Positions 1 through 60,748 of a DNA stretch of 60,748 nt are shown one piece after another. Both the position numbers and the translations under genes were made by a program. The stretch comes from an uncultured Bacteroidia bacterium (lineage in GTDB: Bacteria > Bacteroidota > Bacteroidia > Bacteroidales > Prolixibacteraceae), in the NCBI GenBank assembly GCA_903850335.1, contig CAINLJ010000269.1:1-60748 (forward strand). Reading direction: 5' to 3'. How positions within the stretch are numbered: the stretch's first letter is position 1; every line of letters starts with the position of its first letter. The notes under the pieces are model-generated. The model worked only from the letters and a program-made list of their open reading frames with translations. It made no database searches and was not told the DNA's origin.

Positions 1-136
1 AAACGGTATTGAAATCGATGAACGATATTTTCTGAAAGATTGATTTTGTCCTGCCTTTCAGGCAGTTGCTAAGTATGCTTTACTGTCCTTAGGTCGTTGA
101 CCTAAGGTTATGAAAGTAGAGTACATTTGGTGTTAT
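1..136. repeat. REP-like palindromic repeat, upstream copy
   Basis: Positions 1-120 are identical to 1405-1524 and closely match 56642-56760. The unit carries two hairpins, CTGCCTTTCAGGCAG and CCTTAGGTCGTTGACCTAAGG-type arms, followed by a GGTGTTAT tail. The copy begins before the window. It forms the left half of a direct repeat flanking the beta-lactamase-family gene. Confidence 0.85.
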
Positions 137-192
137 GTGGCATATGAAAGCAGCATCCTGATACAAAGATTCGTCATTAAAGAAAATTAAAC

Positions 193-1374
193 ATGAAAAA
201 AGCAGTATTATTTCTTATATCATTTACAGGTATACTGATTAATTGCAATAGCCAGATAATTAATAAAAAACAACAAATAATTCATGATATTGATAGTATA
301 AGAACAACCTATCATATTCCGGGTCTTACATTTGGAGTAGCCAATTGTGATAGCACCATAATTTTGGGAGGATTAGGCGTAAGGGAAATAAATACAACTG
401 ATTCAGTTACAATAAGCGATTATTTTAATTTTGGTTCTTTGGGAAAAGGATTTACATCATTTATGATTGGAAAACTTGTTGATGAAGGCAAAATATCTTG
501 GAATACCCAATTTTTTGAAATGTTTCCTGAATTGAAGCAGTCCTCAAGAAAGGAGTATCTCAATTTATCTTTAAAAGATTTACTTTCGATGAGAACAACC
601 TTAAAAAGCCTAAATAAATTTCCTGACTCGAAAACATTAATTGATGGGTATAATGAACAATACGTCAAAAATAGGTTTTCAAATTATTTATTTGCTAAAT
701 ACACTCTTACTTTGGAACCGGTAAAATATGATTCAGGACAATTTTACCATTACACAAGTATGGGTTACGTTCTGGCAAATTTGATGCTTGAGAAGGCAAG
801 CGGACTATCATACGCTAAATTATTAGAGAAAACCAATAAAGATATTGGGGTAAATTTTTTAATTGGTTGGCCACAGCAGTTAAATAAAAAGCAGCCAAGT
901 GGACATTTTATCCCATCTGAAATGGGATTTGGAGACTACAATGGATTGTCTGTTGTAAATGGAGATAAGTATACTGGGTGGGTTGAAGATTGGTTTTATT
1001 ATTTAATTCCATCTGGTCATCATAGTGTTTCAGTCATTGATTATTTGAAGTACCTTCAATTGAATCTTAACGGAATAATTGGTACAAATAATTACTTGAA
1101 AGCTTCGACATATGATTTTATTTTCAACGGAGCTACAGAATATTCAATGGGTTGGGGCAATGAAATAGTAAATGGCAATCATTATTATAGTCATACTGGC
1201 AGTACAGGGAATTTTATGGCAAGGGCAATAATTATTAAAGAGCAGAAAATAGCAATTGCAGTACTTATTAATGCAGGGAATAACGAGTCAAGCGAAGGTA
1301 TACGTCAGATTACTCAATACCTTGAAAAAAATACGCCACATAACAACGACCTGCGGAAAAACATATACGAGTAA
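193..1374 (+). CDS. Serine beta-lactamase-family hydrolase (PF00144-like), exported
   Basis: This 393-residue protein looks like a class C beta-lactamase/DD-peptidase-fold hydrolase acting outside the cytoplasm. The N-terminus is a signal peptide with a lipoprotein-like LINC at residues 15-18, although Asn before the Cys is not a standard lipobox. The nucleophile motif SxxK is S82-L-G-K85; the second motif is Y187-T-S189 in place of YxN; the KTG-like motif is H334-T-G336. These are the expected elements and spacing for the family, but substrate cannot be read: the family includes beta-lactamases, esterases and D-amino peptidases. About the last nine residues (NDLRKNIYE) and the stop are encoded by repeat DNA that recurs at 1672-1702, so the original C-terminus may have been replaced. 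The gene sits alone between direct repeats, which suggests it arrived or was rearranged with them. Confidence 0.85.
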   Translation: MKKAVLFLISFTGILINCNSQIINKKQQIIHDIDSIRTTYHIPGLTFGVANCDSTIILGGLGVREINTTDSVTISDYFNFGSLGKGFTSFMIGKLVDEGKISWNTQFFEMFPELKQSSRKEYLNLSLKDLLSMRTTLKSLNKFPDSKTLIDGYNEQYVKNRFSNYLFAKYTLTLEPVKYDSGQFYHYTSMGYVLANLMLEKASGLSYAKLLEKTNKDIGVNFLIGWPQQLNKKQPSGHFIPSEMGFGDYNGLSVVNGDKYTGWVEDWFYYLIPSGHHSVSVIDYLKYLQLNLNGIIGTNNYLKASTYDFIFNGATEYSMGWGNEIVNGNHYYSHTGSTGNFMARAIIIKEQKIAIAVLINAGNNESSEGIRQITQYLEKNTPHNNDLRKNIYE

Positions 1375-1737
1375 ACAACTGCCTGAAAGGCAGGACAAAG
1401 ACATAAACGGTATTGAAATCGATGAACGATATTTTCTGAAAGATTGATTTTGTCCTGCCTTTCAGGCAGTTGCTAAGTATGCTTTACTGTCCTTAGGTCG
1501 TTGACCTAAGGTTATGAAAGTAGAACACCTTCGGTGTTATCTGTTGATCAGAAAAGCCAACTTGTTAATCGGGATCATGACCACATTGTCAACAATCTGC
1601 GATTAATGAAAGTAGAGCACATTTGCTGTTATCCGCTGACTTGAAAAGTCAGGATTTTCATAACCGCATGGTCAACAACCTGCGGAAAAACATATACGAG
1701 TAAACAACTGCCTGAAAGGCAGGACAAAAACATAAAG
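1356..1737. repeat. REP-like palindromic repeat array downstream of beta-lactamase gene
   Basis: The array contains the second 120-bp copy (1405-1524), two copies of a block with ACTGCCTGAAAGGCAG (1375-1400 and 1705-1728), and units with CTGACTTGAAAAGTCAG and CGCATGGTCAACAACCTGCGG hairpins. It resembles 56376-56772 over most of its length. The last unit runs directly into the start of the transposase remnant at 1738, the arrangement expected of a RAYT with its cognate REPs. Confidence 0.85.
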
Positions 1738-1926
1738 ATGAGTTACACGCAACTTTTACATCACATAGTTTTTAGAACTAAGAACAGTAAAAATACGATT
1801 CCGGAACAGCATGCTAATGAATTGTATGCTTACATCATGGGTGTTATTAACAACAAAAATAGCCTAAAGAGTATTCGGGCAAATGGTTGTCAATCAATAC
1901 GAGCTTTTCAGATATTCGACTTTTGA
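1738..1926 (+). pseudogene. Truncated REP-associated tyrosine transposase (Y1/IS200-like)
   Basis: The 62-codon frame begins MSYTQLLHHIVFRTKNS and continues IPEQHANELYAYIMGVINNKNS, which is the typical N-terminus of Bacteroidota Y1 (IS200-like) REP-associated transposases. The expected continuation with the HUH metal-binding motif (MPDHIH) and the catalytic tyrosine is absent; the frame drifts into unrelated sequence after about residue 45 and stops. It is therefore a dead fragment. It starts immediately after a REP-like unit. The sequence at about 1908-1927 (CAGATATTCGACTTTTGATA) recurs with one mismatch near 56331-56350, where there is a REP array without a transposase. Confidence 0.75.
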
Positions 1927-2024
1927 TACATCAGCTACTGTGCATATTAACTATTTTCTGTAAATATTAAGGAAGTGTCCTGCACCTTAAAAAATACTCC
2001 ATTGCTTTACTCACATCAAATGTC

Positions 2025-4493
2025 ATGAAACTTATGAAATCAATGAAACTGACTAACTTCAAATTAGCTGTCCTGGGTACCATTGGAATCCTGTTTGGAA
2101 CACCAGGAGTTCCAAGTGTTGTGAATGCCCAAACAGGCAATAACCATACTGAAAGTTCAGTTGTAAAGGCCAATCAATCAAATCATTGTTCATGGTTACC
2201 TTTATCAGAAAATCAAAATTCTACCCTTTCACATGAAGCTGATCAATTTCTTAGCTCATTAGATTGTAAGATGAGGGTTCTGGATTGTGAATATGAGGGA
2301 TCTAAATTAAAATATCTGAAATCTATTGAAGACTCTAAGACTAATAGCTCAGCCTCAAAATGGCATTGTGATCTTCAGACAGCAATTGTTCCTGAAAGTA
2401 AGGAGGCCCTTGATCTTACGCTTAGTTTTAAACTTACTGAAGGAGAATTAAAGTCTTCAGGCATTGCAGCCGCCTTTGACATAACAAACTGGAGTCCCGA
2501 AAACTATATCCTCGCTCCTGCTGCAGTCTACAATGGTAATCGTTACAGGATACTTACGGTCCAATATCCCCCCTATATCTATGATTTGGGCAATAAGCCG
2601 CTGGATATGCCCGTTACAATAACGAATGTCTTACATTTGAACGAAGACAATTCTCCCGGAAAAATTGAGATGCTCACCGGCAGCTGCTCCACACCTCTGC
2701 TTAGCTTTTACAATCCCAGACTGAAAAGAGGATGGATCATGTTAACGACTCAAGGCACGCAGTTTGGTAATTCCGGTTTAATTATCCAGGAAGATCTATC
2801 CAGAAAAAGGGCAACATTTGTTTTAAGTGCACCCGGAGTGCGTGAATTTCGATATGTGATGACCGGTTTCACAAAAAGCAGCGATAAACCGGCCGATTTC
2901 AGATCTCACGATGAGGTAAAACTAAAGATGCGGATTTATAATTTTCCTGCTGCTGATTTACAGGCTTTCTATGATAAGGTATTTACAATCCGAAAAGAGT
3001 TAAGTGGGCCAACTGTTTACCGAAATGTGGCTCCTTTCAGTGCTATAAATGATATCATCCTTGATCATCACGATAAAGTCAAATATTACGAAGATAATAA
3101 GTATGGATACATCTGTTCAGAACCCAAAGGGGATCAGCCATACTGGCATCTTCAAGCCGGATGGGGCGGTGTTCCGGCCTTCTCATTCCCTCAGGTGATC
3201 CAACTTACTCCCGAACGGCTAAGACGAATTACAAATAGTTTTGATGTTCTTAAGATCATGCAAGGGAAAACGGGTTTGACCCATGGCATATTTATGAAAG
3301 GTGAATTTTTTGGGGATAATTTCAAAGAGAAGGAGCAAAACCATGATATCGCGATGGTTCGTCGCAATGGAGAAATGCTCTTCTTTGGAATCCAATCGTT
3401 GGAATTACTTAAAATGCAGGGGAAATCATCCAGTATTAAAACCGAATGGGAAGAGATGTTCCGGAAACAGGCCGACGGCATCGTGCAGATCTGGAAGAAT
3501 TACGGGCAGTTCGGACAATTTATTGATGTTGAAAATGGGAAGATGGATGTTAACGGATCCACTGCAGGAGCTGTCTGCATAACTGCACTCGTGCTTGCTT
3601 CGGAATATTTCAGGAATCCCGCATACGGGAAAATAGCCGAAGAGGCCGGAAGGTACTATTACAAAAGGGATTTAGTAAAAGGGTATGCCGGCGGAGGACC
3701 TGCGGAAATATTACAGTCTCAGGACAGCGAGTCAGCCTATGACATTACGGAGGCTTACATGACATTATTTGAAAAAACAGGCAATCCAGAGTGGTTAAAA
3801 TACGCAAAAGATGCGGCAGCCCTGTTTGCCACCTGGACCGTTTCCTACGATTACATCTTCCCTCCCGGAAGTGTAATGCATCGAATTGATGCACGGGCAA
3901 CAGGGGCAGTATGGGCAAGTATCCAAAACGCGCATGGGGCTCCGGGGATGTACATCCTATCAGGCAATTTCCTTTTAAGATTGTACCGTGCATCTGGTGA
4001 CAGAAGATATATGGAGTTGTTGAATGACATTGCCCACAATGTCGTGCAATATACAACCACTGAAAAAAATCCGGTCGTTCCCAAAGCGGTTCCTGGCTCT
4101 GTCTCGGAACGTGTAAACCTGAGTGACTGGGAAGGAACTGAAAATATCGGAGGAAGCATACCCGACGGAGACTCCAACATGGCATGGGGCATCGTTACAT
4201 CCCTGACAATCACTGAAAACCCTGGGATATATCTTCGTTTTGATACCGGAGATCTATTTGTGTTTGATAATGTCGAAGCAAAAGTCATAAAACGTGACAA
4301 GGAAAACAGTACGCTAAGCATTACAAATCCTACACCCTATGACGGGAGAATATCCCTGTTCTGCGAGGATAGCAAAATGGCAGGAACTGTGCTCGATCGT
4401 TACGCATTTATGAAATGGCCTAAAGTAATGGTCAAGTCAGGAGAGACCATAGTAATTCAGGTTACGTCTGACGGATTGATTAAAAAACTCTGA
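2025..4493 (+). CDS. Secreted protein, probable (alpha/alpha)6-toroid glycoside hydrolase, family not assigned
   Basis: The 822-residue protein has a signal peptide (hydrophobic stretch within residues 8-30, ending near VVNAQ). Met4 and Met7 are alternative starts that give a more normal leader. Residues 40-400 look beta-rich. Residues about 430-690 are helical and aromatic-rich, with repeats such as EAGRYYYKRDLVKGY, DSESAYDITEAYMTLFEKTG and HGAPGMYILSGNFLLRLYRA, the pattern of six-hairpin glycosidase or polysaccharide-lyase toroids. A beta-sandwich tail follows. I do not recognise a numbered family. The gene heads the plus-strand carbohydrate cluster, so a glycan-cleaving role is inferred from fold pattern and context. 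A 21-bp palindrome (2095-2115) lies in the signal-peptide coding region. Confidence 0.7.
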   Translation: MKLMKSMKLTNFKLAVLGTIGILFGTPGVPSVVNAQTGNNHTESSVVKANQSNHCSWLPLSENQNSTLSHEADQFLSSLDCKMRVLDCEYEGSKLKYLKSIEDSKTNSSASKWHCDLQTAIVPESKEALDLTLSFKLTEGELKSSGIAAAFDITNWSPENYILAPAAVYNGNRYRILTVQYPPYIYDLGNKPLDMPVTITNVLHLNEDNSPGKIEMLTGSCSTPLLSFYNPRLKRGWIMLTTQGTQFGNSGLIIQEDLSRKRATFVLSAPGVREFRYVMTGFTKSSDKPADFRSHDEVKLKMRIYNFPAADLQAFYDKVFTIRKELSGPTVYRNVAPFSAINDIILDHHDKVKYYEDNKYGYICSEPKGDQPYWHLQAGWGGVPAFSFPQVIQLTPERLRRITNSFDVLKIMQGKTGLTHGIFMKGEFFGDNFKEKEQNHDIAMVRRNGEMLFFGIQSLELLKMQGKSSSIKTEWEEMFRKQADGIVQIWKNYGQFGQFIDVENGKMDVNGSTAGAVCITALVLASEYFRNPAYGKIAEEAGRYYYKRDLVKGYAGGGPAEILQSQDSESAYDITEAYMTLFEKTGNPEWLKYAKDAAALFATWTVSYDYIFPPGSVMHRIDARATGAVWASIQNAHGAPGMYILSGNFLLRLYRASGDRRYMELLNDIAHNVVQYTTTEKNPVVPKAVPGSVSERVNLSDWEGTENIGGSIPDGDSNMAWGIVTSLTITENPGIYLRFDTGDLFVFDNVEAKVIKRDKENSTLSITNPTPYDGRISLFCEDSKMAGTVLDRYAFMKWPKVMVKSGETIVIQVTSDGLIKKL

Positions 4494-4575
4494 TTGACTA
4501 AGTTTGACATACGTTGTCCTGATTTAATAATTAAGTTTGTAATTCCGTTTTTCGAATCCTTAAAAACTAACTTCC

Positions 4576-5508
4576 ATGAGAATCGTAATTATTGGTGGAA
4601 CAGGGCATATAGGCACTTTTCTGGTTCCAAGGCTAGCACTTGCAGGACATGAAGTGATCTGTGTCAGTCGTCAGGAAAGAGCCCCTTATCTTGACCATGC
4701 CGCATGGAAATCGGTTAAAATGCTCTCCATTGACCGTGAAGGAGCAGAAAAGAAAGGCATTTTTGGATCACAAATCCGTCAGCTTTCGCCTGATGCCGTA
4801 ATCGACCTGATTTGTTTTACATTGGAGAGTGCGATGGAACTTGTTGAGGCATTACAGGGTCATATTCAACATTTTTTACATTGCGGTACCATCTGGGTTC
4901 ACGGACACAGCGAGGTTGTACCCACGGATGAGAATCAATTCCGTAAACCTATCTGTGATTATGGACAGAAGAAAGCTGCAATTGAAAATTACTTACTCAC
5001 ACTTTCCCGAAAAACCGGTTTTCAGGCCACAATACTCCATCCCGGGCATATTGTTGGTCCGGGATGGATGCCTGTGAATCCGCAAGGAAATGAAAATCCG
5101 GAAATATTCAGACGACTGGCTGTAGGGGAAGAAGTTTGTATCCCAAATTTAGGAATGGAAACACTGCATCATGTTCATGGTGATGATGTAGCTGCGTCTT
5201 TCTGTCAGGCATTAACAAACTGGAATAATGCTGTTGGTGAAAGTTTTCATATTGTTTCACCTCAAGCGCTTACTTTACGAGGTTATGCTATCGCTATGGC
5301 TAAACGATTTGGGAAGGAGCCAAATCTTAGCTATTTGCCATGGGAGGAGTGGAAGAAAACAGTGAGCGAAGAAGATGCAGAGGCAACCTGGGACCATATC
5401 GCACATAGTCCAAACTGTAGCATCGAAAAAGCCAAACGACTTCTTAACTATAATCCGAGGTATACTTCATTACAAGCCATTGAAGAATCTGTGAAATATT
5501 TACTTTAA
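4576..5508 (+). CDS. NAD(P)-dependent epimerase/dehydratase-like protein (extended SDR)
   Basis: This 310-residue cytoplasmic protein belongs to the extended short-chain dehydrogenase superfamily. The N-terminal nucleotide-binding motif GGTGHIG is at residues 7-13, and the catalytic Tyr-x3-Lys pair is Y129 and K133, inside a YGQKK sequence. The C-terminal half contains the HVHGDDVA segment usual in sugar epimerase-like members. A role in oxidising, epimerising or dehydrating a released sugar or nucleotide sugar is inferred from its position between a putative hydrolase and a rhamnosidase. It could equally be a non-canonical SDR with a non-sugar substrate. Spacing to both neighbours is short and all are on one strand, consistent with an operon. 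Confidence 0.8.
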   Translation: MRIVIIGGTGHIGTFLVPRLALAGHEVICVSRQERAPYLDHAAWKSVKMLSIDREGAEKKGIFGSQIRQLSPDAVIDLICFTLESAMELVEALQGHIQHFLHCGTIWVHGHSEVVPTDENQFRKPICDYGQKKAAIENYLLTLSRKTGFQATILHPGHIVGPGWMPVNPQGNENPEIFRRLAVGEEVCIPNLGMETLHHVHGDDVAASFCQALTNWNNAVGESFHIVSPQALTLRGYAIAMAKRFGKEPNLSYLPWEEWKKTVSEEDAEATWDHIAHSPNCSIEKAKRLLNYNPRYTSLQAIEESVKYLL

Positions 5509-5569
5509 CCTGAATAATTCATTGACTAAATTAATAAACCAACGTAATGTTCGAATTCTATATTTCGTT

Positions 5570-8338
5570 ATGAGAAAGGTAATTAAAAGTCTTTTGTTGC
5601 TTAGTTTGATTTTATTTGCAAATTTGCTCGAAGCGGCATCATTTAAACCGGAGAATCTAAGGTGCAATCAGTTATTAAATCCCACGGGAATTGATATCAT
5701 TGCGCCGGATTTATCGTGGAACATAAAAACTGAACAAAGAAACTGGCAACAGTCTGCCTGTCAGATATTGGTTGCATCGGATACAATAAGCCTGAACAGT
5801 GACAAGGGTGACATTTGGAATACCGGCAAGGTCTCGTCTTCCGAATGTTTATCAATCCCCTTCTCTGGAAAACCATTGATTTCTCTTCACAAATATTTTT
5901 GGAAAGTAAAAGTCTGGGACAAAAATGGATTGGAATCACCCTGGAGCAACACCTGTCTATGGACAATGGCAATGTTGAAAGCTTCTGACTGGAAAGGGAA
6001 ATGGATCGCTTCTGATCTCCAGTTATCACCACTTCAAAAAGAACTCAAGGCATTGCCTGATTTTGGAATGGAGCCTGAATCCGAGATGTGGCAGTTAAGT
6101 GAAGTAATACGTAAAAAAACGGATACAATAACTTATTCGCCTGCAGTTTACATTCGAAAAGAATTTTCTGTAAATCCAAAAATAAGTTATGCAGTTGCCA
6201 ACATTTGTGGTCTGGGATTGAATGAATTATATCTAAATGGAATCAAGGTAAGCAATGAACTCTTGAATCCTGCATACACGGATTATCAGAAACGTGTTTT
6301 GTATCAATCGTACGATGTCACAGGATATCTGTCACAAGGAGAGAACACGATAGGTGTAATACTGGGAAATGGCTGGTTCAATCTAGTGATTCCTCATGTA
6401 TTGCGATATTATGCTGCAGATTATATCGACACTCCGAGGTTGCTGGGTCAGATCGACATTTTCTATGAAGACGGCTCAAGACAAACCATTGCCTCTGATA
6501 ATACATGGAAATTCACAACAGATGGGCCTATCCGGTTCAATAACATCCTTAGCGGGGAGACGTATGATGCGAATAAGGAGATAGTGGGATGGAACAAAAA
6601 GGGATATAATGAAAATAACTGGAAAAAGGCCCTTGTTACCGATGGTCCGGAGGGTAAGCTGGAGGTTCAGCATTTATATCCCGTTACAATTACTGATTCA
6701 GTAAAAGCAATAGCGATAAGGCAAATAGAAAAAGGTTTTTCATTTGATCTTGAAAAAGAGATTACCGGCTGGTGCAGTGTAAAGGTTAAAGGGTCGAAAG
6801 GGACAAAAATAATTGTAAAATTTCCGGGTGCAGGCTCTCATACACTCGGCCGATACCAGACATATGAGTATATTCTCAAAGGGGGAAAACAGGAGACGTT
6901 TAGTGCCAGGTTTAGTTACAATGGAATTAAGACGGTCGAAATATATGGTCTAAAGTATAAACCTGTTTTAAGTGATGTAATTGGAATATCAGTGAATACT
7001 GCATTACCTGTTGCAGGAAAATTCGCATGCTCAAATGAAGTATTTAATGAGCTGAATTCTATTCTTGTGCATACCATGAAAAATTATGTTGTTCACATCC
7101 CCAATGACCCGGTACGCGAAAAGGCGGGGTGGACTCAGGATGTTGAGACAGCTTTCGATGCCTATGCTTTTGCCTTTGATTCCCATGAAATGTACAATAA
7201 ATGGCAACATGATTTTCTGGATATTATTCATGAGAACGGCTACGTACCGCCTGTAGCACCCGGGAGGTTTGACGGACCTACCATAAACGGTCCATGGTGG
7301 GGTGGAATGATTGTTTATTTGCCATGGAAGATTTATCAGTATTATGGTGATAAAAAAATCCTGTCGGAGAGCTTTGAAGCCATGAAAAAATATACAGGTT
7401 ATCTGAATACTATTGACAGCAGTTACGTTGTTAAATGGGGCCTTGGTGATTGGCTTGAACCAGGCAGTGTAAGGCCGGTAATGACGCCTGTTCCCTTCAC
7501 CTCGACAATCGGCTTTTATAATTCAGCACTCATCACTTCGAAAACTGCGGCAATTCTTGATTACATTGAAGATGCAAAATATTATGGAGCACTGGCTGAG
7601 AAGATTAAGGCAGCGTTCAATAAGCAATTTTTCAATCCTGAATCTGCCAGATATGCAAAATATAGTCAGGCTTCACAGTTAATGCCGCTCTATTTCAATC
7701 TCGTTCCGGACAATAAACGTCAGGCAGTGTTGGACAATCTGGTTCGAAAGATTGAATCCGACTCCAATCATGTGGGAACAGGATTCGTAGGAACTCCCTT
7801 AATCCTTGCTGGTTTGTCAGATCTTGGAGAAGGAGAATTAGCCTACAAAATGGCTAATCAGAGAACCTATCCGGGCTGGTATGATATGGTTTTTAACCAT
7901 GGCACGAAAATATTTAAGGAAGACTGGAAAGGTGGTCTCGTTCAGATGCCTCCTTTGGGAGGAAGTCTTGGTTTTTGGTTTTACTATTCGCTTGCCGGTA
8001 TTCAGCCAGATCCGGCAGCTCCCGGATTTAAAAATGTAATCATAAAACCCGAATTCAATAAGGAATTATCCTGGGTTAAGGGGGAATATCAATCGCTTTA
8101 CGGAACGATTAAATCTGAATGGATACGTGATAAAGATAAGTTTGTTGTTAATATTCAGATACCAGCAAACACATCTGCAAGAATAATACTGCCAACAAGT
8201 ACATTTTCAGATATTTCCGAAAGCGGTAACATGTTAACTAACAGGAATGATATCACTTTTATTTCTTCAGAACACGGGAAGTCTGTGATTGAAACCGGTT
8301 CTGGCGATTATTCGTTTAGTGTCAAACTAAATCATTAG
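5570..8338 (+). CDS. Alpha-L-rhamnosidase-like glycoside hydrolase, GH78 type
   Basis: The 922-residue protein is read from ATG 5570 rather than an upstream in-frame TTG at 5522, because 5570 begins a clear signal peptide (MRKVIKSLLLLSLILFANL). The domain order follows GH78: N-terminal Fn3-like region, two beta domains (residues about 170-480), the (alpha/alpha)6 barrel (about 490-810) and a C-terminal beta-sandwich. The acid-cluster motif reads NDPVREKAGWTQD from N512; E517 and D524 are kept, but the first Asp of the usual DCPxRE motif is Asn here. The GPWWGG and LGDWLEPG segments line the barrel as in relatives. It would remove terminal rhamnose or a related deoxysugar in the periplasm. The Asp-to-Asn change means specificity may differ from classical rhamnosidases. 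Confidence 0.85.
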   Translation: MRKVIKSLLLLSLILFANLLEAASFKPENLRCNQLLNPTGIDIIAPDLSWNIKTEQRNWQQSACQILVASDTISLNSDKGDIWNTGKVSSSECLSIPFSGKPLISLHKYFWKVKVWDKNGLESPWSNTCLWTMAMLKASDWKGKWIASDLQLSPLQKELKALPDFGMEPESEMWQLSEVIRKKTDTITYSPAVYIRKEFSVNPKISYAVANICGLGLNELYLNGIKVSNELLNPAYTDYQKRVLYQSYDVTGYLSQGENTIGVILGNGWFNLVIPHVLRYYAADYIDTPRLLGQIDIFYEDGSRQTIASDNTWKFTTDGPIRFNNILSGETYDANKEIVGWNKKGYNENNWKKALVTDGPEGKLEVQHLYPVTITDSVKAIAIRQIEKGFSFDLEKEITGWCSVKVKGSKGTKIIVKFPGAGSHTLGRYQTYEYILKGGKQETFSARFSYNGIKTVEIYGLKYKPVLSDVIGISVNTALPVAGKFACSNEVFNELNSILVHTMKNYVVHIPNDPVREKAGWTQDVETAFDAYAFAFDSHEMYNKWQHDFLDIIHENGYVPPVAPGRFDGPTINGPWWGGMIVYLPWKIYQYYGDKKILSESFEAMKKYTGYLNTIDSSYVVKWGLGDWLEPGSVRPVMTPVPFTSTIGFYNSALITSKTAAILDYIEDAKYYGALAEKIKAAFNKQFFNPESARYAKYSQASQLMPLYFNLVPDNKRQAVLDNLVRKIESDSNHVGTGFVGTPLILAGLSDLGEGELAYKMANQRTYPGWYDMVFNHGTKIFKEDWKGGLVQMPPLGGSLGFWFYYSLAGIQPDPAAPGFKNVIIKPEFNKELSWVKGEYQSLYGTIKSEWIRDKDKFVVNIQIPANTSARIILPTSTFSDISESGNMLTNRNDITFISSEHGKSVIETGSGDYSFSVKLNH

Positions 8339-8364
8339 GAATTCTGTATTAAATTTTTCTGTCC

Positions 8365-9717
8365 ATGAATAAAATTTTGATATCCATAACATTAGTTCTA
8401 TTACTTAACTTTCTTTTTTTATCAGACTCCATTGGGCAAAGCAAAACTAAGGGATTGCTATCTGACAATGACTTTAAATACCTTGAAGGTCTTACAAAAG
8501 ATGTGGTAGAACGCTCACGCATCTATCCCGGACAAACTATTTCAAAAGATTTTGGCAGCAATAACAGCGGAGGTATTCTGATCAGACCAGGCGGTAGTGA
8601 TTGTTATCCTGCCTTTTGGATACGGGATTATGCCATGTCTTTAGAAAGCGGTTTTATCACTGTTAAAGAGCAAAAGCACATGCTCGTACTCACTGCCTCT
8701 ACCCAATGCGATCAGACCTGGATAACGGATGGTGGTAGTATGATTCCAATGGGTGCCATCCCTGATCATATTCGAATTTACAATAGCATCCCAATTTATT
8801 TCCCTGGTTCGTATGACTATAAGGGACAAGGGAACAAAAAATGGGGAATGATGCCCCCATATTGTGACCAGTTTTATTTTATCGATATGGCATATTTTTA
8901 CATTAAAAGTAGTGCTAATATCAAATTGCTTACCGAAAAAATTAATGGAATCACTCTGATTGACAGGCTTGAAATGGCTTATAAAACTCCTCCAACCAAA
9001 CAGGATGGGGTACTCGTATATGTAACGGAAGATTTCAGAGGTGTAGATTATGGGTTCAGAGATGTCATTTCCATCACAGGAGAGCTTTGTATGCCTTCGT
9101 TGCTAAAATATAAGGCTTCAATTGAACTGGCAGAACTTTTGACCATTCTTAAGAATAGGGACAAGGCAGAAACCTATCATGCCAATGCCAGGAGACTAAA
9201 GTTGGAGATACCCCAACATTTTTCAGATCCCCGTGGTATGTTGCTTGCCTCAACGGGGAAAAGCAATCAGGCAGATATATGGAGCACCGTAATGGCTATT
9301 TATTATAATGTCCTTGAAGGAGAACAGGCACTAAATGCCTCTCGCGTACTTGCTGAAGGTTACAAAAAAGGCTTACTGGCAAAACGGGGAAATATAAGAC
9401 ACATCCTGATTGGCGAGGATTTTAGTGAAAAATCTGCCTGGGAGAAAAGTCTTGTAAGAAAAGGAGATTATCAAAATGGGGGATATTGGGGAACACCAAC
9501 AGGATGGGTTTGTTCCGCTATTGCGAAAACTGATACAGATGCGGCTAAACAACTGGCCAAAGAATACATTGACAATTTGCGTGCAGGCGATTTTCGGAAA
9601 GGTGGTAATTTTGGGGAGCCTTGGGAGTGTTATAATCTGGACGCCCCGCAAAATGCAATCTACATGACTACCGTTTCCTCCCCTTACACTGTTTTTAAAT
9701 CCTTTCAGAACCAATGA
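8365..9717 (+). CDS. Secreted six-hairpin glycosidase-like protein, family not assigned
   Basis: The 450-residue protein has a signal peptide (residues 1-25, ending SIGQ). The mature part resembles a single (alpha/alpha)6 barrel: the motifs GSDCYPAFWIRDYAMSLESG, YCDQFYFIDMAYFYIK, NQADIWSTVMAIYYNVL and YQNGGYWGTPTGWVCSAI alternate helices with conserved aromatic and acidic loops, as in GH63/GH37/GH78-like toroids. The WIRDYAMS segment is like the substrate-loop acid of such enzymes. I cannot assign a CAZy family or substrate. It starts 26 bp after the rhamnosidase and precedes the fucosidase, so it is probably co-expressed and acts on the same glycan. Confidence 0.7.
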   Translation: MNKILISITLVLLLNFLFLSDSIGQSKTKGLLSDNDFKYLEGLTKDVVERSRIYPGQTISKDFGSNNSGGILIRPGGSDCYPAFWIRDYAMSLESGFITVKEQKHMLVLTASTQCDQTWITDGGSMIPMGAIPDHIRIYNSIPIYFPGSYDYKGQGNKKWGMMPPYCDQFYFIDMAYFYIKSSANIKLLTEKINGITLIDRLEMAYKTPPTKQDGVLVYVTEDFRGVDYGFRDVISITGELCMPSLLKYKASIELAELLTILKNRDKAETYHANARRLKLEIPQHFSDPRGMLLASTGKSNQADIWSTVMAIYYNVLEGEQALNASRVLAEGYKKGLLAKRGNIRHILIGEDFSEKSAWEKSLVRKGDYQNGGYWGTPTGWVCSAIAKTDTDAAKQLAKEYIDNLRAGDFRKGGNFGEPWECYNLDAPQNAIYMTTVSSPYTVFKSFQNQ

Positions 9718-9767
9718 TATAGCTTTCATAATCAACATATTTACAGTAACACAATAAACTAAGACAA

Positions 9768-11129
9768 ATGAACAACAAATTTAAGATTGGAGTGATTTTG
9801 GTTTTGCTTTTGGCAATTTCGTCAGTGCAAAACATGGCCAGTGCGCAGTACAAGACTGAAACTGCTGAGCAAAAAAGTAAAAGGATGGAGTGGTGGACCA
9901 ATGCCCGCTTCGGAATGTTTATCCACTGGGGATTATATGCTCTGCCTGCACGTCATGAGTGGGTTAAGAATAATGAAAGGATGACAAATGAGCAGTATCA
10001 GAAGTACTTTGAAGAATTCAATCCAGATCTTTTTAACCCAAAGGATTGGGCAAGAATGGCTAAGGAGGCAGGAATGAAGTATGTGGTATTGACGGCAAAA
10101 CACCATGAAGGATTCTGTCAGTTTGATTCAAAGTTTACCGATTACAAATCCACGAATACCCCTTTCGGCCGGGATGTCATCAGGGAATATGTCGATGCTT
10201 TAAGAGCTGAAGGATTAAAAGTTGGATTCTATTATTCGCTTATCGACTGGCATCATCCTGACTACACAATAGATAAGGTCCATCCTCAACGTCAGGAATC
10301 CGATTCGGCTTATGTGCGTTTGAATAAAAACCGTGACATGTCAAAATATCGTGAATACCTCAAAAATCAGGTACGAGAATTATTGACTAATTATGGTGAA
10401 ATCAGCGTGATCTGGTTTGATTTCTCCTTCCCTGGCAAGAATGGAAAGGGTCGTGACGACTGGGGTTCTGAGGATTTACTAAAAATGGTGCGTACACTTC
10501 AGCCTGGAATCATTATTGACGATCGTCTGGATTTGAAAGACAAAGATTATGGATGGGATTTTGAGTCTCCGGAACAATATAAGGTAGAGAAATGGCCTGA
10601 ACACAATGGTAAGAAAGTTGCTTGGGAAACTTGTCAGACATTTTCAGGATCATGGGGATACTATCGTGATGAAAACACCTGGAAAAGCACACCTCAGTTA
10701 TTGGAACTGCTGATCGAATCGGTTAGTAAAGGAGGTAATCTCCTCCTTAATGTCGGGCCAACAGGTCGTGGCGTATTTGACTTTAGGGCTCAGGACCGCT
10801 TGAAGTCGATGGGCGAATGGATGAAATTTAATAACCGGTCTATCTACAACTGTACAGAAGCGCCGGCTGAATTTATCGCTCCGGCGAACACACTCCTAAC
10901 TTACAATCCGAAAACAAATCGGTTGTATGTCCATTTGTTAAGTTATCCAATGGGCAGATTAGTGCTTAAGAATATGGCAGATAAGGTAAAGTACATACAA
11001 TTTTTGCATGATGCTTCCGAGATTAAATTTCAAAAGGAAAAGGGCGATGGTAAGAATAATCTGAATATTGAGCTTCCTATCCAAAAACCACCTGTAGAAA
11101 TCGTTGTTCTCGAAGTGATCTTAAAGTAG
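9768..11129 (+). CDS. Alpha-L-fucosidase, GH29
   Basis: The 453-residue protein carries a signal peptide (residues 1-27) and the GH29 barrel signature: RFGMFIHWGLYALPA near the start of the domain, KEAGMKYVVLTAKHHEGFC, and GFYYSLIDWHHPDY. The predicted nucleophile is D218 in the sequence VIWFDFSFPG. Length and motif order match single-domain GH29 enzymes. It would hydrolyse terminal alpha-L-fucose in the periplasm. With the PNGase F-like enzyme and GH20 enzyme in the same region, a fucosylated N-glycan is one possible substrate; plant-wall or algal fucose is another. Only 4 bp separate it from the next gene, so the two are almost certainly co-transcribed. Confidence 0.92.
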   Translation: MNNKFKIGVILVLLLAISSVQNMASAQYKTETAEQKSKRMEWWTNARFGMFIHWGLYALPARHEWVKNNERMTNEQYQKYFEEFNPDLFNPKDWARMAKEAGMKYVVLTAKHHEGFCQFDSKFTDYKSTNTPFGRDVIREYVDALRAEGLKVGFYYSLIDWHHPDYTIDKVHPQRQESDSAYVRLNKNRDMSKYREYLKNQVRELLTNYGEISVIWFDFSFPGKNGKGRDDWGSEDLLKMVRTLQPGIIIDDRLDLKDKDYGWDFESPEQYKVEKWPEHNGKKVAWETCQTFSGSWGYYRDENTWKSTPQLLELLIESVSKGGNLLLNVGPTGRGVFDFRAQDRLKSMGEWMKFNNRSIYNCTEAPAEFIAPANTLLTYNPKTNRLYVHLLSYPMGRLVLKNMADKVKYIQFLHDASEIKFQKEKGDGKNNLNIELPIQKPPVEIVVLEVILK

Positions 11130-11133
11130 TTCT

Positions 11134-12240
11134 ATGAAATTGCTTATAAGTCTTGTCCTTGGTTTGATTCTCATTGGGGGTTGTAATCGCAACTCTCCAG
11201 TGAGTTCAAATGATCCGATTAAAGCCTATGATATAGACTTTAACTGGGGTGAAGGAGGTCCGAATGGATTTGCCAGACCCGGTCTTTGGGCTGATGCTAA
11301 TCCTGCAGAACATGTTAACTGGTATGCTGAACTGGGTTGTAATGTAATACAGTCCTTCGCAGTTTCATGTAATGGATACGCGTGGTATAAAAATGGTCTG
11401 GTTCCTGAACAACCCGGTTTAAAGTACGACTTTCTTACCGAACAAGTTCGACTTGCACACGAGAAAAACATTAAAGTATTTGGTTATTTCTGTGCAGGAT
11501 CCAATACAAGATGGGGTCTTGAACACCCTGATCTGAGTTATGGAATCCCGTCCAACCCTCATATTCCGTATACTGGTACCTATATTGATTTCTTGTGTTC
11601 CTCAATTGAAGATGCAATTAAAAAGACAGGCATTGATGGTGTTTTTATAGACTGGCTCTGGAACCCGGGCGGTACTATGGAGCCCTACCCACCACTTAAA
11701 TGGTTAGCCTGCGAACAACAGATGTTTGGAGAACTCATGAACCAACCCTTCCCCGGTAAAGAGAAAATAACTTCCGAATTAGAACTTCAGTTCAGACGTA
11801 AGGCTATCGACAGGTGCTGGAAACGAGTCAGGGCAATTGTTAAGAAAACAAAACCTGACTGCATCATCTGGTTAACTTCTTGTCAGCTTACAAGCAAAGA
11901 TATAGCCGGATCGGATATGCTGAAGGAAGTGGACTGGGTTCTGAATGAAGCCGGAGATATTGCAACAACCTCTGCAGTTCGTGGTATGCTTGGACCTCAA
12001 ACGCGACTGGTTACTTGTCTTGCTAATTGGAATGGACAGGACCCTTCCAAAGTTATTCCGGCAGCAATCAAGGAAAATGTCGGTCTTTATGGTTTTACTA
12101 AACCGGTATTGGGTTCACTTATGCCTCCTGTGGATTACTATCTTTCAAAGTCCATAGATAGCCTTAAAGGCGATGAGCGAAACATTGCTGTATTGGTTAG
12201 GGCTTATAAAAATCTCTCTTTTGATTACGTGAAAAAATAA
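11134..12240 (+). CDS. Lipoprotein with TIM-barrel glycosidase-like fold, family not assigned
   Basis: The 368-residue protein has a lipoprotein signal peptide with a good lipobox (LIGGC near residue 17). The mature chain shows the alternating strand pattern of a (beta/alpha)8 barrel: NVIQSFAVSCNGYAW, IKVFGYFCAGSNT, GIDGVFIDWLWNPGG, CIIWLTSCQL, EVDWVLNEAGD and LVTCLANWNG. The acid in VFIDWLWNP and those in DWVLNEAGD are where catalytic residues of fucosidase-like barrels would lie. It may be a distant relative of GH29, but I cannot name the family. It is packed between the GH29 and GH20 genes (4 bp and 2 bp gaps) and is probably surface- or periplasm-anchored, acting in the same pathway. Confidence 0.7.
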   Translation: MKLLISLVLGLILIGGCNRNSPVSSNDPIKAYDIDFNWGEGGPNGFARPGLWADANPAEHVNWYAELGCNVIQSFAVSCNGYAWYKNGLVPEQPGLKYDFLTEQVRLAHEKNIKVFGYFCAGSNTRWGLEHPDLSYGIPSNPHIPYTGTYIDFLCSSIEDAIKKTGIDGVFIDWLWNPGGTMEPYPPLKWLACEQQMFGELMNQPFPGKEKITSELELQFRRKAIDRCWKRVRAIVKKTKPDCIIWLTSCQLTSKDIAGSDMLKEVDWVLNEAGDIATTSAVRGMLGPQTRLVTCLANWNGQDPSKVIPAAIKENVGLYGFTKPVLGSLMPPVDYYLSKSIDSLKGDERNIAVLVRAYKNLSFDYVKK

Positions 12241-12242
12241 CT

Positions 12243-14093
12243 ATGAACTATAAAAGATTACTTGCCATCTCATTAATACTGACGTATACTATTCTGTTGA
12301 ATGGACAAAACATAAATATTATTCCTAAGCCCAAACTGATTTCTGTGAAAAAAGGAGAATTTGCTCTTAACCGTAAAACCATCATTTCCTTCAACGATCC
12401 TCAGCTTAAATTTCTTGCAAATTATACCTCGTCAACAATCAGGTCGTTGAACAATATGGAGCTGACTGTTAAAAAACAAAGTGGAACACTACCAAGTATC
12501 AGTACTATCAATTTAATTCTTGATGGAAAAGCAAATACAGGTAAAGAAGGGTATCAACTAAACGTAAATACATCCTCCATTACGATAAAGGGAACTACAT
12601 CGCAGGGGGTTTTTTACGGTGTGCAGAGTCTGTTACAACTTATTCCTTACTCTGGAGATTCTAAAATTCAGGCTCTTGAAATAAAGGATGAGCCCCGTTT
12701 TGGATGGCGTGGTTTGTTATTGGATGTTAGCCGTCATTTCTTCACAATTGAAGAGGTAAAGCGACTTATTGATCAGATGGTGGTCTATAAATTCAACCTC
12801 CTTCACCTTCATTTAACAGATGATCAGGGTTGGAGAATTGAGATTAAGAAACTTCCGGAACTTACAAAGGTAGGTGCCTGGAGAGTTCCCAGAACTGGAT
12901 TATGGTGGGACCGTCAACCACCGGAAGAGGGTGAAGCTGCAACATACGGAGGGTTTTATACCCAGGAACAGCTCAAAGATCTTGTCAGATATGCCTCTGA
13001 CCGATATGTAAATATTCTACCTGAAATTGAGGCTCCGGGTCATGGACTGGCAGCCATAGCTTCTTACCCCTATTTGTCCTCATCAAAAAATAAATTTAAA
13101 GTCAATCCGGGGTCTAAGTTCTATACAATTGATGATAACACTTTTTGTGCAGGAAAAGAATCAACATTTGAGTTCCTGGATATTGTCCTGACCGAAGTAG
13201 CTGATTTGTTTCCGTTCGAATACATCCATATCGGAGGAGACGAGTGTTATAAGGGTTTCTGGAAAAAATGTGAGGAATGTCAAAAACGGATAAAGGATAA
13301 TGGATTGAAGGATGAAAATGAATTGCAGAGCTATTTTATTAAACGTCTTGAAAAGATTCTTCAACAAAAGGGTAAGAAACTCATGGGATGGGATGAGATA
13401 CTTGAGGGAGGACTTGCACCCAACGCAACAGTTATGTCATGGCGTGGAATGGATGGTGGTATTGCGGCAGCAAAGGCTAGTCATCACGTAGTCATGAGCC
13501 CTAATAATTATGCATATCTTGACTTATATCAGGGAGATCCTGCCCTCGAACCACCAACATACAGTCTTTTGCGTTTAAATACAGTTTATTCATTCGAACC
13601 GGTCCCTGCAGGAATAGACTCTTCCTTTATTCTGGGCGGTCAGGGCAACTTATGGTCCGAAAGTGTACCAACTTTCCGGCATGCCGAATATATGTTCTGG
13701 CCTCGCTCCTTTGCCCTCGCAGAGGTTTTGTGGACACCAAAAGAAGGGAAAAACTGGAATGACTTTATTAACCGGACTGAGAAACAATTGGATCGACTTT
13801 CACACGCTGATATCAATTATTCAAGCAGCTTTTACGATGCAATTATCAATCCGTCAAAAGATGAGAACGGCAATCTGAAGATCCGGTTAGAAACAGAAAT
13901 CGAAGGGATGGAAATTTATTATACTTTTGATAATACCTATCCGGATCATCACAGCCCAAAATACAAAAAAGGAGAAATTCTTAGTATCCCAAAGGATGCT
14001 GATACGTTCAGGGTTATTACCTACCGGGGTGGAAAGCCGTCTGGAAGAATAATTACTGTGCCATTATCGGATTTGGCTAAGAGACTGAATTGA
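12243..14093 (+). CDS. Beta-N-acetylhexosaminidase, GH20
   Basis: The 616-residue protein has a signal peptide (residues 1-22), an N-terminal GH20b-type alpha/beta domain (about 25-150), the GH20 barrel (about 155-500) and a C-terminal chitobiase-like beta domain (about 540-610). The substrate-assisted catalytic pair is D333-E334 in HIGGDECYKGFW; other family landmarks are RGLLLDVSRHF, LHLHLTDDQGWRIEI, and MGWDEILEGG. The enzyme should remove terminal GlcNAc or GalNAc from glycans in the periplasm. It starts 2 bp after the preceding lipoprotein gene, so translation is probably coupled. Function is secure at the family level; whether N-glycan, chitin or another HexNAc polymer is used is not visible. 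Confidence 0.93.
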   Translation: MNYKRLLAISLILTYTILLNGQNINIIPKPKLISVKKGEFALNRKTIISFNDPQLKFLANYTSSTIRSLNNMELTVKKQSGTLPSISTINLILDGKANTGKEGYQLNVNTSSITIKGTTSQGVFYGVQSLLQLIPYSGDSKIQALEIKDEPRFGWRGLLLDVSRHFFTIEEVKRLIDQMVVYKFNLLHLHLTDDQGWRIEIKKLPELTKVGAWRVPRTGLWWDRQPPEEGEAATYGGFYTQEQLKDLVRYASDRYVNILPEIEAPGHGLAAIASYPYLSSSKNKFKVNPGSKFYTIDDNTFCAGKESTFEFLDIVLTEVADLFPFEYIHIGGDECYKGFWKKCEECQKRIKDNGLKDENELQSYFIKRLEKILQQKGKKLMGWDEILEGGLAPNATVMSWRGMDGGIAAAKASHHVVMSPNNYAYLDLYQGDPALEPPTYSLLRLNTVYSFEPVPAGIDSSFILGGQGNLWSESVPTFRHAEYMFWPRSFALAEVLWTPKEGKNWNDFINRTEKQLDRLSHADINYSSSFYDAIINPSKDENGNLKIRLETEIEGMEIYYTFDNTYPDHHSPKYKKGEILSIPKDADTFRVITYRGGKPSGRIITVPLSDLAKRLN

Positions 14094-14101
14094 CTTAGAA
14101 A

Positions 14102-14145
14102 TTCTAAAACAACGTAGGTGCGACATTTTATTAGGTTATAACTTT
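14102..14145. repeat. Short relic of the dispersed hairpin repeat (family B)
   Basis: The segment TTCTAAAACAACGTAGGTGC and the following GACATTTTATTAGGTTAT match the 3' end of the longer family B element at 43870-43910 (TTCTAAAGCAACGTAGTTGT, then GGCATCTTAAAAGGTTAT). It lies between the GH20 gene and the first GH32-like gene and may have been left by insertion or decay. Confidence 0.5.
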
Positions 14146-14200
14146 AAACAGACAACCATGAATTTATGATCAAATATTTTAGTACTATAAATCCAATTTT

Positions 14201-15721
14201 ATGAAGTTACCAATCAGCCTGTTATTAGCATATTTCCTGATTTCAGCCACGATTGTCAGAGCACAGGAAATCAAACCAGATGACATCACTGCTGCACGCA
14301 AAATAAGGCGTGCGGAACTTAATGATCCAATCCGGCCAGAATGGCACCTCACAATTGCAGAGGGAAAAGCTATGCCATTTGATCCCAATGGCGCTATCTT
14401 CAAGGATGGTGTCTATCATCTTTGGTACATCTATCAGGACGAAGGGAAGTGCAACTGGCAGCATCTTTCAAGCATTGATCTTTTTCATTGGAGATGGTAT
14501 GCAAATGATCTTAAACCCAATCCGGGTGATCCGGAACATGACATATTCAGCGGAAATGCTTTTCTGGCAAATGACGGAAATGTAGTTTTGGCCTATCACG
14601 GATTAGGAACTGATGGAAATTGTATTGCTTTTAGTAGTGATAAAGATTTGAACGAATGGACAAAGCCTAAATCAAATCCAATCGCAAAACCAGGCTGGGA
14701 TCCTCACATGTGGGTAGATGGAAATACATACTATCAGATTTCAGGAGGTACTCCAGGGGCCAAACACCCTAATCCACCTGTGCTGTATACCGGAGAATCG
14801 TACGACAAACCTATGAAAAAAGCCGGTGAATTTATGACTCATAACATGCCTGATGTAGATGACTTTGAAGATATTTCGTGTCCGGACTTCTTTAAACTTG
14901 GTGACAAATGGGTGTTACTATGCATCAGTCATTCAAGAGGTGCACGTTATTATGTCGGAACATGGGACGGAAAACAGTTTAACCCTGAATCCCATCACAG
15001 GATGAACTGGCCGGGAGGGACGATATTTGCGCCCGAAACACTACTGGATGACCAGGGCAGACGCATCATGTGGGCGTGGGTTCTTGATCGAAAATCAGGC
15101 GTATCCAGTGGAACTATGTCAATGCCAAGAGTCCTGACTTTATCGGAAGATAAGCTTTCGCTGTTAGTCGAGCCACCTAAAGAAGTCGGGCAGCTTCGGT
15201 ACAGGAAAATGGAGGAAGAACCATTTACAGTAAACACGGGGCAATCGGTTAAGTTGAAAAATATAATTGGTAACAGGGTTGAATTGGACATTACTATTGA
15301 TCCTGGTCAGGCAAAAAGATTCGGGCTCAAGGTTTTTTGCTCAAATAATGGTCTGGAACAAACGCCAGTTATGATCGACAGAACAAAAAATATCTTGCAG
15401 GTAGACATGCGAAAATCAGGCATTAATCACCCTGTTTACGAAGAGTTTGCTATGGCATTTGCATCCCCGGATCCAAAACACAACCCTGTTATTCAGACCG
15501 AAGATGCTCCATTCACCTTAAAGGTAAATGAAAAGGTTCACTTGAGGGTATTTCTTGACAAGTCGATGCTCGAAGTCTTCGCAAATGGTCGTCAATGTGT
15601 TACGCAGGTACTTTATCCAACCCTTAATGATGCTGTTCACATGGAAGTATTTACTGAAGATGCACCTGTGAAAATTGAACATATCAAAGCATGGAAATTA
15701 TTTCCGGCGATGCAATGGTAA
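14201..15721 (+). CDS. Secreted GH32-like five-bladed beta-propeller protein with altered acid motifs
   Basis: The 506-residue protein has a signal peptide (residues 1-22), a GH32-like propeller (about 45-330) and a C-terminal beta-sandwich (about 350-500) containing the typical LRVFLDKSMLEVFANGR segment. The nucleophile motif is retained as FDPNG (D61). The RDP-like motif is WDPHMW with D167, lacking the usual Arg. The acid/base ECP motif reads E223-D-I-S-C-P228: Cys-Pro is kept, but Ser precedes Cys where family members have Glu, and the nearest Glu is three residues earlier. Substrate is therefore uncertain; fructans, other furanosides or a non-hydrolytic role are possible. The paralogue at 16687-18360 shares the same changes. 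The gene is separated by 107 bp from the GH20 gene. Confidence 0.8.
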   Translation: MKLPISLLLAYFLISATIVRAQEIKPDDITAARKIRRAELNDPIRPEWHLTIAEGKAMPFDPNGAIFKDGVYHLWYIYQDEGKCNWQHLSSIDLFHWRWYANDLKPNPGDPEHDIFSGNAFLANDGNVVLAYHGLGTDGNCIAFSSDKDLNEWTKPKSNPIAKPGWDPHMWVDGNTYYQISGGTPGAKHPNPPVLYTGESYDKPMKKAGEFMTHNMPDVDDFEDISCPDFFKLGDKWVLLCISHSRGARYYVGTWDGKQFNPESHHRMNWPGGTIFAPETLLDDQGRRIMWAWVLDRKSGVSSGTMSMPRVLTLSEDKLSLLVEPPKEVGQLRYRKMEEEPFTVNTGQSVKLKNIIGNRVELDITIDPGQAKRFGLKVFCSNNGLEQTPVMIDRTKNILQVDMRKSGINHPVYEEFAMAFASPDPKHNPVIQTEDAPFTLKVNEKVHLRVFLDKSMLEVFANGRQCVTQVLYPTLNDAVHMEVFTEDAPVKIEHIKAWKLFPAMQW

Positions 15722-15773
15722 AATAATAATGTTCAAATTTTAATGTAAATTAGTAGATACGAAACTAACGACA

Positions 15774-16404
15774 TTGGAAGTATTTACAAGACTTTGTTTT
15801 GCATTTTCCTTTTTAAGTGCAGTGTTGGTTTGGTGCAACACAAATCAGCAATCTGCACCTAATAGTCTGGCTTATTTATCGGTTTTGGATAACACCCAAA
15901 CCAGGTCGATTTCCGCCTAGAATATGACAGGAGAGAAAGGAAAGGGAGGGATGGCAATTCCTGATCCTTCAGAGCTTAAGCCTGCTGCCTCAGGGCGGGC
16001 TGCCGACAGTTTGGGTCAGGGATGGAAAGTGAAACCCTTTCTTCGTGTAAACGCCGGCCAAACAGTTACATTGATGGATGTTGAAGGACCTGGAACCATT
16101 CAGCATATCTGGATGGTTGAAGGGTTAAGCAGGGCGAATATAATCCGATTTTACTGGGATGACGAAACGACCCCATCCGTTGAAGTACCTGCACCAGATT
16201 TCTTTGCAGTTGGTCACGAAAAGTTTGCGCGGGTTAATTCAGAAGTTATAGTAGTTAATCCTCATAATGCACATAATTGTTAACAAGGGGAAATATCGCC
16301 TTCTTAACGACGATATTGCCTCAGTCGCTTACTGGTATCAGGCTGAGCCGCATCAGCCATTCCCGGAATTGCTTCCGCTAAAATTAAGAAACCCCTTAAA
16401 ATAA
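15774..16404 (+). pseudogene. Decayed DUF2961 (GH172-like) gene with premature stop and internal deletion
   Basis: Reading from a TTG at 15774 gives a lipoprotein-like leader, then NSLAYLSVLDNTQTRSISA, a TAG at 15918-15920, and in the same frame NMTGEKGKGGMAIPDPSELK and PFLRVNAGQTVTLMDVEGPG up to a stop after NPHNAHNC (16281-16283). This is the N-terminal half of a DUF2961 protein. The TAG most likely replaced a Glu codon. A different frame from 16312 reads DIASVAYWYQAEPHQPFPEL, the C-terminal signature of the same family, and ends at 16404. The middle of the protein is missing. DUF2961 includes GH172 enzymes acting on fructofuranoside or arabinofuranoside linkages. Its position between two GH32-like paralogues suggests a former three-gene furanoside module. 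Confidence 0.8.
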
Positions 16405-16451
16405 AAGTGTTTAATATAAAGCTGAGTATTATAAATCAATAATGAAATCCA

Positions 16452-16459
16452 TATATTTG
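16452..16459 (+). promoter_or_regulatory. Candidate Bacteroidota -7 promoter element (TATATTTG)
   Basis: An exact TAnnTTTG match lies in the 280-bp gap between the DUF2961 remnant and the second GH32-like gene. It is about 230 bp upstream of that gene's ATG, so the leader would be long. No clear -33 TTTG is seen at the expected distance, so this is tentative. The rest of the gap (16405-16686) shows no other feature I can name. Confidence 0.35.
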
Positions 16460-16686
16460 TAAAAAGAACTTATATAGGAGCCTCCAAACGAGAAAATTTG
16501 TATTAATTGAAGAATTTCTAACCAATACAAACAAGATAGCGATTCAGGGCGTGTTATTTCACACGATGAACTTAGAAAACAGGGCATGGAGATAAGGATT
16601 GAATGATCTGATCGCTATTTGATCCGTTTTTGATTGCAGGCAAAATCCTTTCCATATTAAAAGATTGTAACCTTCTGATTTTCATT

Positions 16687-18360
16687 ATGAAAAGAAATCT
16701 TATATTACTATCCGCAATTTTTCTTTTCCATTTTACTGCAATTTCGCAGGATAAACCGGCACCTTCGCTTGTAAAGAATAATCAGCCAATACCTAAAGAG
16801 GTTATTAAGGCGACCCGCGAATTCAGGGAAAGATTAATGTCAGATCCCTATCGGCCGGCTTATCATTTCGCCTTTCCGGAGGATAATGGCAGACCGGGAG
16901 ATCCGAACGGAGCCTTCTTTGCAAATGGACGGTATCACCTAATGTATCTTTATAACCGTGAAGGTTACGGATTTTCCTGGGGCCATGTTTCAAGTGCAGA
17001 TCTGTTAAACTGGCGACATCATCCAGATGCAATCATTCCCGGGAATGGTGATGACGGCTGCTTCAGCGGCGGAGCGTTTTTAGATGACGACGGTTCTGCC
17101 GTTCTTTCATATTGGATGCTCTGGGGTGATAAGGGAATTGGGCTTGCAAAAAGCAAGGATCCAAACTTCAATATCTGGGAAAAATCCACAGAAAATCCCA
17201 TAATTAAATCTGCAGAATGGGGCATTACGGACTTGAAAGATTCTTCAGGGAAGGTTTTTCATGTCGGATCAGCCGATCCATCAAACATCTGGAAAAAAGA
17301 CGGCAAATATTATCTGGCAACGGGAAATTTACTTGTACTCCGTAAATATGGTTCCAGGGGTGAAGGACTTCCTGCAAATAATGATAAAGACCTTCCCCAG
17401 CCTGATGATTCGCTGAATTATCAGGGAGACCGGCTCTATTTATTTGCTTCAAACGACCTTAAACACTGGGAATATAAACACGAACTCTATAAGTCGGATC
17501 GTAAATGGACCAGTAAGAATGAGGATGATATGTGTCCCAGCTTCCTTCCCCTGCCTTCAACGCCTGAGGGTGGGAAACCCAGTGGTAAACACCTTCTCCT
17601 ATTCATCAGTCATAATATGGGCTGCCAATATTATGTGGGAACCTATAAAAATGAATATTTCTATCCTGAAAACCACGGCCGTATGACCTGGAAAGACAAT
17701 GCCTATTTTGCTCCTGAGGCTTTGGTTGACGGCAGGGGAAGACAAATCATGTGGAGCTGGATCTTTGATGATCGGCCTGACTCTGTAATAAATTTTCATG
17801 GATGGACCGGTACCTATGGTCTTCCCAGAACATTATGGGTTGGAACAGATGGTACGCTAAGAATGAGGCCTGTAAAAGAAATCGAAAGTCTTCGAATGAA
17901 AGAATCGTATGTATCTGGTATTAAGGTTGCCTCTGGCAGTGTTGTAAAACTTCATGAACCCGGAAAAGAATTAATGGAACTGGAGATTACTTTTCTTCCA
18001 AATAATGCCAACCAATTTGGTGCAAAAGTCGGAGTATCTGAAGATGGCCGCGAAGAAACTATCATTTATTACGATAAGACTGAAAAGAAATTAAAATTCG
18101 ATACGCGGAAATCCGGACTTTCATTTGGACGAAAAATCATTGAAGAAGCACCCTTTGAACTAAGGGATGGCGAGCCATTGGTTTTAAGGATTTTCATTGA
18201 CAAATCTATCATTGAAGTTTTTGCAAACGACCGGCAGGCTATTGGCAGAATGGTTTATCCTACACTGGGAGGGAGAGGATTAAGTCTGTTTTCTGAAGGT
18301 GGAGAAATAATTGCCAGGAGTATCAAATCATGGGAATTGAGTTCTTCTAATCCTTACTAA
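16687..18360 (+). CDS. Secreted GH32-like beta-propeller protein, second paralogue
   Basis: The 557-residue protein is read from ATG 16687, which begins a good signal peptide (MKRNLILLSAIFLFHFTAIS); an in-frame TTG at 16630 would place 19 odd residues before it. The propeller begins near residue 55. The nucleophile motif is GDPNG (D72), the RDP-like motif is ADPSNIW (D197, no Arg), and the acid/base region reads E279-D-D-M-C-P284 with Met instead of Glu before Cys. The C-terminal sandwich contains LRIFIDKSIIEVFANDR, strongly GH32-like. It is clearly paralogous to 14201-15721 but about 50 residues longer, with an extra loop around PANNDKDLPQPDDSLNY. Enzymatic activity on fructosides is plausible but unproven given the altered motifs. 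Confidence 0.8.
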   Translation: MKRNLILLSAIFLFHFTAISQDKPAPSLVKNNQPIPKEVIKATREFRERLMSDPYRPAYHFAFPEDNGRPGDPNGAFFANGRYHLMYLYNREGYGFSWGHVSSADLLNWRHHPDAIIPGNGDDGCFSGGAFLDDDGSAVLSYWMLWGDKGIGLAKSKDPNFNIWEKSTENPIIKSAEWGITDLKDSSGKVFHVGSADPSNIWKKDGKYYLATGNLLVLRKYGSRGEGLPANNDKDLPQPDDSLNYQGDRLYLFASNDLKHWEYKHELYKSDRKWTSKNEDDMCPSFLPLPSTPEGGKPSGKHLLLFISHNMGCQYYVGTYKNEYFYPENHGRMTWKDNAYFAPEALVDGRGRQIMWSWIFDDRPDSVINFHGWTGTYGLPRTLWVGTDGTLRMRPVKEIESLRMKESYVSGIKVASGSVVKLHEPGKELMELEITFLPNNANQFGAKVGVSEDGREETIIYYDKTEKKLKFDTRKSGLSFGRKIIEEAPFELRDGEPLVLRIFIDKSIIEVFANDRQAIGRMVYPTLGGRGLSLFSEGGEIIARSIKSWELSSSNPY

Positions 18361-18390
18361 TTACAAAATGTCAATATAACCCGGTTTAAA

Positions 18391-18540
18391 TCATAACCAA
18401 TTTAGATACCGCAACTAAGTAGTTTTAGAAATTTCGTAATGAATTTACTTACAAAGATATAGAGGCTGCTTAGCTGCCAAATCTTTGTAAAATTATCAGT
18501 AAAGCAGGAAATAAAGCCACGTCGTGGCGAAATCTTTGTA
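18391..18540 (-). repeat. Dispersed hairpin repeat, family B (reverse orientation copy)
   Basis: About 150 bp matching the complement of 37260-37401 and 43754-43895. Recognisable blocks are CCGCAACTAAGTAGTTTTAG, AGGCTGCTTAGCTGCCAAAT, CTTTGTAAAATTATCAGTAA and GCCACGTCGTGGC. The unit contains imperfect inverted repeats and no coding frame. It fills most of the 316-bp gap in front of the GntR gene. Confidence 0.75.
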
Positions 18541-18647
18541 TATTGCCTATTACTTGATAATTATAAGGAATATTTAATTTTAACCGGACACCAATCACAA
18601 GATAAACATCCTATTATCAGGAAAACTCCTTGTTATAAATAAATTTT

Positions 18648-18674
18648 TATATTTGTAGGATGTCTTACATTCTA
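18648..18674 (+). promoter_or_regulatory. -7 promoter element with overlapping GntR-type operator palindrome
   Basis: TATATTTG (18648-18655) is an exact TAnnTTTG -7 element. It is followed without a gap by TAGGATGTCTTACATTCTA (18656-18674), an interrupted palindrome with arms TAGGATGT and ACATTCTA matching at 7 of 8 positions. The GntR gene starts at 18677. A palindrome over the transcription start next to a FadR-subfamily gene is the expected layout of an autorepression site. A similar core (AATGTCTTACATT) occurs at 2625-2637, but inside a coding region. Confidence 0.6.
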
Positions 18675-18676
18675 CT

Positions 18677-19399
18677 ATGTTCAAGAAAATAACCGAATCA
18701 AAATCATTAAGCCAACGGATTGAATCTGAAATAGAAGATGCTATCCGGTCTAAAAAGCTTATTCCGGACGAAAGGCTTCCAACCGAAATTGAGCTCAGTA
18801 AATCTTACGGAGTAAGCCGTAATGCCTTAAGAGAAGCCCTGCGTAGTCTGGATTCAAAGGGTCTTATCCGCATTGAAAAAGGACGAGGCATGTTCGTTAA
18901 TAACTTCTCCATGTCGCAAGCCGTATCCTCTGTGAATATGTTTTTGGAGATGAATGCCTCTAAAGAAAACCTGTTACAGATAATCCGGTTAAGGCAAATG
19001 TTTGAACCTGAAATAGCTGCCAGCGCAAGCCGGAACAGAACAGCTGATGATCTGAATGTATTAAAGGAAGCCATTCAATCGATGGAACAATGCCCTACGG
19101 ACCAGCCTACCCAGGAAGCCTTGGAAGACAATAAATTCCATAAATTAATCGCACAGGCAGCACATAACTTTCCAGTTCTGGTCGTTATGAATCCCGTTTA
19201 CTCCCTGATGCCAAAATTTGTAGACTTCGTTTACGGAAAGACCGAAAACCGAAGGGAAAATACCTTAAAATATCATTGGATGATCTTCGATGCTATTGAA
19301 GCCGGAAACGAGATCAAGGTACGGGAAATTATGAAAGAACATTTATCCTTTACGGAACAAACTTTTCTGAATTCATATAAAAACAAGACTGGCAATTAA
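18677..19399 (+). CDS. FadR-subfamily GntR transcriptional regulator
   Basis: The 240-residue protein has a GntR winged helix at the N-terminus (residues about 10-75) with the motif RLPTEIELSKSYGVSRNALR followed by EALRSLDSKGLIRIEKGRG, and a helical FCD-type effector domain behind it (about 95-225: LRQMFEPEIAASASRNRT, DNKFHKLIAQAAHNFPVLV). FCD domains bind small organic acids or sugar derivatives, often with a metal. It lies between two blocks of carbohydrate genes and is the only transcription factor in the 2-42 kb cluster, so it is the natural candidate for the substrate-responsive repressor of the downstream genes at 19.4-24.6 kb. A probable operator overlaps its own promoter. The effector is unknown, though an acidic sugar would fit the family and the nearby dehydrogenases. 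Confidence 0.9.
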   Translation: MFKKITESKSLSQRIESEIEDAIRSKKLIPDERLPTEIELSKSYGVSRNALREALRSLDSKGLIRIEKGRGMFVNNFSMSQAVSSVNMFLEMNASKENLLQIIRLRQMFEPEIAASASRNRTADDLNVLKEAIQSMEQCPTDQPTQEALEDNKFHKLIAQAAHNFPVLVVMNPVYSLMPKFVDFVYGKTENRRENTLKYHWMIFDAIEAGNEIKVREIMKEHLSFTEQTFLNSYKNKTGN

Positions 19400-19451
19400 T
19401 TCGACTAAATAATTGCCAAGCGTTAATTAACTATTGATAAATGCTGACACC

Positions 19452-21059
19452 ATGAAATTATTTTTAGCGTTAATTTTAATTTATACGGGAATAGTCCCGG
19501 TTTTAGAAGCAAAAGACATTGTAAAAGGTCAGATTCTCAAGATTTCTCTTCAAAAAAGGATTCCTTCTGATTCAGTAAAAGGAGCCACAGTAATTGTTAA
19601 TGAGATCCAGGAATGGAATCCTCAGGAAACAGCTATCATAATCTGCGACATGTGGAACCAGCATTGGTGCAAGGGAGCTACAGAAAGAGTGTCAGAGATG
19701 GCACCTTTCATGAATAATGTTCTTACAATTGCAAGAAATAAAGGGTTACTTATTGTTCACGCTCCGAGTGACTGTATCAAATACTACAAGGATCATCCTG
19801 CCAGAAAAACAACTCAGAAATTTAGGAGTAACAAGGCTGAGAAGATTGTTTGCGAAGAAAAGTTACCATCTGAGAAGGATGCTGTCTGGCCAATTGACCA
19901 AACGAATGGAGGCTGTGATTGCTTCCCTGCGTGCAAGGAAGGAGGTCCCTGGACTCATGAAATTGACGCCTTAAAAATCCTGGATACAGATGCCATTAGC
20001 GATTCAGGTGTCGAGATTGCCGGATTATTTGATCAGAAAAAAATTAAAAATGTAATCCTGATGGGTGTTCATACAAACATGTGTGTGATTGGGCGCTCAT
20101 TTGGGCTTCGTAACATGGTTCGCCTGGGAAAAAATGTGGTTCTGATGAGAGACCTTACAGATACAATGTATGACTCAAAACAATGGCCAAAAGTTTCCCA
20201 TTTTACAGGTAATAGTCTGATTGATGAGTATATTGAAAAGTATGTTTGTCCTACGATGGTTTCAACGGATTTTACTGGCGAAAAACAGTTCAGGTTCAAA
20301 GGCGACACTCGTCCGGTAATAGCCTTCGTAACAGCAGAAAATGAATACCACACCAATCAGCGTTTCCCTGAATTTGCCCATGAATTATTACTGTCTAAGA
20401 ATTTAAACTGTGAATTTGCTATTGGAAAACCTGTTAGTGAAGGACCAGCAGTCCATAACATAGAGAACCTTCAAATATTAAAAGATGCAGACCTGGTTAT
20501 TACATGCATCCGACGACGTGCACTGGAACCGGAAAAGATGAAGATTATAAAAGATTATATGAGTTCGGGTAAACCATTGCTTGGAATTCGGACAACCAGT
20601 CATGCCTTTGATGCAAAGGGAAATGTTTCAAGATCGGGCGGAGGTGTAGTCTCATCCAATGTACCCGTATCTGATCAATTGGCTCAATGGCCCGAGTTTG
20701 ATAAAGAAGTTTTAGGTGGTAATTACCAGGGGCATTATGGTCATCTTAAGAAGGGAACAGATGTTTCAATAGTCTCTGGAATGGAGAATCATCCGGTTCT
20801 AAAAGGGGTAAATTCTGAAGGGTTCGTGAGTCCGGGATGGTTGTATATAAACCGGCCCCTAAGCTCACCGAATCTTCAGGTACTACTAACAGGTTCTATT
20901 CCCGGTCAGCCTGTTCAACCTGTATTATGGATCAATAATCGTAAACAAGGGAAGGTCATTTATACATCATTAGGACACTGGGACGACTGGCAAATAGAAA
21001 GTTTCAGAAATATAATGATGAATAGTATTGATTATTTGCTTCATCCCGTAAAGGACTGA
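19452..21059 (+). CDS. Secreted isochorismatase-like hydrolase fused to a ThuA-like domain
   Basis: The 535-residue protein is read from ATG 19452, which gives a signal peptide (MKLFLALILIYTGIVPVLEA); an ATG at 19434 would add six polar residues. The N-terminal half is an isochorismatase/cysteine-hydrolase fold: D66 in IIICDMWNQHWC and the nucleophile Cys C211 in GVHTNMCVIG. From about residue 285 a ThuA-like (class I glutamine amidotransferase-like) domain follows: PVIAFVTAENEYHTNQRFPE, ADLVITCIRRRALEP, LGIRTTSHAFDA and GKVIYTSLGHWDDW. The partnership of an amide- or ester-cleaving domain with a ThuA-like domain is unusual and both seem to be exported. No substrate can be deduced. The next gene starts 2 bp after the stop, so the two are transcribed together. 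Confidence 0.85.
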   Translation: MKLFLALILIYTGIVPVLEAKDIVKGQILKISLQKRIPSDSVKGATVIVNEIQEWNPQETAIIICDMWNQHWCKGATERVSEMAPFMNNVLTIARNKGLLIVHAPSDCIKYYKDHPARKTTQKFRSNKAEKIVCEEKLPSEKDAVWPIDQTNGGCDCFPACKEGGPWTHEIDALKILDTDAISDSGVEIAGLFDQKKIKNVILMGVHTNMCVIGRSFGLRNMVRLGKNVVLMRDLTDTMYDSKQWPKVSHFTGNSLIDEYIEKYVCPTMVSTDFTGEKQFRFKGDTRPVIAFVTAENEYHTNQRFPEFAHELLLSKNLNCEFAIGKPVSEGPAVHNIENLQILKDADLVITCIRRRALEPEKMKIIKDYMSSGKPLLGIRTTSHAFDAKGNVSRSGGGVVSSNVPVSDQLAQWPEFDKEVLGGNYQGHYGHLKKGTDVSIVSGMENHPVLKGVNSEGFVSPGWLYINRPLSSPNLQVLLTGSIPGQPVQPVLWINNRKQGKVIYTSLGHWDDWQIESFRNIMMNSIDYLLHPVKD

Positions 21060-21061
21060 CA

Positions 21062-23260
21062 ATGAAAAGTGGCTTTTTTACAGTAATGCTTCATATAAGT
21101 CTGCTCTTATTATTTGTATTTCAGGGAGTAGGCTCTGAAAAAAGAAGTATTATCACGCTCAGCTGTTCAAAAGAAAATGACCTCTACCAATCCCTGATCA
21201 AGTCTAAAATAAAATGTGAAAGGTATGATACCCCGGAAGAAGCGATAAACTATGCGGCTATAAATTCCGGAGTCATGATCCTGGCAGAAGGGTACCCTGA
21301 AAAACCTACCTTTGTTGACCTTGCACTGCTTTCTAAGGCAAAAGAAAAAAACCTTAAAATCTACATTGAATTTCCTTCTTCACTGGCTGGTCTGAAAATT
21401 GGTAAACCACGTATTGCTTCCTTGGAGCGGGTAGTAGTTTCTTCTGATTCTTTGAGGGGTTTAAGAAAAATGCAGATCCTGGCTTTTCACGACTGCCATT
21501 ACACCACTGTAATTTCGGAAAATCCACTATTAGTTGTCAGTAAAGTAGCAGGTTTCGATATGGCTGTGTATGGTTTAAATAAAGATTCAACTTTCAGTGC
21601 TATCTTGTTTGAGCTTCCACAGGATCGAATCATGGTTTCGACAACCAAATTGAGTCAGTTCATTAAAGCACGCTACGCTCCGGCAAAGGGGATGCAGGTT
21701 ATCTGGAGTTACCTCATAAGATGGATTGGCAATGATAGCACCAAAACACCCTTACTTGTTTGGAATCCTGCTGTACACCCAACCTATCCGGCATCTGAGA
21801 AACTCAAGCCCGAAGCTGGCAGACTCGCAATTCAACGTGGTATAGACTGGCATATAAAATCAAAAATGGTGCTTAATGAACAAGGGTGGGAAGAGTACAA
21901 AAAACTTTGGAACCTAAACGATTCCAATATGCATACGACAGTTAAAGCCATAAATAATGCAGCACCTCAACCAAAAGCCGGGCCAGGGGATGGTAGTTAT
22001 GGTGTCCTTGAAGGTATCGCCTCAAACATCCTTCCCGACGGCAGTCAGCCCACCCGATGGTGGCTTCGCAGTGACTCGAATGGCGAAAGCTCGTTGTCAT
22101 TTGCTCTTAGGTGGAAGATGGATGGAGATACTAAAAGCAAACAAATTGCACAAAATCTTCTCGACTGGCTTTATTTCAAATCCGGTTTATTTCAAAATGA
22201 CCCGGATAAATCTAATTACGGTTTGCTTTTATGGGCACCCGGCCAGGCACAGGCATTATATCAGGATAACGATATAAAGGCAATTCTGGGATGTATGGGA
22301 ACATCAGCAATCCTTGGCACAAATAAATGGGATGAAGTGCTTGTAAAAGACATTCTGGGAAATTTCAGGACTACGGGGATTAACGGATTCAGGGGAGGGA
22401 GGATTGAAAATCCGGACTTGTTGCGTCTGGGCTGGCAAAAATACTGGAATGCGCCTACAATACTTTATCAGCCCCACTATGAAGCGTGGACCTGGGCTTC
22501 ATACCTTTGGCTTTACGATAAAACAAAATGGGAACCACTTCTGGAGCGAACAAGGATGGCTATCACAATGATGATGAAAGCCTACCCCAATAATTGGAGA
22601 TGGACAAACGGTATTCAGCAGGAACGCGGAAGAATGCTTCTACCATTGTCCTGGCTTATCAGGGTTGATGACCGTCCCGAATACCGTGCCTGGCTAAAAA
22701 CTATTGCCTCGGATATTGAAAGATGCCAGGATAATTCAGGAGCAATCCGTGAGGAACTTGGAGTCTTGGATCACGGAGATATGGCACCTTGCACCTCGAA
22801 TGAACAGTATGGATCCGGAGAGGCACCTCTCATTCAGGAGAATGGCGATTGTGTTTCCGATTTGCTTTATACCTGTAATTTCACCTCGTTAGGTCTGCAT
22901 GAGGCATATGCTGCGACTGGGGATGAGCAATACAAAAGAATGGGAGACAAATTGTCAGAATTTCTGATCAGAATCCAGGTTAAGAGTGAGAAACACAGCG
23001 AAGTTGACGGAGGTTGGTTCCGTGCGTTCGATTACAGGCAATGGGAATACTGGGGATCCAATGCAGATTCCGGATGGGGTGCATGGTCTATCGAAACCGG
23101 CTGGACTCAGGCATGGATACCTACTGTCTTGGCAATGAGGGAACTCAGGATTAATCTTTGGGATCTTACAAAAACGAGCAAAGCAGGATCAGGATTTGAA
23201 ACAATCCGTAAACAAATGATCCCTGATGAGCTAATCAAAAACATGAAATATGTTAAATGA
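21062..23260 (+). CDS. Secreted two-part protein: amidotransferase-like N-part and toroid glycosidase-like C-part
   Basis: The 732-residue protein has a signal peptide (residues 1-25). Residues about 28-260 look like an alpha/beta domain with GATase/ThuA-like rhythm (SIITLSCSKENDLYQSLIKS, SGVMILAEGYPE, AKGMQVIWSYLIRWIG). Residues about 300-700 read like an (alpha/alpha)6 toroid: PTRWWLRSDSNGESSLSFAL, NYGLLLWAPGQAQALYQDND, YEAWTWASYLWLYDKT, ENGDCVSDLLYTCNFTSLGL and WGAWSIETGWTQAWIPTVLA. I do not recognise the family. The close linkage with the isochorismatase-ThuA protein suggests they act on the same compound, perhaps a modified sugar or glycoconjugate. The whole could be a new hydrolase or lyase architecture, or a sensor-like protein. 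Confidence 0.65.
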   Translation: MKSGFFTVMLHISLLLLFVFQGVGSEKRSIITLSCSKENDLYQSLIKSKIKCERYDTPEEAINYAAINSGVMILAEGYPEKPTFVDLALLSKAKEKNLKIYIEFPSSLAGLKIGKPRIASLERVVVSSDSLRGLRKMQILAFHDCHYTTVISENPLLVVSKVAGFDMAVYGLNKDSTFSAILFELPQDRIMVSTTKLSQFIKARYAPAKGMQVIWSYLIRWIGNDSTKTPLLVWNPAVHPTYPASEKLKPEAGRLAIQRGIDWHIKSKMVLNEQGWEEYKKLWNLNDSNMHTTVKAINNAAPQPKAGPGDGSYGVLEGIASNILPDGSQPTRWWLRSDSNGESSLSFALRWKMDGDTKSKQIAQNLLDWLYFKSGLFQNDPDKSNYGLLLWAPGQAQALYQDNDIKAILGCMGTSAILGTNKWDEVLVKDILGNFRTTGINGFRGGRIENPDLLRLGWQKYWNAPTILYQPHYEAWTWASYLWLYDKTKWEPLLERTRMAITMMMKAYPNNWRWTNGIQQERGRMLLPLSWLIRVDDRPEYRAWLKTIASDIERCQDNSGAIREELGVLDHGDMAPCTSNEQYGSGEAPLIQENGDCVSDLLYTCNFTSLGLHEAYAATGDEQYKRMGDKLSEFLIRIQVKSEKHSEVDGGWFRAFDYRQWEYWGSNADSGWGAWSIETGWTQAWIPTVLAMRELRINLWDLTKTSKAGSGFETIRKQMIPDELIKNMKYVK

Positions 23261-23287
23261 ACGAATAACAACCAATACTTTATACTT

Positions 23288-24649
23288 ATGGAAAGAAGGA
23301 ACTTCATAGAAAAAGCGGGATTTGGAATCACCGGAATATCACTTGGAATAACACCTGTTCTTTTCGCCTCAGGTGTAAAAGGGGCAAATGATAAAATTGT
23401 TCTTGCGTTGATAGGTGCCGGAGGACGTGGAACAGGGGCAATTATAAATTGCTGCAAGGTAAATGCTAACGTTGTGATTAAGACTGTTTGTGATGTCAAT
23501 GATATCAAGGCAGGAAAGGCCATACAGGCGATCGAAAAGGAACTTGGCTACACACCAAAGCATTCGCGCAATATGAAGGAGGTTTATGATGACAAGGATA
23601 TTGATGCGGTCTGGATCGCAACACCTGAGCACTGGCATGCTCTGGCTACAATATGGGCATGTCAGGCCGGCAAAGATGTTTATGTCGAAAAGAATCCTAC
23701 AATTAACATCCGGGAAGGGCAAAAGATGATTGAGGCTTCTCAAAAATATAAACGTATTGTTCAGGTTGGATTCCAGAACAGGAGTGCTCCCTATGGATTC
23801 TCGGCACGTGAATATATCAAAAGCGGTAAGCTTGGTCAGATCGTCCATGTAAAATCCTATAATATGCTAGGTGGATCCAAATGGATGGCTAGGCCAGATG
23901 CACAAATTCCTTCAGGGCTCGATTGGGACCAATGGTTGGGCCCTGCGCCATATGTTCCTTATAATCCAGGTATCCATGATATGCAGGAACGTGGCGGGTG
24001 GGGCAATTTCTGGGCTTACTCAGGTGGTCACATGGCTGATGATGCCAGTCATGTATTGGATTTAGCCCGAATGGTACTTGATGACCCGGGACATCCGAAA
24101 TCTATTTATGGCTGGGGCGGTAACAATGCTTGGAATTCCAATCGCGAAGTTCCGGAAATTCAATCAGTCACCTATGATTTTGAAAAGTTTGCGCTCACTT
24201 GCGTAAGTGGGAACGCCACAAACTACATGAAAAAGACACCCGTGAACATCAGGATGGATCCTACCCTTTTCCCTGACTGGAGGACAAACGCTACCAGAAC
24301 GGAGATTTATGGAACCGAAGGGTTAATGTATCTTGGGCGTCATGGTGGTGGCTGGCAGGTTAAGGGTGAAGATTCAATACTTATTGCCCAGGGTGGTGGT
24401 ATCTTCCCGGATAAGGATCACCAATTAGATTTTATCGAATCTCTACGAACAGGTAAAAAACCCAATGGCTCTGTTGAACAGGCACATTTGAGTGCATCAT
24501 TAATTCACCTTGGAAATATCGCCTATCGTGTTGGGAATAAACAACTACGGTTCGATCCGGAAAAGGAACGTTTTATCGGGAATGATGAAGCGAATAAATT
24601 GCTAAGCACGACGTATCGGGAGGGATATAAAATACCTGAGGAGATATAA
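23288..24649 (+). CDS. Gfo/Idh/MocA-family oxidoreductase with Tat-like leader
   Basis: The 453-residue protein begins MERRNFIEKAGFGITGISLG, a leader with twin arginines (R3-R4) and a hydrophobic stretch typical of exported Gfo/Idh/MocA proteins of this phylum. The Rossmann motif is LALIGAGGRGTGA near residue 40. The usual EKP lysine motif reads YVEKNPT. A C-terminal alpha/beta substrate domain follows, with the HMADDASHVLDLARMVLDDPG segment common in this group. It would bind NAD tightly and carry out redox chemistry on a sugar, or act as an NAD-dependent glycosidase in the manner of GH109. The gene follows the toroid protein by 27 bp and ends the presumed GntR-linked block. Confidence 0.9.
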   Translation: MERRNFIEKAGFGITGISLGITPVLFASGVKGANDKIVLALIGAGGRGTGAIINCCKVNANVVIKTVCDVNDIKAGKAIQAIEKELGYTPKHSRNMKEVYDDKDIDAVWIATPEHWHALATIWACQAGKDVYVEKNPTINIREGQKMIEASQKYKRIVQVGFQNRSAPYGFSAREYIKSGKLGQIVHVKSYNMLGGSKWMARPDAQIPSGLDWDQWLGPAPYVPYNPGIHDMQERGGWGNFWAYSGGHMADDASHVLDLARMVLDDPGHPKSIYGWGGNNAWNSNREVPEIQSVTYDFEKFALTCVSGNATNYMKKTPVNIRMDPTLFPDWRTNATRTEIYGTEGLMYLGRHGGGWQVKGEDSILIAQGGGIFPDKDHQLDFIESLRTGKKPNGSVEQAHLSASLIHLGNIAYRVGNKQLRFDPEKERFIGNDEANKLLSTTYREGYKIPEEI

Positions 24650-24663
24650 AAGTGGCAGTGACC

Positions 24664-24929
24664 GGGTGACCAGGTTCAGGAATTGAAAGTCAATGAAATA
24701 TAAAAGTGGTAGTGACCGGGTGACAAGGTTCAGGAACTGAAAGTCAACCGGTCACTGCAGCGAAAATCTACACGGGTGACAAGGTTCAGGAATTGAAAGT
24801 CAACCGGTCACTGCAGCGAAAATATAAGGGTGACCAGGTTCAGGAATTGAAAGTCAATGAAATATAAAAGTGGTAGTGACCGGGTGACAAGGTTCAGGAA
24901 CTGAAAGTCAACCGGTCACTGGAACGAAG
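24664..24929. repeat. Five-unit tandem repeat with nested hairpins
   Basis: Five units start at 24664, 24718, 24774, 24828 and 24882 (periods 54-56 bp). Each carries GGGTGACMAGGTTCAGGA and GAAAGTCA. Two kinds of tail alternate: one ends in AAAAGTGGTAGTGACC, the other contains CCGGTCACTG and GCGAAAAT. AGTGACCGG (24711-24719 and 24875-24883) pairs perfectly with CCGGTCACT (24748-24756 and 24912-24920), giving 9-bp stems with 28-base loops. It fills the gap between the oxidoreductase and the aldo/keto reductase gene. There are no unique spacers, so it is not a CRISPR array. Confidence 0.9.
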
Positions 24930-24973
24930 ATTATAATTAACACATTTATAAACAAATAACCCGGAATCTTTAA

Positions 24974-26017
24974 ATGGAATATCGTGTTTGCAAAAATACA
25001 TGTTTGGAGTTATCTGTTCTTGGAACAGGGTGCTGGACTTTTGGAGGAGGGAAATACTGGGGTATACAGGATCAAAAAGATGTGAATGCAGTTGTTCACG
25101 CCTCTTTTGATCATGGAATAAATTATTTTGATACTGCAGAGGCTTATAATGAAGGAAGGAGTGAAACCTCATTGGGTGAAGCTATTAAGGAGATTCAGCG
25201 GGATAAGGTTGTAATCGGATCAAAAGTAAGCCCATCGAATTGTTATAAAGAAACGATGATTAGATATTGTGAGGATTCCCTGAAGCGGTTGCAAACTGAC
25301 TACATTGATATTTATATGATTCACTGGCCCATCCACACGCACTCCATACGTCATTTCACCGATGATATCCATATAATTGAAAACCCTCCTGCAACTGATG
25401 AAGCATTAGAGACCCTCCGCTTGTTAAGACAGCAGGGAAAAATCAGGTATTACGGAATGAGCAATTTCAGCAGCAACCGTTTAAGGGATATTGAGGATGA
25501 AGGAATAATTGTCAATGAGCTTCCATATAATCTTCTTTGCCGGGGTATTGAATATGATACTCTTCCTTATTGCCATGAGAAGAACATTGGAATAATCAGC
25601 TATATGGCACTATTTCAGGGAATTTTATCAGGCAAGTATTCTTCAATTGAAGAAATTCCGGTAATGCAACGCCGTACACGTCATTTTGATAGTCGGAAGA
25701 ATAAGGAGTGCCGGCATGGTGAAGACGGAGCCGAAAAAGAACTCCTCATCGCATTGGACGGAATCAGAAGGTTATGTAAGAGTACCGGATTTTCGATGTC
25801 AGAGGTAGCCATCCAATGGGTTGTACAAAATAACATGATTACATGCGCCCTGACTGGAGCAAGAGATTTCAACCAGCTGCGGGCGAATATAAAAGCAGTT
25901 AACTTACCGTTAAGTCAGGAGATGAAGAATGAACTTGAAATTGTAACTGCACCATTAATGAATAAACTAGGCAGACATATTGATTACTATGAAAGTGCTG
26001 AAAATGACAGGACCTGA
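24974..26017 (+). CDS. Aldo/keto reductase
   Basis: The 347-residue cytoplasmic protein has the complete aldo/keto reductase tetrad: D53 (in NYFDTAEAY), Y58, K84 (in VIGSKVSP) and H117 (in IYMIHWP). The barrel also contains GKIRYYGMSNFSS and the cofactor-binding region LTGARDFNQLRANI. There is no signal peptide. It should reduce or oxidise a sugar or aldehyde with NAD(P)H. It is the first gene of a group (aldo/keto reductase, zinc dehydrogenase-like, Gfo/Idh/MocA, MFS porter) that looks like a monosaccharide uptake and oxidation module. A tandem hairpin repeat separates it from the upstream block, so it may be expressed separately. Confidence 0.9.
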   Translation: MEYRVCKNTCLELSVLGTGCWTFGGGKYWGIQDQKDVNAVVHASFDHGINYFDTAEAYNEGRSETSLGEAIKEIQRDKVVIGSKVSPSNCYKETMIRYCEDSLKRLQTDYIDIYMIHWPIHTHSIRHFTDDIHIIENPPATDEALETLRLLRQQGKIRYYGMSNFSSNRLRDIEDEGIIVNELPYNLLCRGIEYDTLPYCHEKNIGIISYMALFQGILSGKYSSIEEIPVMQRRTRHFDSRKNKECRHGEDGAEKELLIALDGIRRLCKSTGFSMSEVAIQWVVQNNMITCALTGARDFNQLRANIKAVNLPLSQEMKNELEIVTAPLMNKLGRHIDYYESAENDRT

Positions 26018-26162
26018 TACGTCGGTAAGTCCAAAAATAATTGATGCGCCCTCAGATTTAAAAGAGATATAAAGTTAATTAAACTGCAACCATACTAATA
26101 CATAATCAAAAATAGAAAGCAGAATAGAGTATAATTTTACACAAGCCAAAAATTGATACAGA

Positions 26163-27191
26163 ATGAAAGCACTTGTTTTAGAAGCATATAATAAATTCTC
26201 ATATAAAGATGTACCTGACGCTGTCATCGGTTCTGATGAGGTGTTAGTAAAGGTAAAAGCAGTTGGTATTTGCGGAAGTGATGTGCATGGCATGGATGGG
26301 AGTACCGGTCGTCGGATTCCACCGGTTATCATGGGCCATGAAGCCTCAGGTATAATTGCAGAAGCAGGGAAAGATATTACAGGGTGGAAAATTGGCGACA
26401 GAATAACTTTTGATTCAACAATCTATAAACCCGATGACTGGTACACTCAGAAAGGACATTACAATCTAAGTGACAACAGAAAGGTACTTGGTGTTTCTTG
26501 TCAGGAATTTAAAAGAGATGGTGCCTTTGCAGAATATGTCGCTGTCCCGGGCCATATTCTTCATCGGATACCTGATAACGTAACTTTCGAACAGGCAGCG
26601 CTCACAGAACCCGTGGCAGTTGCACTACACGCTATTAATCTTTGCGATATAAAATTGAACGATACGGTTGTCGTTTTTGGAGCCGGAATAATCGGACTTT
26701 TTATCATACAATTATTGAAACAGTCTGGATGCAATGTAATTGCTGTAGATATTCTTGATGAAAAACTTGGAATGGCTAAGAATGCCGGAGCCAAAGTTGT
26801 ACTTAACTCCGTTACTGATGATGTGCCTGCTGAAATCCGGAAGTTAACAAATAATCGTGGTGCCGACTACGCCTTTGAGGCTGTTGGTATTTCAGTTACA
26901 GTAAATACAGCTATTTCTTCACTCAGGAAAGGTGCAACACTGGTTTTAGTAGGAAATTTATCACAATCAATTGAATTTCCATTACAAAAGGTAGTTACCA
27001 GTGAGATTACAGTAAAAGGTTCGTGTGCCATAAATGGCGAATATCCTACAGTACTCGACCTGATTTCGAAAGGGAAAATCGATATTAACAGTATGATAAG
27101 CAATGTGGTGCCACTACACGAAGGTGCGAACTATTTCGATAGACTCTACAATAATGAACCAGGATTATTAAAAGTAATACTTAATCCCTAA
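26163..27191 (+). CDS. Medium-chain zinc-type alcohol/sugar dehydrogenase
   Basis: The 342-residue protein follows the MDR layout: catalytic-zinc motif VGICGSDVHG and MGHEASG in the N-terminal half, then a Rossmann domain with VVVFGAGIIGLFIIQLLKQ. The loop that holds the structural zinc in many alcohol dehydrogenases (four Cys) reads DDWYTQKGHYNLSDNRKVLG and has no Cys cluster, as in sorbitol dehydrogenase-type members. It is probably an NAD-dependent polyol or sugar dehydrogenase (sorbitol, galactitol or threonine type). It lies 145 bp after the aldo/keto reductase and 13 bp before the next oxidoreductase. The substrate is likely a sugar released by the neighbouring hydrolases. Confidence 0.88.
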   Translation: MKALVLEAYNKFSYKDVPDAVIGSDEVLVKVKAVGICGSDVHGMDGSTGRRIPPVIMGHEASGIIAEAGKDITGWKIGDRITFDSTIYKPDDWYTQKGHYNLSDNRKVLGVSCQEFKRDGAFAEYVAVPGHILHRIPDNVTFEQAALTEPVAVALHAINLCDIKLNDTVVVFGAGIIGLFIIQLLKQSGCNVIAVDILDEKLGMAKNAGAKVVLNSVTDDVPAEIRKLTNNRGADYAFEAVGISVTVNTAISSLRKGATLVLVGNLSQSIEFPLQKVVTSEITVKGSCAINGEYPTVLDLISKGKIDINSMISNVVPLHEGANYFDRLYNNEPGLLKVILNP

Positions 27192-27204
27192 TAAAACCAG
27201 GATT

Positions 27205-28335
27205 ATGAGTAACCAATTTAGGACCGGAATTATTGGATATGGTAAGATTGCCCATATACATGCTGCAGCCTTAACTTCGATCACAGAATCTGCTTTTACA
27301 GCAGTTTGCGGCAGAGATGAGAAACGGACAAGAGAGTTTGCTTCGGGTTATGACGTTAAGGCTTATACGAATGTCACTGAAATGGTAATCCGGGAGAAAT
27401 TGGATATCGTGACAATATGCACACCACATCCAGCACACATGGAACCTGTTATACAAGCGTTGACAGCTGGGGCCAATGTGTTAATCGAAAAGCCTCTGGC
27501 TTCATCACTGAGTGATTGTGACGCAATGCTGGAAACAGCAAGAAAGACAGGAAAACAAATTGGAGTGATTTCGCAAAGACGTTTTTATGCGCCATGTCTG
27601 AGGTTGAAACAAGCGATATCTGCGGGTAAAATTGGGAAACCAGTTCTTGGCACTGTCTTTATGTTTGGATGGAGGGATCAGGCTTATTATACGAGTGATC
27701 CCTGGAGAGGATCCTGGAAGGGAGAAGGTGGAGGTGTTTTGGTTAATCAGGCTCCTCATCAGCTCGACCTTCTCCAATGGTTCATGGAAAGCGAAATTGA
27801 AGAGGTTTATGGTGTGTGGAGGAATGCGAATCATCCTTATATTGATGTTGAAGATACTGCTCTAGCAATTCTGAAATTCAAAAACGGAAGCGTTGGTAAC
27901 ATTATCGTTAGCAATTCGCAGAAACCCGGAATTTACGGTAAGGTTCATATTCACGGTGATAATGGGGCATCAGTTGGTGTGCAGACCGATGGAGGTGCTA
28001 TGTTTATAGCCGGTATGACTACTATTCTGGAACCACCCGTAAACGACTTATGGACAATCCCTGGAGAAGAACAAAAATTAAGAGGCTGGGTGGAAGAAGA
28101 CAGTGAATTCTTTAGCAGTATCAAACCAGTTGAATATTATCACACGCTTCAGATTAAAGATTTTATTGATTCGGTCAGAGAAGGAAGACCGCCTATGATA
28201 TCCGGACAAGAAGGGCGAGTTACAGTGGAAATTTTTACAGCTATTTATCGTTCACAAAGGGATGGATTGCCAGTGAAGTTCCCGCTCCAACCTGAACTTG
28301 ACCGTTACGACTATGACGGACGAACAGGACATTAA
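27205..28335 (+). CDS. Cytoplasmic Gfo/Idh/MocA-family oxidoreductase
   Basis: The 376-residue protein starts at once with the Rossmann strand FRTGIIGYGKIAHIHAAAL and has no leader, so it is cytoplasmic, unlike the two exported relatives in this window. The lysine motif is the standard EKP (VLIEKPLASSLSDCDAML). The substrate half has the GGGVLVNQAPHQLDLLQWFM segment where catalytic His and Asp usually sit. It should be an NAD(P)-dependent sugar or inositol dehydrogenase. It lies 13 bp after the MDR gene and 10 bp before the MFS porter start used here. Confidence 0.9.
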   Translation: MSNQFRTGIIGYGKIAHIHAAALTSITESAFTAVCGRDEKRTREFASGYDVKAYTNVTEMVIREKLDIVTICTPHPAHMEPVIQALTAGANVLIEKPLASSLSDCDAMLETARKTGKQIGVISQRRFYAPCLRLKQAISAGKIGKPVLGTVFMFGWRDQAYYTSDPWRGSWKGEGGGVLVNQAPHQLDLLQWFMESEIEEVYGVWRNANHPYIDVEDTALAILKFKNGSVGNIIVSNSQKPGIYGKVHIHGDNGASVGVQTDGGAMFIAGMTTILEPPVNDLWTIPGEEQKLRGWVEEDSEFFSSIKPVEYYHTLQIKDFIDSVREGRPPMISGQEGRVTVEIFTAIYRSQRDGLPVKFPLQPELDRYDYDGRTGH

Positions 28336-28345
28336 GAGAAAAATA

Positions 28346-29626
28346 ATGGAGAAAGAAATCTTATTGAGACAATCCGGTCCATCCCGGATGCGTTGGGTGA
28401 TGATCTCCTTTGCCTTTTTCGCGACAGTGTTAAATTATCTCCACAGGCTTTCATTTAATTACCTCACTGCAAAAGGATTCCTGCATGATATTATTCCTGA
28501 TGATTATTTTGGGTACATTGGTTCAGCGTTTTTTATAGCTTACATGATATCAAATGGTTTCTCGGGATTTGTAATCGACAAGCTTGGAACAAGGATTGGC
28601 TATTCTTTAAGCATGGCTTTCTGGACAACAGCGGGGATCCTTCATGCACTGGCATTATCTCCTTTTCAATTTGGATTATTCAGGTTCCTGCTTGGGATAG
28701 GAGAAGCGGGAAACTGGCCCGCTGCGCTTAAATTAACAGCAGAATGGTTTCCGGCGAATGAACGCTCCACCGCTTCAGGAATATTCAACAGCGGAGCAGC
28801 TGTCGGAGCTGTTGTTGCCCCACCATTAATCGCATGGTTAGGTTCAACCTATGGGTGGCAGATCACATTTGCTGTTATCGGAGTCCTGGGTTATATCTGG
28901 CTTGCATCTTTTTGGTTTACTTATTATACCCCCTCGGAAGTTGTAAAGGAATCAAAAGCACGCATCATCTCGCCGCGAATACTGCTTAAGAATCGTTTTG
29001 TCTCCTGGTTCACTCTTTCAAAAGTGTTTATGGATCCTGTCTGGTATTTTATTACATTTTGGATTGGCAGATATCTGGCAGATGTATATCACTGGGATCT
29101 TGTGAAAATTGGATGGTTTGCAATGTTTCCCTTTATCGTAGCGGATTTTGGGAACATCCTTGGGGGTTTGTTCACCCAATACATTATCAAAAAAGGGGTC
29201 GAAATTCCCAAAGCCCGTAAGATTTCGGTTGCAATCTTCGGATTAGTCATGGCTTTATCGCTTATTTTAGGTCCCTTCCTGATCACCGGTCCCGTTGGCG
29301 CCCTCATTATTCTTGCTGTTGCCGGCTTCGGTTATGCAGCATACACGGCAAACACACTTGCGTTTCCCGCAGATGTAGTACCTAAAAGTGCGACAGCCTC
29401 TGTCTGGGGTATCGGAAGTGTAGGTGCCGGTTTAGGTGGTGTAATCTTCCAGTCATTATCAGGTGTAGCAATAAAAAATCTCTCGGTGCAATTTAATTAC
29501 GGAATTGCCTATAGTGCTGTTTTTATAGGATATGGGATTATTTCGCTGATCGGTTTGGCTATTGTGCTTTTTCTTACAGGTCCACTTGTAAGAAACATTG
29601 AATTGCAGGATTATGCCGACAAATAA
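28346..29626 (+). CDS. MFS transporter, anion:cation symporter (hexuronate-like) type
   Basis: The 426-residue protein has about twelve hydrophobic segments in two halves. ATG 28346 is chosen because it follows the stop of the preceding gene and an A-rich stretch (TAAGAGAAAAATA); ATGs at 28298 and 28313 would make it overlap that gene by up to 38 bp, and their extra residues are polar. The region FATVLNYLHRLSFNYL, the FRFLLGIGEAGNWPAALKLTAEWFP loop and the ERSTASGIFNSGAAVG segment are typical of the ACS family that moves hexuronates, galactonate and similar acids. It therefore probably imports an acidic or modified sugar for the three dehydrogenases upstream. The location is the inner membrane. 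Confidence 0.88.
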   Translation: MEKEILLRQSGPSRMRWVMISFAFFATVLNYLHRLSFNYLTAKGFLHDIIPDDYFGYIGSAFFIAYMISNGFSGFVIDKLGTRIGYSLSMAFWTTAGILHALALSPFQFGLFRFLLGIGEAGNWPAALKLTAEWFPANERSTASGIFNSGAAVGAVVAPPLIAWLGSTYGWQITFAVIGVLGYIWLASFWFTYYTPSEVVKESKARIISPRILLKNRFVSWFTLSKVFMDPVWYFITFWIGRYLADVYHWDLVKIGWFAMFPFIVADFGNILGGLFTQYIIKKGVEIPKARKISVAIFGLVMALSLILGPFLITGPVGALIILAVAGFGYAAYTANTLAFPADVVPKSATASVWGIGSVGAGLGGVIFQSLSGVAIKNLSVQFNYGIAYSAVFIGYGIISLIGLAIVLFLTGPLVRNIELQDYADK

Positions 29627-29807
29627 CAGGACAGAATTAAAATAATACAAATATCAACAAGGTAAAAGTATAACCAAATCAAATTGAGAAATCAAACATG
29701 AAACTAATTCACTACTTTCGTAGGTAACCAGCGAACTTGAATTGATCAATAACTAATAACTTTATAGCCGTCGCAGATGCCATAATCACTTTTCAAATAT
29801 TTAAAAT

Positions 29808-31136
29808 ATGCAAAACAAAACTAACACAAAAGTATTGACGTGGTCTTTAATAGTTGCCCTCGGTGGTTTCCTTTTTGGCTTTGACACAGCTGTCATCTCA
29901 GGTGTGGAAAAACATATCCAGGAACTCTTTCAGCTTAGCGCATTCTGGCACGGATTCACGATCTCCTCCGCATTAATTGGAACAGTAATCGGAGCTCTGG
30001 TTGCAGGTACGCCGGCAGACCAATATGGCAGAAAACCCGTACTCTTCATAATAGCCGGACTATATGTCTTAACCGCTGTGGGTAGTGCACTGGCCGGAAA
30101 TGTAAGTTCATTTATCGTGTTTAGGTTTCTTGGAGGCATCGGAGTAGGAGCATCATCCGTAGTAGCCCCAATGTACATTGCAGAAATATCACCTGCAAAA
30201 ATCAGGGGTAAGATGACTGCGATGTTTCAATTCAATGTTATATTTGGGATCCTAATAGCCTTTGTTTCCAATTTTCTTCTACGTGATTTTGGTACTGAAC
30301 CTTGGCGTTGGATGCTTGGAGTAGCTGGAGTACCGGCACTTCTGTTCTTTATATTACTCTTTCTGATACCCGAAAGTCCACGATTCCTGATTAAAATCGG
30401 ACAAATATCCAAGGCTAGACTGATACTTGAGAAAATCGAGATCTCTTCAATCGATCAGGAGATTGAGGACATTAAACACAGTATGGACAAATCATCCAAG
30501 GGCAATCAGCAATTGTTTTCAAGGATATACCTTAAACCAATATCAGTTGCTTTCCTCGTTGCTATGTTTAATCAATTTTCAGGTATAAATGCAATACTGT
30601 ATTATGCTCCCCGAATCTTCGAAATCAGCGGTCTCTCCAATGCAGATTCTATGTTCCAATCGATTTTAATTGGTGTCACAAACGGGATATTTACTATTCT
30701 TGGAATGATCCTCATTGACAAAGTAGGACGTAAAAAATTACTCATCACCGGATCCATTGGAATGTCACTTTGCCTGGGTCTAATCGCTAAGACATTCTAT
30801 TCCCAGAGTTTTACAGGATATGGGTTACTAATCCTTCTACTGGTTTATATCATGTTTTTCGCCTTCTCAACAGGAGCAGTGATCTGGGTTCTTATTGCTG
30901 AGATCTTCCCAAACAGCATTCGTGGTCATGGGCAATCACTTGGCAGTTTCACACATTGGTTTTTTGCAGCTCTTATCACATTCTTGTTTCCTGTTGTTGC
31001 CAAAACATCTCAGTTTGGCGTAGGTCATGCATTCCTGTTTTTCTCTGTTATGATGATCGTACAAGCCCTGGTAGTCTGGAAATATTTCCCGGAGACCAAA
31101 GGCAGGACTCTTGAAGATCTTGGCGAGAATCTATAA
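29808..31136 (+). CDS. MFS sugar porter (xylose/glucose proton-symporter type)
   Basis: The 442-residue inner-membrane protein has twelve predicted segments and the signatures of the sugar porter family: GGFLFGFDTAVISGV in the first helix, DQYGRKPVLF in loop 2-3, PESPRFLIKIG at the end of helix 6, NQFSGINAILYYAP in helix 7, DKVGRKKLL in loop 8-9 and PETKGRTLEDL at the C-terminus. QFSGINAILYY matches the substrate-contact region of XylE/GLUT-type carriers. It should import a neutral hexose, pentose or deoxyhexose with protons. The next gene starts 4 bp after its stop, so porter and secreted protein are co-expressed. The 181-bp gap upstream may hold the promoter (TAACTTTA near 29757 is a one-mismatch -7). 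Confidence 0.92.
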   Translation: MQNKTNTKVLTWSLIVALGGFLFGFDTAVISGVEKHIQELFQLSAFWHGFTISSALIGTVIGALVAGTPADQYGRKPVLFIIAGLYVLTAVGSALAGNVSSFIVFRFLGGIGVGASSVVAPMYIAEISPAKIRGKMTAMFQFNVIFGILIAFVSNFLLRDFGTEPWRWMLGVAGVPALLFFILLFLIPESPRFLIKIGQISKARLILEKIEISSIDQEIEDIKHSMDKSSKGNQQLFSRIYLKPISVAFLVAMFNQFSGINAILYYAPRIFEISGLSNADSMFQSILIGVTNGIFTILGMILIDKVGRKKLLITGSIGMSLCLGLIAKTFYSQSFTGYGLLILLLVYIMFFAFSTGAVIWVLIAEIFPNSIRGHGQSLGSFTHWFFAALITFLFPVVAKTSQFGVGHAFLFFSVMMIVQALVVWKYFPETKGRTLEDLGENL

Positions 31137-31140
31137 TATT

Positions 31141-33438
31141 ATGAATAAAAAAAGATTAGATCCTAAAAGGGATTATATCCTGGTCATATCCTTTACCCTA
31201 ATCCTCTTGTTTTTTGGTTTTACGGTTAGTGCCCAGTGGGATTTTAGCTCCGACTATTTTAAAATCCATCTCGATCAAAAAGGTTTTATTACAAGCATGA
31301 GGAATATTACAGTAATTCCAAATCGTGAGTATAGTTCATGTGATAAAAAGTCTCCCCTATTAAGTCTTTATAATACGGACAAAAATGAATATTATGAACC
31401 CGTTAAAGCTAAATTTACAAAGACCAATGGAACTATTTCATTAACCTTTTCAAACGGATCAGAGGCAAGGGTCTTACTAAATCTAAAACCAAAGTATTTC
31501 AAATTTACGCTGCAATCTCTATCTCCGCGTAATGGTGTTGATGACATTCAATGGGGTTCATACCATACAAAGATCAACAATCTTTTTGGCGAAATAATTG
31601 GAGTTGCAAGAGATACAAGCGATATAAATAACTACGCAATCGGTATTTTGGCTTTAAATGATATCACAACAGGAGGCACTTCAAATATCCAGGGCGATGC
31701 TGCTCCTTTCCAATATATCATTCATACACCTGACAAAGTAAAATTCCCTCTACCCACAAATCTAAAGGAGGGACAAGTGTTCCCGATCGGAGGCGATGGA
31801 ATAAGTGATGTTGCATTTTATTCTCATCATGAACCATACTACAGGATACTTTACGGGAATGCTGCCTTTGCAGATAATGACGGTGAGATTTTCTTAACCT
31901 ATCATTCCCGTGACAGAAGGAAAAAAAGAGAAATCCTGTTTTCACTTATACCTTTCCTCCCAACCGATGTGCCAAATCACCAGGAAGTGCAGCCATTGCC
32001 GGGGGTAGATTTTATTGGTTCGTCTATCGCAATGTGGGGAAGTCCCGACAGTACTGCTCTTTGCGATGTTATTCAAAATATTGTCTTGTCTGAAGGACTA
32101 CCCTATCCTCAAATAAATTGGAAATGGGTTAAAGATCCTGCAAGGTATATTCCTGATGCATTCACAAAAGGGAGCTTATACGATAGCACGCTCACTTATA
32201 TGGCACAATTGGGATTTAAGGCAGTAGAACTTGAGGACCTTCCCTACTTTAAGGTTGACCGGGGCAACAAAGGGTTTATTGATGGGAAACATTTTGAATT
32301 GAAACCTTTTCATTTCACCTCAGGAGATAAATCACACAAGGAATTTACAGCTCAAACGAATCAGAAGGGCATATTACTAGGACGGCACACGATTACTACC
32401 GCACTGGCTCCGGGAACCATGGATGCCAGTCCTATACCCAACGATAGTTTATGTTATCAGCTAAAGAGACTTCTGATTAAGGACATAGATGCTTCAGATA
32501 CAATCATTGAGGTTAATGATCCAACTTATCTTGATGAGATAGCAAGCTGGGAGGGGCATTGTGAAAGCCTCAACATGATCAAAATTGGCAAGGAAATAAT
32601 TCATTATGTGGGAGTTTCAAAAACAAAACCCTATAACCTTCAAAAAGTAAAAAGAGGATATTGGCAGACCAGGGCTACAAGTCATCTTGCTAATGATCCC
32701 ATATTTAAATTACAGGTTACGATAAACTATGGTTATGATGGCATAATTCCGGATATTTTCCTGCAGGATGAAATTGCGAAATATTTCGCCGATGTCAGTT
32801 CTATTAATGGAATCGGATTCATGGATTTGGATGGTGAGGAATTTCTGTTTGATAGTGGTCATGGATATTATTCAGTTAAAAGATTCTTCAGAAAGATGTT
32901 TGAGAGGGCTTCGATGCATCAGATTCCTTATCTGCGTATCTCGGGAGCTACCCTTTCGGAGGGTTCATGGCATTACCAAAGTGTATGGAATGTTGGAGGC
33001 GGAACAAACATGTACGATCTTAAGACACGGCAATGGGGAAGTACAACAAGCGAAGGAAAAGACATCAGGGACGTAGCTTACTCAAACTATTTCCCTGCAA
33101 CATTCGGCGGAAACTTCGGAATTAACTCCACCTCAACGCCCGATGAATACAACCATGTTGAGGCCATTTCAGTTGGTGTTGGAGCGACATATATCATGGA
33201 GTTAAATCAAAAGTCAATTGAAAGTTGTCCGAATAAATATGAAATTTTCAAAACAATACGAACATGGGAAAATGCACGTGCAGCAAACGCGTTCTCAAGG
33301 GGAATTAAAAAACAATTGTCCAACCCTGCAAACAACTGGTCATTAATCGAAGTTGATAAAGATACCTGGAAGCTTTTCAATCGAATAAATGGGGTTAATA
33401 CGAATCCGGTACTATTGAAAAGAGCAAAAGGGTATTGA
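31141..33438 (+). CDS. Large secreted protein with barrel-like C-half, probable glycosidase, family not assigned
   Basis: The 765-residue protein is read from ATG 31141, since an in-frame ATG at 31111 lies inside the preceding gene and 31141 leads directly into a signal sequence (hydrophobic core around residues 16-32, ending VSAQ). Residues about 35-290 are beta-rich, like the N-terminal sandwich of retaining alpha-glycosidases. Residues about 330-720 have a barrel rhythm: GFKAVELEDLPYF, ILLGRHTITTALAPGT, IIPDIFLQDEIAKYFAD, NGIGFMDLDGEEFLFD, HQIPYLRISGATLSEG and VGVGATYIMELNQKS. The acids in GIGFMDLDGEEF are at a place where a nucleophile would sit. I cannot assign a family. Linkage to the sugar porter supports a hydrolytic role. 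Confidence 0.65.
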   Translation: MNKKRLDPKRDYILVISFTLILLFFGFTVSAQWDFSSDYFKIHLDQKGFITSMRNITVIPNREYSSCDKKSPLLSLYNTDKNEYYEPVKAKFTKTNGTISLTFSNGSEARVLLNLKPKYFKFTLQSLSPRNGVDDIQWGSYHTKINNLFGEIIGVARDTSDINNYAIGILALNDITTGGTSNIQGDAAPFQYIIHTPDKVKFPLPTNLKEGQVFPIGGDGISDVAFYSHHEPYYRILYGNAAFADNDGEIFLTYHSRDRRKKREILFSLIPFLPTDVPNHQEVQPLPGVDFIGSSIAMWGSPDSTALCDVIQNIVLSEGLPYPQINWKWVKDPARYIPDAFTKGSLYDSTLTYMAQLGFKAVELEDLPYFKVDRGNKGFIDGKHFELKPFHFTSGDKSHKEFTAQTNQKGILLGRHTITTALAPGTMDASPIPNDSLCYQLKRLLIKDIDASDTIIEVNDPTYLDEIASWEGHCESLNMIKIGKEIIHYVGVSKTKPYNLQKVKRGYWQTRATSHLANDPIFKLQVTINYGYDGIIPDIFLQDEIAKYFADVSSINGIGFMDLDGEEFLFDSGHGYYSVKRFFRKMFERASMHQIPYLRISGATLSEGSWHYQSVWNVGGGTNMYDLKTRQWGSTTSEGKDIRDVAYSNYFPATFGGNFGINSTSTPDEYNHVEAISVGVGATYIMELNQKSIESCPNKYEIFKTIRTWENARAANAFSRGIKKQLSNPANNWSLIEVDKDTWKLFNRINGVNTNPVLLKRAKGY

Positions 33439-33593
33439 ATAAATTGTATACAAGAGTAAACATGCTGCAGACAAAATAGATGTACATTTTTGCTTTAATA
33501 TTCCGACCTTTAAAGGACATTTCGTTTTCAACAGCAGGCCTATGCTTAAGCAATGTTAAATTTTAAATTGTGTGTGTACAAAAACTATAAACT

Positions 33594-34568
33594 ATGAATA
33601 AAATAAAAACTCTGTTGTCTGGAGTCTTGTTTTGTACGAGTATATTTATTGCCTGTTCCACGAGTAAGCCTCCTGTGGATTCTGATGGAAGGCCACTGAT
33701 AAAAAAGAATGGCACCCTGGATTGTGACTTAGTGGAGACGACTCCGGTAGTTTTTAAAGATAAAGTATACCGTTTTGAATATGTAAGAACCGGGTACTGG
33801 AACAATCCGACTGGTGACTCTTACTTCAGGTTTGTGGACCATGAAACAGGTAAAGCTACAAGTTCCTTCGCCAAAGGTTTCCACTTCGGAAGCGCTTATG
33901 TTCTCAATGATACCGCCTATGTTACGGCTGTTGACAAGGGTGACGGTGAAAGGGTATTTTTATTCAAATCGGGTGATCTCCAAAACTGGACTCAGTGGAT
34001 GGCTTTTGACCTCCCGGGTTTTGGTATTTTTAATACCTCGCTTATCAAGGCAAAGAATAATTTTGTTTTGATGTTTGAAGTAGGAAAGCCCCGGATAGAA
34101 TGTGGTGAGCGATTTACGGCCCGTTTTGCAACATCTCCTGATCTGCGTAATTGGCAGATCTTATCAAGGGAACACAATTATGCTATGGATCGTTATACTG
34201 CACCTCACTGCCTTAGATACCTCGATGGATATTTCTATGATTTTTATCTGGAGGCATATCAGGGGTATGAAGCCAGAGTAGTCCGGTCGAAGGATTTGAT
34301 CCGTTGGGAGCCCAGTCCCTTAAATCCCGTTTTAAAGGCATCACCGGCAGATAAACAAATTGCTAACAAGAATCTTCCGGACAGTCTGATCCTTAAAATC
34401 TCAAAGGCTGAAGACTTGAATAATTCAGATATAGATTTCTGCGAATATAAAGGACGGTTAGTCATTAACTATTCATGGGGCAATCAGCTTGGGAAGGAGT
34501 TTCTTGGTGAAGCCACCTATGAAGGAACCCAGGAACAATTTCTAAAAAGTTGGTTTCCTGATAAATAA
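33594..34568 (+). CDS. Lipoprotein with GH43/GH32-like beta-propeller
   Basis: The 324-residue protein has a lipoprotein signal (SIFIACS, Cys about residue 21) followed by a five-bladed propeller-like chain: VETTPVVFKDKVYRFEYVRT, ERVFLFKSGDLQNWTQW, GFGIFNTSLIKAKNNFVLMF, RFATSPDLRNWQILSRE, APHCLRYLDGYFYDFYLEAY and ARVVRSKDLIRWEPSPLNP. Repeated S-D-L-x-x-W turns are typical of the GH43/GH32/GH130-type superfamily. The acids spaced across blades 1-3 (E48-like in LVETTP, E in FEVGKP, E in YLEAY) could be the catalytic set, but I cannot be certain. It is probably an outer-membrane or periplasmic enzyme acting on arabinosyl or similar residues. It follows the previous gene by 155 bp. Confidence 0.75.
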   Translation: MNKIKTLLSGVLFCTSIFIACSTSKPPVDSDGRPLIKKNGTLDCDLVETTPVVFKDKVYRFEYVRTGYWNNPTGDSYFRFVDHETGKATSSFAKGFHFGSAYVLNDTAYVTAVDKGDGERVFLFKSGDLQNWTQWMAFDLPGFGIFNTSLIKAKNNFVLMFEVGKPRIECGERFTARFATSPDLRNWQILSREHNYAMDRYTAPHCLRYLDGYFYDFYLEAYQGYEARVVRSKDLIRWEPSPLNPVLKASPADKQIANKNLPDSLILKISKAEDLNNSDIDFCEYKGRLVINYSWGNQLGKEFLGEATYEGTQEQFLKSWFPDK

Positions 34569-34718
34569 AGAGGCTGATTCCAAAGACCTAAAATTCAAAG
34601 TAATTACTTCGCGGAACTCTGCTCCATCTCTGCGGTTAAAAACCTTTTAAGACAACTCGTTTATGTTTTTAGAACTTCCTATAAAACAGTTTAATCACCA
34701 ATCAATATTTCCTAAACT

Positions 34719-37175
34719 ATGAAGCAAAATCGTTGGTCGTATATTTATAGAAGAATTCTGTTATCGTTTTCATTGTTCTTCTTACTCATTACTGCCTTAA
34801 TGTCGAGTACCCCCGGAGTTCCCGGAAATGTACTGATGAAAAAGGGAGAACCTGTGTGGATTCGTGGACGCGAGAAGGAAATGAACCTGACTCTTGGATT
34901 TCGCGCCAGTTTCCAGGCAAAAAAGGATCAAAATACGGCATTAAGAATCACTGCATCCACCCTGTACCGCGTATACCTAAATGGAGAATATCTTGGTTAT
35001 GGCCCCGCACGCACTGGTCACGGCTTCTTCAGAGTGGATGAATATGACCTGAGTAAAAAGGTAAAACAAGGAAGTAACATTCTTGCCATAGAGGTTGCAG
35101 GGTATAATGTAAACACTTATTATACACTCGATCAGCCATCATTCCTTCAGGCTGAGGTGGAATCAGAGAAGGAAATACTAATTGCAACAGGGGAAAACAG
35201 GAATTTTGAGGTCTTTGAAATAAAAGAAAGGTTGCAGAAAGTAGAAAGGTACAGCTTTCAGCGCCCTTTTTCGGAATATTACAGGCTTAAAAGCGGGTTT
35301 GATCAGTGGAAAATTAACACAAATATTCTACCGGAAGCATTGAAACTATCCATCTGTAAATCAGGACAACTCTTGCGGAGGAATCTTATCCTTCCCGATT
35401 TTAATCTGGTTCATCCGATTTCAATCTGTGCAAAGGGAAACATAGAATACAAGAAACCAGATAAATACTATAAAGACAGGTCTCTTAGGTTGATTAATGA
35501 CAAATTTAAAGGATATAAAGAATATGAAGCGGAGGTATTACCATCACAAATCATCCAGGAGATATCAACCAAAACTCTGGATTCCAAATTGGAGGAATTC
35601 CCGGGAAAGCCTTACATTCTGTCAACAAATGATTTTATAACCTATGATTTGGGTAAAGATCTTACTGGATTTATAGGTGCAGTAATAAGTTGCAAGGAAC
35701 CTGTAAAACTCTATTTACATTTCGATGAAGTACTAACTAACGGAGATGTGAACACAAAAAAAAGGATGCCGGATGTAAATAACCAGGTCGTTTACGAGCT
35801 TGAACCAGGGATTTACAACCTTGAAACATTTGAACCTTATACATTCAAATATCTGAAAGTCATTCTGTTTAAAGGCACTTGCAAGATCGAAGATGTTTAC
35901 CTGAGAGAATATGCCTGTCACGAAAATCCAAAAGCTTATTTTACGAGTTCCAACAGTAAACTGAATGAAATTTACAAGGCCTCGCGGCAATCATTCAGGC
36001 AGAATGCAGTCGACATTTTAACTGACTGTCCTTCACGTGAACGGGCAGGCTGGTTGTGCGACAGTTATTTCTCTGCAATCATGGAGAAGGATTTTACAGG
36101 ACATGCATCTGTTGCCTATAATTTCTATGAAAACTATGCCTTGCCCGACAGCTTCACATTTCTTCCCAAAGGAATGATTCCAATGTGTTACCCTGCCGAT
36201 CATAACGATGGAGTTTTTATTCCCAACTGGGCCATGTGGTTTGTAATTCAGGTTAATGATTATGCCCGGCGAGGTGGTGATCCCCTTCTTATTGCCCGGC
36301 TAAAACCACGTATAGAAGGAATCCTGACCTATTTTAGTAGATTTGAAAATGAAGACGGATTACTCGAGAACCTGCAAAGCTGGATCTTTGTAGAGTGGTC
36401 AAAGGCTAATGATTTTGTCAAAGATGTGAATTACCCAACCAATATGCTGTACAGTGCGGTTCTTTCAAGTGCTGCCGATCTTTACAATAACGATACCTGG
36501 CGTAAACAGTCGGAAAGCATTAAAAAAACAATTATTAAGCAATCCTATAATGGATCTTTCTTCGTGGACAACGCCATCCGGAGTAAAGTCGGAAAACTTG
36601 AAGTCACTAAAAATACGACGGAGGTTTGTCAGTATTATGCTTTTTATTTCGGTATTGCCGTTCCTTCAGTTTATCCTGAATTATGGAAAAAGCTAACAAC
36701 TGAATTCGGACCCAACCGGAATGACATGACGACTTATCCCAATGTTTTCAGGGCCAATGCCTTTGTAGGAAATTACATGCGGATGGATATACTTTCCAGA
36801 AATGGTCTGAAGAAGCAATTGATGAATGAGATACAGGATTATTTTTATTACATGGCTCAGCGGACCGGCACATTATGGGAGAACATGGGCTCTGAAGCGA
36901 GCTGTAATCATGGTTTCGCCTCTTATATAGGGCATGTTCTTTATCGTGATGTCCTTGGGATTAAGAATATAGATTACCTAAGCAAGGAGGTAACCATTGA
37001 GTTCACTGACAATGAACTAATGGAATGCAAGGGTGCAATCCCAATAAATGAAAGCTCAGTCGAATTAAAATGGATTCGTACAGGTAAGACAATAAAGTAT
37101 TCGGTCACAACACCGCCCGAATATAAAATAAATATCGAAAATCAAAGTGATTCAGAGTTAATACGAATGGAATAA
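34719..37175 (+). CDS. Alpha-L-rhamnosidase-like glycoside hydrolase, GH78 type, second copy
   Basis: The 818-residue protein has an N-terminal membrane-like leader (hydrophobic core about residues 13-29). Residues about 45-130 form the GH78-type N domain (TASTLYRVYLNGEYLGYGPA, HGFFRVDEYDLSKKVKQGSN). The barrel (about 410-720) holds the canonical acid motif: D436-C-P-S-R440-E441-R-A-G-W-L-C-D448. TGTLWENMGSEASCNHGFAS near the end supplies the typical Glu/His segment. All catalytic positions are retained, unlike the copy at 5570-8338, so rhamnosidase activity is more secure here. It is only distantly similar to that copy, which suggests different linkages or substrates. It ends 269 bp before the N-glycanase gene. 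Confidence 0.87.
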   Translation: MKQNRWSYIYRRILLSFSLFFLLITALMSSTPGVPGNVLMKKGEPVWIRGREKEMNLTLGFRASFQAKKDQNTALRITASTLYRVYLNGEYLGYGPARTGHGFFRVDEYDLSKKVKQGSNILAIEVAGYNVNTYYTLDQPSFLQAEVESEKEILIATGENRNFEVFEIKERLQKVERYSFQRPFSEYYRLKSGFDQWKINTNILPEALKLSICKSGQLLRRNLILPDFNLVHPISICAKGNIEYKKPDKYYKDRSLRLINDKFKGYKEYEAEVLPSQIIQEISTKTLDSKLEEFPGKPYILSTNDFITYDLGKDLTGFIGAVISCKEPVKLYLHFDEVLTNGDVNTKKRMPDVNNQVVYELEPGIYNLETFEPYTFKYLKVILFKGTCKIEDVYLREYACHENPKAYFTSSNSKLNEIYKASRQSFRQNAVDILTDCPSRERAGWLCDSYFSAIMEKDFTGHASVAYNFYENYALPDSFTFLPKGMIPMCYPADHNDGVFIPNWAMWFVIQVNDYARRGGDPLLIARLKPRIEGILTYFSRFENEDGLLENLQSWIFVEWSKANDFVKDVNYPTNMLYSAVLSSAADLYNNDTWRKQSESIKKTIIKQSYNGSFFVDNAIRSKVGKLEVTKNTTEVCQYYAFYFGIAVPSVYPELWKKLTTEFGPNRNDMTTYPNVFRANAFVGNYMRMDILSRNGLKKQLMNEIQDYFYYMAQRTGTLWENMGSEASCNHGFASYIGHVLYRDVLGIKNIDYLSKEVTIEFTDNELMECKGAIPINESSVELKWIRTGKTIKYSVTTPPEYKINIENQSDSELIRME

Positions 37176-37259
37176 TCATAAAGTTGATTTTAAGCTTGTC
37201 CTGTTAAAACTTAAATACTCATGTTAATTATCGAACATTAAGCATTATAAATAGATTTT

Positions 37260-37401
37260 GCCACGACGTGGCTTGAATTCTGCTTCATTGATAATTCTAT
37301 AAAGATTTGGTAGCTACGCAGCCTGTATTCAGAAACGTAGTTGCGGATTCTTTGTAGCTAATTATATTATAAAATTTCTAAAGCAACTTAGTTGCGACAT
37401 C
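37260..37401 (+). repeat. Dispersed hairpin repeat, family B (complete copy)
   Basis: The unit runs from GCCACGACGTGGC to GCAACTTAGTTGCGACATC. It contains an imperfect 21-bp inverted pair around TAAAGATTTGGTAGCTACG and CGTAGTTGCGGATTCTTTGT. It matches 43754-43895 at most positions and fills the gap between the rhamnosidase and the N-glycanase gene. No coding frame is present. Confidence 0.8.
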
Positions 37402-37444
37402 AAAATATGTCTCTATTTTTAAATCTAAATAATATTCTGAAAGA

Positions 37445-39364
37445 ATGGACCGATTACTATTTCTCGTGATGATTATCTTTTCACAGGTTTGTCTGGCACA
37501 AAAGCCATCAATCTTGCAAGTTATTACACACAACAGGACTACTGTGACGTGTAATCCTGCAACTGGGTCAAAGCCTTATGCACGATGGGGAGCTTTTCCT
37601 CCTGCCAGTTTACCGGTGCGTAAGATTGAAATGAGTGTAACCCTTGGAAGCCCGGACAGTCTGCTAACAGCCCACTGGGATTACCTGGATCATATTTATT
37701 TACGTCGACAGGGAGGAGCCAAAGGGAAATCACTCAATTATGAGATCGGTCGTATGTTAACTCCATATGGCAGTATTTATAATAAAGGGTGGAGCTGGAA
37801 ATGGGAAGTCGATGTTACGGATTTTGCACCCTTTCTTCGCGACAGTGTAGAGATCGAATATGTGCATTCAGGATACGAACAGATAAATGTCGGCTGGGCA
37901 TTAACAATCGGTTTTAAGATCATAGAAGGTCCTCCGGCAATCATTTACCGCGGTATAACACCGATGTGGAACAAAGGATATAAGTATGGTGATCCTAAAG
38001 AAAAAATAGAGGATAACCTGTTGCCAGTTAATTATGAGATGTTATCTGGGGAGGCCATTAGCCGGATCAGGATTCAGCATACAGGTCATGGAATGGATAA
38101 ACCCAGAGGTTGCAGTGAGTTTTGTACAAGATGGAGGGATCTTAAAATAGATGGGGATCTTGTTGATCACCGCAATATGTGGAAAGATTGTGGCGCTAAT
38201 CCGCTTTATCCGCAAGGAGGCACCTGGGTTTACGATCGTGCTTACTGGTGTCCGGGGGATCTTCAGCAACCTGATGTTATTGATGTTCCGGTAAAACCCG
38301 GGAAACATATTGCTTCGCTTGTCATGGAACCCTACATTGCTACCGACAATATTCAGGCCAATGAGGATATTTCTGCCTATCTTTTCCATTATTCGTCACC
38401 CGTAAAAAAAGTAGATGTTGCTGTCGATAAGATCCTGGTCCCAAGTGATAAACAACAGTTATCACGTTTGAATCCAGCGTGTTTTAACCCTCGTTTTGTA
38501 ATCAGAAATCTGGGGTCAGAAGATCTCAGGTCTGTTAATATAACCTATGGAACAAAAGGTTTTCCACAAAAAGTCTTTCAGTGGAAAGGAAGATTGAAAT
38601 TTAACCAGACCTCAGAGATTATAATGCCCGGTGAAATAGATATGAAGGATGGTAAAAACACTTTTACGGTAACACTTTCAAAACCGAATAGAGGTAGTGA
38701 TGAATGGCCTGAAGACAATACCATGACATCCTCTTTTGTCGCTCCTGACGACTATCCGGCCAATTTTATCCTTGAGTTTCTTACAAATAACAAACCAAAA
38801 GACAACAAAATCTTTTTGCTTAATAATAAACTGGACACAATCTTTTCTAAATTGCCTGTAGCTCTGGAGGCCAAGACGCTCTACCGGGATACTATCAGAT
38901 TAAAAGAAGGAAATTACGAATTATGTCTCACAGATAGTGCTGGCGATGGACTTGAATTCTGGGCAGAGCCTCAGAATGGCGATGGTCATTTACGAATGTT
39001 TGATCTGAAGGGAAATCTCATTCATGCCTTTGAAAGTGATTGTGGTAATGGTGAAAAGTTAAGTTTCAGGGCCTCCCAAACCTTTATTGCAGACACCTCA
39101 AAAGCCATTTATGCATTTTCATTATATCCGAGACTGATAACGGACAAGACAGAACTGACACTCGTATCCAACAAGCCCGCTAAGATGATTGTACGGATAA
39201 CTGTCGATGGAAAAGTTTGGGAAACACACGAATATAATGGAGTTAAGAATGGTTCGTTTAACTATGACCTAAATTATTTACCTACGGGGCGGATTGTTCT
39301 TGAAGCCTTTATGGATGGGGTAAGTCGTTTTAAAGGGAGATTAAACAAAAGGAAAAACAGATGA
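37445..39364 (+). CDS. PNGase F-like peptide-N-glycosidase with probable type IX secretion C-domain
   Basis: The 639-residue protein has a signal peptide (residues 1-18, ending CLA) and two tandem eight-stranded sandwich domains of the PNGase F type. Landmarks shared with the Elizabethkingia enzyme are WDYLDHIYL with D79, GRMLTPYG, DVTDFAPFL, and the block RGCSEFCTRW with E225 between two Cys, then WVYDRAYWCPGD. D79 and E225 correspond to the catalytic Asp60 and Glu206 of that enzyme. After about residue 330 there are extra beta domains, and the last 85 residues (FSLYPRLITDKTELTL onward, YLPTGRIVLEAF, FKGRLNK at the end) resemble a type IX secretion sorting domain. The enzyme would release N-linked glycans from glycoproteins outside the cell. 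The next gene overlaps its stop by 4 bp. Confidence 0.88.
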   Translation: MDRLLFLVMIIFSQVCLAQKPSILQVITHNRTTVTCNPATGSKPYARWGAFPPASLPVRKIEMSVTLGSPDSLLTAHWDYLDHIYLRRQGGAKGKSLNYEIGRMLTPYGSIYNKGWSWKWEVDVTDFAPFLRDSVEIEYVHSGYEQINVGWALTIGFKIIEGPPAIIYRGITPMWNKGYKYGDPKEKIEDNLLPVNYEMLSGEAISRIRIQHTGHGMDKPRGCSEFCTRWRDLKIDGDLVDHRNMWKDCGANPLYPQGGTWVYDRAYWCPGDLQQPDVIDVPVKPGKHIASLVMEPYIATDNIQANEDISAYLFHYSSPVKKVDVAVDKILVPSDKQQLSRLNPACFNPRFVIRNLGSEDLRSVNITYGTKGFPQKVFQWKGRLKFNQTSEIIMPGEIDMKDGKNTFTVTLSKPNRGSDEWPEDNTMTSSFVAPDDYPANFILEFLTNNKPKDNKIFLLNNKLDTIFSKLPVALEAKTLYRDTIRLKEGNYELCLTDSAGDGLEFWAEPQNGDGHLRMFDLKGNLIHAFESDCGNGEKLSFRASQTFIADTSKAIYAFSLYPRLITDKTELTLVSNKPAKMIVRITVDGKVWETHEYNGVKNGSFNYDLNYLPTGRIVLEAFMDGVSRFKGRLNKRKNR

Positions 39365-40659
39365 AAAACATGACAAGAAGAGGTTTTATTGAAAAAGGAA
39401 CCTTAGCAACTGTAGGATTAAGTACACTTTCGAAATCACTTATAGCTGAAAATGAATCTCAACATACGGTAAGGGCAGGGATCATTGGTACAGGTAATCG
39501 GGGAACAAGTCATCTGGGTAACCTTTTGACAATTGCCGGAATCGAAATTATTGCCATTTGCGACCTAGACAATTCAAAATGTGAACATGCAGCTGACCTC
39601 TGTGTCAAAGCCGGAAGAACTCGTCCCAAAATCTGGAGCAAGGATGAAAATACGTGGAAGGAGATGCTTGACAAGGAGAAACTGGATTGTGTAATTATTG
39701 CAACTTATTGGGATTCGCATGCACCTATTGCCTTACATGCTATGAGAAATGGCATCTATCCGGGCATAGAGGTGCCCGCAGCCCTAACAGTCGATTATAC
39801 CTGGCAACTTATCGAGACCTCCGAAAAAACCGGAATTCCTTGTATGATGCTCGAAAACTGGAGCTTCAGACAGGATAATCTTGCTCTTCTGAATATGAAA
39901 AGGCTAGGATTGTTTGGAGATATTGTCCATTGTCATTGTGCCCATTCTCATGATTGCATCGATCACTGGTTTTTTGATCAGAAGACAGGTGACCAGAAAT
40001 GGCCTGCGCCCTATCTGCTTAAATATAACCGCGACCAGTATCCAACACACAGCGTTGGTCCGGTGATCAGCTGGATGGATATTAACAGAGGAGATATCTT
40101 CACAGAGATTTATTCGACAGCTTCCGCTTCAAAGGGTATCAATGCATATTTTAAACGCAAGTTTGGGAATGACCACCCGAATGCGAACCTTAAATATAAA
40201 CAAGGCGATATAGTAACCTCGGTATTGAAAACGAAGATGGGCAAGACACTTGTCATAAATTACGATCTTCAATTGCCCCGCCCCTATTCCAATCGCTGGC
40301 TGCTTCAGGGTACACTTGGAGTTTATGATGAAGAAAAAGGATCTGTTTATATGGAAGAAAAGAGTCCTGAATATCATCAGTGGGAGCTCTGGAAACCCAA
40401 TGAGGTGAAGTATAACCACAACTGGTGGAATACAGATCTTTCGGATCAATCTCATGGAGGTACAGATCTGGTTATGCTAAATCAGTTTATAAATGCTGTT
40501 AGAGTAAAAGGACCAACACCTATCGATGTTTACGATTCGGCTGTAATGACAGCCATTGTTGAACTCTCAGGTATTTCAATCAAGAAAAATGCGCCGGTTC
40601 CATTCCCTGACTTTACAAAAGGGAAATGGGAAACAAATAAACCTTATTTTGCTCTTTAG
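39361..40659 (+). CDS. GH109-like Gfo/Idh/MocA protein (NAD-dependent glycosidase or oxidoreductase)
   Basis: The 432-residue protein overlaps the N-glycanase stop (ATGA), so the two are translationally coupled. Its leader is Tat-like (MTRRGFIEKGTLATVGLSTL). The NAD-binding motif AGIIGTGNRGTSHLG is near residue 38. The lysine position of EKP reads IEVPAALTV, so the usual Lys is absent, and the substrate half has YPTHSVGPVISWMDINRGD and HCHCAHSHDCIDHWFF, strongly like GH109 alpha-N-acetylgalactosaminidases. In those enzymes NAD is used catalytically without net redox. An exported alpha-GalNAc-type glycosidase acting after N-glycan release is the best reading. An ordinary oxidoreductase is the alternative. 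The missing EKP Lys also argues against ordinary dehydrogenase chemistry. Confidence 0.85.
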   Translation: MKNMTRRGFIEKGTLATVGLSTLSKSLIAENESQHTVRAGIIGTGNRGTSHLGNLLTIAGIEIIAICDLDNSKCEHAADLCVKAGRTRPKIWSKDENTWKEMLDKEKLDCVIIATYWDSHAPIALHAMRNGIYPGIEVPAALTVDYTWQLIETSEKTGIPCMMLENWSFRQDNLALLNMKRLGLFGDIVHCHCAHSHDCIDHWFFDQKTGDQKWPAPYLLKYNRDQYPTHSVGPVISWMDINRGDIFTEIYSTASASKGINAYFKRKFGNDHPNANLKYKQGDIVTSVLKTKMGKTLVINYDLQLPRPYSNRWLLQGTLGVYDEEKGSVYMEEKSPEYHQWELWKPNEVKYNHNWWNTDLSDQSHGGTDLVMLNQFINAVRVKGPTPIDVYDSAVMTAIVELSGISIKKNAPVPFPDFTKGKWETNKPYFAL

Positions 40660-40684
40660 TCCCCTTAAAATAAAAAGTTAGAAC

Positions 40685-41764
40685 ATGATAAAAATTCAGG
40701 CAAGTGTATCCAAAGGATGGCTAAATAAACATGGAGGGTTTACCTTCCCGGATCAGTACTATTTTGATCCTGTATTTCGGAGAGAGCAGGATCTTAAGAT
40801 AAACAGGTTTGTGGGCGAACGGTTTCCTGGCTATGCCATTTACAATATGGAAGACAATCTCATTCAGGCACCCTTTGTAAATGAGAACCAAATCCTTGTC
40901 GGAGCAATTCAGCCCAATATGATACTTGCTGCACTTCTTGGAGCACAGTTTTCATTTTTTGATGACAAGGATTCTGATGTCACAGGAAGACCGCTGGAGC
41001 AGATCTCCACGATTGCAGAACTGCCACCTCTTGACACAATACTGGAACACCCGTTGGTTAAAGATCTCGAAAGACAGATCCGTGCGATCCATGATTCTCA
41101 TCCATTATTGCAGTTAATTCCTCCTTTCTTCTGGGACGAATCGGGACGTGCAACAATTCACGGAGTCATCACAACCTCACTTAAGCTAACCGGTGATAAC
41201 ATCATGATGACTATGCTCGCTGATCCTGATCTTGCGCACGCAATTCACCAATGGATTGTTGATGCATACATCATACTTATCCAACATTTTGCCCTGATTG
41301 GAAATCTGAATGTTACCTCGGTACATGTTGGTGAGTGTGCCGGAACCATGATATCATCTGATTTATATGACGAGTTTGTAGTTCCGTATATCAGTCAGTT
41401 GGGTGACCGGTTAGGGGCAGTGCGATTGCATTCCTGCGGAATCTCCGATCATCTCATTGAACCTTCTTCTCATATTCATAATCTCAAAATCATAGACACC
41501 GGATCCGGAACATCGATCCGGACCATTCGTGAGGTTATGGGAAATGATTTTGAGATTAATGTCTTTCCTCCATTGGAAGTGTTACTCCAAGGTGTATCCC
41601 GAACGGTTACAATTGACTGGCTGGATAAGACCTTATCAGATAATCAGGGTGGCCCGCTTCAAATTGCCTACCACCTTGAACCTGATTATGATGTAAGTAA
41701 TTGCCTTGCTATACACGACGAACTTGAAAGAAGAGCACTTATCTCCCCTGGCAGATTGTATTGA
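40685..41764 (+). CDS. Uroporphyrinogen decarboxylase-family protein, methyltransferase-like
   Basis: The 359-residue cytoplasmic protein fits the URO-D superfamily barrel: PPFFWDESGRATIHGVITTS, DPDLAHAIHQWIVDAYIILI, VHVGECAGTMISSDLYDEFV, and VRLHSCGISDHLIEP. The HSCG motif resembles the zinc-binding HxCG of corrinoid methyltransferases (MtaA/CmuA type), and the second Cys could come from HVGECAG, so a zinc-dependent methyl transfer role is more likely than haem synthesis. Proteins of this kind are common next to Gfo/Idh/MocA genes in carbohydrate clusters, where their role is unclear. It starts 25 bp after the GH109-like gene. The stop lies at the edge of a 21-bp minisatellite that may have reshaped the 3' flank. 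Confidence 0.8.
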   Translation: MIKIQASVSKGWLNKHGGFTFPDQYYFDPVFRREQDLKINRFVGERFPGYAIYNMEDNLIQAPFVNENQILVGAIQPNMILAALLGAQFSFFDDKDSDVTGRPLEQISTIAELPPLDTILEHPLVKDLERQIRAIHDSHPLLQLIPPFFWDESGRATIHGVITTSLKLTGDNIMMTMLADPDLAHAIHQWIVDAYIILIQHFALIGNLNVTSVHVGECAGTMISSDLYDEFVVPYISQLGDRLGAVRLHSCGISDHLIEPSSHIHNLKIIDTGSGTSIRTIREVMGNDFEINVFPPLEVLLQGVSRTVTIDWLDKTLSDNQGGPLQIAYHLEPDYDVSNCLAIHDELERRALISPGRLY

Positions 41765-42040
41765 GGTTCACATCCAATAAAATTAAATACCATTTGAAGA
41801 ACATAAAATGCCTTCAGGAAAATACAGAACTCATTCCAAATATTACCAATTTCACCCGGGATAATACTAATCACATTTACAATAATACTGTTTATCTCCA
41901 GGATATTACCAAATGCCTCCACAATAATACCATTTGCCTTTACAAAATATCTGTTTACCTTTATAATATTACCGATTACCTTTGCAATATTACCAAATAC
42001 CTTTGCAATATTACCAAACACCTTTGAAGTTAAGCTATTC
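41765..42040. repeat. 21-bp tandem repeat (degenerate minisatellite)
   Basis: About eleven to thirteen 21-bp units run from about 41790 to 42027; the unit on the minus strand is like AAGGTATTTGGTAATATTGC. Units are nearly identical at the right end and increasingly diverged to the left. Because 21 is a multiple of three, both strands have long open frames: seven-residue repeats KVFGNIA on the minus strand and NITKYLC on the plus strand. The minus-strand frame also overlaps the end of the URO-D-like gene. I do not call a gene here. Confidence 0.85.
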
Positions 42041-42059
42041 AAATGAATAGACAACAAAA

Positions 42060-42093
42060 ATCCCTGTCGTGATTTAGGCAATCCGGCAGGGAT
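42060..42093. terminator. Hairpin terminator downstream of the 42161-42901 gene
   Basis: ATCCCTGTCG (42060-42069) pairs with CGGCAGGGAT (42084-42093) over ten positions with one G-T pair. On the minus strand the stem is followed by TTTTTGTTG, a typical intrinsic terminator for the gene ending at 42161. The plus side is less T-rich, so termination of the carbohydrate cluster here is only possible. Confidence 0.65.
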
Positions 42094-42160
42094 ATCTATA
42101 AAAAGTCAAAAATAAGAAACGATTAAGCTTCTTACCCGTTCAATTGGAATTTAAGATTAA

Positions 42161-42901
42161 TTATCTGAGTCTGGAAAATATGATTCCGCTAATTGATTTG
42201 TATTGCGGACTCGAAGCTCCGTAGGCTGACTTGACATAAAGTTTTGAATCCATTGCAATATCGACCAATCCTGTTTTAGAAGCATAAAGGATAGTATCAC
42301 GTTGTGTCCGTGCAGCATCTGCTTGGGCATCGGCTGTTTTTAAAGCAGAGTTCAGCCGGGTTAGAACAGTAAGTCTATTATTAAGCATTTCGACAGTAAG
42401 ATCAGTTTCTTTTGGTTTGTAAGCCGCAATTGTGCCTAATAAAACAATTAATCTTCTGAAATTTTCAATTCTGGTATTGTATGAACTGCCATGTATTTTA
42501 TTTGTCTTCGCAGGTTCATTGATCTCAGTCCCTACTACTGCACTGATAACATGCGTGATCACGGATGCTCTTTTATGGCGCATCTCACGAACGATAGATT
42601 CCCCTTGCTTAATTGTCTGTTCTGAAACTTCTGAAATTCGAAGTGCATTGATTACACAGGTTATTAAGGGATCAAGTGCATCAAATGCAGCAGTCCTGGC
42701 AGAGATTGCATTATTACAAGCACTTTCTGCTGTTGTTACTCCAAAAAGAACCTCATCACTGCTGGCTTTGATCCGTTTTTGGTTTGGAATTGAAAGTCGC
42801 ATTTCCGCCGGATCATATTCAGGCTGGAAAGTAAATACTCTTTCGGTTAAGACTTCCATGTTGTCGACATTTTGCTGGTTACTTCTTTTACCTTTCATCA
42901 T
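42161..42901 (-). CDS. Helical protein of unknown function
   Basis: The 246-residue protein has no signal peptide or membrane segment. It is predicted to be mainly alpha-helical (TAESACNNAISARTAAFDAL, RLIVLLGTIAAYKPKE, LNSALKTADAQADAARTQRD) with a basic C-terminus ending YKSISGIIFSRLR and a short KLYVKSAYGASSPQYK motif before it. I do not recognise a named family. It is monocistronic: the neighbours are a minisatellite with a terminator on one side and a gene-free stretch on the other. Its promoter region is unusual, with a -7 element, a perfect palindrome and a 10-bp ladder, so it may be tightly regulated. Codon use looks similar to that of the surrounding chromosome, apart from the AT-rich island further on. 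Confidence 0.8.
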   Translation of the reverse strand: MMKGKRSNQQNVDNMEVLTERVFTFQPEYDPAEMRLSIPNQKRIKASSDEVLFGVTTAESACNNAISARTAAFDALDPLITCVINALRISEVSEQTIKQGESIVREMRHKRASVITHVISAVVGTEINEPAKTNKIHGSSYNTRIENFRRLIVLLGTIAAYKPKETDLTVEMLNNRLTVLTRLNSALKTADAQADAARTQRDTILYASKTGLVDIAMDSKLYVKSAYGASSPQYKSISGIIFSRLR

Positions 42902-42942
42902 AATAAATAAATTTTTTAAATTAATAATTAAAGTTTTTTGAT

Positions 42943-42970
42943 TTCACTTTACTAAAGTGAATCAAATCTA
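42943..42970 (-). promoter_or_regulatory. -7 promoter element and adjoining palindrome upstream of 42161-42901
   Basis: On the minus strand TAGATTTG (complement of 42963-42970) is an exact TAnnTTTG element. Directly downstream is TTCACTTTAGTAAAGTGAA (complement of 42943-42961), a perfect palindrome with 9-bp arms and one central base, covering the expected transcription start. This is the layout of a repressor operator, or alternatively of a leader hairpin. The start codon is 42 bases further on. Confidence 0.6.
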
Positions 42971-43003
42971 CAACAGGAATGTTTGATTATTCGGATGTTA
43001 ACC

Positions 43004-43053
43004 GGCTATAATCGGTTATATCCGGATATAATCGGATATAACCGGTTATAATC
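43004..43053. repeat. Five-unit 10-bp ladder (GGNTATAATC)
   Basis: Five exact 10-bp steps: GGCTATAATC, GGTTATATCC, GGATATAATC, GGATATAACC and GGTTATAATC. The period is one helical turn, and the units are also arranged as overlapping palindromes (ATATCCGGATAT, ATAACCGGTTAT). It lies about 35-90 bp upstream of the -7 element of the 42161-42901 gene. Confidence 0.85.
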
Positions 43054-44187
43054 GTATAAATTGGGGTGAAATTCAAGCCAAACGGTTTTCCGAGTCAGCA
43101 TACTCAAGAAGCAGATCAAAATTTTGTTTACTCATAAAATTAATAATCAATAGCTTACCCATAAATCGAATGAAGCATCCGAGACCCGCGGTTTGTAACC
43201 GCGGATTTTTAATTGTATTTACTGTGAAATAAAAATATTTATAGAATTCAATCATTGGGTCTATTTCGTCCACTCCGGGACGAGGGTTTGTATACGAAGG
43301 ATATTTTCTACCCGTATTAAATCCCTTCGGGATTAATGAAACAATTTAACTCGTTTTAAGTCCCAAAACCTATACTGCTATTCACAATTAAATATATTTT
43401 CCTGAGTCACGGGACTCCAAACATGGTAAAAAGTATTGACCAGCAATTTTTTTTACAGGAAAAAGTAAACACTGCTCAAATGAAAATGCCGTTGGTAAAT
43501 GTATAAAGTTAAATTTTTGTGTATAAACAGAGATTTATTGTCCTGGAGACAGGTGCAGAGCACCGATGATATTTGTAGTAAATTCGACACAAACCTGCAG
43601 TAGGTACAGCGTACCGTAATATCATTGCATTCCTTAAAATACACTACCAAAAAATATAAAAGTCTAATGATGTTTAAATCCAAAATAATTGTATCCGGTT
43701 AAAAAATAAATATTCGTTCCAAATACAATGGAATAAAAAAATAAAGAGATGTCGCCACGACGTAAATACGATTCTGCTTCATTGATAATCTTACAATGAT
43801 TTGGCAGCTACGCAGCCAGATTTCAGCCATGAAGTTGCGGAATCTTTGTAGCTAAATTTATTGCGAAATTTCTAAAGCAACGTAGTTGTGGCATCTTAAA
43901 AGGTTATCATCTTAGCCGTACAATCCTAAGGTGCACCAGCAGGGAACAAGTATTACTTTTTCCAAAATTTATAACTATTGTGGTCTTTTTACAATAGCAT
44001 CAATTTCCTTTAACTGTAACCCGACAGGGTTATAAAATATTGACCTGCAAATTTTTATTGGAGGTATTGAATTAGTTTTAAACCGTAACTCTTAAATCGG
44101 CTGAATTTAAACTCCCCATTTTAAATTTATTCAATTCTTTTAAGGTTGTCCTGGATGTATGTTATCTATTTTCTTAAAATTAGTACG
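43054..44187. repeat. Gene-free stretch with several small hairpin repeats (excluding separately listed elements)
   Basis: No credible gene is seen. Structures present are: CCGCGGTT/AACCGCGG (43186-43204), followed by ATTTTTAATT; AATCCCTTCGGGATT (about 43319-43333); GGTGCAGAGCACC (about 43552-43564), followed by GATATTTGTAG; the related GGTACAGCGTACC (about 43602-43614); and two similar segments around TATTGACC (43433-43450 and 44038-44055). The complete family B element is listed separately. This is one flank of the restriction-modification island. Confidence 0.7.
43745..43895 (+). repeat. Dispersed hairpin repeat, family B (left flank of R-M island)
   Basis: A complete copy, like 37260-37401, beginning AGAGATGTCGCCACGACG and ending CGTAGTTGTGGCATC. 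It contains TACAATGATTTGGCAGCTACG and GAAGTTGCGGAATCTTTGTA as inverted arms. Its first 75-80 bp occur in reverse orientation at 47075-47152, on the other side of the R-M genes. Confidence 0.8.
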
Positions 44188-45057
44188 TTATATTATTTCT
44201 ATACAGTTATAGAATTGTGCAATATCAACTAATGTATAAATATGCATTTCAGGTCTCTTAAAATAAATCTGGCTAACAAGCTGATATTTATAATTAATTA
44301 CTGCATGATGCATTGCTCTATGGCAATTAGGACAAAGGCAAATAATATTATTGAGATTATCCAATGGAGTTGTAAACAGATTTTGGTACCTCATAGGGAT
44401 TAAATGATGTGCCTCAAAAAATGGCAGATTAGTCTTTTGAGCCAAGAATGTTAAATGAGAAGGATCTATTTCACACTTAAAATTGGATAGTATTAATCTA
44501 TTAACAGCAAGCCTAGGATCTCTTTGATAAATTATCCTTCCATTTGAGTTAATTTTTTTAATTCTACCTTTAGGAGAAATATCAAATGGCTTTTTTGTAA
44601 TTAAAGAATTTTCAATTATTTCCTGATATTCTAAATCTTCATTGTCGACTTGACCTAATAAATTCCAATTTTTTTCTTCTAAAGAGCCAATTACAATATC
44701 ATGATCTTGATTTATAAATATAAACCAAATATCTCCACCCTTAGGTTTATAACCTCGACTTTGAGCCAAGTAAAGTCTTAATTCTGTTTTTTTTGATTTT
44801 GGATAAACCAAATTCAAATAGACAGGTTCAAGTAAATTTTTATCAAAACTAAAAAGCATAAATTTTTTTAGGGATTTATCAATATTCCCTTTTACACTCC
44901 CAACATGAATACTATCACAACCAAAATAATTAATAACTAATTCTGCCTCATTATCAGTTAATGTTATTTGCGAATCGAAGTATTCTCTAGTTGTTACACG
45001 AGAATAGGCTCCATTTAGAGCCTTAAAAAAAATATTATGAAAGGGTTTAAATTCCAT
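44188..45057 (-). CDS. HNH-family type II restriction endonuclease (R)
   Basis: The 289-residue protein ends in an HNH nuclease domain: paired His H217-H218 in FEAHHLIPM, then DNLNNIICLCPNCHRAMHH with Asn about 236, C242/C245 as probable zinc ligands and H246. C195 is a further candidate ligand. The first 180 residues have no motif I can name (LNLVYPKSKKTELRLYLAQS, KPKGGDIWFIFINQ) and probably recognise the DNA target. Its start overlaps the methyltransferase stop by 11 bp on the same strand, so the pair is translated together. It should cut the sequence protected by the adjacent C5 methyltransferase; the target cannot be read from the sequence. AT-rich codon use like the rest of the island suggests horizontal transfer. 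Confidence 0.85.
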   Translation of the reverse strand: MEFKPFHNIFFKALNGAYSRVTTREYFDSQITLTDNEAELVINYFGCDSIHVGSVKGNIDKSLKKFMLFSFDKNLLEPVYLNLVYPKSKKTELRLYLAQSRGYKPKGGDIWFIFINQDHDIVIGSLEEKNWNLLGQVDNEDLEYQEIIENSLITKKPFDISPKGRIKKINSNGRIIYQRDPRLAVNRLILSNFKCEIDPSHLTFLAQKTNLPFFEAHHLIPMRYQNLFTTPLDNLNNIICLCPNCHRAMHHAVINYKYQLVSQIYFKRPEMHIYTLVDIAQFYNCIEII

Positions 45058-46276
45058 TTAGTTTAATTTTATTTTTATTTAAACTCTCTAAAATATTTTT
45101 TCCAATATCCTGAATTACGGGAATTGCAACTGAATTACCAAATTGTCTATATGCAGCTGCATTGCTTGATGGTAAGATATAATCTTGTGGATACCCTTGA
45201 AGCCTTGCACATTCCAGTTTTGTTAATTTGCGAGGATTTTTTCCTGGTTGGGGAATAAGACATTCTTTACCATCTTTACCATACCTTGCAACAATAGTAT
45301 TTGAGGGTTTTTCAATATCAGCAACAAAAGCTGTAAAACCCGTTCCTCGATCTAAATTTGCTTTAGTCCTTCTTATATGACCTTCCCAAAGTTTATCAGA
45401 AATCGTATATTCATCTGAAACATTTTGCTCCAGAATAGATTTTAACTTTAATGGTTCACCGGAATACTTAGGAAACTTAAAAAACGGGTTTCTTTTCTTA
45501 AAGAAGACCATGTAAAATCTCCTACGGTTTTGCGGCACTTTTAAATTAGCGTTTATTTCTTGTGTATGTATATCGTAGTTTAATGATTCCATAACTGCCA
45601 ACACGGTTTTTAAGGTATCTCCATTATTGTGTGTCTGAAAATTTTTTACATTTTCAAGAAAAACAACTTCAGGCTTTTTGACTTCAACAATTCGAACTAT
45701 ATCATAAAAAAGTGTTCCTTGTATCTTATCAAGAAAACCATGAGCTAAGCCAAGATGATTTCTGGCAGAAACTCCAGCTAAACTAAATGGTTGACATGGG
45801 AATCCCCCTGTAAGAATATCATGGTCTGGAATCATTAAATTCAATTTCTCATCAGAAATTGAATCTCGTGTAAAATTTCTAATATCCCCAAACGGACATT
45901 CACCGAAATTTAAAGTATATGTTTTTTTTGCTGATTTATCAATTTCTGAAGAAAATACACATTTGCCATTAAGATTTTGTAAAGCAATACGAAATCCACC
46001 TATTCCAGCAAATAAATCAATGAAGGTAAACTTATGATTTATTGGTGGAGGGAATGTGGCTATAAATTCAAATGGTAAATAAAGCTGTTCTGATTCTTCA
46101 ACTTTCGTATTATCAAATTTCTCTAGAAATATTTTTGCTTGATCCTCAAAATAATTAGACTTAAAATAATCCCTATTTTGAAAATGATGACTTAGACTTG
46201 CTAGCCCGTCTCCAAGGCTTTTATCAATGTTAATTTCATTGATAGTTAATTTATTGTTTAGGTTTGTGTATTTCAC
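45047..46276 (-). CDS. DNA (cytosine-5-)-methyltransferase (M) of a type II R-M system
   Basis: The 409-residue protein contains the C5 methyltransferase motifs in order: I, FIDLFAGIGGF (residues 85-95); IV, GGFPCQPFSLAG with catalytic C161; VI, FLENVKNF (E208); VIII, PQNRRRFYMVFF (249-260); the variable target-recognition region (about 265-340); IX, RKLTKLECARLQGYP; X, YRQFGNSVAIPVI. About 80 residues precede motif I, longer than in minimal enzymes. It methylates C5 of cytosine within the restriction site. The gene follows the controller gene by 24 bp and overlaps the endonuclease gene, so a C-M-R operon is likely. The TRD gives no hint I can interpret on its own. Confidence 0.95.
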   Translation of the reverse strand: MKYTNLNNKLTINEINIDKSLGDGLASLSHHFQNRDYFKSNYFEDQAKIFLEKFDNTKVEESEQLYLPFEFIATFPPPINHKFTFIDLFAGIGGFRIALQNLNGKCVFSSEIDKSAKKTYTLNFGECPFGDIRNFTRDSISDEKLNLMIPDHDILTGGFPCQPFSLAGVSARNHLGLAHGFLDKIQGTLFYDIVRIVEVKKPEVVFLENVKNFQTHNNGDTLKTVLAVMESLNYDIHTQEINANLKVPQNRRRFYMVFFKKRNPFFKFPKYSGEPLKLKSILEQNVSDEYTISDKLWEGHIRRTKANLDRGTGFTAFVADIEKPSNTIVARYGKDGKECLIPQPGKNPRKLTKLECARLQGYPQDYILPSSNAAAYRQFGNSVAIPVIQDIGKNILESLNKNKIKLNGI

Positions 46277-46300
46277 TAAATCAATTTTATTATTGTGCTA

Positions 46301-46519
46301 TTACTTTTTGTCTAAAACAGAGAAAAAGTCTTTAAATGATATATCTAAGGCCTTTATGATTTTTTCAATATTGACTATTGCTACATTTCTTTTACCATTC
46401 TCCACACTTGCCATATAGGTTCGGTCAATTTCTGCCAATAAAGCCAATTGTTCTTGTGACAAGCCTTTTGCTTTCCTTAATTCTCTGATTCGCAAGCCAA
46501 TTTTGATTCTTATATCCAT
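46301..46519 (-). CDS. Controller (C) protein, XRE-type regulator of the R-M operon
   Basis: The 72-residue protein is a single helix-turn-helix domain of the C-protein type: IGLRIRELRKAKGLSQEQLA, then LAEIDRTYMASVENGKRN with recognition helix DRTYMASVE, and the tail NIEKIIKALDISFKDFF. Size and sequence pattern match the controllers of PvuII- and Esp1396I-type systems, which first activate and then repress their own operon. A two-site C-box lies 22 bp upstream. A TACTTTTA element (complement of 46524-46531) only 4 bp from the ATG suggests a leaderless transcript, as known for other C genes. The protein is expected to delay endonuclease production after entry into a new host. Confidence 0.9.
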   Translation of the reverse strand: MDIRIKIGLRIRELRKAKGLSQEQLALLAEIDRTYMASVENGKRNVAIVNIEKIIKALDISFKDFFSVLDKK

Positions 46520-46523
46520 AGGT

Positions 46524-46567
46524 TAAAAGTATTTGACTGTTGATTATGAGTCAACGGACTATGAGTC
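46524..46567 (-). promoter_or_regulatory. C-box (two controller-protein operators) and promoter of the C-M-R operon
   Basis: On the minus strand GACTCATAGTC (complement of 46557-46567), spacer CGTT, then GACTCATAATC (complement of 46542-46552). The first half-site is an exact GACTnnnAGTC palindrome and the second has one substitution, which matches the strong distal and weak proximal operators of classic C-boxes, including the CGT spacer. TACTTTTA (complement of 46524-46531), one base off TAnnTTTG, lies between the boxes and the ATG. Binding first at the strong site would activate and then at the weak site repress. Confidence 0.85.
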
Positions 46568-46620
46568 ACGTTTGGATTTTCTGTAACCTAATTGATAATC
46601 TGTATTTAAAATAATTGGAT

Positions 46621-47034
46621 TTAACAAATCTCAGAAAGCAAACTTCCTAATGCGATGGATTGCCCGTTCTTTTTTAACTGGCATTCCCAGACAATAATAA
46701 CCTTCCAGCCCAGTACATTCAAGGCAACCTCCGCAGCCTTATCCCTGGCCATTGTTGCTTTGATTTTTTGAAACCACCATTCTGTCCGTGTTTTGGGTAA
46801 CACGAAATACGAACATCCTTTGTGACCATGCCAGAAGCAACCATTCACAAAAATTACCGTTTTGTATTTGGGTAATACAATATCCGGTTTCCCGGGAAGT
46901 TTAGGGACATGCAACCGGTAACGGAAACCATTGGCAAACAAAAACTTCCTCACCACCATCTCCGGTTTGGTATCCTTCGCCCTGATACGGCTCATATTAT
47001 AACTGCGGGTTTCTTTGTTGTGTACATCAGCCAT
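46621..47034 (-). CDS. vsr: Very short patch repair endonuclease (Vsr)
   Basis: The 137-residue protein matches Vsr: the start MADVHNKETRSYNMSRIRAK, then KDTKPEMVVRKFLFANGFRYRLH, GKPDIVLPKYKTVIFVNGCFWHGH with the catalytic Asp of the PD-(D/E)xK-like fold, and WWFQKIKATMARDK. ATG 47034 is chosen over 47133 because residues upstream of it have no family similarity and 47079-47133 lies in a dispersed repeat. It nicks DNA at T-G mismatches that arise when the 5-methylcytosine made by the neighbouring methyltransferase deaminates. It is the first gene of the island on this strand and is separated from the C gene by 101 bp that carry the C-box, so it is probably expressed from its own promoter. Confidence 0.93.
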   Translation of the reverse strand: MADVHNKETRSYNMSRIRAKDTKPEMVVRKFLFANGFRYRLHVPKLPGKPDIVLPKYKTVIFVNGCFWHGHKGCSYFVLPKTRTEWWFQKIKATMARDKAAEVALNVLGWKVIIVWECQLKKNGQSIALGSLLSEIC

Positions 47035-47074
47035 AAAACAAAGATAAAAAAATGCCAAAACTCCTGAACTTAAA

Positions 47075-47152
47075 TCAGGCTGCGTAGCTGCCAAATCTTT
47101 GTAAAATTCATAGTGAAGCAGAATCGCAGCCAAGTTGTGGAGACATCTCTGT
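47075..47152 (-). repeat. Dispersed hairpin repeat, family B (partial, right flank of R-M island)
   Basis: The complement reads AGAGATGTCTCCACAACTTG, GATTCTGCTTCACTATGAAT and TTTGGCAGCTACGCAGCC, matching the first 75-80 bp of the copy at 43745. It is inverted relative to that copy, so the two bracket the R-M genes. Confidence 0.75.
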
Positions 47153-47813
47153 TCAATTTTTATTTTATGATACTAGTAAACAACATCGAACCTCAAAGTG
47201 GGTTTTCATGAATTAACAGATGTTATTAAAACCAATTAATCCGAATCAAATGCCCTGCCACAAAGTGGCTGAATCCGAATAACCCCCGGTGAAGCGAAAC
47301 GGAACCGGGGGTAAGGATGCGGTTACATTAACAGCCCCGGCAGCGGGGTGAACCAGAGTTAGGGGAGTTTGAAATAAAACACTCTTAGCCTTCCTTACTA
47401 ATCATGGATCCGGAACCTTTCCAGAAGTGGTTATCCATTCCGTCCGGCATGCGGGTCAGCGCTTCTATGAACGTTTGTTCGCAGACGGTATAAGCACATG
47501 TCCTGTCTACCCCCGGGTTACGGACGAACCTTACCCGGGGTTATCCGTCTGACGGATAGCCCCTCAGCTGTAAATCGTTGATTTATTTTTGATTCTGACT
47601 TTCAGGGAGATACACCACCGGGTCAGGCGAATTTTATTCGCCTTTTTAAGAAGTCAAATCAAAATCAGCTTTTCCTCGGTTGGAAACCACTGGACCCGGA
47701 TGTAGTCCTCATTTAAATTGTGATGACCAGATAGCCCTTACAGAATTAAGTTTCAAAATCCAAAACGGATAATTACCTTTAGTCCTTAAACGTTTAGACA
47801 AAAACAGTATGCC
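47153..47813. repeat. Gene-free stretch with GC-rich hairpin repeats
   Basis: No gene is seen. Structures: ACCCCCGGT/ACCGGGGGT (47282-47312), a family that recurs at 51067-51097 and 56909-56939; AGCCCCGGCAGCGGGG (about 47332); TACCCCCGGGTTACGGACG with its partner CTTACCCGGGGTTATCCG (about 47508-47550); and a 30-bp hairpin unit at 47620-47649 (GGCGAA/TTCGCC plus a T run) whose inverted copy is at 51525-51554. TACCTTTA near 47775 is a one-mismatch -7 element in front of the next gene. Confidence 0.7.
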
Positions 47814-50444
47814 ATGAAATCCCCAATAATTACTATTCTTTGCCTTATTGCACTATGTTCTGTATCTGCACTTCGAACTTCCGCAAAAAATATCGCTACA
47901 AAAACTGCACTTGAGAAATATGGTTACCTGCTGAAAAAACAAACCTTCCTTGTCTTTCCGGAACTGAGGGAAAATCCTCTGAAATGGTATGATTCAATAC
48001 CCGAAGGTAAGATTGAAGACAAAATTCATTCTAAAGAATTTGTTATGTACGCCAGACCTGAGGAGTTGTTTGTCTTCCAACTCGGGGTATGGGCAATCGG
48101 GAAAGATGTTAATGACATCCAGATCCTGTTCTCAAATCTTAAAGATAATGCCGGACACAAAATTGCTGCATCAAAAATGACCTGCTTTAACCTTGGCGGA
48201 ATTGACTTTCAAGGCAAATCGTTTACCAAGGAAGTAAATATTCCGGCTAAACGGCTTCAGGCTCTCTGGCTCGGGATAGACCTCGAAAAGATTGAACCCG
48301 GGGATTACAAGGGTACACTATCCGTACTTTTTAACGAAGAACAACAGGAAATTCCAATACAATTAAAAGTAGCAGGAGAGACAATACCTAACCACGGCTA
48401 CAATGAAGGATCACGTTTGTCCCGCCTGGGTTGGCTTAATTCAACTGTCGGAATCAATGAAGAGGTTACAAAAGGATTCCTTCCTGTTAGAGTAGAAAAA
48501 AACAAGCTATCTATCCTCGGGCGTACCCTGACAATTGGTGAAACCGGTCTGCCCGACTCAATATGTTCTTATTTTGATCTTTCAAACCAAACGCTTGTTA
48601 AAAATGGTGAACCAATATTAAGCCGGTCCTTCCATTTCATTATTGAGAAAGACAACGGGGAACTCATTCATCTTGTTCCCGGCAAACTGATTTTCAGAGA
48701 AAAGACTCCATCAAAAGTCATTTGGAGTGTAAAAAACAACTCCGAAGAGGTGGACCTTGATTGCACAGGACAGATGGAGTTTGATGGATTTGTTGATTAT
48801 AAACTTCGCCTGACAGCCAAGAAGCAGATTAAGATTAAAGACATCAGACTAGAGATTCCGCTTGTAAAGAATAAAGCTGAATATATGATGGGGCTTGGTC
48901 ATGAAGGAGGGCTTCGCACACCTGACTGGAAATGGAATTGGGATGTTTCCAAAAATCAGGATATGCTTTGGATAGGTGCAGTAAACGGAGGGTTACGGAT
49001 TAAATGGAAGGCTGAAAATTATACGCGTCCACTGGTCAACATTTACTATGAATTTGGTCCGTTGAAACTTCCTCCATCCTGGGGAAATGAGGGTAAGGGA
49101 GGGGTGATAGTTGGAGAAAAAGATAAAGAAATTGTGATTAATGCGTATTCAGGGAATCGGGTGATGAATGCAGAAGAATCGCTTAATTACGATTTCGAAC
49201 TGTTAATCACGCCATTCAGGACCATAAACAGACAAAATAAATTTGGAGACCGTTATTATCATGGCGGTGGAACAAACACCTCGGTAAAGATTGATAATGC
49301 AAAAAAAGCGGGTGCCAATATCCTCAACATCCATCACGCCGAGGATATATATCCTTTTATCAACTACCCCTACCTGGATGCCAACGTTGACGCACTTATC
49401 CAGTTAGTCTCCAATGCCCACAAGGAAAATCTTCGTCTGAAAATGTATTATACTACAAGGGAACTGACAAAAAATCTTCCGGAATTTTGGGCATTTAACA
49501 GTCTTAACGGGGAGGTGATCTTCCCGGGTCCCGGAAACGCCAGCCGGACAGAGGCATTGCACCCCAAAGGCCCGAATGAATGGTTAATCAGGAATATGCG
49601 TGAGAAATATATTCCTGCCTGGTATAACCTTGTAAAGGAAGGGAAGTTTAAGGGAGAAACAGATCTTTCGGTGATTACAACACCTGACAGCCGGCTGAAT
49701 AATTTTTATGTAGCAGGTTTAGACTGGATGGTGCAGCACCTAAGCATTGACGGTGTATATATTGATGATGCTGCCCTCGACAGGTTCACCTTACGACGGG
49801 CTCGTAAGATCATCGATCAGTGCAGGACTGAGGGAAGAATGGATCTTCACAGCTGGAACCACTTTAATAAATGGGCAGGCTTTGCTAATTGTCTGAATCT
49901 GTATATGGATCTGCTTCCTTATTTCGACCTGGTATGGATTGGTGAAGGACGCGACTATAACCGAAATCCTGACCACTGGCTGATTGAAGTTTCTGGAATC
50001 CCCTTCGGTCTTGCAGGACAGATGCTTGAAGGTGGTGGGAATCCGTGGCGTGGGATGGTCTATGGAATAACTAATCGTGCAGGATGGACCGAAAACTCAC
50101 CTTCCGGGATGTGGAAATTCTGGGATGAACATAAGATCCAGGATAAAATGATGATTGGGTACTGGGAGAAAGAGTCGCCTGTAAACTGCATAAATCCTTT
50201 TGTAAAAGCGTCCGTCTATAAAGGCAACACAGAAGTAATAATCGCGGTAGCAAACTGGACAGATACTGAACAAGATGGATCTTTGGTGATCGATTATACA
50301 AAATTAGGTATAGATCCTGCTGGAATTACGGTCTCGATGCCTGAAATAAAGGATTTCCAACCGGGAAAATCGGACGTTTCATTAGATAAACTCTCTTTGC
50401 CGGGGAAGAAAGGGTATTTGATTGTACTGAAGAAAAAGGAATAA
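47814..50444 (+). CDS. Secreted GH123/DUF6067-like glycoside hydrolase candidate
   Basis: The 876-residue protein has a signal peptide (residues 1-24, ending TSAK). Residues about 50-190 look like the N-terminal beta domain of GH123-type proteins (EEQQEIPIQLKVAGETIPNHG). The central and C-terminal part reads like a barrel: AGANILNIHHAEDIYPFINY, RLKMYYTTRELTKN, SIDGVYIDDAALDRFTLRRA, RMDLHSWNHFNKWAGF, YFDLVWIGEGRDYNRNPDHW and a C-terminal beta-sandwich (KGNTEVIIAVANWTD). The acid pair in GVYIDDAALD and the acids in WIGEGRDY are candidate catalytic residues. DUF6067 is my best family guess, not a certainty. It stands alone between repeat-rich gaps, yet fits the carbohydrate theme of the earlier cluster. 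Confidence 0.7.
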   Translation: MKSPIITILCLIALCSVSALRTSAKNIATKTALEKYGYLLKKQTFLVFPELRENPLKWYDSIPEGKIEDKIHSKEFVMYARPEELFVFQLGVWAIGKDVNDIQILFSNLKDNAGHKIAASKMTCFNLGGIDFQGKSFTKEVNIPAKRLQALWLGIDLEKIEPGDYKGTLSVLFNEEQQEIPIQLKVAGETIPNHGYNEGSRLSRLGWLNSTVGINEEVTKGFLPVRVEKNKLSILGRTLTIGETGLPDSICSYFDLSNQTLVKNGEPILSRSFHFIIEKDNGELIHLVPGKLIFREKTPSKVIWSVKNNSEEVDLDCTGQMEFDGFVDYKLRLTAKKQIKIKDIRLEIPLVKNKAEYMMGLGHEGGLRTPDWKWNWDVSKNQDMLWIGAVNGGLRIKWKAENYTRPLVNIYYEFGPLKLPPSWGNEGKGGVIVGEKDKEIVINAYSGNRVMNAEESLNYDFELLITPFRTINRQNKFGDRYYHGGGTNTSVKIDNAKKAGANILNIHHAEDIYPFINYPYLDANVDALIQLVSNAHKENLRLKMYYTTRELTKNLPEFWAFNSLNGEVIFPGPGNASRTEALHPKGPNEWLIRNMREKYIPAWYNLVKEGKFKGETDLSVITTPDSRLNNFYVAGLDWMVQHLSIDGVYIDDAALDRFTLRRARKIIDQCRTEGRMDLHSWNHFNKWAGFANCLNLYMDLLPYFDLVWIGEGRDYNRNPDHWLIEVSGIPFGLAGQMLEGGGNPWRGMVYGITNRAGWTENSPSGMWKFWDEHKIQDKMMIGYWEKESPVNCINPFVKASVYKGNTEVIIAVANWTDTEQDGSLVIDYTKLGIDPAGITVSMPEIKDFQPGKSDVSLDKLSLPGKKGYLIVLKKKE

Positions 50445-51687
50445 AGCTTTTAATGACTATATGACGTCTGATGTGGGTAAAGGAAACGAGAATATTTTTA
50501 AAGCGCAGAGCACTGATGATATTTGTAGGAAATAAGGGAATAGGGATAAGAGGTGCAGTGCCCCGAAATATTTCAGAACAAATAATTAAATCGGTTTGAG
50601 CATACAACGGATTAAGGATTCAGTTAGAAGCCGGAATCTTATATAGAACTCAATATTAACGACTTAATTATAAGTGTCAAAATTGCAACATTTAAACAAC
50701 TCCGAAAGTTAAATGTCAATGGCCATCAGCGAAACTGATGGGAAGGAATGCAACTAAAAAGCCAACCCGCAACGGGTTGAATTACAACTTATACAAAATA
50801 TTTCACAACAAATTTAATACACCAATAATTTACGTTTATTCAACCCGTTTCGGGTTGCGGTTTAAGCACAAATCATAAACCCCCAATAAAAATTGGGGGT
50901 CATTAATACTTTTCCACTTTCAGTGGAATTGTCACATTTCCAAAGGAATTAAACTTTGAAGGAATTAATTTTAAAACTCCGAATTATATTAAATGTTAAT
51001 ATTTTTTCCAAACCCAATAAAGACAGGTTCAGCCCATTCCGGGGCTGTGGTTTGTTGCACTTCTCTACCCCCGGTTCCGCTTCACTCCACCGGGGGTTAT
51101 TCAGATTTAACTCCTGCGGAGTATTTACAAATATATCAAAGCTAAACACTCCACTGGCTTAGCTTATTAAAAAATCCACCAATAAAAGTCCGGGAAGGGC
51201 TAAATGCAATCCATGTTAAAATGCATCCTAAAATGAATTAAAGCTAAAATTAGATTCGTGTTATATTTCCTGATTTTCAACTACAAGTTTAACCCGATGA
51301 CCTGGTTGGGGTTTTAATCCCGCCCTAACTCCGGTTCCGCTTCACTTCACCAGGGGTTATTCAGATTTAACTCCTCCTCAGTAATCTATCGGTCTAAGAA
51401 TGTGCAAGTTTTCACATTCAGAAAAGCAAAATTAACCCTATGAGTTCAATAAAGTATATCCGCAAAGCAAGTGGGTGTATTGTTATTCAAGCCCGGTTTT
51501 TATTCACGGGTTTATCTTGTGTGATTAAAAAGGCGAATAGAATTCGCCTGACCCCATCGTGCATATGTTCAAAATACCCGAATAGTAAATAAATGAATAT
51601 TTCCAGATGGTTCTGCCATATTTTTATCCTATCCGGAAGCAAAACACCCCCTAAATTATATATCTTCGACCTCTCAATTTTAAATCC
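50445..51687. repeat. 1.2-kb gene-free stretch dense in hairpin repeats
   Basis: No gene is supported. Structures include: GCAGAGCACTGATGATATTT (about 50505) and GGTGCAGTGCCCC (about 50553), relatives of the unit at 43552; CATCAG/CTGATG (about 50725-50741); CAACCCGCAACGGGTTG (about 50764) and CAACCCGTTTCGGGTTG (about 50840); ACCCCCAAT/ATTGGGGGT (about 50880-50903); TTCCACTTTCAGTGGAA; ACCCCCGGT/ACCGGGGGT (51067-51097) and a decayed copy near 51324-51360; and the inverted 30-bp unit at 51525-51554. TATCTTCG near 51661, 20 bp before the next gene, may be a degenerate -7 element. Confidence 0.75.
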
Positions 51688-53919
51688 ATGGTCTACAGGT
51701 TCCCGGTTTGCCTTTTTCTGCTCCTTTTACTTAGTTTGTCAGGTATATGCGGAACTGAGCTTCCCGGAACAAGCATTGAAAGGGCACCGCGGATTGTCAG
51801 AAAAGATAACTCATCAAACGCCGGAACAATAAATCACAACTTCAAAATTCACGCAAAAAAAGCCATCGGATCTATTAAACTTGATGGAATCATTGACGAG
51901 CCTGACTGGCTCAAGGCTGAAGTCGCAGATAATTTCTATCAGGTACTTCCTTACGATACAAGTCATAGTGTAGCCAAGTCGGAAGTGAGGATGGTCTACG
52001 ATGATAAGGCTTTCTACCTGGCAATTGTCTTTCACGATACAATTCCGGGGAAGCGTCCTGTCGAGTCATTGAGAAAAGATTTTGTGTTTGCCAATAATGA
52101 TAACTTCCTTGTTTTTTTAGATACGTTCAACGATCAAACCACTGGCTTCTCTTTTGGAGTGAATGCAGCAGGTGCCCCATGGGATGGTACTATGTCAGGA
52201 GGAGCTGGTGTAAACCTGATATGGGATTGCAAGTGGGAGCTAAAAACCCAAAATTATCCTGATAAGTGGATCTCCGAGATGAGAATTCCATTTAAGTCGG
52301 TACGGTATAAGCCTGGCGTTGATCATTGGAATATTCAGTTCTCACGACAGGACCTGAAACTAAACGAGAAATCAGCATGGGCCCCTGTTCCAAGACAATT
52401 TCCGACTGCTTCTCTCGCATATACAGGTCAGCTTCAATGGGAGACACCCCCACCAAAGTCAGGGCTTCGTCTTGCCATGATCCCTTATATTTTTGGAGGA
52501 GTTTCCAGGAACTTCGAAACCGGAGAAACAAACCATTATCGTAAAGATTTCGGATTTGATGCAAAACTTGGATTATCATCAGCCTTAAACCTCGATTTAA
52601 CTTACAATCCCGATTTCTCTCAGGCTGAAGTGGACGATCAGGTAACCAATCTGGCACGGTTTGAACTTTATTTCCCTGAGAAAAGGCAGTTCTTTCTTGA
52701 AAACAGCGACCTTTTCGGAAATTACGGAAATGCAAATATTAACCCATTCTTCTCGAGACGTATCGGTCTTGATGCCCCTGTAAATGCAGGTGCTAGGTTA
52801 AGCGGAAAGCTTGGGCATGACTGGCGTATCGGATTAATGGATATGCAAACCGGTCATGAAGGGGACTACTTAGCCCGCAATTTCTTTGTGGCATCTCTTC
52901 AGAAAAAAGTATTTTCAAGATCCAGCATTGCAGCGGTTTTTGTCAATAAAGAGGAGCTCTATGTTCCATCTACCTGGCAAGGAAACCAATATAACCGGGT
53001 TGCAGGGCTTGAATATAACCTTGCCGGAAGAGATAATTTCCTGACAGGCAAACTTTTTACACAAAAATCCTTTTCCCCAAAGACCAATGCAGCAGAGGAG
53101 TTTGCTCAAGGTTTAAATATTGCCTATTCGAGGAAGACTTATCTGTTGGAGTTTCTGCAGCTTTATGTAGGGCGTGATTTCAATGCAGAGACGGGATTTG
53201 TGCCCCGACGTGATTTCCTCGAGGTAAATCCCCGTGCAACCTACCGGTTTTATACCCGTAAAGGGCATCTTGTTTATCATGGGGTAACGGCAGAAATCAA
53301 TAATTTCTATAAACCCGGAAACACAGGACTTACAGACCGTTCACTCGGGTTTGACTATTTTTTTGTGTATAAGAGTCGCGAACGAATTGACATCAAAGGA
53401 TATAACAGGTATGTAGAGCTTTTACAGAATTTCGATCCAACCAACAAGGGGACTAATTATCTAGTGACAGGGAGTAAATATAACTGGAATGAAATATCGG
53501 CTTCGTTTGCCTCAGACAACCGCACCTTGTTTAAATATGATTTCCAGGCAGGCTATGGTGGTTACTTCAACGGATCGAGGTGGTATGCCCAGGGATCATT
53601 TAATTATCGTTTTCAACCCTATGGCTTTATATCTGTAATTTACACTTATAACGACCTGCTTTTACCGGAGCCCTGGACTCGCACAAAATTTTGGCTTGTC
53701 GGGCCTAAGCTTGATGTAACCTTTACGAATAAGCTTTTCTTCACTACCTATGTGCAATATAATCAACAAGCTGAAAACATGAATATTAATGCCCGGCTTC
53801 AATGGCGTTACAAACCTGTTTCCGACCTTTTCCTTGTTTATACCGATAATTATTTTCCCGGGGTTATGAGAGTAAAGAATCGTGCGCTTGTTTTAAAGCT
53901 TACTTACTGGTTTAACTGA
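51688..53919 (+). CDS. DUF5916-type protein with N-terminal CBM9-like domain, outer-membrane associated
   Basis: The 743-residue protein has a signal peptide (residues 1-23). Residues about 55-215 form a DOMON/CBM9-like sandwich (IKLDGIIDEPDWLKAEVADN, VRMVYDDKAFYLAIVFHD, WISEMRIPFKSVRY). From about 250 onward there is an alternating beta pattern with many aromatic residues (LNLDLTYNPDFSQAEVDDQV, ARFELYFPEKRQFFLENSDL, and a terminal strand ending ALVLKLTYWFN), as in DUF5916 proteins thought to form an outer-membrane beta-barrel. The C-terminal aromatic residue fits a barrel signal. Function is unknown in the family; carbohydrate binding or export is possible. The gene is isolated and its promoter may be TATCTTCG near 51661. 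Confidence 0.85.
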   Translation: MVYRFPVCLFLLLLLSLSGICGTELPGTSIERAPRIVRKDNSSNAGTINHNFKIHAKKAIGSIKLDGIIDEPDWLKAEVADNFYQVLPYDTSHSVAKSEVRMVYDDKAFYLAIVFHDTIPGKRPVESLRKDFVFANNDNFLVFLDTFNDQTTGFSFGVNAAGAPWDGTMSGGAGVNLIWDCKWELKTQNYPDKWISEMRIPFKSVRYKPGVDHWNIQFSRQDLKLNEKSAWAPVPRQFPTASLAYTGQLQWETPPPKSGLRLAMIPYIFGGVSRNFETGETNHYRKDFGFDAKLGLSSALNLDLTYNPDFSQAEVDDQVTNLARFELYFPEKRQFFLENSDLFGNYGNANINPFFSRRIGLDAPVNAGARLSGKLGHDWRIGLMDMQTGHEGDYLARNFFVASLQKKVFSRSSIAAVFVNKEELYVPSTWQGNQYNRVAGLEYNLAGRDNFLTGKLFTQKSFSPKTNAAEEFAQGLNIAYSRKTYLLEFLQLYVGRDFNAETGFVPRRDFLEVNPRATYRFYTRKGHLVYHGVTAEINNFYKPGNTGLTDRSLGFDYFFVYKSRERIDIKGYNRYVELLQNFDPTNKGTNYLVTGSKYNWNEISASFASDNRTLFKYDFQAGYGGYFNGSRWYAQGSFNYRFQPYGFISVIYTYNDLLLPEPWTRTKFWLVGPKLDVTFTNKLFFTTYVQYNQQAENMNINARLQWRYKPVSDLFLVYTDNYFPGVMRVKNRALVLKLTYWFN

Positions 53920-53977
53920 CGGATTGATTTATATATTGTTAACACAACCCAAAAATCAATTCTTTAACATTTTCTGC

Positions 53978-53985
53978 TAATTTTG
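53978..53985 (+). promoter_or_regulatory. Bacteroidota -7 promoter element of the dCMP deaminase gene (TAATTTTG)
   Basis: An exact TAnnTTTG match 22 bp upstream of the ATG at 54008. No good -33 TTTG is seen at the expected distance (a TTTAAC sequence lies near 53963). It probably drives the deaminase and perhaps the S41 peptidase that follows. Confidence 0.6.
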
Positions 53986-54007
53986 GCGATGATATAATGC
54001 AGTTGAT

Positions 54008-54439
54008 ATGAACATCCAGATTAATGAAAAACAATTGAAGTTAGATGAGCGTTATCTCAGAATGGCGATGGTATGGTCCGGGAATTCTTATTGTACAAGG
54101 CGTCAGGTTGGAGCTCTTTTGGTTAAGGATAAGATGATTATTTCTGATGGTTACAACGGTACGCCCTCCGGGTTTGAGAATATTTGTGAGGATGAGAATA
54201 ATAAAACAAAGCCTTACGTTCTTCATGCCGAAGCAAATGCAATAACTAAAGTTGCCAAATCGAATAATAGCAGCGAAGGAGCAACCTTGTATGTTACCTC
54301 ATCGCCATGTCTGGAATGTTCAAAACTGATTATTCAGGCAGGCATTCGAAGGGTTGTTTTTTCGGAGACCTATCACATGAATGATGGCGTAGAACTTCTG
54401 GAAAGAGCTAAAGTAGAAGTTGTACAGGTTGAACTTTAA
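54008..54439 (+). CDS. Deoxycytidylate deaminase (ComEB/dCMP deaminase family)
   Basis: The 143-residue cytoplasmic protein carries the zinc-dependent deaminase motifs: YVLHAEANAITK (H-A-E, catalytic Glu) and SSPCLECSKLI (P-C-x2-C). The N-terminal part (SGNSYCTRRQVGALLVKDKM, ISDGYNGTPSGFEN) is typical of dCMP deaminases, which make dUMP for thymidylate synthesis; the inserted NICEDENNKTKP loop is like that of phage and bacterial dCMP deaminases. Length is normal. It has a clean -7 promoter and lies 97 bp ahead of the S41 peptidase gene, a pairing often seen in this phylum. Confidence 0.93.
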   Translation: MNIQINEKQLKLDERYLRMAMVWSGNSYCTRRQVGALLVKDKMIISDGYNGTPSGFENICEDENNKTKPYVLHAEANAITKVAKSNNSSEGATLYVTSSPCLECSKLIIQAGIRRVVFSETYHMNDGVELLERAKVEVVQVEL

Positions 54440-54536
54440 TAATATAAAGTGTTAAGGTACCGAGACGATATTAATCCGGGACCTGGATACACAATGCAGA
54501 TTTTTGAAATATTTATAACTGATTTGAATAATTACA

Positions 54537-56165
54537 ATGGAGAACAGAACCCGAAGAAGTGTGATTTGGTTGCCTTTATTAGTCGTTGGTGCTATTGCTG
54601 CCGGCGTTTTTCTTGGCATTAAATTTCAAACCAACAGACAATTGGTCACACGGACCATGTTTATAAATAACGCCAATAAGATCGGTTCGATCCTGAACCT
54701 TGTCGAGAAGAATTATGTAGATACTGTTGATGCAAAAAAGATGATTGAGACAGCCATACCTGAGATTCTTAAGCAGCTTGATCCCCATACTGTTTATATT
54801 CCTGCCAAAGACATGGTTGAGGTGAGTGAGGAAATGTCCGGAAATTTCAGCGGTATTGGAGTACAATTCTCCATTCAGAACGATACTATAATGGTTATTG
54901 ATGTGATCTCTGGTGGTCCTTCACAAAAACTAGGCATCAGAGCCGGTGACCGAATTGTTAAGGTAAATGACTCTATAATGGCTGGTGTAAAAGTCACCAA
55001 TGAAAAGGTACTTAAGAAACTTCGCGGCATAAAAGATACGCATGTTAAAGTTGGAATTGCGCGTAAGGGCTTCAGCGAACTCATTGCATTTGACATAACA
55101 CGAGGTGAGATTCCATTGAATAGTATTGATGTGAGTTATATGATGAACCCCAACACCGGATTTATCAAGGTAGGAAGGTTCGCCGAAAAAACTTATGATG
55201 AGTTTATGAGTGGCATGGAAAAGCTTGAAAAAGCTGGTGCAGAACAGTATGTCATTGACCTGCGAGGTAATCCTGGAGGTTATCTGGGAGCGGTAATCAA
55301 GATTGTCAGCGAATTTCTTAATGTTGGAGAGCTTGTTGTCTATACTGAAGGACGCACCCAACCAAAAAGAACTTTTAATGCCGAGAAAACCGGCACCTAC
55401 TTTGGTAAAAAGGTAGTCGTTCTTGTCGATGAATATTCAGCTTCGGCCAGTGAGATATTTGCTGGTGCAATACAGGACAATGACCGTGGAACGATCGTAG
55501 GGCGACGCACATTTGGGAAAGGCCTTGTTCAGGAGCAGGTTCCCTTTTATGATGGTTCAGCAATCCGTTTGACAGTAGCCAGATATTATACCCCTTCCGG
55601 ACGATGCATCCAGAAGTCTTACAAAAACGGACTCGAAGATTATTATGGAGATATACACCGTCGGATGGTTCATGGCGAGCTTGAACAAAAAGATAGCATT
55701 CGTTATAAAGACAATCATAAATATTACACTCGCAATAAACGGGTTGTTTATGGAGGTGGAGGTATAATGCCTGATATCTTTGTGGCTGCGGACACATCCG
55801 GAATGTCGCCCTATTATTCCAAAGTCGTTATGAAAGGGCTTGTTTATCAATATGCATTTGATTTTTCTGATAAAAATCGTACTGAACTCGGACAATTAAA
55901 GACCGGCAAAGAGTTTGAGGATTATTTACTCAAACATAATATCCTAACCTTGTTTACGGAATACTCGGCTAAACAGGGTATTAAAGCTGATGCCAAGGAT
56001 CTTGCTGCTTCAGGGAAAATCATTGAAGCTCAGCTTATGGCCTATATTGCAAGAAATATTATTGGTGAAGTTGGGTTTTATTCGGTAATAAGCAAGATCG
56101 ATGCAACGCTTTCAGAGGCTTCGAAAGCACTGGATACTAAAAATAAGCTTGTAAAGTCAAATTAA
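54537..56165 (+). CDS. S41-family carboxyl-terminal processing peptidase with PDZ domain
   Basis: The 542-residue protein begins with an uncleaved or signal-anchor segment (WLPLLVVGAIAAGVFLGIKF), a helical N-part with LDPHTVYIPA, a PDZ domain (about 90-175: GVQFSIQNDTIMVIDVISGG, KLGIRAGDRIVKVND) and the S41 core: VIDLRGNPGGYLGAVIKIVS, VVLVDEYSASASEIFAGAIQ with the catalytic Ser and GRRTFGKGLVQEQ with the catalytic Lys. The C-terminal 130 residues (DIFVAADTSGMSPYYSKVVM, LTLFTEYSAKQGI) are usual in Bacteroidota members. It cleaves proteins in the periplasm at C-terminal tails. There is no unusual feature. Confidence 0.95.
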   Translation: MENRTRRSVIWLPLLVVGAIAAGVFLGIKFQTNRQLVTRTMFINNANKIGSILNLVEKNYVDTVDAKKMIETAIPEILKQLDPHTVYIPAKDMVEVSEEMSGNFSGIGVQFSIQNDTIMVIDVISGGPSQKLGIRAGDRIVKVNDSIMAGVKVTNEKVLKKLRGIKDTHVKVGIARKGFSELIAFDITRGEIPLNSIDVSYMMNPNTGFIKVGRFAEKTYDEFMSGMEKLEKAGAEQYVIDLRGNPGGYLGAVIKIVSEFLNVGELVVYTEGRTQPKRTFNAEKTGTYFGKKVVVLVDEYSASASEIFAGAIQDNDRGTIVGRRTFGKGLVQEQVPFYDGSAIRLTVARYYTPSGRCIQKSYKNGLEDYYGDIHRRMVHGELEQKDSIRYKDNHKYYTRNKRVVYGGGGIMPDIFVAADTSGMSPYYSKVVMKGLVYQYAFDFSDKNRTELGQLKTGKEFEDYLLKHNILTLFTEYSAKQGIKADAKDLAASGKIIEAQLMAYIARNIIGEVGFYSVISKIDATLSEASKALDTKNKLVKSN

Positions 56166-56375
56166 GTACTCATTTTATACTTATATTATATCCATTAAAT
56201 TAAATCAGCATAAATTGTCTTTGGGGGATAAATGACCTTTGATGTGGGTATTGATGATCGTATTTTTTAGAGCTGTATCAAAAGAAGCTTTTTCTTTTTA
56301 ACAATTTACAATATGAAATAAGAAATTCCAGATATTAGACTTTTGATAAAGACTCTATACGTTGACTTGAAAAGT

Positions 56376-56772
56376 CTCCCTGCCAATCATGATCATAACC
56401 ATATGGTCAGCGACCTGCAGAAAATGAGAATAAAACATCTTCGGCATTATTCGCTGACTTGAAAAGTCTCCCGATCCATCGGGATCATAACCGCATAATC
56501 TGTGACCTGCTCAAAATGAAAGTAGAGCACATTTGGTGTTATCCGCTGACTTGAAAAGTCAGGATTTTCATAACCGCATGGTCAACGACCTGCGGAAAAA
56601 AACAAATACCAACATCTGCCTGAAAGGCAGGACAAAAACATAAACGGTATTGATATCGATTAACGATATTTTCTGAAAGATTGATTTTGCCCTGCCTTTC
56701 AGGCAGTTGTTTTGTATATTTCGATGTCCTTAGGTCGTTGACCTAAGGTTATGAAAATAGAACACCTTCGGT
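56376..56772. repeat. REP-like palindromic repeat array without transposase
   Basis: This array corresponds to 1540-1737 followed by 1405-1540 in unit content: the CTGACTTGAAAAGTC hairpins, GCATGGTCAACGACCTGCGG, CTGCCTGAAAGGCAG and the CCTTAGG/CCTAAGG block in the same order. It is diverged by a few percent to about fifteen percent from the first locus. No transposase is present within it. Confidence 0.85.
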
Positions 56773-57030
56773 GGTCCACATTCATTTTATTGGTTGATAT
56801 TCATCCAACTTGTGCTGTATTTGTTTTATGAAAGAGCTTATAGGGTATTCGGTTGATTGTTTTGCCCTAACCGGTATTAAAATACTCCAAAGGAGTTAAA
56901 TCTGAATAACCCCCGGTTCCGTTTCACTTCACCGGGGGTAGTGATGCACAATATACCCCAGCCCCAAAGCGGGCTGAACATGCTTTTGGGACTTTATGGT
57001 TTGATACAGCTTCTTGATTTCTCCTTTTGC

Positions 57031-57110
57031 AGATAATTCTACAAAGATTTGGTAGCTATGCAGCCTGTTTCCGGCAACGTAGTTCCCAAATCTTTGTAGT
57101 TAATTAAGAA
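57031..57110. repeat. Dispersed hairpin repeat, family B (partial copy)
   Basis: The inverted arms CTACAAAGATTTGGTAGCTA and AACGTAGTTCCCAAATCTTT, with GTAGTTAATT behind, match the central part of 37260-37401 in the same orientation. Its right arm overlaps the possible -33 element of the cold-shock gene. Confidence 0.65.
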
Positions 57111-57126
57111 AAAAATTGTACCTTTG
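57093..57126 (+). promoter_or_regulatory. Promoter of the cold-shock gene (TTTG ... TACCTTTG)
   Basis: TACCTTTG (57119-57126) is an exact -7 TAnnTTTG element and TTTG (57093-57096) lies 22 bp upstream, close to the usual -33 spacing. The TTTG lies in the right arm of a dispersed repeat, so part of the promoter seems to be built from the repeat. The 57-base leader that follows could form structures that respond to temperature, though none is obvious. Confidence 0.65.
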
Positions 57127-57182
57127 CAATTCGGTAATCCCACAACTATCTTTCTGTTAAGATAATTTAAACCTCAAATTGA

Positions 57183-57629
57183 ATGGCAAAGTCGCAAGAT
57201 ACCTTTAACAAGAAAGAAAAAGAAAAAAAACGTCTCAAGAAAAGGCAGGAAAAGAGCCAGAAGAAAGAGGAGCGCAAAACCAATTCCGCCGGTGGCGATT
57301 TCGAGAGTATGCTTGCTTATGTAGACGAAAATGGTAACCTTACCGATACTCCACCGGATCCATCCAAGAAACGAAAAGTTAATGCCAGCAGCATTGAAAT
57401 TAGTGTGCCACGAAGGGAAGAAGAGGAAGAAATTGCCGTACGAATAGGAAGGATCGACTTCTTCAACGATTCAAAAGGTTATGGTTTCATCAAGGAGCAC
57501 GAGACGAATGAAAAATATTTCGTGCATATTAACGGCTTACTTGAAGATGTAAAAGAAGGTGATGTTGTCAATTTCGAGCTCGAAAAAGGGCTGAAAGGGC
57601 TGAACGCAATACGCGTTAAGAAGGTATAG
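57183..57629 (+). CDS. Cold-shock domain protein with Lys/Glu-rich N-terminal extension
   Basis: The 148-residue protein has a C-terminal cold-shock domain (about residues 85-148) with RNP1-like DSKGYGFIKE and RNP2-like KYFVHI, plus the closing segment GDVVNFELEKGLKGLNAIRV. The N-terminal 85 residues are highly charged: a Lys/Arg/Glu-rich helix (NKKEKEKKRLKKRQEKS, KKEERKT), then an acidic-polar linker. This two-part form occurs in Bacteroidota cold-shock proteins and would add nonspecific RNA binding or ribosome contact. It is likely an RNA chaperone. The gene has its own promoter and is convergent with the GNAT gene, whose stop is 9 bp away. Confidence 0.92.
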   Translation: MAKSQDTFNKKEKEKKRLKKRQEKSQKKEERKTNSAGGDFESMLAYVDENGNLTDTPPDPSKKRKVNASSIEISVPRREEEEEIAVRIGRIDFFNDSKGYGFIKEHETNEKYFVHINGLLEDVKEGDVVNFELEKGLKGLNAIRVKKV

Positions 57630-57638
57630 ACTTAAATT

Positions 57639-58835
57639 CTAAAGATCCTTTCCAAATACCCTGAACCGTTTATAGACACGTCCGCCAACTTTTTCCATTT
57701 CAGCACGAACTTTTGTATTATTCTCAAGTTCAAGATGAGAGTCCATGGTTGTCTTTCCAAGTTTATGTGCCGATTCAAACATTCTGATTCCCATTAATAC
57801 ATCGAGTCCCTTGCCACGGTAGGCCGGATCTACTCCTCCAAGCAGCAGGTTAATTTGTTTGGATTTTCGTGCGGCAGCGAAGATCTTAAATATTCCGAAT
57901 GGAATTAGTTTTCCTTTTGCCTTAATGATTCCATCACCTATATGCGACATTCCAATTACAAACGAAACGACCTCATTTTTCTCATTCACAACTAGTTTTA
58001 TAAATCGCGGATTAATCAAAAAGAGGTATCTGTTGGCAAAGTCATCCATCTCTTTTTCCGAGAAAGGAGTAAAGCCTACGATATCACTGAAGGTGAGATT
58101 GAGTAAATCTAAAACCGGATGGATATAGGGTTTTACTTTCCTTCGGGAGGTAAATTCAAGTACCTGAAGTCCAGGATTATTTCTTACTGTCCTTTCCTGA
58201 ATTTTCAGATAAAATTCGGGCACCGGATAAGGGATTTTAATCTGGTAAGCGACCAGGTCAACTTCCTTTGAATATCCATTCTTCTCAACTAAATCAACCT
58301 GATATGGGAAATTACAATTCGAAGAAATCACCACCGGTTCATCGTATCCTTCGATCAGTAAGCCCTGGGGATCCTTATCAGAAAATGCAAGCGGTCCGAT
58401 AATGCGTTCCATACCTTTTGATTTTCCCCAAACTTCAATTGCACCTAATAAGGCTGATGCAACTTCATCATCATTCCAGGTTTCAAAGAATGCAAACCGG
58501 ACATTTTTTTCCTCATGCAAGGCATTGTATTTATGGTGAATAACGCCCATAATCCGGCCAATTACCTTTTTCCCTTCATAAGCGAGCAACAGGATTGTAT
58601 CGCAGGCTGCAAAGGATTTATTAATCTTTGGATTGAAAAATTCCCAATCATCCATATATATTGGTGGAACCCAATTGAAATGATCTTTATGAATTGCGGC
58701 TGGCAAATGAATAAATTCCTTAAGCTCGCGTTTAGAACCCACTTCCTTTATAACTATTCTTCCTGTGTTTACAGGAGAACTAATCAACGGGCTTTCTGAT
58801 CCTTCAGTAGGTTTAAGATCTTCTGTTTTATCCAT
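57639..58835 (-). CDS. GNAT-like acyltransferase-family protein
   Basis: The 398-residue cytoplasmic protein has no leader. Its pattern fits a double GNAT-like fold: KRELKEFIHLPAAIHKDHFN, ACDTILLLAYEGKKVIGRIM with GVIHHKYN near the N-terminus, and a second unit with VVNEKNEVVSFVIGMSHIGD and GVDPAYRGKGLDVLMGIRMF, the latter carrying the R-G-x-G-x acetyl-CoA loop. ENNTKVRAEMEKVGGRVYKR is typical of the last strand-helix. Substrate is unknown. It overlaps nothing and is convergent with the cold-shock gene; the superoxide dismutase is divergent with a 146-bp gap that should hold both promoters. Confidence 0.8.
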   Translation of the reverse strand: MDKTEDLKPTEGSESPLISSPVNTGRIVIKEVGSKRELKEFIHLPAAIHKDHFNWVPPIYMDDWEFFNPKINKSFAACDTILLLAYEGKKVIGRIMGVIHHKYNALHEEKNVRFAFFETWNDDEVASALLGAIEVWGKSKGMERIIGPLAFSDKDPQGLLIEGYDEPVVISSNCNFPYQVDLVEKNGYSKEVDLVAYQIKIPYPVPEFYLKIQERTVRNNPGLQVLEFTSRRKVKPYIHPVLDLLNLTFSDIVGFTPFSEKEMDDFANRYLFLINPRFIKLVVNEKNEVVSFVIGMSHIGDGIIKAKGKLIPFGIFKIFAAARKSKQINLLLGGVDPAYRGKGLDVLMGIRMFESAHKLGKTTMDSHLELENNTKVRAEMEKVGGRVYKRFRVFGKDL

Positions 58836-58981
58836 TTACAAGGTTTAAAAGAGTCTGTTTGTTTGCTAAAGCGAGCGCAAGATATTTTTTTTTCAAACAA
58901 CATGCAAATAATCCCTGATTTTAGATAAACCTTTTTCAACCTTAATCGTTTATATAGTTAAACAATTTAAATTACAAAATC

Positions 58982-59581
58982 ATGAGTTTTACATTGCCAA
59001 CGCTCCAATACGATTACAAGGCTCTCGAGCCTTATATCGACGCGCAGACCATGGAGATCCACCATTCCAAGCATCACGCAGCTTACACGAACAATCTTAA
59101 CGCGGCTCTTGAAAACAGCGAACTTAAAGGAAAGAGTATTGAAGAGATTATCTCTGGCGTTTCGAAATTAGGTCCTGCAATCCGTAACAATGGAGGTGGA
59201 TATTATAATCACAATCTTTACTGGGACGTAATGACTCCCGGAGGACCAGCAGGTCCCGAAGGCAAACTTCTTGAGTCAATTAACGGATCATTTGGTTCTT
59301 TTGACCTGTTCAAAGAGGCTTTTACAAAGGCGGCCGTTACCCGTTTTGGGAGTGGCTGGGCATGGCTGGTACAGAAAGGTGACAGTCTTGTTGTTACATC
59401 CACACCAAATCAGGATAACCCATTGATGGATGTTTCAGAAGTTCAGGGATCTCCGATTCTTACAATTGATGTATGGGAACACGCCTACTATCTGAAATAT
59501 CAAAACAGACGTCCTGAATATATTGAATCCTTTTTCAAGGTGATCAATTGGAATGAGGTAGCCAAGAGATTAAAGGCTTAA
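58982..59581 (+). CDS. Superoxide dismutase, Fe/Mn family
   Basis: The 199-residue cytoplasmic protein has all metal ligands of the Fe/Mn family: H27 in MEIHHSKHH, a His in YYNHNLYW, and Asp and His in DVWEHAYYLKYQ. The NGGGYYNHNLYWDV region and the Gln in STPNQDNPLM are more like Mn or cambialistic enzymes than strict Fe forms (which usually have a Gln near the NHxxYW segment and Ala in the NxxxP segment). It removes superoxide. The gene is monocistronic with a strong hairpin terminator about 70 bp downstream. Confidence 0.96.
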   Translation: MSFTLPTLQYDYKALEPYIDAQTMEIHHSKHHAAYTNNLNAALENSELKGKSIEEIISGVSKLGPAIRNNGGGYYNHNLYWDVMTPGGPAGPEGKLLESINGSFGSFDLFKEAFTKAAVTRFGSGWAWLVQKGDSLVVTSTPNQDNPLMDVSEVQGSPILTIDVWEHAYYLKYQNRRPEYIESFFKVINWNEVAKRLKA

Positions 59582-59650
59582 TCATTAAAACTTTCCCGGG
59601 AATTTTGAGGTAAATTAGGAAGCACTTTACCCGAAGATTAATCCTGAAAA

Positions 59651-59709
59651 AGCGCAAAGAGTCTGAGAGTTTAGGAAATATTTTTCCAAATCTTTGGATT
59701 CTTTGCGCT
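59651..59709. terminator. Long hairpin between superoxide dismutase and yqeY genes
   Basis: AGCGCAAAGA (59651-59660) and TCTTTGCGCT (59700-59709) are perfect inverted repeats with a nested GGAAATATTTTTCC hairpin. The plus-strand stem is followed by AATTTTTATC. The genes on both sides converge on it, so it probably works as a bidirectional terminator. Confidence 0.7.
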
Positions 59710-59719
59710 AATTTTTATC

Positions 59720-60172
59720 TCACAAGGAGAGAAGACTTTTTACTTTATCAGAAATCAACCTGCCATCAACTTTTCCTGCAAGCTCTTTCGAAGCGATTCC
59801 CATCACCTTACCCATTTCCTTTATTGAAGCAGCACCTGTCTGCTCAATAATTGACCTGATAGCTGCAGTCAGTTCTTCGTCTGACATCTGTTTAGGTAAA
59901 TAACCCTCAAGAATTTTCACCTGAGTCATCTCAGGCTCATAGAGATCCAGACGGTTTTGCTGTTTGTAGATATCCGCTGAATCACGGCCTTGTTTAGCAA
60001 GTTTAGCAATTGCCTTAATTGCAGCTTCATCACTTAACTCCTCAGATCCGCTTTTGGCAGTCTTTGCCTCGAGCAGAACCTTTTTTACATTACGCAGAGC
60101 CTCAAGCTTCTCTTTATCACGAGCCAGCATAGCTTGTTTAATGTCTTCGCTGATTTGATCGAATAGATTCAT
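59720..60172 (-). CDS. GatB/YqeY domain protein
   Basis: The 150-residue cytoplasmic protein matches the YqeY family in full: the start MNLFDQISEDIKQAMLARDK, KLEALRNVKKVLLEA, DEAAIKAIAKLAKQGRDSAD, LDLYEPEMTQVKILEGYLPK, and the final KEMGKVMGIASKELAGKVDG. The fold is that of the GatB tail, which binds tRNA; the standalone function is unclear. It follows ftsZ by 16 bp on the same strand, so it is read from the same transcript, an arrangement common in Bacteroidota. Confidence 0.94.
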   Translation of the reverse strand: MNLFDQISEDIKQAMLARDKEKLEALRNVKKVLLEAKTAKSGSEELSDEAAIKAIAKLAKQGRDSADIYKQQNRLDLYEPEMTQVKILEGYLPKQMSDEELTAAIRSIIEQTGAASIKEMGKVMGIASKELAGKVDGRLISDKVKSLLSL

Positions 60173-60188
60173 GTTTTAAAAATTTATT

Positions 60189-60748
60189 TTAGTCTGCATT
60201 GTCGTGCAGATATGGATTATTTTTCCGTAGGCGTGGTCCCTCATCCGGGTTATCAGAAAGAGAATACCGTGATATTTCGCGTCCGTGAAGATCCGGTCTA
60301 CTGGAACTCTTTGCTTTCCTTCGTTCGTAGGCAGGTACCCTGTAAAGTTCTTCGATATAATCTTCAGTTTCGCTGAAAAAGTCAACCTGCATGACCCGTT
60401 TACCCTCTTCACTGATGCCATCACCAAACGGATCGATCCGGATAGGAGGATAAAGCTGACTTATGATCTCATCTTTCTTATCAGCAGGAGTCTCTGCGAA
60501 GACAGGATATTTAGAAGTATGTGTCGTTTCACTTCCAAAGAATCCGGAAGGGAAAGACTTAAAGTCGTCGAAGAGGGGAACTTTTTCACGCTGAGGCTGA
60601 GATGAACTGTTCATTTCCGGGATGGAACTTGTTTTAAATCCAGTGGCGATAACTGTAACGCTAATCTCCTCTCCCATTTCAGGATCCACAGCTACACCGT
60701 AAATCAGATCGGCAGTATTCCCTGCCATTTCCTGTACATATTCATTCA
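60189..60748 (-). CDS. ftsZ: Cell-division protein FtsZ, C-terminal part (gene continues beyond window)
   Basis: The open frame continues to the window edge; the visible 186 codons begin NEYVQEMAGNTADLIYGVAV. The segment DPEMGEEISVTVIATGF is the end of the GTPase/tubulin-like C-domain. It is followed by a linker of about 95 residues (EMNSSSQPQREKVPLFDDF, ETTHTSKYPVFAETPADK), a conserved tail YRVPAYERRKAK that binds FtsA-like partners, and about 35 further residues ending LHDNAD, as in Bacteroidota FtsZ. The start codon and GTP-binding part lie outside the window. It polymerises to form the division ring. YqeY follows in the same operon. Confidence 0.96.
   Translation of the reverse strand, partial: NEYVQEMAGNTADLIYGVAVDPEMGEEISVTVIATGFKTSSIPEMNSSSQPQREKVPLFDDFKSFPSGFFGSETTHTSKYPVFAETPADKKDEIISQLYPPIRIDPFGDGISEEGKRVMQVDFFSETEDYIEELYRVPAYERRKAKSSSRPDLHGREISRYSLSDNPDEGPRLRKNNPYLHDNAD

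What the first reader, a model, noticed from the sequence alone, without database searches (positions are those of the whole stretch)
46301..46567. C-M-R restriction-modification operon with an almost ideal C-box in a Bacteroidota genome
The minus strand shows GACTCATAGTC, CGTT, GACTCATAATC just upstream of a 72-residue XRE protein, closely matching the operator pair of classic controller proteins. A -7-like element lies 4 bp from the ATG, suggesting a leaderless transcript. The order is C, M, R in one likely operon with M and R overlapping by 11 bp. In most known C-systems C precedes R and M has its own promoter, so here delay of R relative to M must come from something else (for example translational coupling or mRNA decay).
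Basis: partly seen in the sequence, partly recalled or inferred. Interest (0 to 1): 0.72.

Follow-up and report, generated by a model that had tools for sequence, protein, structure and literature searches.

The report
Bacteroidota V-C-M-R restriction cassette, self-regulated
A bacterium of the phylum Bacteroidota carries a small DNA-defence gene cassette in which a self-regulating switch protein sits in front of both the protective enzyme and the likely DNA-cutting enzyme, an unusual order that turns up repeatedly in related bacteria with similar switch sites and different cutters.

Summary
The minus strand carries vsr, a double C-box operator, a 72-aa C.AhdI/C.BclI-type controller (C), a Dcm-like cytosine-5 methyltransferase (M) and an HNH protein (R); M and R overlap by 11 bp. 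The operator occurs once in the 5.5-Mb genome. A -7-like element lies 4 nt before the ATG, predicting a leaderless transcript.

Of 81 C loci compared (window included; best 80 of 370 relatives), 26 have C then a C5 methyltransferase on one strand, all in Bacteroidota; 19 of the 26 have vsr just upstream of C. The nuclease position varies: HpaII, EcoRII, MvaI/BcnI, HNH, GHKL, AAA, NOV_C.

The operator ends 17-22 nt before the start codon in 70 of 72 Bacteroidota loci. C's -7 element is never a full TAnnTTTG (0 of 72, though 13 reach a full score when TAnnTTGY is allowed); vsr's is in 10 of 23. This suggests a basal vsr promoter plus a C-dependent one.

No own M promoter is evident or excluded. 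What delays R is open. New variant of C-controlled Type II restriction-modification; nothing bench-tested.

The parts
46538..46569 (-). 32-bp operator GTGACTCATAGTCCGTTGACTCATAATCAACA: upstream box OL (GACTCATAGTC) and downstream box OR (GACTCATAATC)
   Evidence: identical 32 of 32 to the operator of locus L094 (candidate division BRC1 / Sumerlaeota)
46552..46555 (-). GTTG at -36 to -33 from the predicted start, -33-like, at the junction of the two boxes
   Evidence: read; position counted from the C start; -33 consensus TTTG as quoted in PMC7366714, a motif that PMC6847099 finds much less evident
46524..46531 (-). -7-like element TACTTTTA (5 of 6 to TAnnTTTG), 4 nt before ATG; predicted start is the A of ATG
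   Evidence: consensus at -12 to -5 as in PMC9723704 and PMC6847099
46301..46519 (-). C: 72-aa controller protein, C.AhdI/C.BclI type
   Evidence: PADLOC Control_protein 1.4e-23; 1y7y C.AhdI 3.3e-17; 2b5a C.BclI 3.3e-15; 3clc, the C.Esp1396I entry, 3.4e-11
45047..46276 (-). M: 409-aa cytosine-5 DNA methyltransferase, Dcm-like
44188..45057 (-). R candidate: 289-aa HNH protein, McrA-like HNH domain at about 153-265, N-terminal part unassigned; overlaps M by 11 bp
   Evidence: relatives only of part of the protein, always including the HNH part,
46621..47034 (-). V: 137-aa Vsr mismatch endonuclease, stop 101 nt before the C start
47039..47046 (-). TATCTTTG, perfect TAnnTTTG, 4 nt before the vsr ATG: candidate C-independent promoter

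Best explanation
A Type II restriction-modification cassette in the order vsr-C-M-R, run by an AhdI/PvuII-type controller circuit fitted to the Bacteroidota promoter. Shown from sequence: the genes, the operator, the -7-like element and its position, the M-R overlap, and the recurrence in relatives. Inferred: a C dimer binds the upstream box (OL, centred near -43) and activates a weak promoter whose transcript starts at the C start codon. A second dimer on OR (centred near -28, over the -33 region) represses it. C, M and R then come from one leaderless mRNA, so C sets the level of both enzymes rather than of R alone. Also inferred: basal C-independent expression comes at least partly from the vsr promoter by read-through, and M is favoured over R by gene order and by R starting inside the end of M.
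For: C matches C.AhdI best in PDB. The C.Esp1396I base-contact residues R35, T36 and R46 (PMC4041747 passages) align with window R33, T34 and R44; the register is my reading. Operator form GACT-tat-AGTC with a GT-centred spacer is as described in PMC4824078. The operator is upstream of C in all 81 loci compared, its 3' end 17-22 nt from the start codon in 70 of 72 Bacteroidota loci. A -7 element of at least 5 of 6 lies before C in 49 of 72 against 42 of 392 control ORF starts, Fisher p about 1e-23; related genomes are not independent and control starts are longest-ORF starts. In 25 C-M loci the longest M ORF starts between 53 nt inside the C end and 52 nt after it, and in 16 of 25 at or inside the C stop. 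No second operator scoring above 8 lies between the C and M starts in the 25 C-M loci scanned. No terminator-like site in 44000-47300.
Against: No transcription start, binding or activity is measured. The TAnnTTTG scan has a high background: 21% of shuffled upstream stretches reach 5 of 6. A -7-like match (5 of 6) also lies 5 nt before the window's M start. In relative L101 the R candidate has a perfect -7 element 4 nt before its own start, 233 nt after M, so R may be separately promoted in such loci. R has no full-length relative and its N-terminal part is unassigned, so Type II cleavage at M's site is assumed. Weak avoidance of CCWGG in the window (107 seen, 133.5 expected) gives no clear sign of an active system. 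Absence of terminators is weak evidence (1.5 expected by chance).
Confidence: 0.75

Rival explanations
1. M has its own promoter inside the end of C or the 24-nt gap, so M is expressed constitutively and C mainly serves R by read-through, close to the classical logic.
For: TAAAATTG, 5 of 6 to TAnnTTTG, lies 5 nt before the window's M GTG.
Against: Such matches are not enriched before M: 3 of 25 C-M loci at 5 of 6 or more with the wider motif, against 42 of 392 control starts (TAnnTTTG only) and 21% of shuffles. In 16 of 25 C-M loci the longest M ORF starts at or inside the C stop.
Confidence: 0.2
2. R is not a Type II partner of M but a methyl-directed (Type IV, McrA-like) HNH nuclease that ended up behind M.
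For: The HNH part matches EcoKMcrA (6ghc, 8.4e-08) and PADLOC mREase_IV (2.4e-08).
Against: Only the HNH end of R matches. A nuclease cutting M's product would be suicidal in one operon (inference). PADLOC also matches REase_II (8.6e-06). In 9 of the 19 C-M loci with a same-strand gene next to M (window included) that gene belongs to a Type II REase Pfam family.
Confidence: 0.12
3. A decayed or silent system: genes present but one or more not functional.
For: The relative with the most similar C, L083 (85% identical), keeps vsr, C and operator while its M reading frame is broken.
Against: In the window all four ORFs are open, M matches the whole C5 methylase profile and R the HNH profiles.
Confidence: 0.1

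Closest known systems
AhdI / PvuII / Esp1396I C-controlled Type II R-M systems
   Same: Small HTH controller; paired GACT-N3-AGTC boxes with a GT-containing spacer; operator over the -35/-33 region of the C promoter; leaderless C transcript (Csp231I and PvuII: PMC4824078 and PMC2997769 passages)
   Different: C is followed by M and then R in one run, instead of C-R with a separate M promoter; Bacteroidota -7 element; vsr in front
Kpn2I
   Same: C protein acts on methyltransferase expression
   Different: There C represses a separate strong M promoter and R is C-independent (PMC6237814, abstract and passages)
Mycoplasma gallisepticum Type I hsd locus with a C-family gene
   Same: C gene upstream of hsdM, S, R, apparently acting on the whole operon (review PMC12707154, passage)
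   Different: Type I system, repression reported, other phylum
vsr-dcm-MvaI/BcnI plasmid system of Spirosoma (L068) and dcm-MvaI/BcnI of Runella (L067)
   Same: Related C5 methyltransferase (41-44% identical), M-R order, vsr in front in L068
   Different: No controller gene annotated between vsr and dcm or before dcm
MORC/paraMORC (GHKL) operons with C5 methylase and Vsr
   Same: C5 methylase, Vsr and GHKL ATPase neighbourhoods as in L084, L085, L088, L106
   Different: The passages seen of PMC2292703 and PMC8011034 name no C protein or C-box

Membership tests
C-controlled Type II R-M (AhdI/PvuII type) | Small XRE/HTH controller of the C family | tested here: met
C-controlled Type II R-M (AhdI/PvuII type) | Two C-boxes of GACT-N3-AGTC type upstream of C | tested here: met
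   OR has one change from the perfect palindrome
C-controlled Type II R-M (AhdI/PvuII type) | Operator overlaps the core promoter; leaderless C transcript | tested here: inconclusive
   Geometry fits; no transcript data
C-controlled Type II R-M (AhdI/PvuII type) | C directly precedes R, M has its own promoter | tested here: not met
   C-M-R order; own M promoter not seen clearly but not excluded. Literature calls the C-R order typical, not universal (Kpn2I)
C-controlled Type II R-M (AhdI/PvuII type) | C binds the operator, activates and then represses | not testable with these tools
   needs footprints and reporters
Type II R-M | M and R act on the same sequence | not testable with these tools
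   M target-recognition region is 35-49% identical to Dcm/EcoRII/MvaI-linked and AAA-linked methyltransferases and 22-26% to HpaII-linked ones; R unassigned
Vsr family | Vsr domain over most of the protein | tested here: met
   (TIGR00632 above cut-off)
Type IV McrA-like enzymes | Full-length similarity including the methyl-DNA-binding N-terminal part | tested here: not met
   searches match only residues 153-265 or within

The most novel reading that the evidence does not exclude
vsr-C-M is a portable two-promoter regulatory front end of Bacteroidota for exchangeable effectors. A full-consensus leaderless promoter at vsr gives C-independent read-through, and a sub-consensus leaderless promoter gives the C-dependent surge and shut-off. 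Effectors range from Type II REases to GHKL (one MzaB-like) and AAA defence proteins, and in some lineages M is further favoured by a Shine-Dalgarno sequence in a phylum that otherwise lacks them. (Odds lowered from 0.4 to 0.35 on rechecking: 13 of 72 C promoters reach a full score once the TAnnTTGY variant is allowed, so 'sub-consensus' does not hold for all.)
Probability: 0.35. Interest if true: 0.65.

Novelty: new variant of a known kind. Interest (0 to 1): 0.5.

Why it matters
The usual account of C proteins is that they delay R relative to M. In a C-M-R operon C cannot do that by transcription alone, so these cassettes make it directly testable whether C is a delay device or a level-setting device. 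The same operator (identical over 32 bp in L094) sits 18 nt from the start codon in the window and 40 nt in a member of another phylum, a natural experiment on how such a switch is refitted to a new sigma factor and new translation rules. It also suggests C control of GHKL- and AAA-type defence genes, which I did not see described in the listings and passages viewed.

Tried and rejected
R relatives: genome contigs (42 stretches, none confirmed), viral contigs (14, none), phages (none), plasmids (68 records, none covering 80% of R); in the 395-genome draw only one genome besides the window's own has a match, to residues 141-270. Structure of R from one sequence: mean pLDDT 31.7, discarded, no fold search made. 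Site avoidance in the 60-kb window only: weak for CCWGG (0.80) and CCNGG (0.88), strongest of the 11 motifs tried for GGCC (0.56); not decisive. RNA folding at the C, M and R starts: no stronger than shuffles. Sigma-70 promoter scan: 16 found, 15.2 in shuffles.

Inverted 109-nt arms around the island looked like mobile-element ends, but the sequence is a dispersed repeat with 6 matches in the genome, 5 of them in this window.

A further operator-like site at window 12278 (score 13.2) lies inside the 616-aa ORF 12243-14093 and was taken as chance.

Shine-Dalgarno as the general answer to M before R was rejected for the window: its M has none. In the family 9 of 25 M starts have a strong SD and 6 more a weak one; strong in 0 of 72 C (2 weak), 0 of 19 R (1 weak) and 4 of 272 control ORFs (14 weak). 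Six of the 9 come from Mucilaginibacter; merging these with L087 leaves 3 of 19, p 0.007 (only this group was merged). Of 10 loci of the second draw only L037 has a strong one and L059 a weak one; L037 is the same place as L109, and L036 the same as L106.

Own error: the vsr query was out of frame (47036 instead of 47034); it was redone, and only one search is used for counts.

Full report
What is there. On the minus strand the window reads vsr (46621-47034), a 32-bp operator (46538-46569), C (46301-46519, 72 aa), M (45047-46276, 409 aa, GTG start, 24 nt after the C stop) and R (44188-45057, 289 aa, overlapping M by 11 bp). Pfam gives HTH_3 for C, DNA_methylase for M, HNH for R and Vsr for V; NCBIfam gives dcm for M and vsr for V, both above cut-off, nothing for R and only sub-cut-off HTH families for C. 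The best PDB matches of C are C.AhdI (3.3e-17) and C.BclI (3.3e-15). The 26-base double-box pattern with up to 3 mismatches occurs once in the 5,545,537-base genome, with no match to the reversed control.

Promoter geometry. TACTTTTA ends 4 nt before the C ATG. In Flavobacterium the -7 element TAnnTTTG lies at -12 to -5 (passages of PMC9723704, and PMC6847099), so the predicted start is the A of ATG. Leaderless mRNAs are a minority in this phylum: about 3.7% of 5' UTRs are under 10 nt in B. thetaiotaomicron (PMC7366714) and 5.5% of mRNAs are leaderless in F. psychrophilum (PMC9723704). GTTG at -36 to -33 falls at the junction of the two boxes. [quoted passage not shown]

Relatives. A profile of 11 C proteins found 370 relatives in genome contigs, of which the best 80 were kept. 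With the window this makes 81 loci. Seventy-two are from Bacteroidota; nine are of other or unnamed phyla (L091, L092, L094, L118, L140, L143, L147, L156, L161). All 81 carry the operator above control (the matrix was trained on them). The operator's 3' end is 17-22 nt from the start codon in 70 of 72 Bacteroidota loci and in 2 of 9 others. Seven of the nine others have 29-40 nt, and several of these show Shine-Dalgarno-like sequences before the start (my reading). In L085 and L086, the two Bacteroidota exceptions, the start codon may be misassigned. The window operator is identical over 32 positions to that of L094, where it lies 40 nt from the start instead of 18. The short spacing is not confined to Bacteroidota: among 12 plasmid C hits the Shewanella one (L075) has a good operator 18 nt before its start; L071, L073 and L076 have good ones at 33-50 nt, L074 and L081 weak ones (9.5 and 7.5), and the other six score below 4.

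Strength of the -7 element. With the element lying between -20 and -3, 49 of 72 C genes reach 5 of 6 and none 6 of 6; of 392 control ORF starts (longest ATG ORFs of 150 aa or more in the same loci) 34 reach 5 and 8 reach 6; 21% of shuffled upstream stretches reach 5 or more. If TAnnTTGY (the SM5 type of PMC9723704) is allowed as well, with the stretch extended to the start codon, 65 of 72 reach 5 or more and 13 reach 6; no matched control was run for this wider motif. For vsr, 10 of 23 starts have a perfect TAnnTTTG, 4 nt from the ATG in 9 and 5 nt in one; 7 reach 5 of 6 (the best of the nearby candidate starts was taken, which favours high scores; this set of 23 includes L153, whose vsr is 1150 nt upstream, and leaves out L121, whose match is partial). 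The window's vsr has TATCTTTG at 4 nt. The vsr stop lies 53-197 nt before the C start in the 20 loci measured, and in several the operator fills nearly the whole gap. Read-through from vsr into C is therefore plausible, but not shown.

Architecture. Of the 81 loci, 26 have a C5 methyltransferase after C on the same strand (called C5 by motif in the script, checked by family scan for the window and for L084, L105, L109 and L158). That is 26 of 72 Bacteroidota and 0 of 9 others (p 0.05). Vsr lies on the same strand within 900 nt upstream of C in 23 of 81 loci: 19 of the 26 C-M loci and 4 of the 55 others. Of those four, L083 has a broken M and L157 ends soon after C, while L113 and L110 lack an intact M in the ORF table. 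Nineteen of the 26 have a same-strand gene next to M, within 6 nt or overlapping except in L101 (233 nt). By Pfam or PADLOC these are HpaII in 5, EcoRII in 2, MvaI/BcnI in 2, GHKL ATPase in 4 (one MzaB-like), AAA in 2 (L105; L121 below the Pfam cut-off), NOV_C in 1, HNH in 1 (window) and no match in 2 (L101, L103). In the other seven the next gene is on the opposite strand (six) or M runs off the contig (L159). The label C-M needs 9 changes on the C tree (at least 5 forced by well-supported branches; shuffled mean 22.3), so it is clustered but arose or was lost more than once (short sequences, weak deep forks).

A second draw. In 395 Bacteroidota genomes, 57 (own included) have a C match at 1e-8, 71 places in all. 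I fetched wide regions for 32 of these places, mostly the best-scoring. Nine show C, C5-M and a further gene on one strand (L036, L037, L045-L048, L058-L060), and L063 does with an extra ORF between. Six of these (L045-L047, L058-L060) have a differently spelled twin repeat upstream of C. Some genomes are shared; L036 and L037 are the same places as L106 and L109. In plasmid records outside Bacteroidota I looked at 12 of 123 records with a C hit: 5 look like R-M loci (L071, L073, L075, L076, L078), with C next to a nuclease or hypothetical gene and M on the other strand; none of the 12 was C-M-R.

M and R. M is 41-48% identical to the Dcm-like methyltransferases linked to MvaI/BcnI or EcoRII-type nucleases in these loci and plasmids. 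Its target-recognition region is 35-49% identical to those, to two other plasmid Dcm-like enzymes and to AAA-linked ones, and 22-26% to HpaII-linked ones. The likeness to M.SsoII is recalled, not tested by name. A CCWGG- or CCNGG-like target is therefore a guess. R's HNH part matches EcoKMcrA; the rest is unassigned, and R is rare.

Delay of R. C sits before both M and R, so C alone cannot order them by transcription. Own promoters of M are not enriched (3 of 25), and no second operator above score 8 lies between the C and M starts. R starts with a -7 element of 5 or more are 2 of 19, one of them perfect (L101). Candidates are gene order with translational coupling, vsr read-through giving early M, and, in some relatives but not in the window, a Shine-Dalgarno sequence before M (9 of 25 strong against 4 of 272 controls and 0 of 19 R), formed in different amino-acid contexts (GG, GR, RRG). 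Coupling has a counter-example: in PvuII, R translation was found independent of C (PMC2997769 abstract and passages). Bacteroidota otherwise lack SD sequences (PMC6847099 passages).

Compared with what is known. C normally precedes R, often overlapping it (PMC3850674, PMC6237814, PMC2997769 passages). Exceptions met in the passages are Kpn2I and the Mycoplasma gallisepticum Type I locus (PMC12707154). Sorokin et al. 2009, the systematic survey of C proteins, was not held, so it may already list such loci. The other paper searches showed no description of vsr-C-M-R in their listings. GHKL-C5-Vsr neighbourhoods were described in PMC2292703 and PMC8011034 (passages) without a C protein in the passages seen. 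All papers were seen as search listings, abstracts or passages; none was read whole.

Noticed in passing
43745-43853 and 47042-47150: 109-nt inverted arms (76% complementary) frame the vsr-C-M-R island almost exactly; they belong to a dispersed repeat with 6 matches in the genome, 5 of them in this window.
   Followed up: partly
L083:4480-6700: Locus with the most similar C: vsr, C (85% identical) and operator intact, methyltransferase frame broken by stops, then an open HNH-like ORF of about 223 aa: regulator kept while the enzyme decays (HNH by eye).
   Followed up: partly
L085, L087, L108, L109, L124, L138, L144, L152, L153 (before M): Strong Shine-Dalgarno sequences before M in a phylum said to lack them, made in different amino-acid contexts of the C tail.
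   Followed up: partly
L084, L085, L088, L106, L105, L121: C-boxes and C in front of C5-M followed by GHKL or AAA genes, that is, possible C control of systems beyond simple Type II R-M.
   Followed up: partly
L108, L109, L138, L152 and relatives (before C): The -7 element is TAGCTTGC, a TAnnTTGY type that PMC9723704 thinks most likely belongs to an alternative sigma factor.
   Followed up: no
L101:6671 (R candidate start): The gene after M has a perfect TAnnTTTG 4 nt before its own start and lies 233 nt after M, so it may be promoted separately.
   Followed up: no
42999-43058: Palindromic repeat with TAACCGGTTA-like units at 10-bp steps, 5 overlapping 20-nt copies.
   Followed up: no
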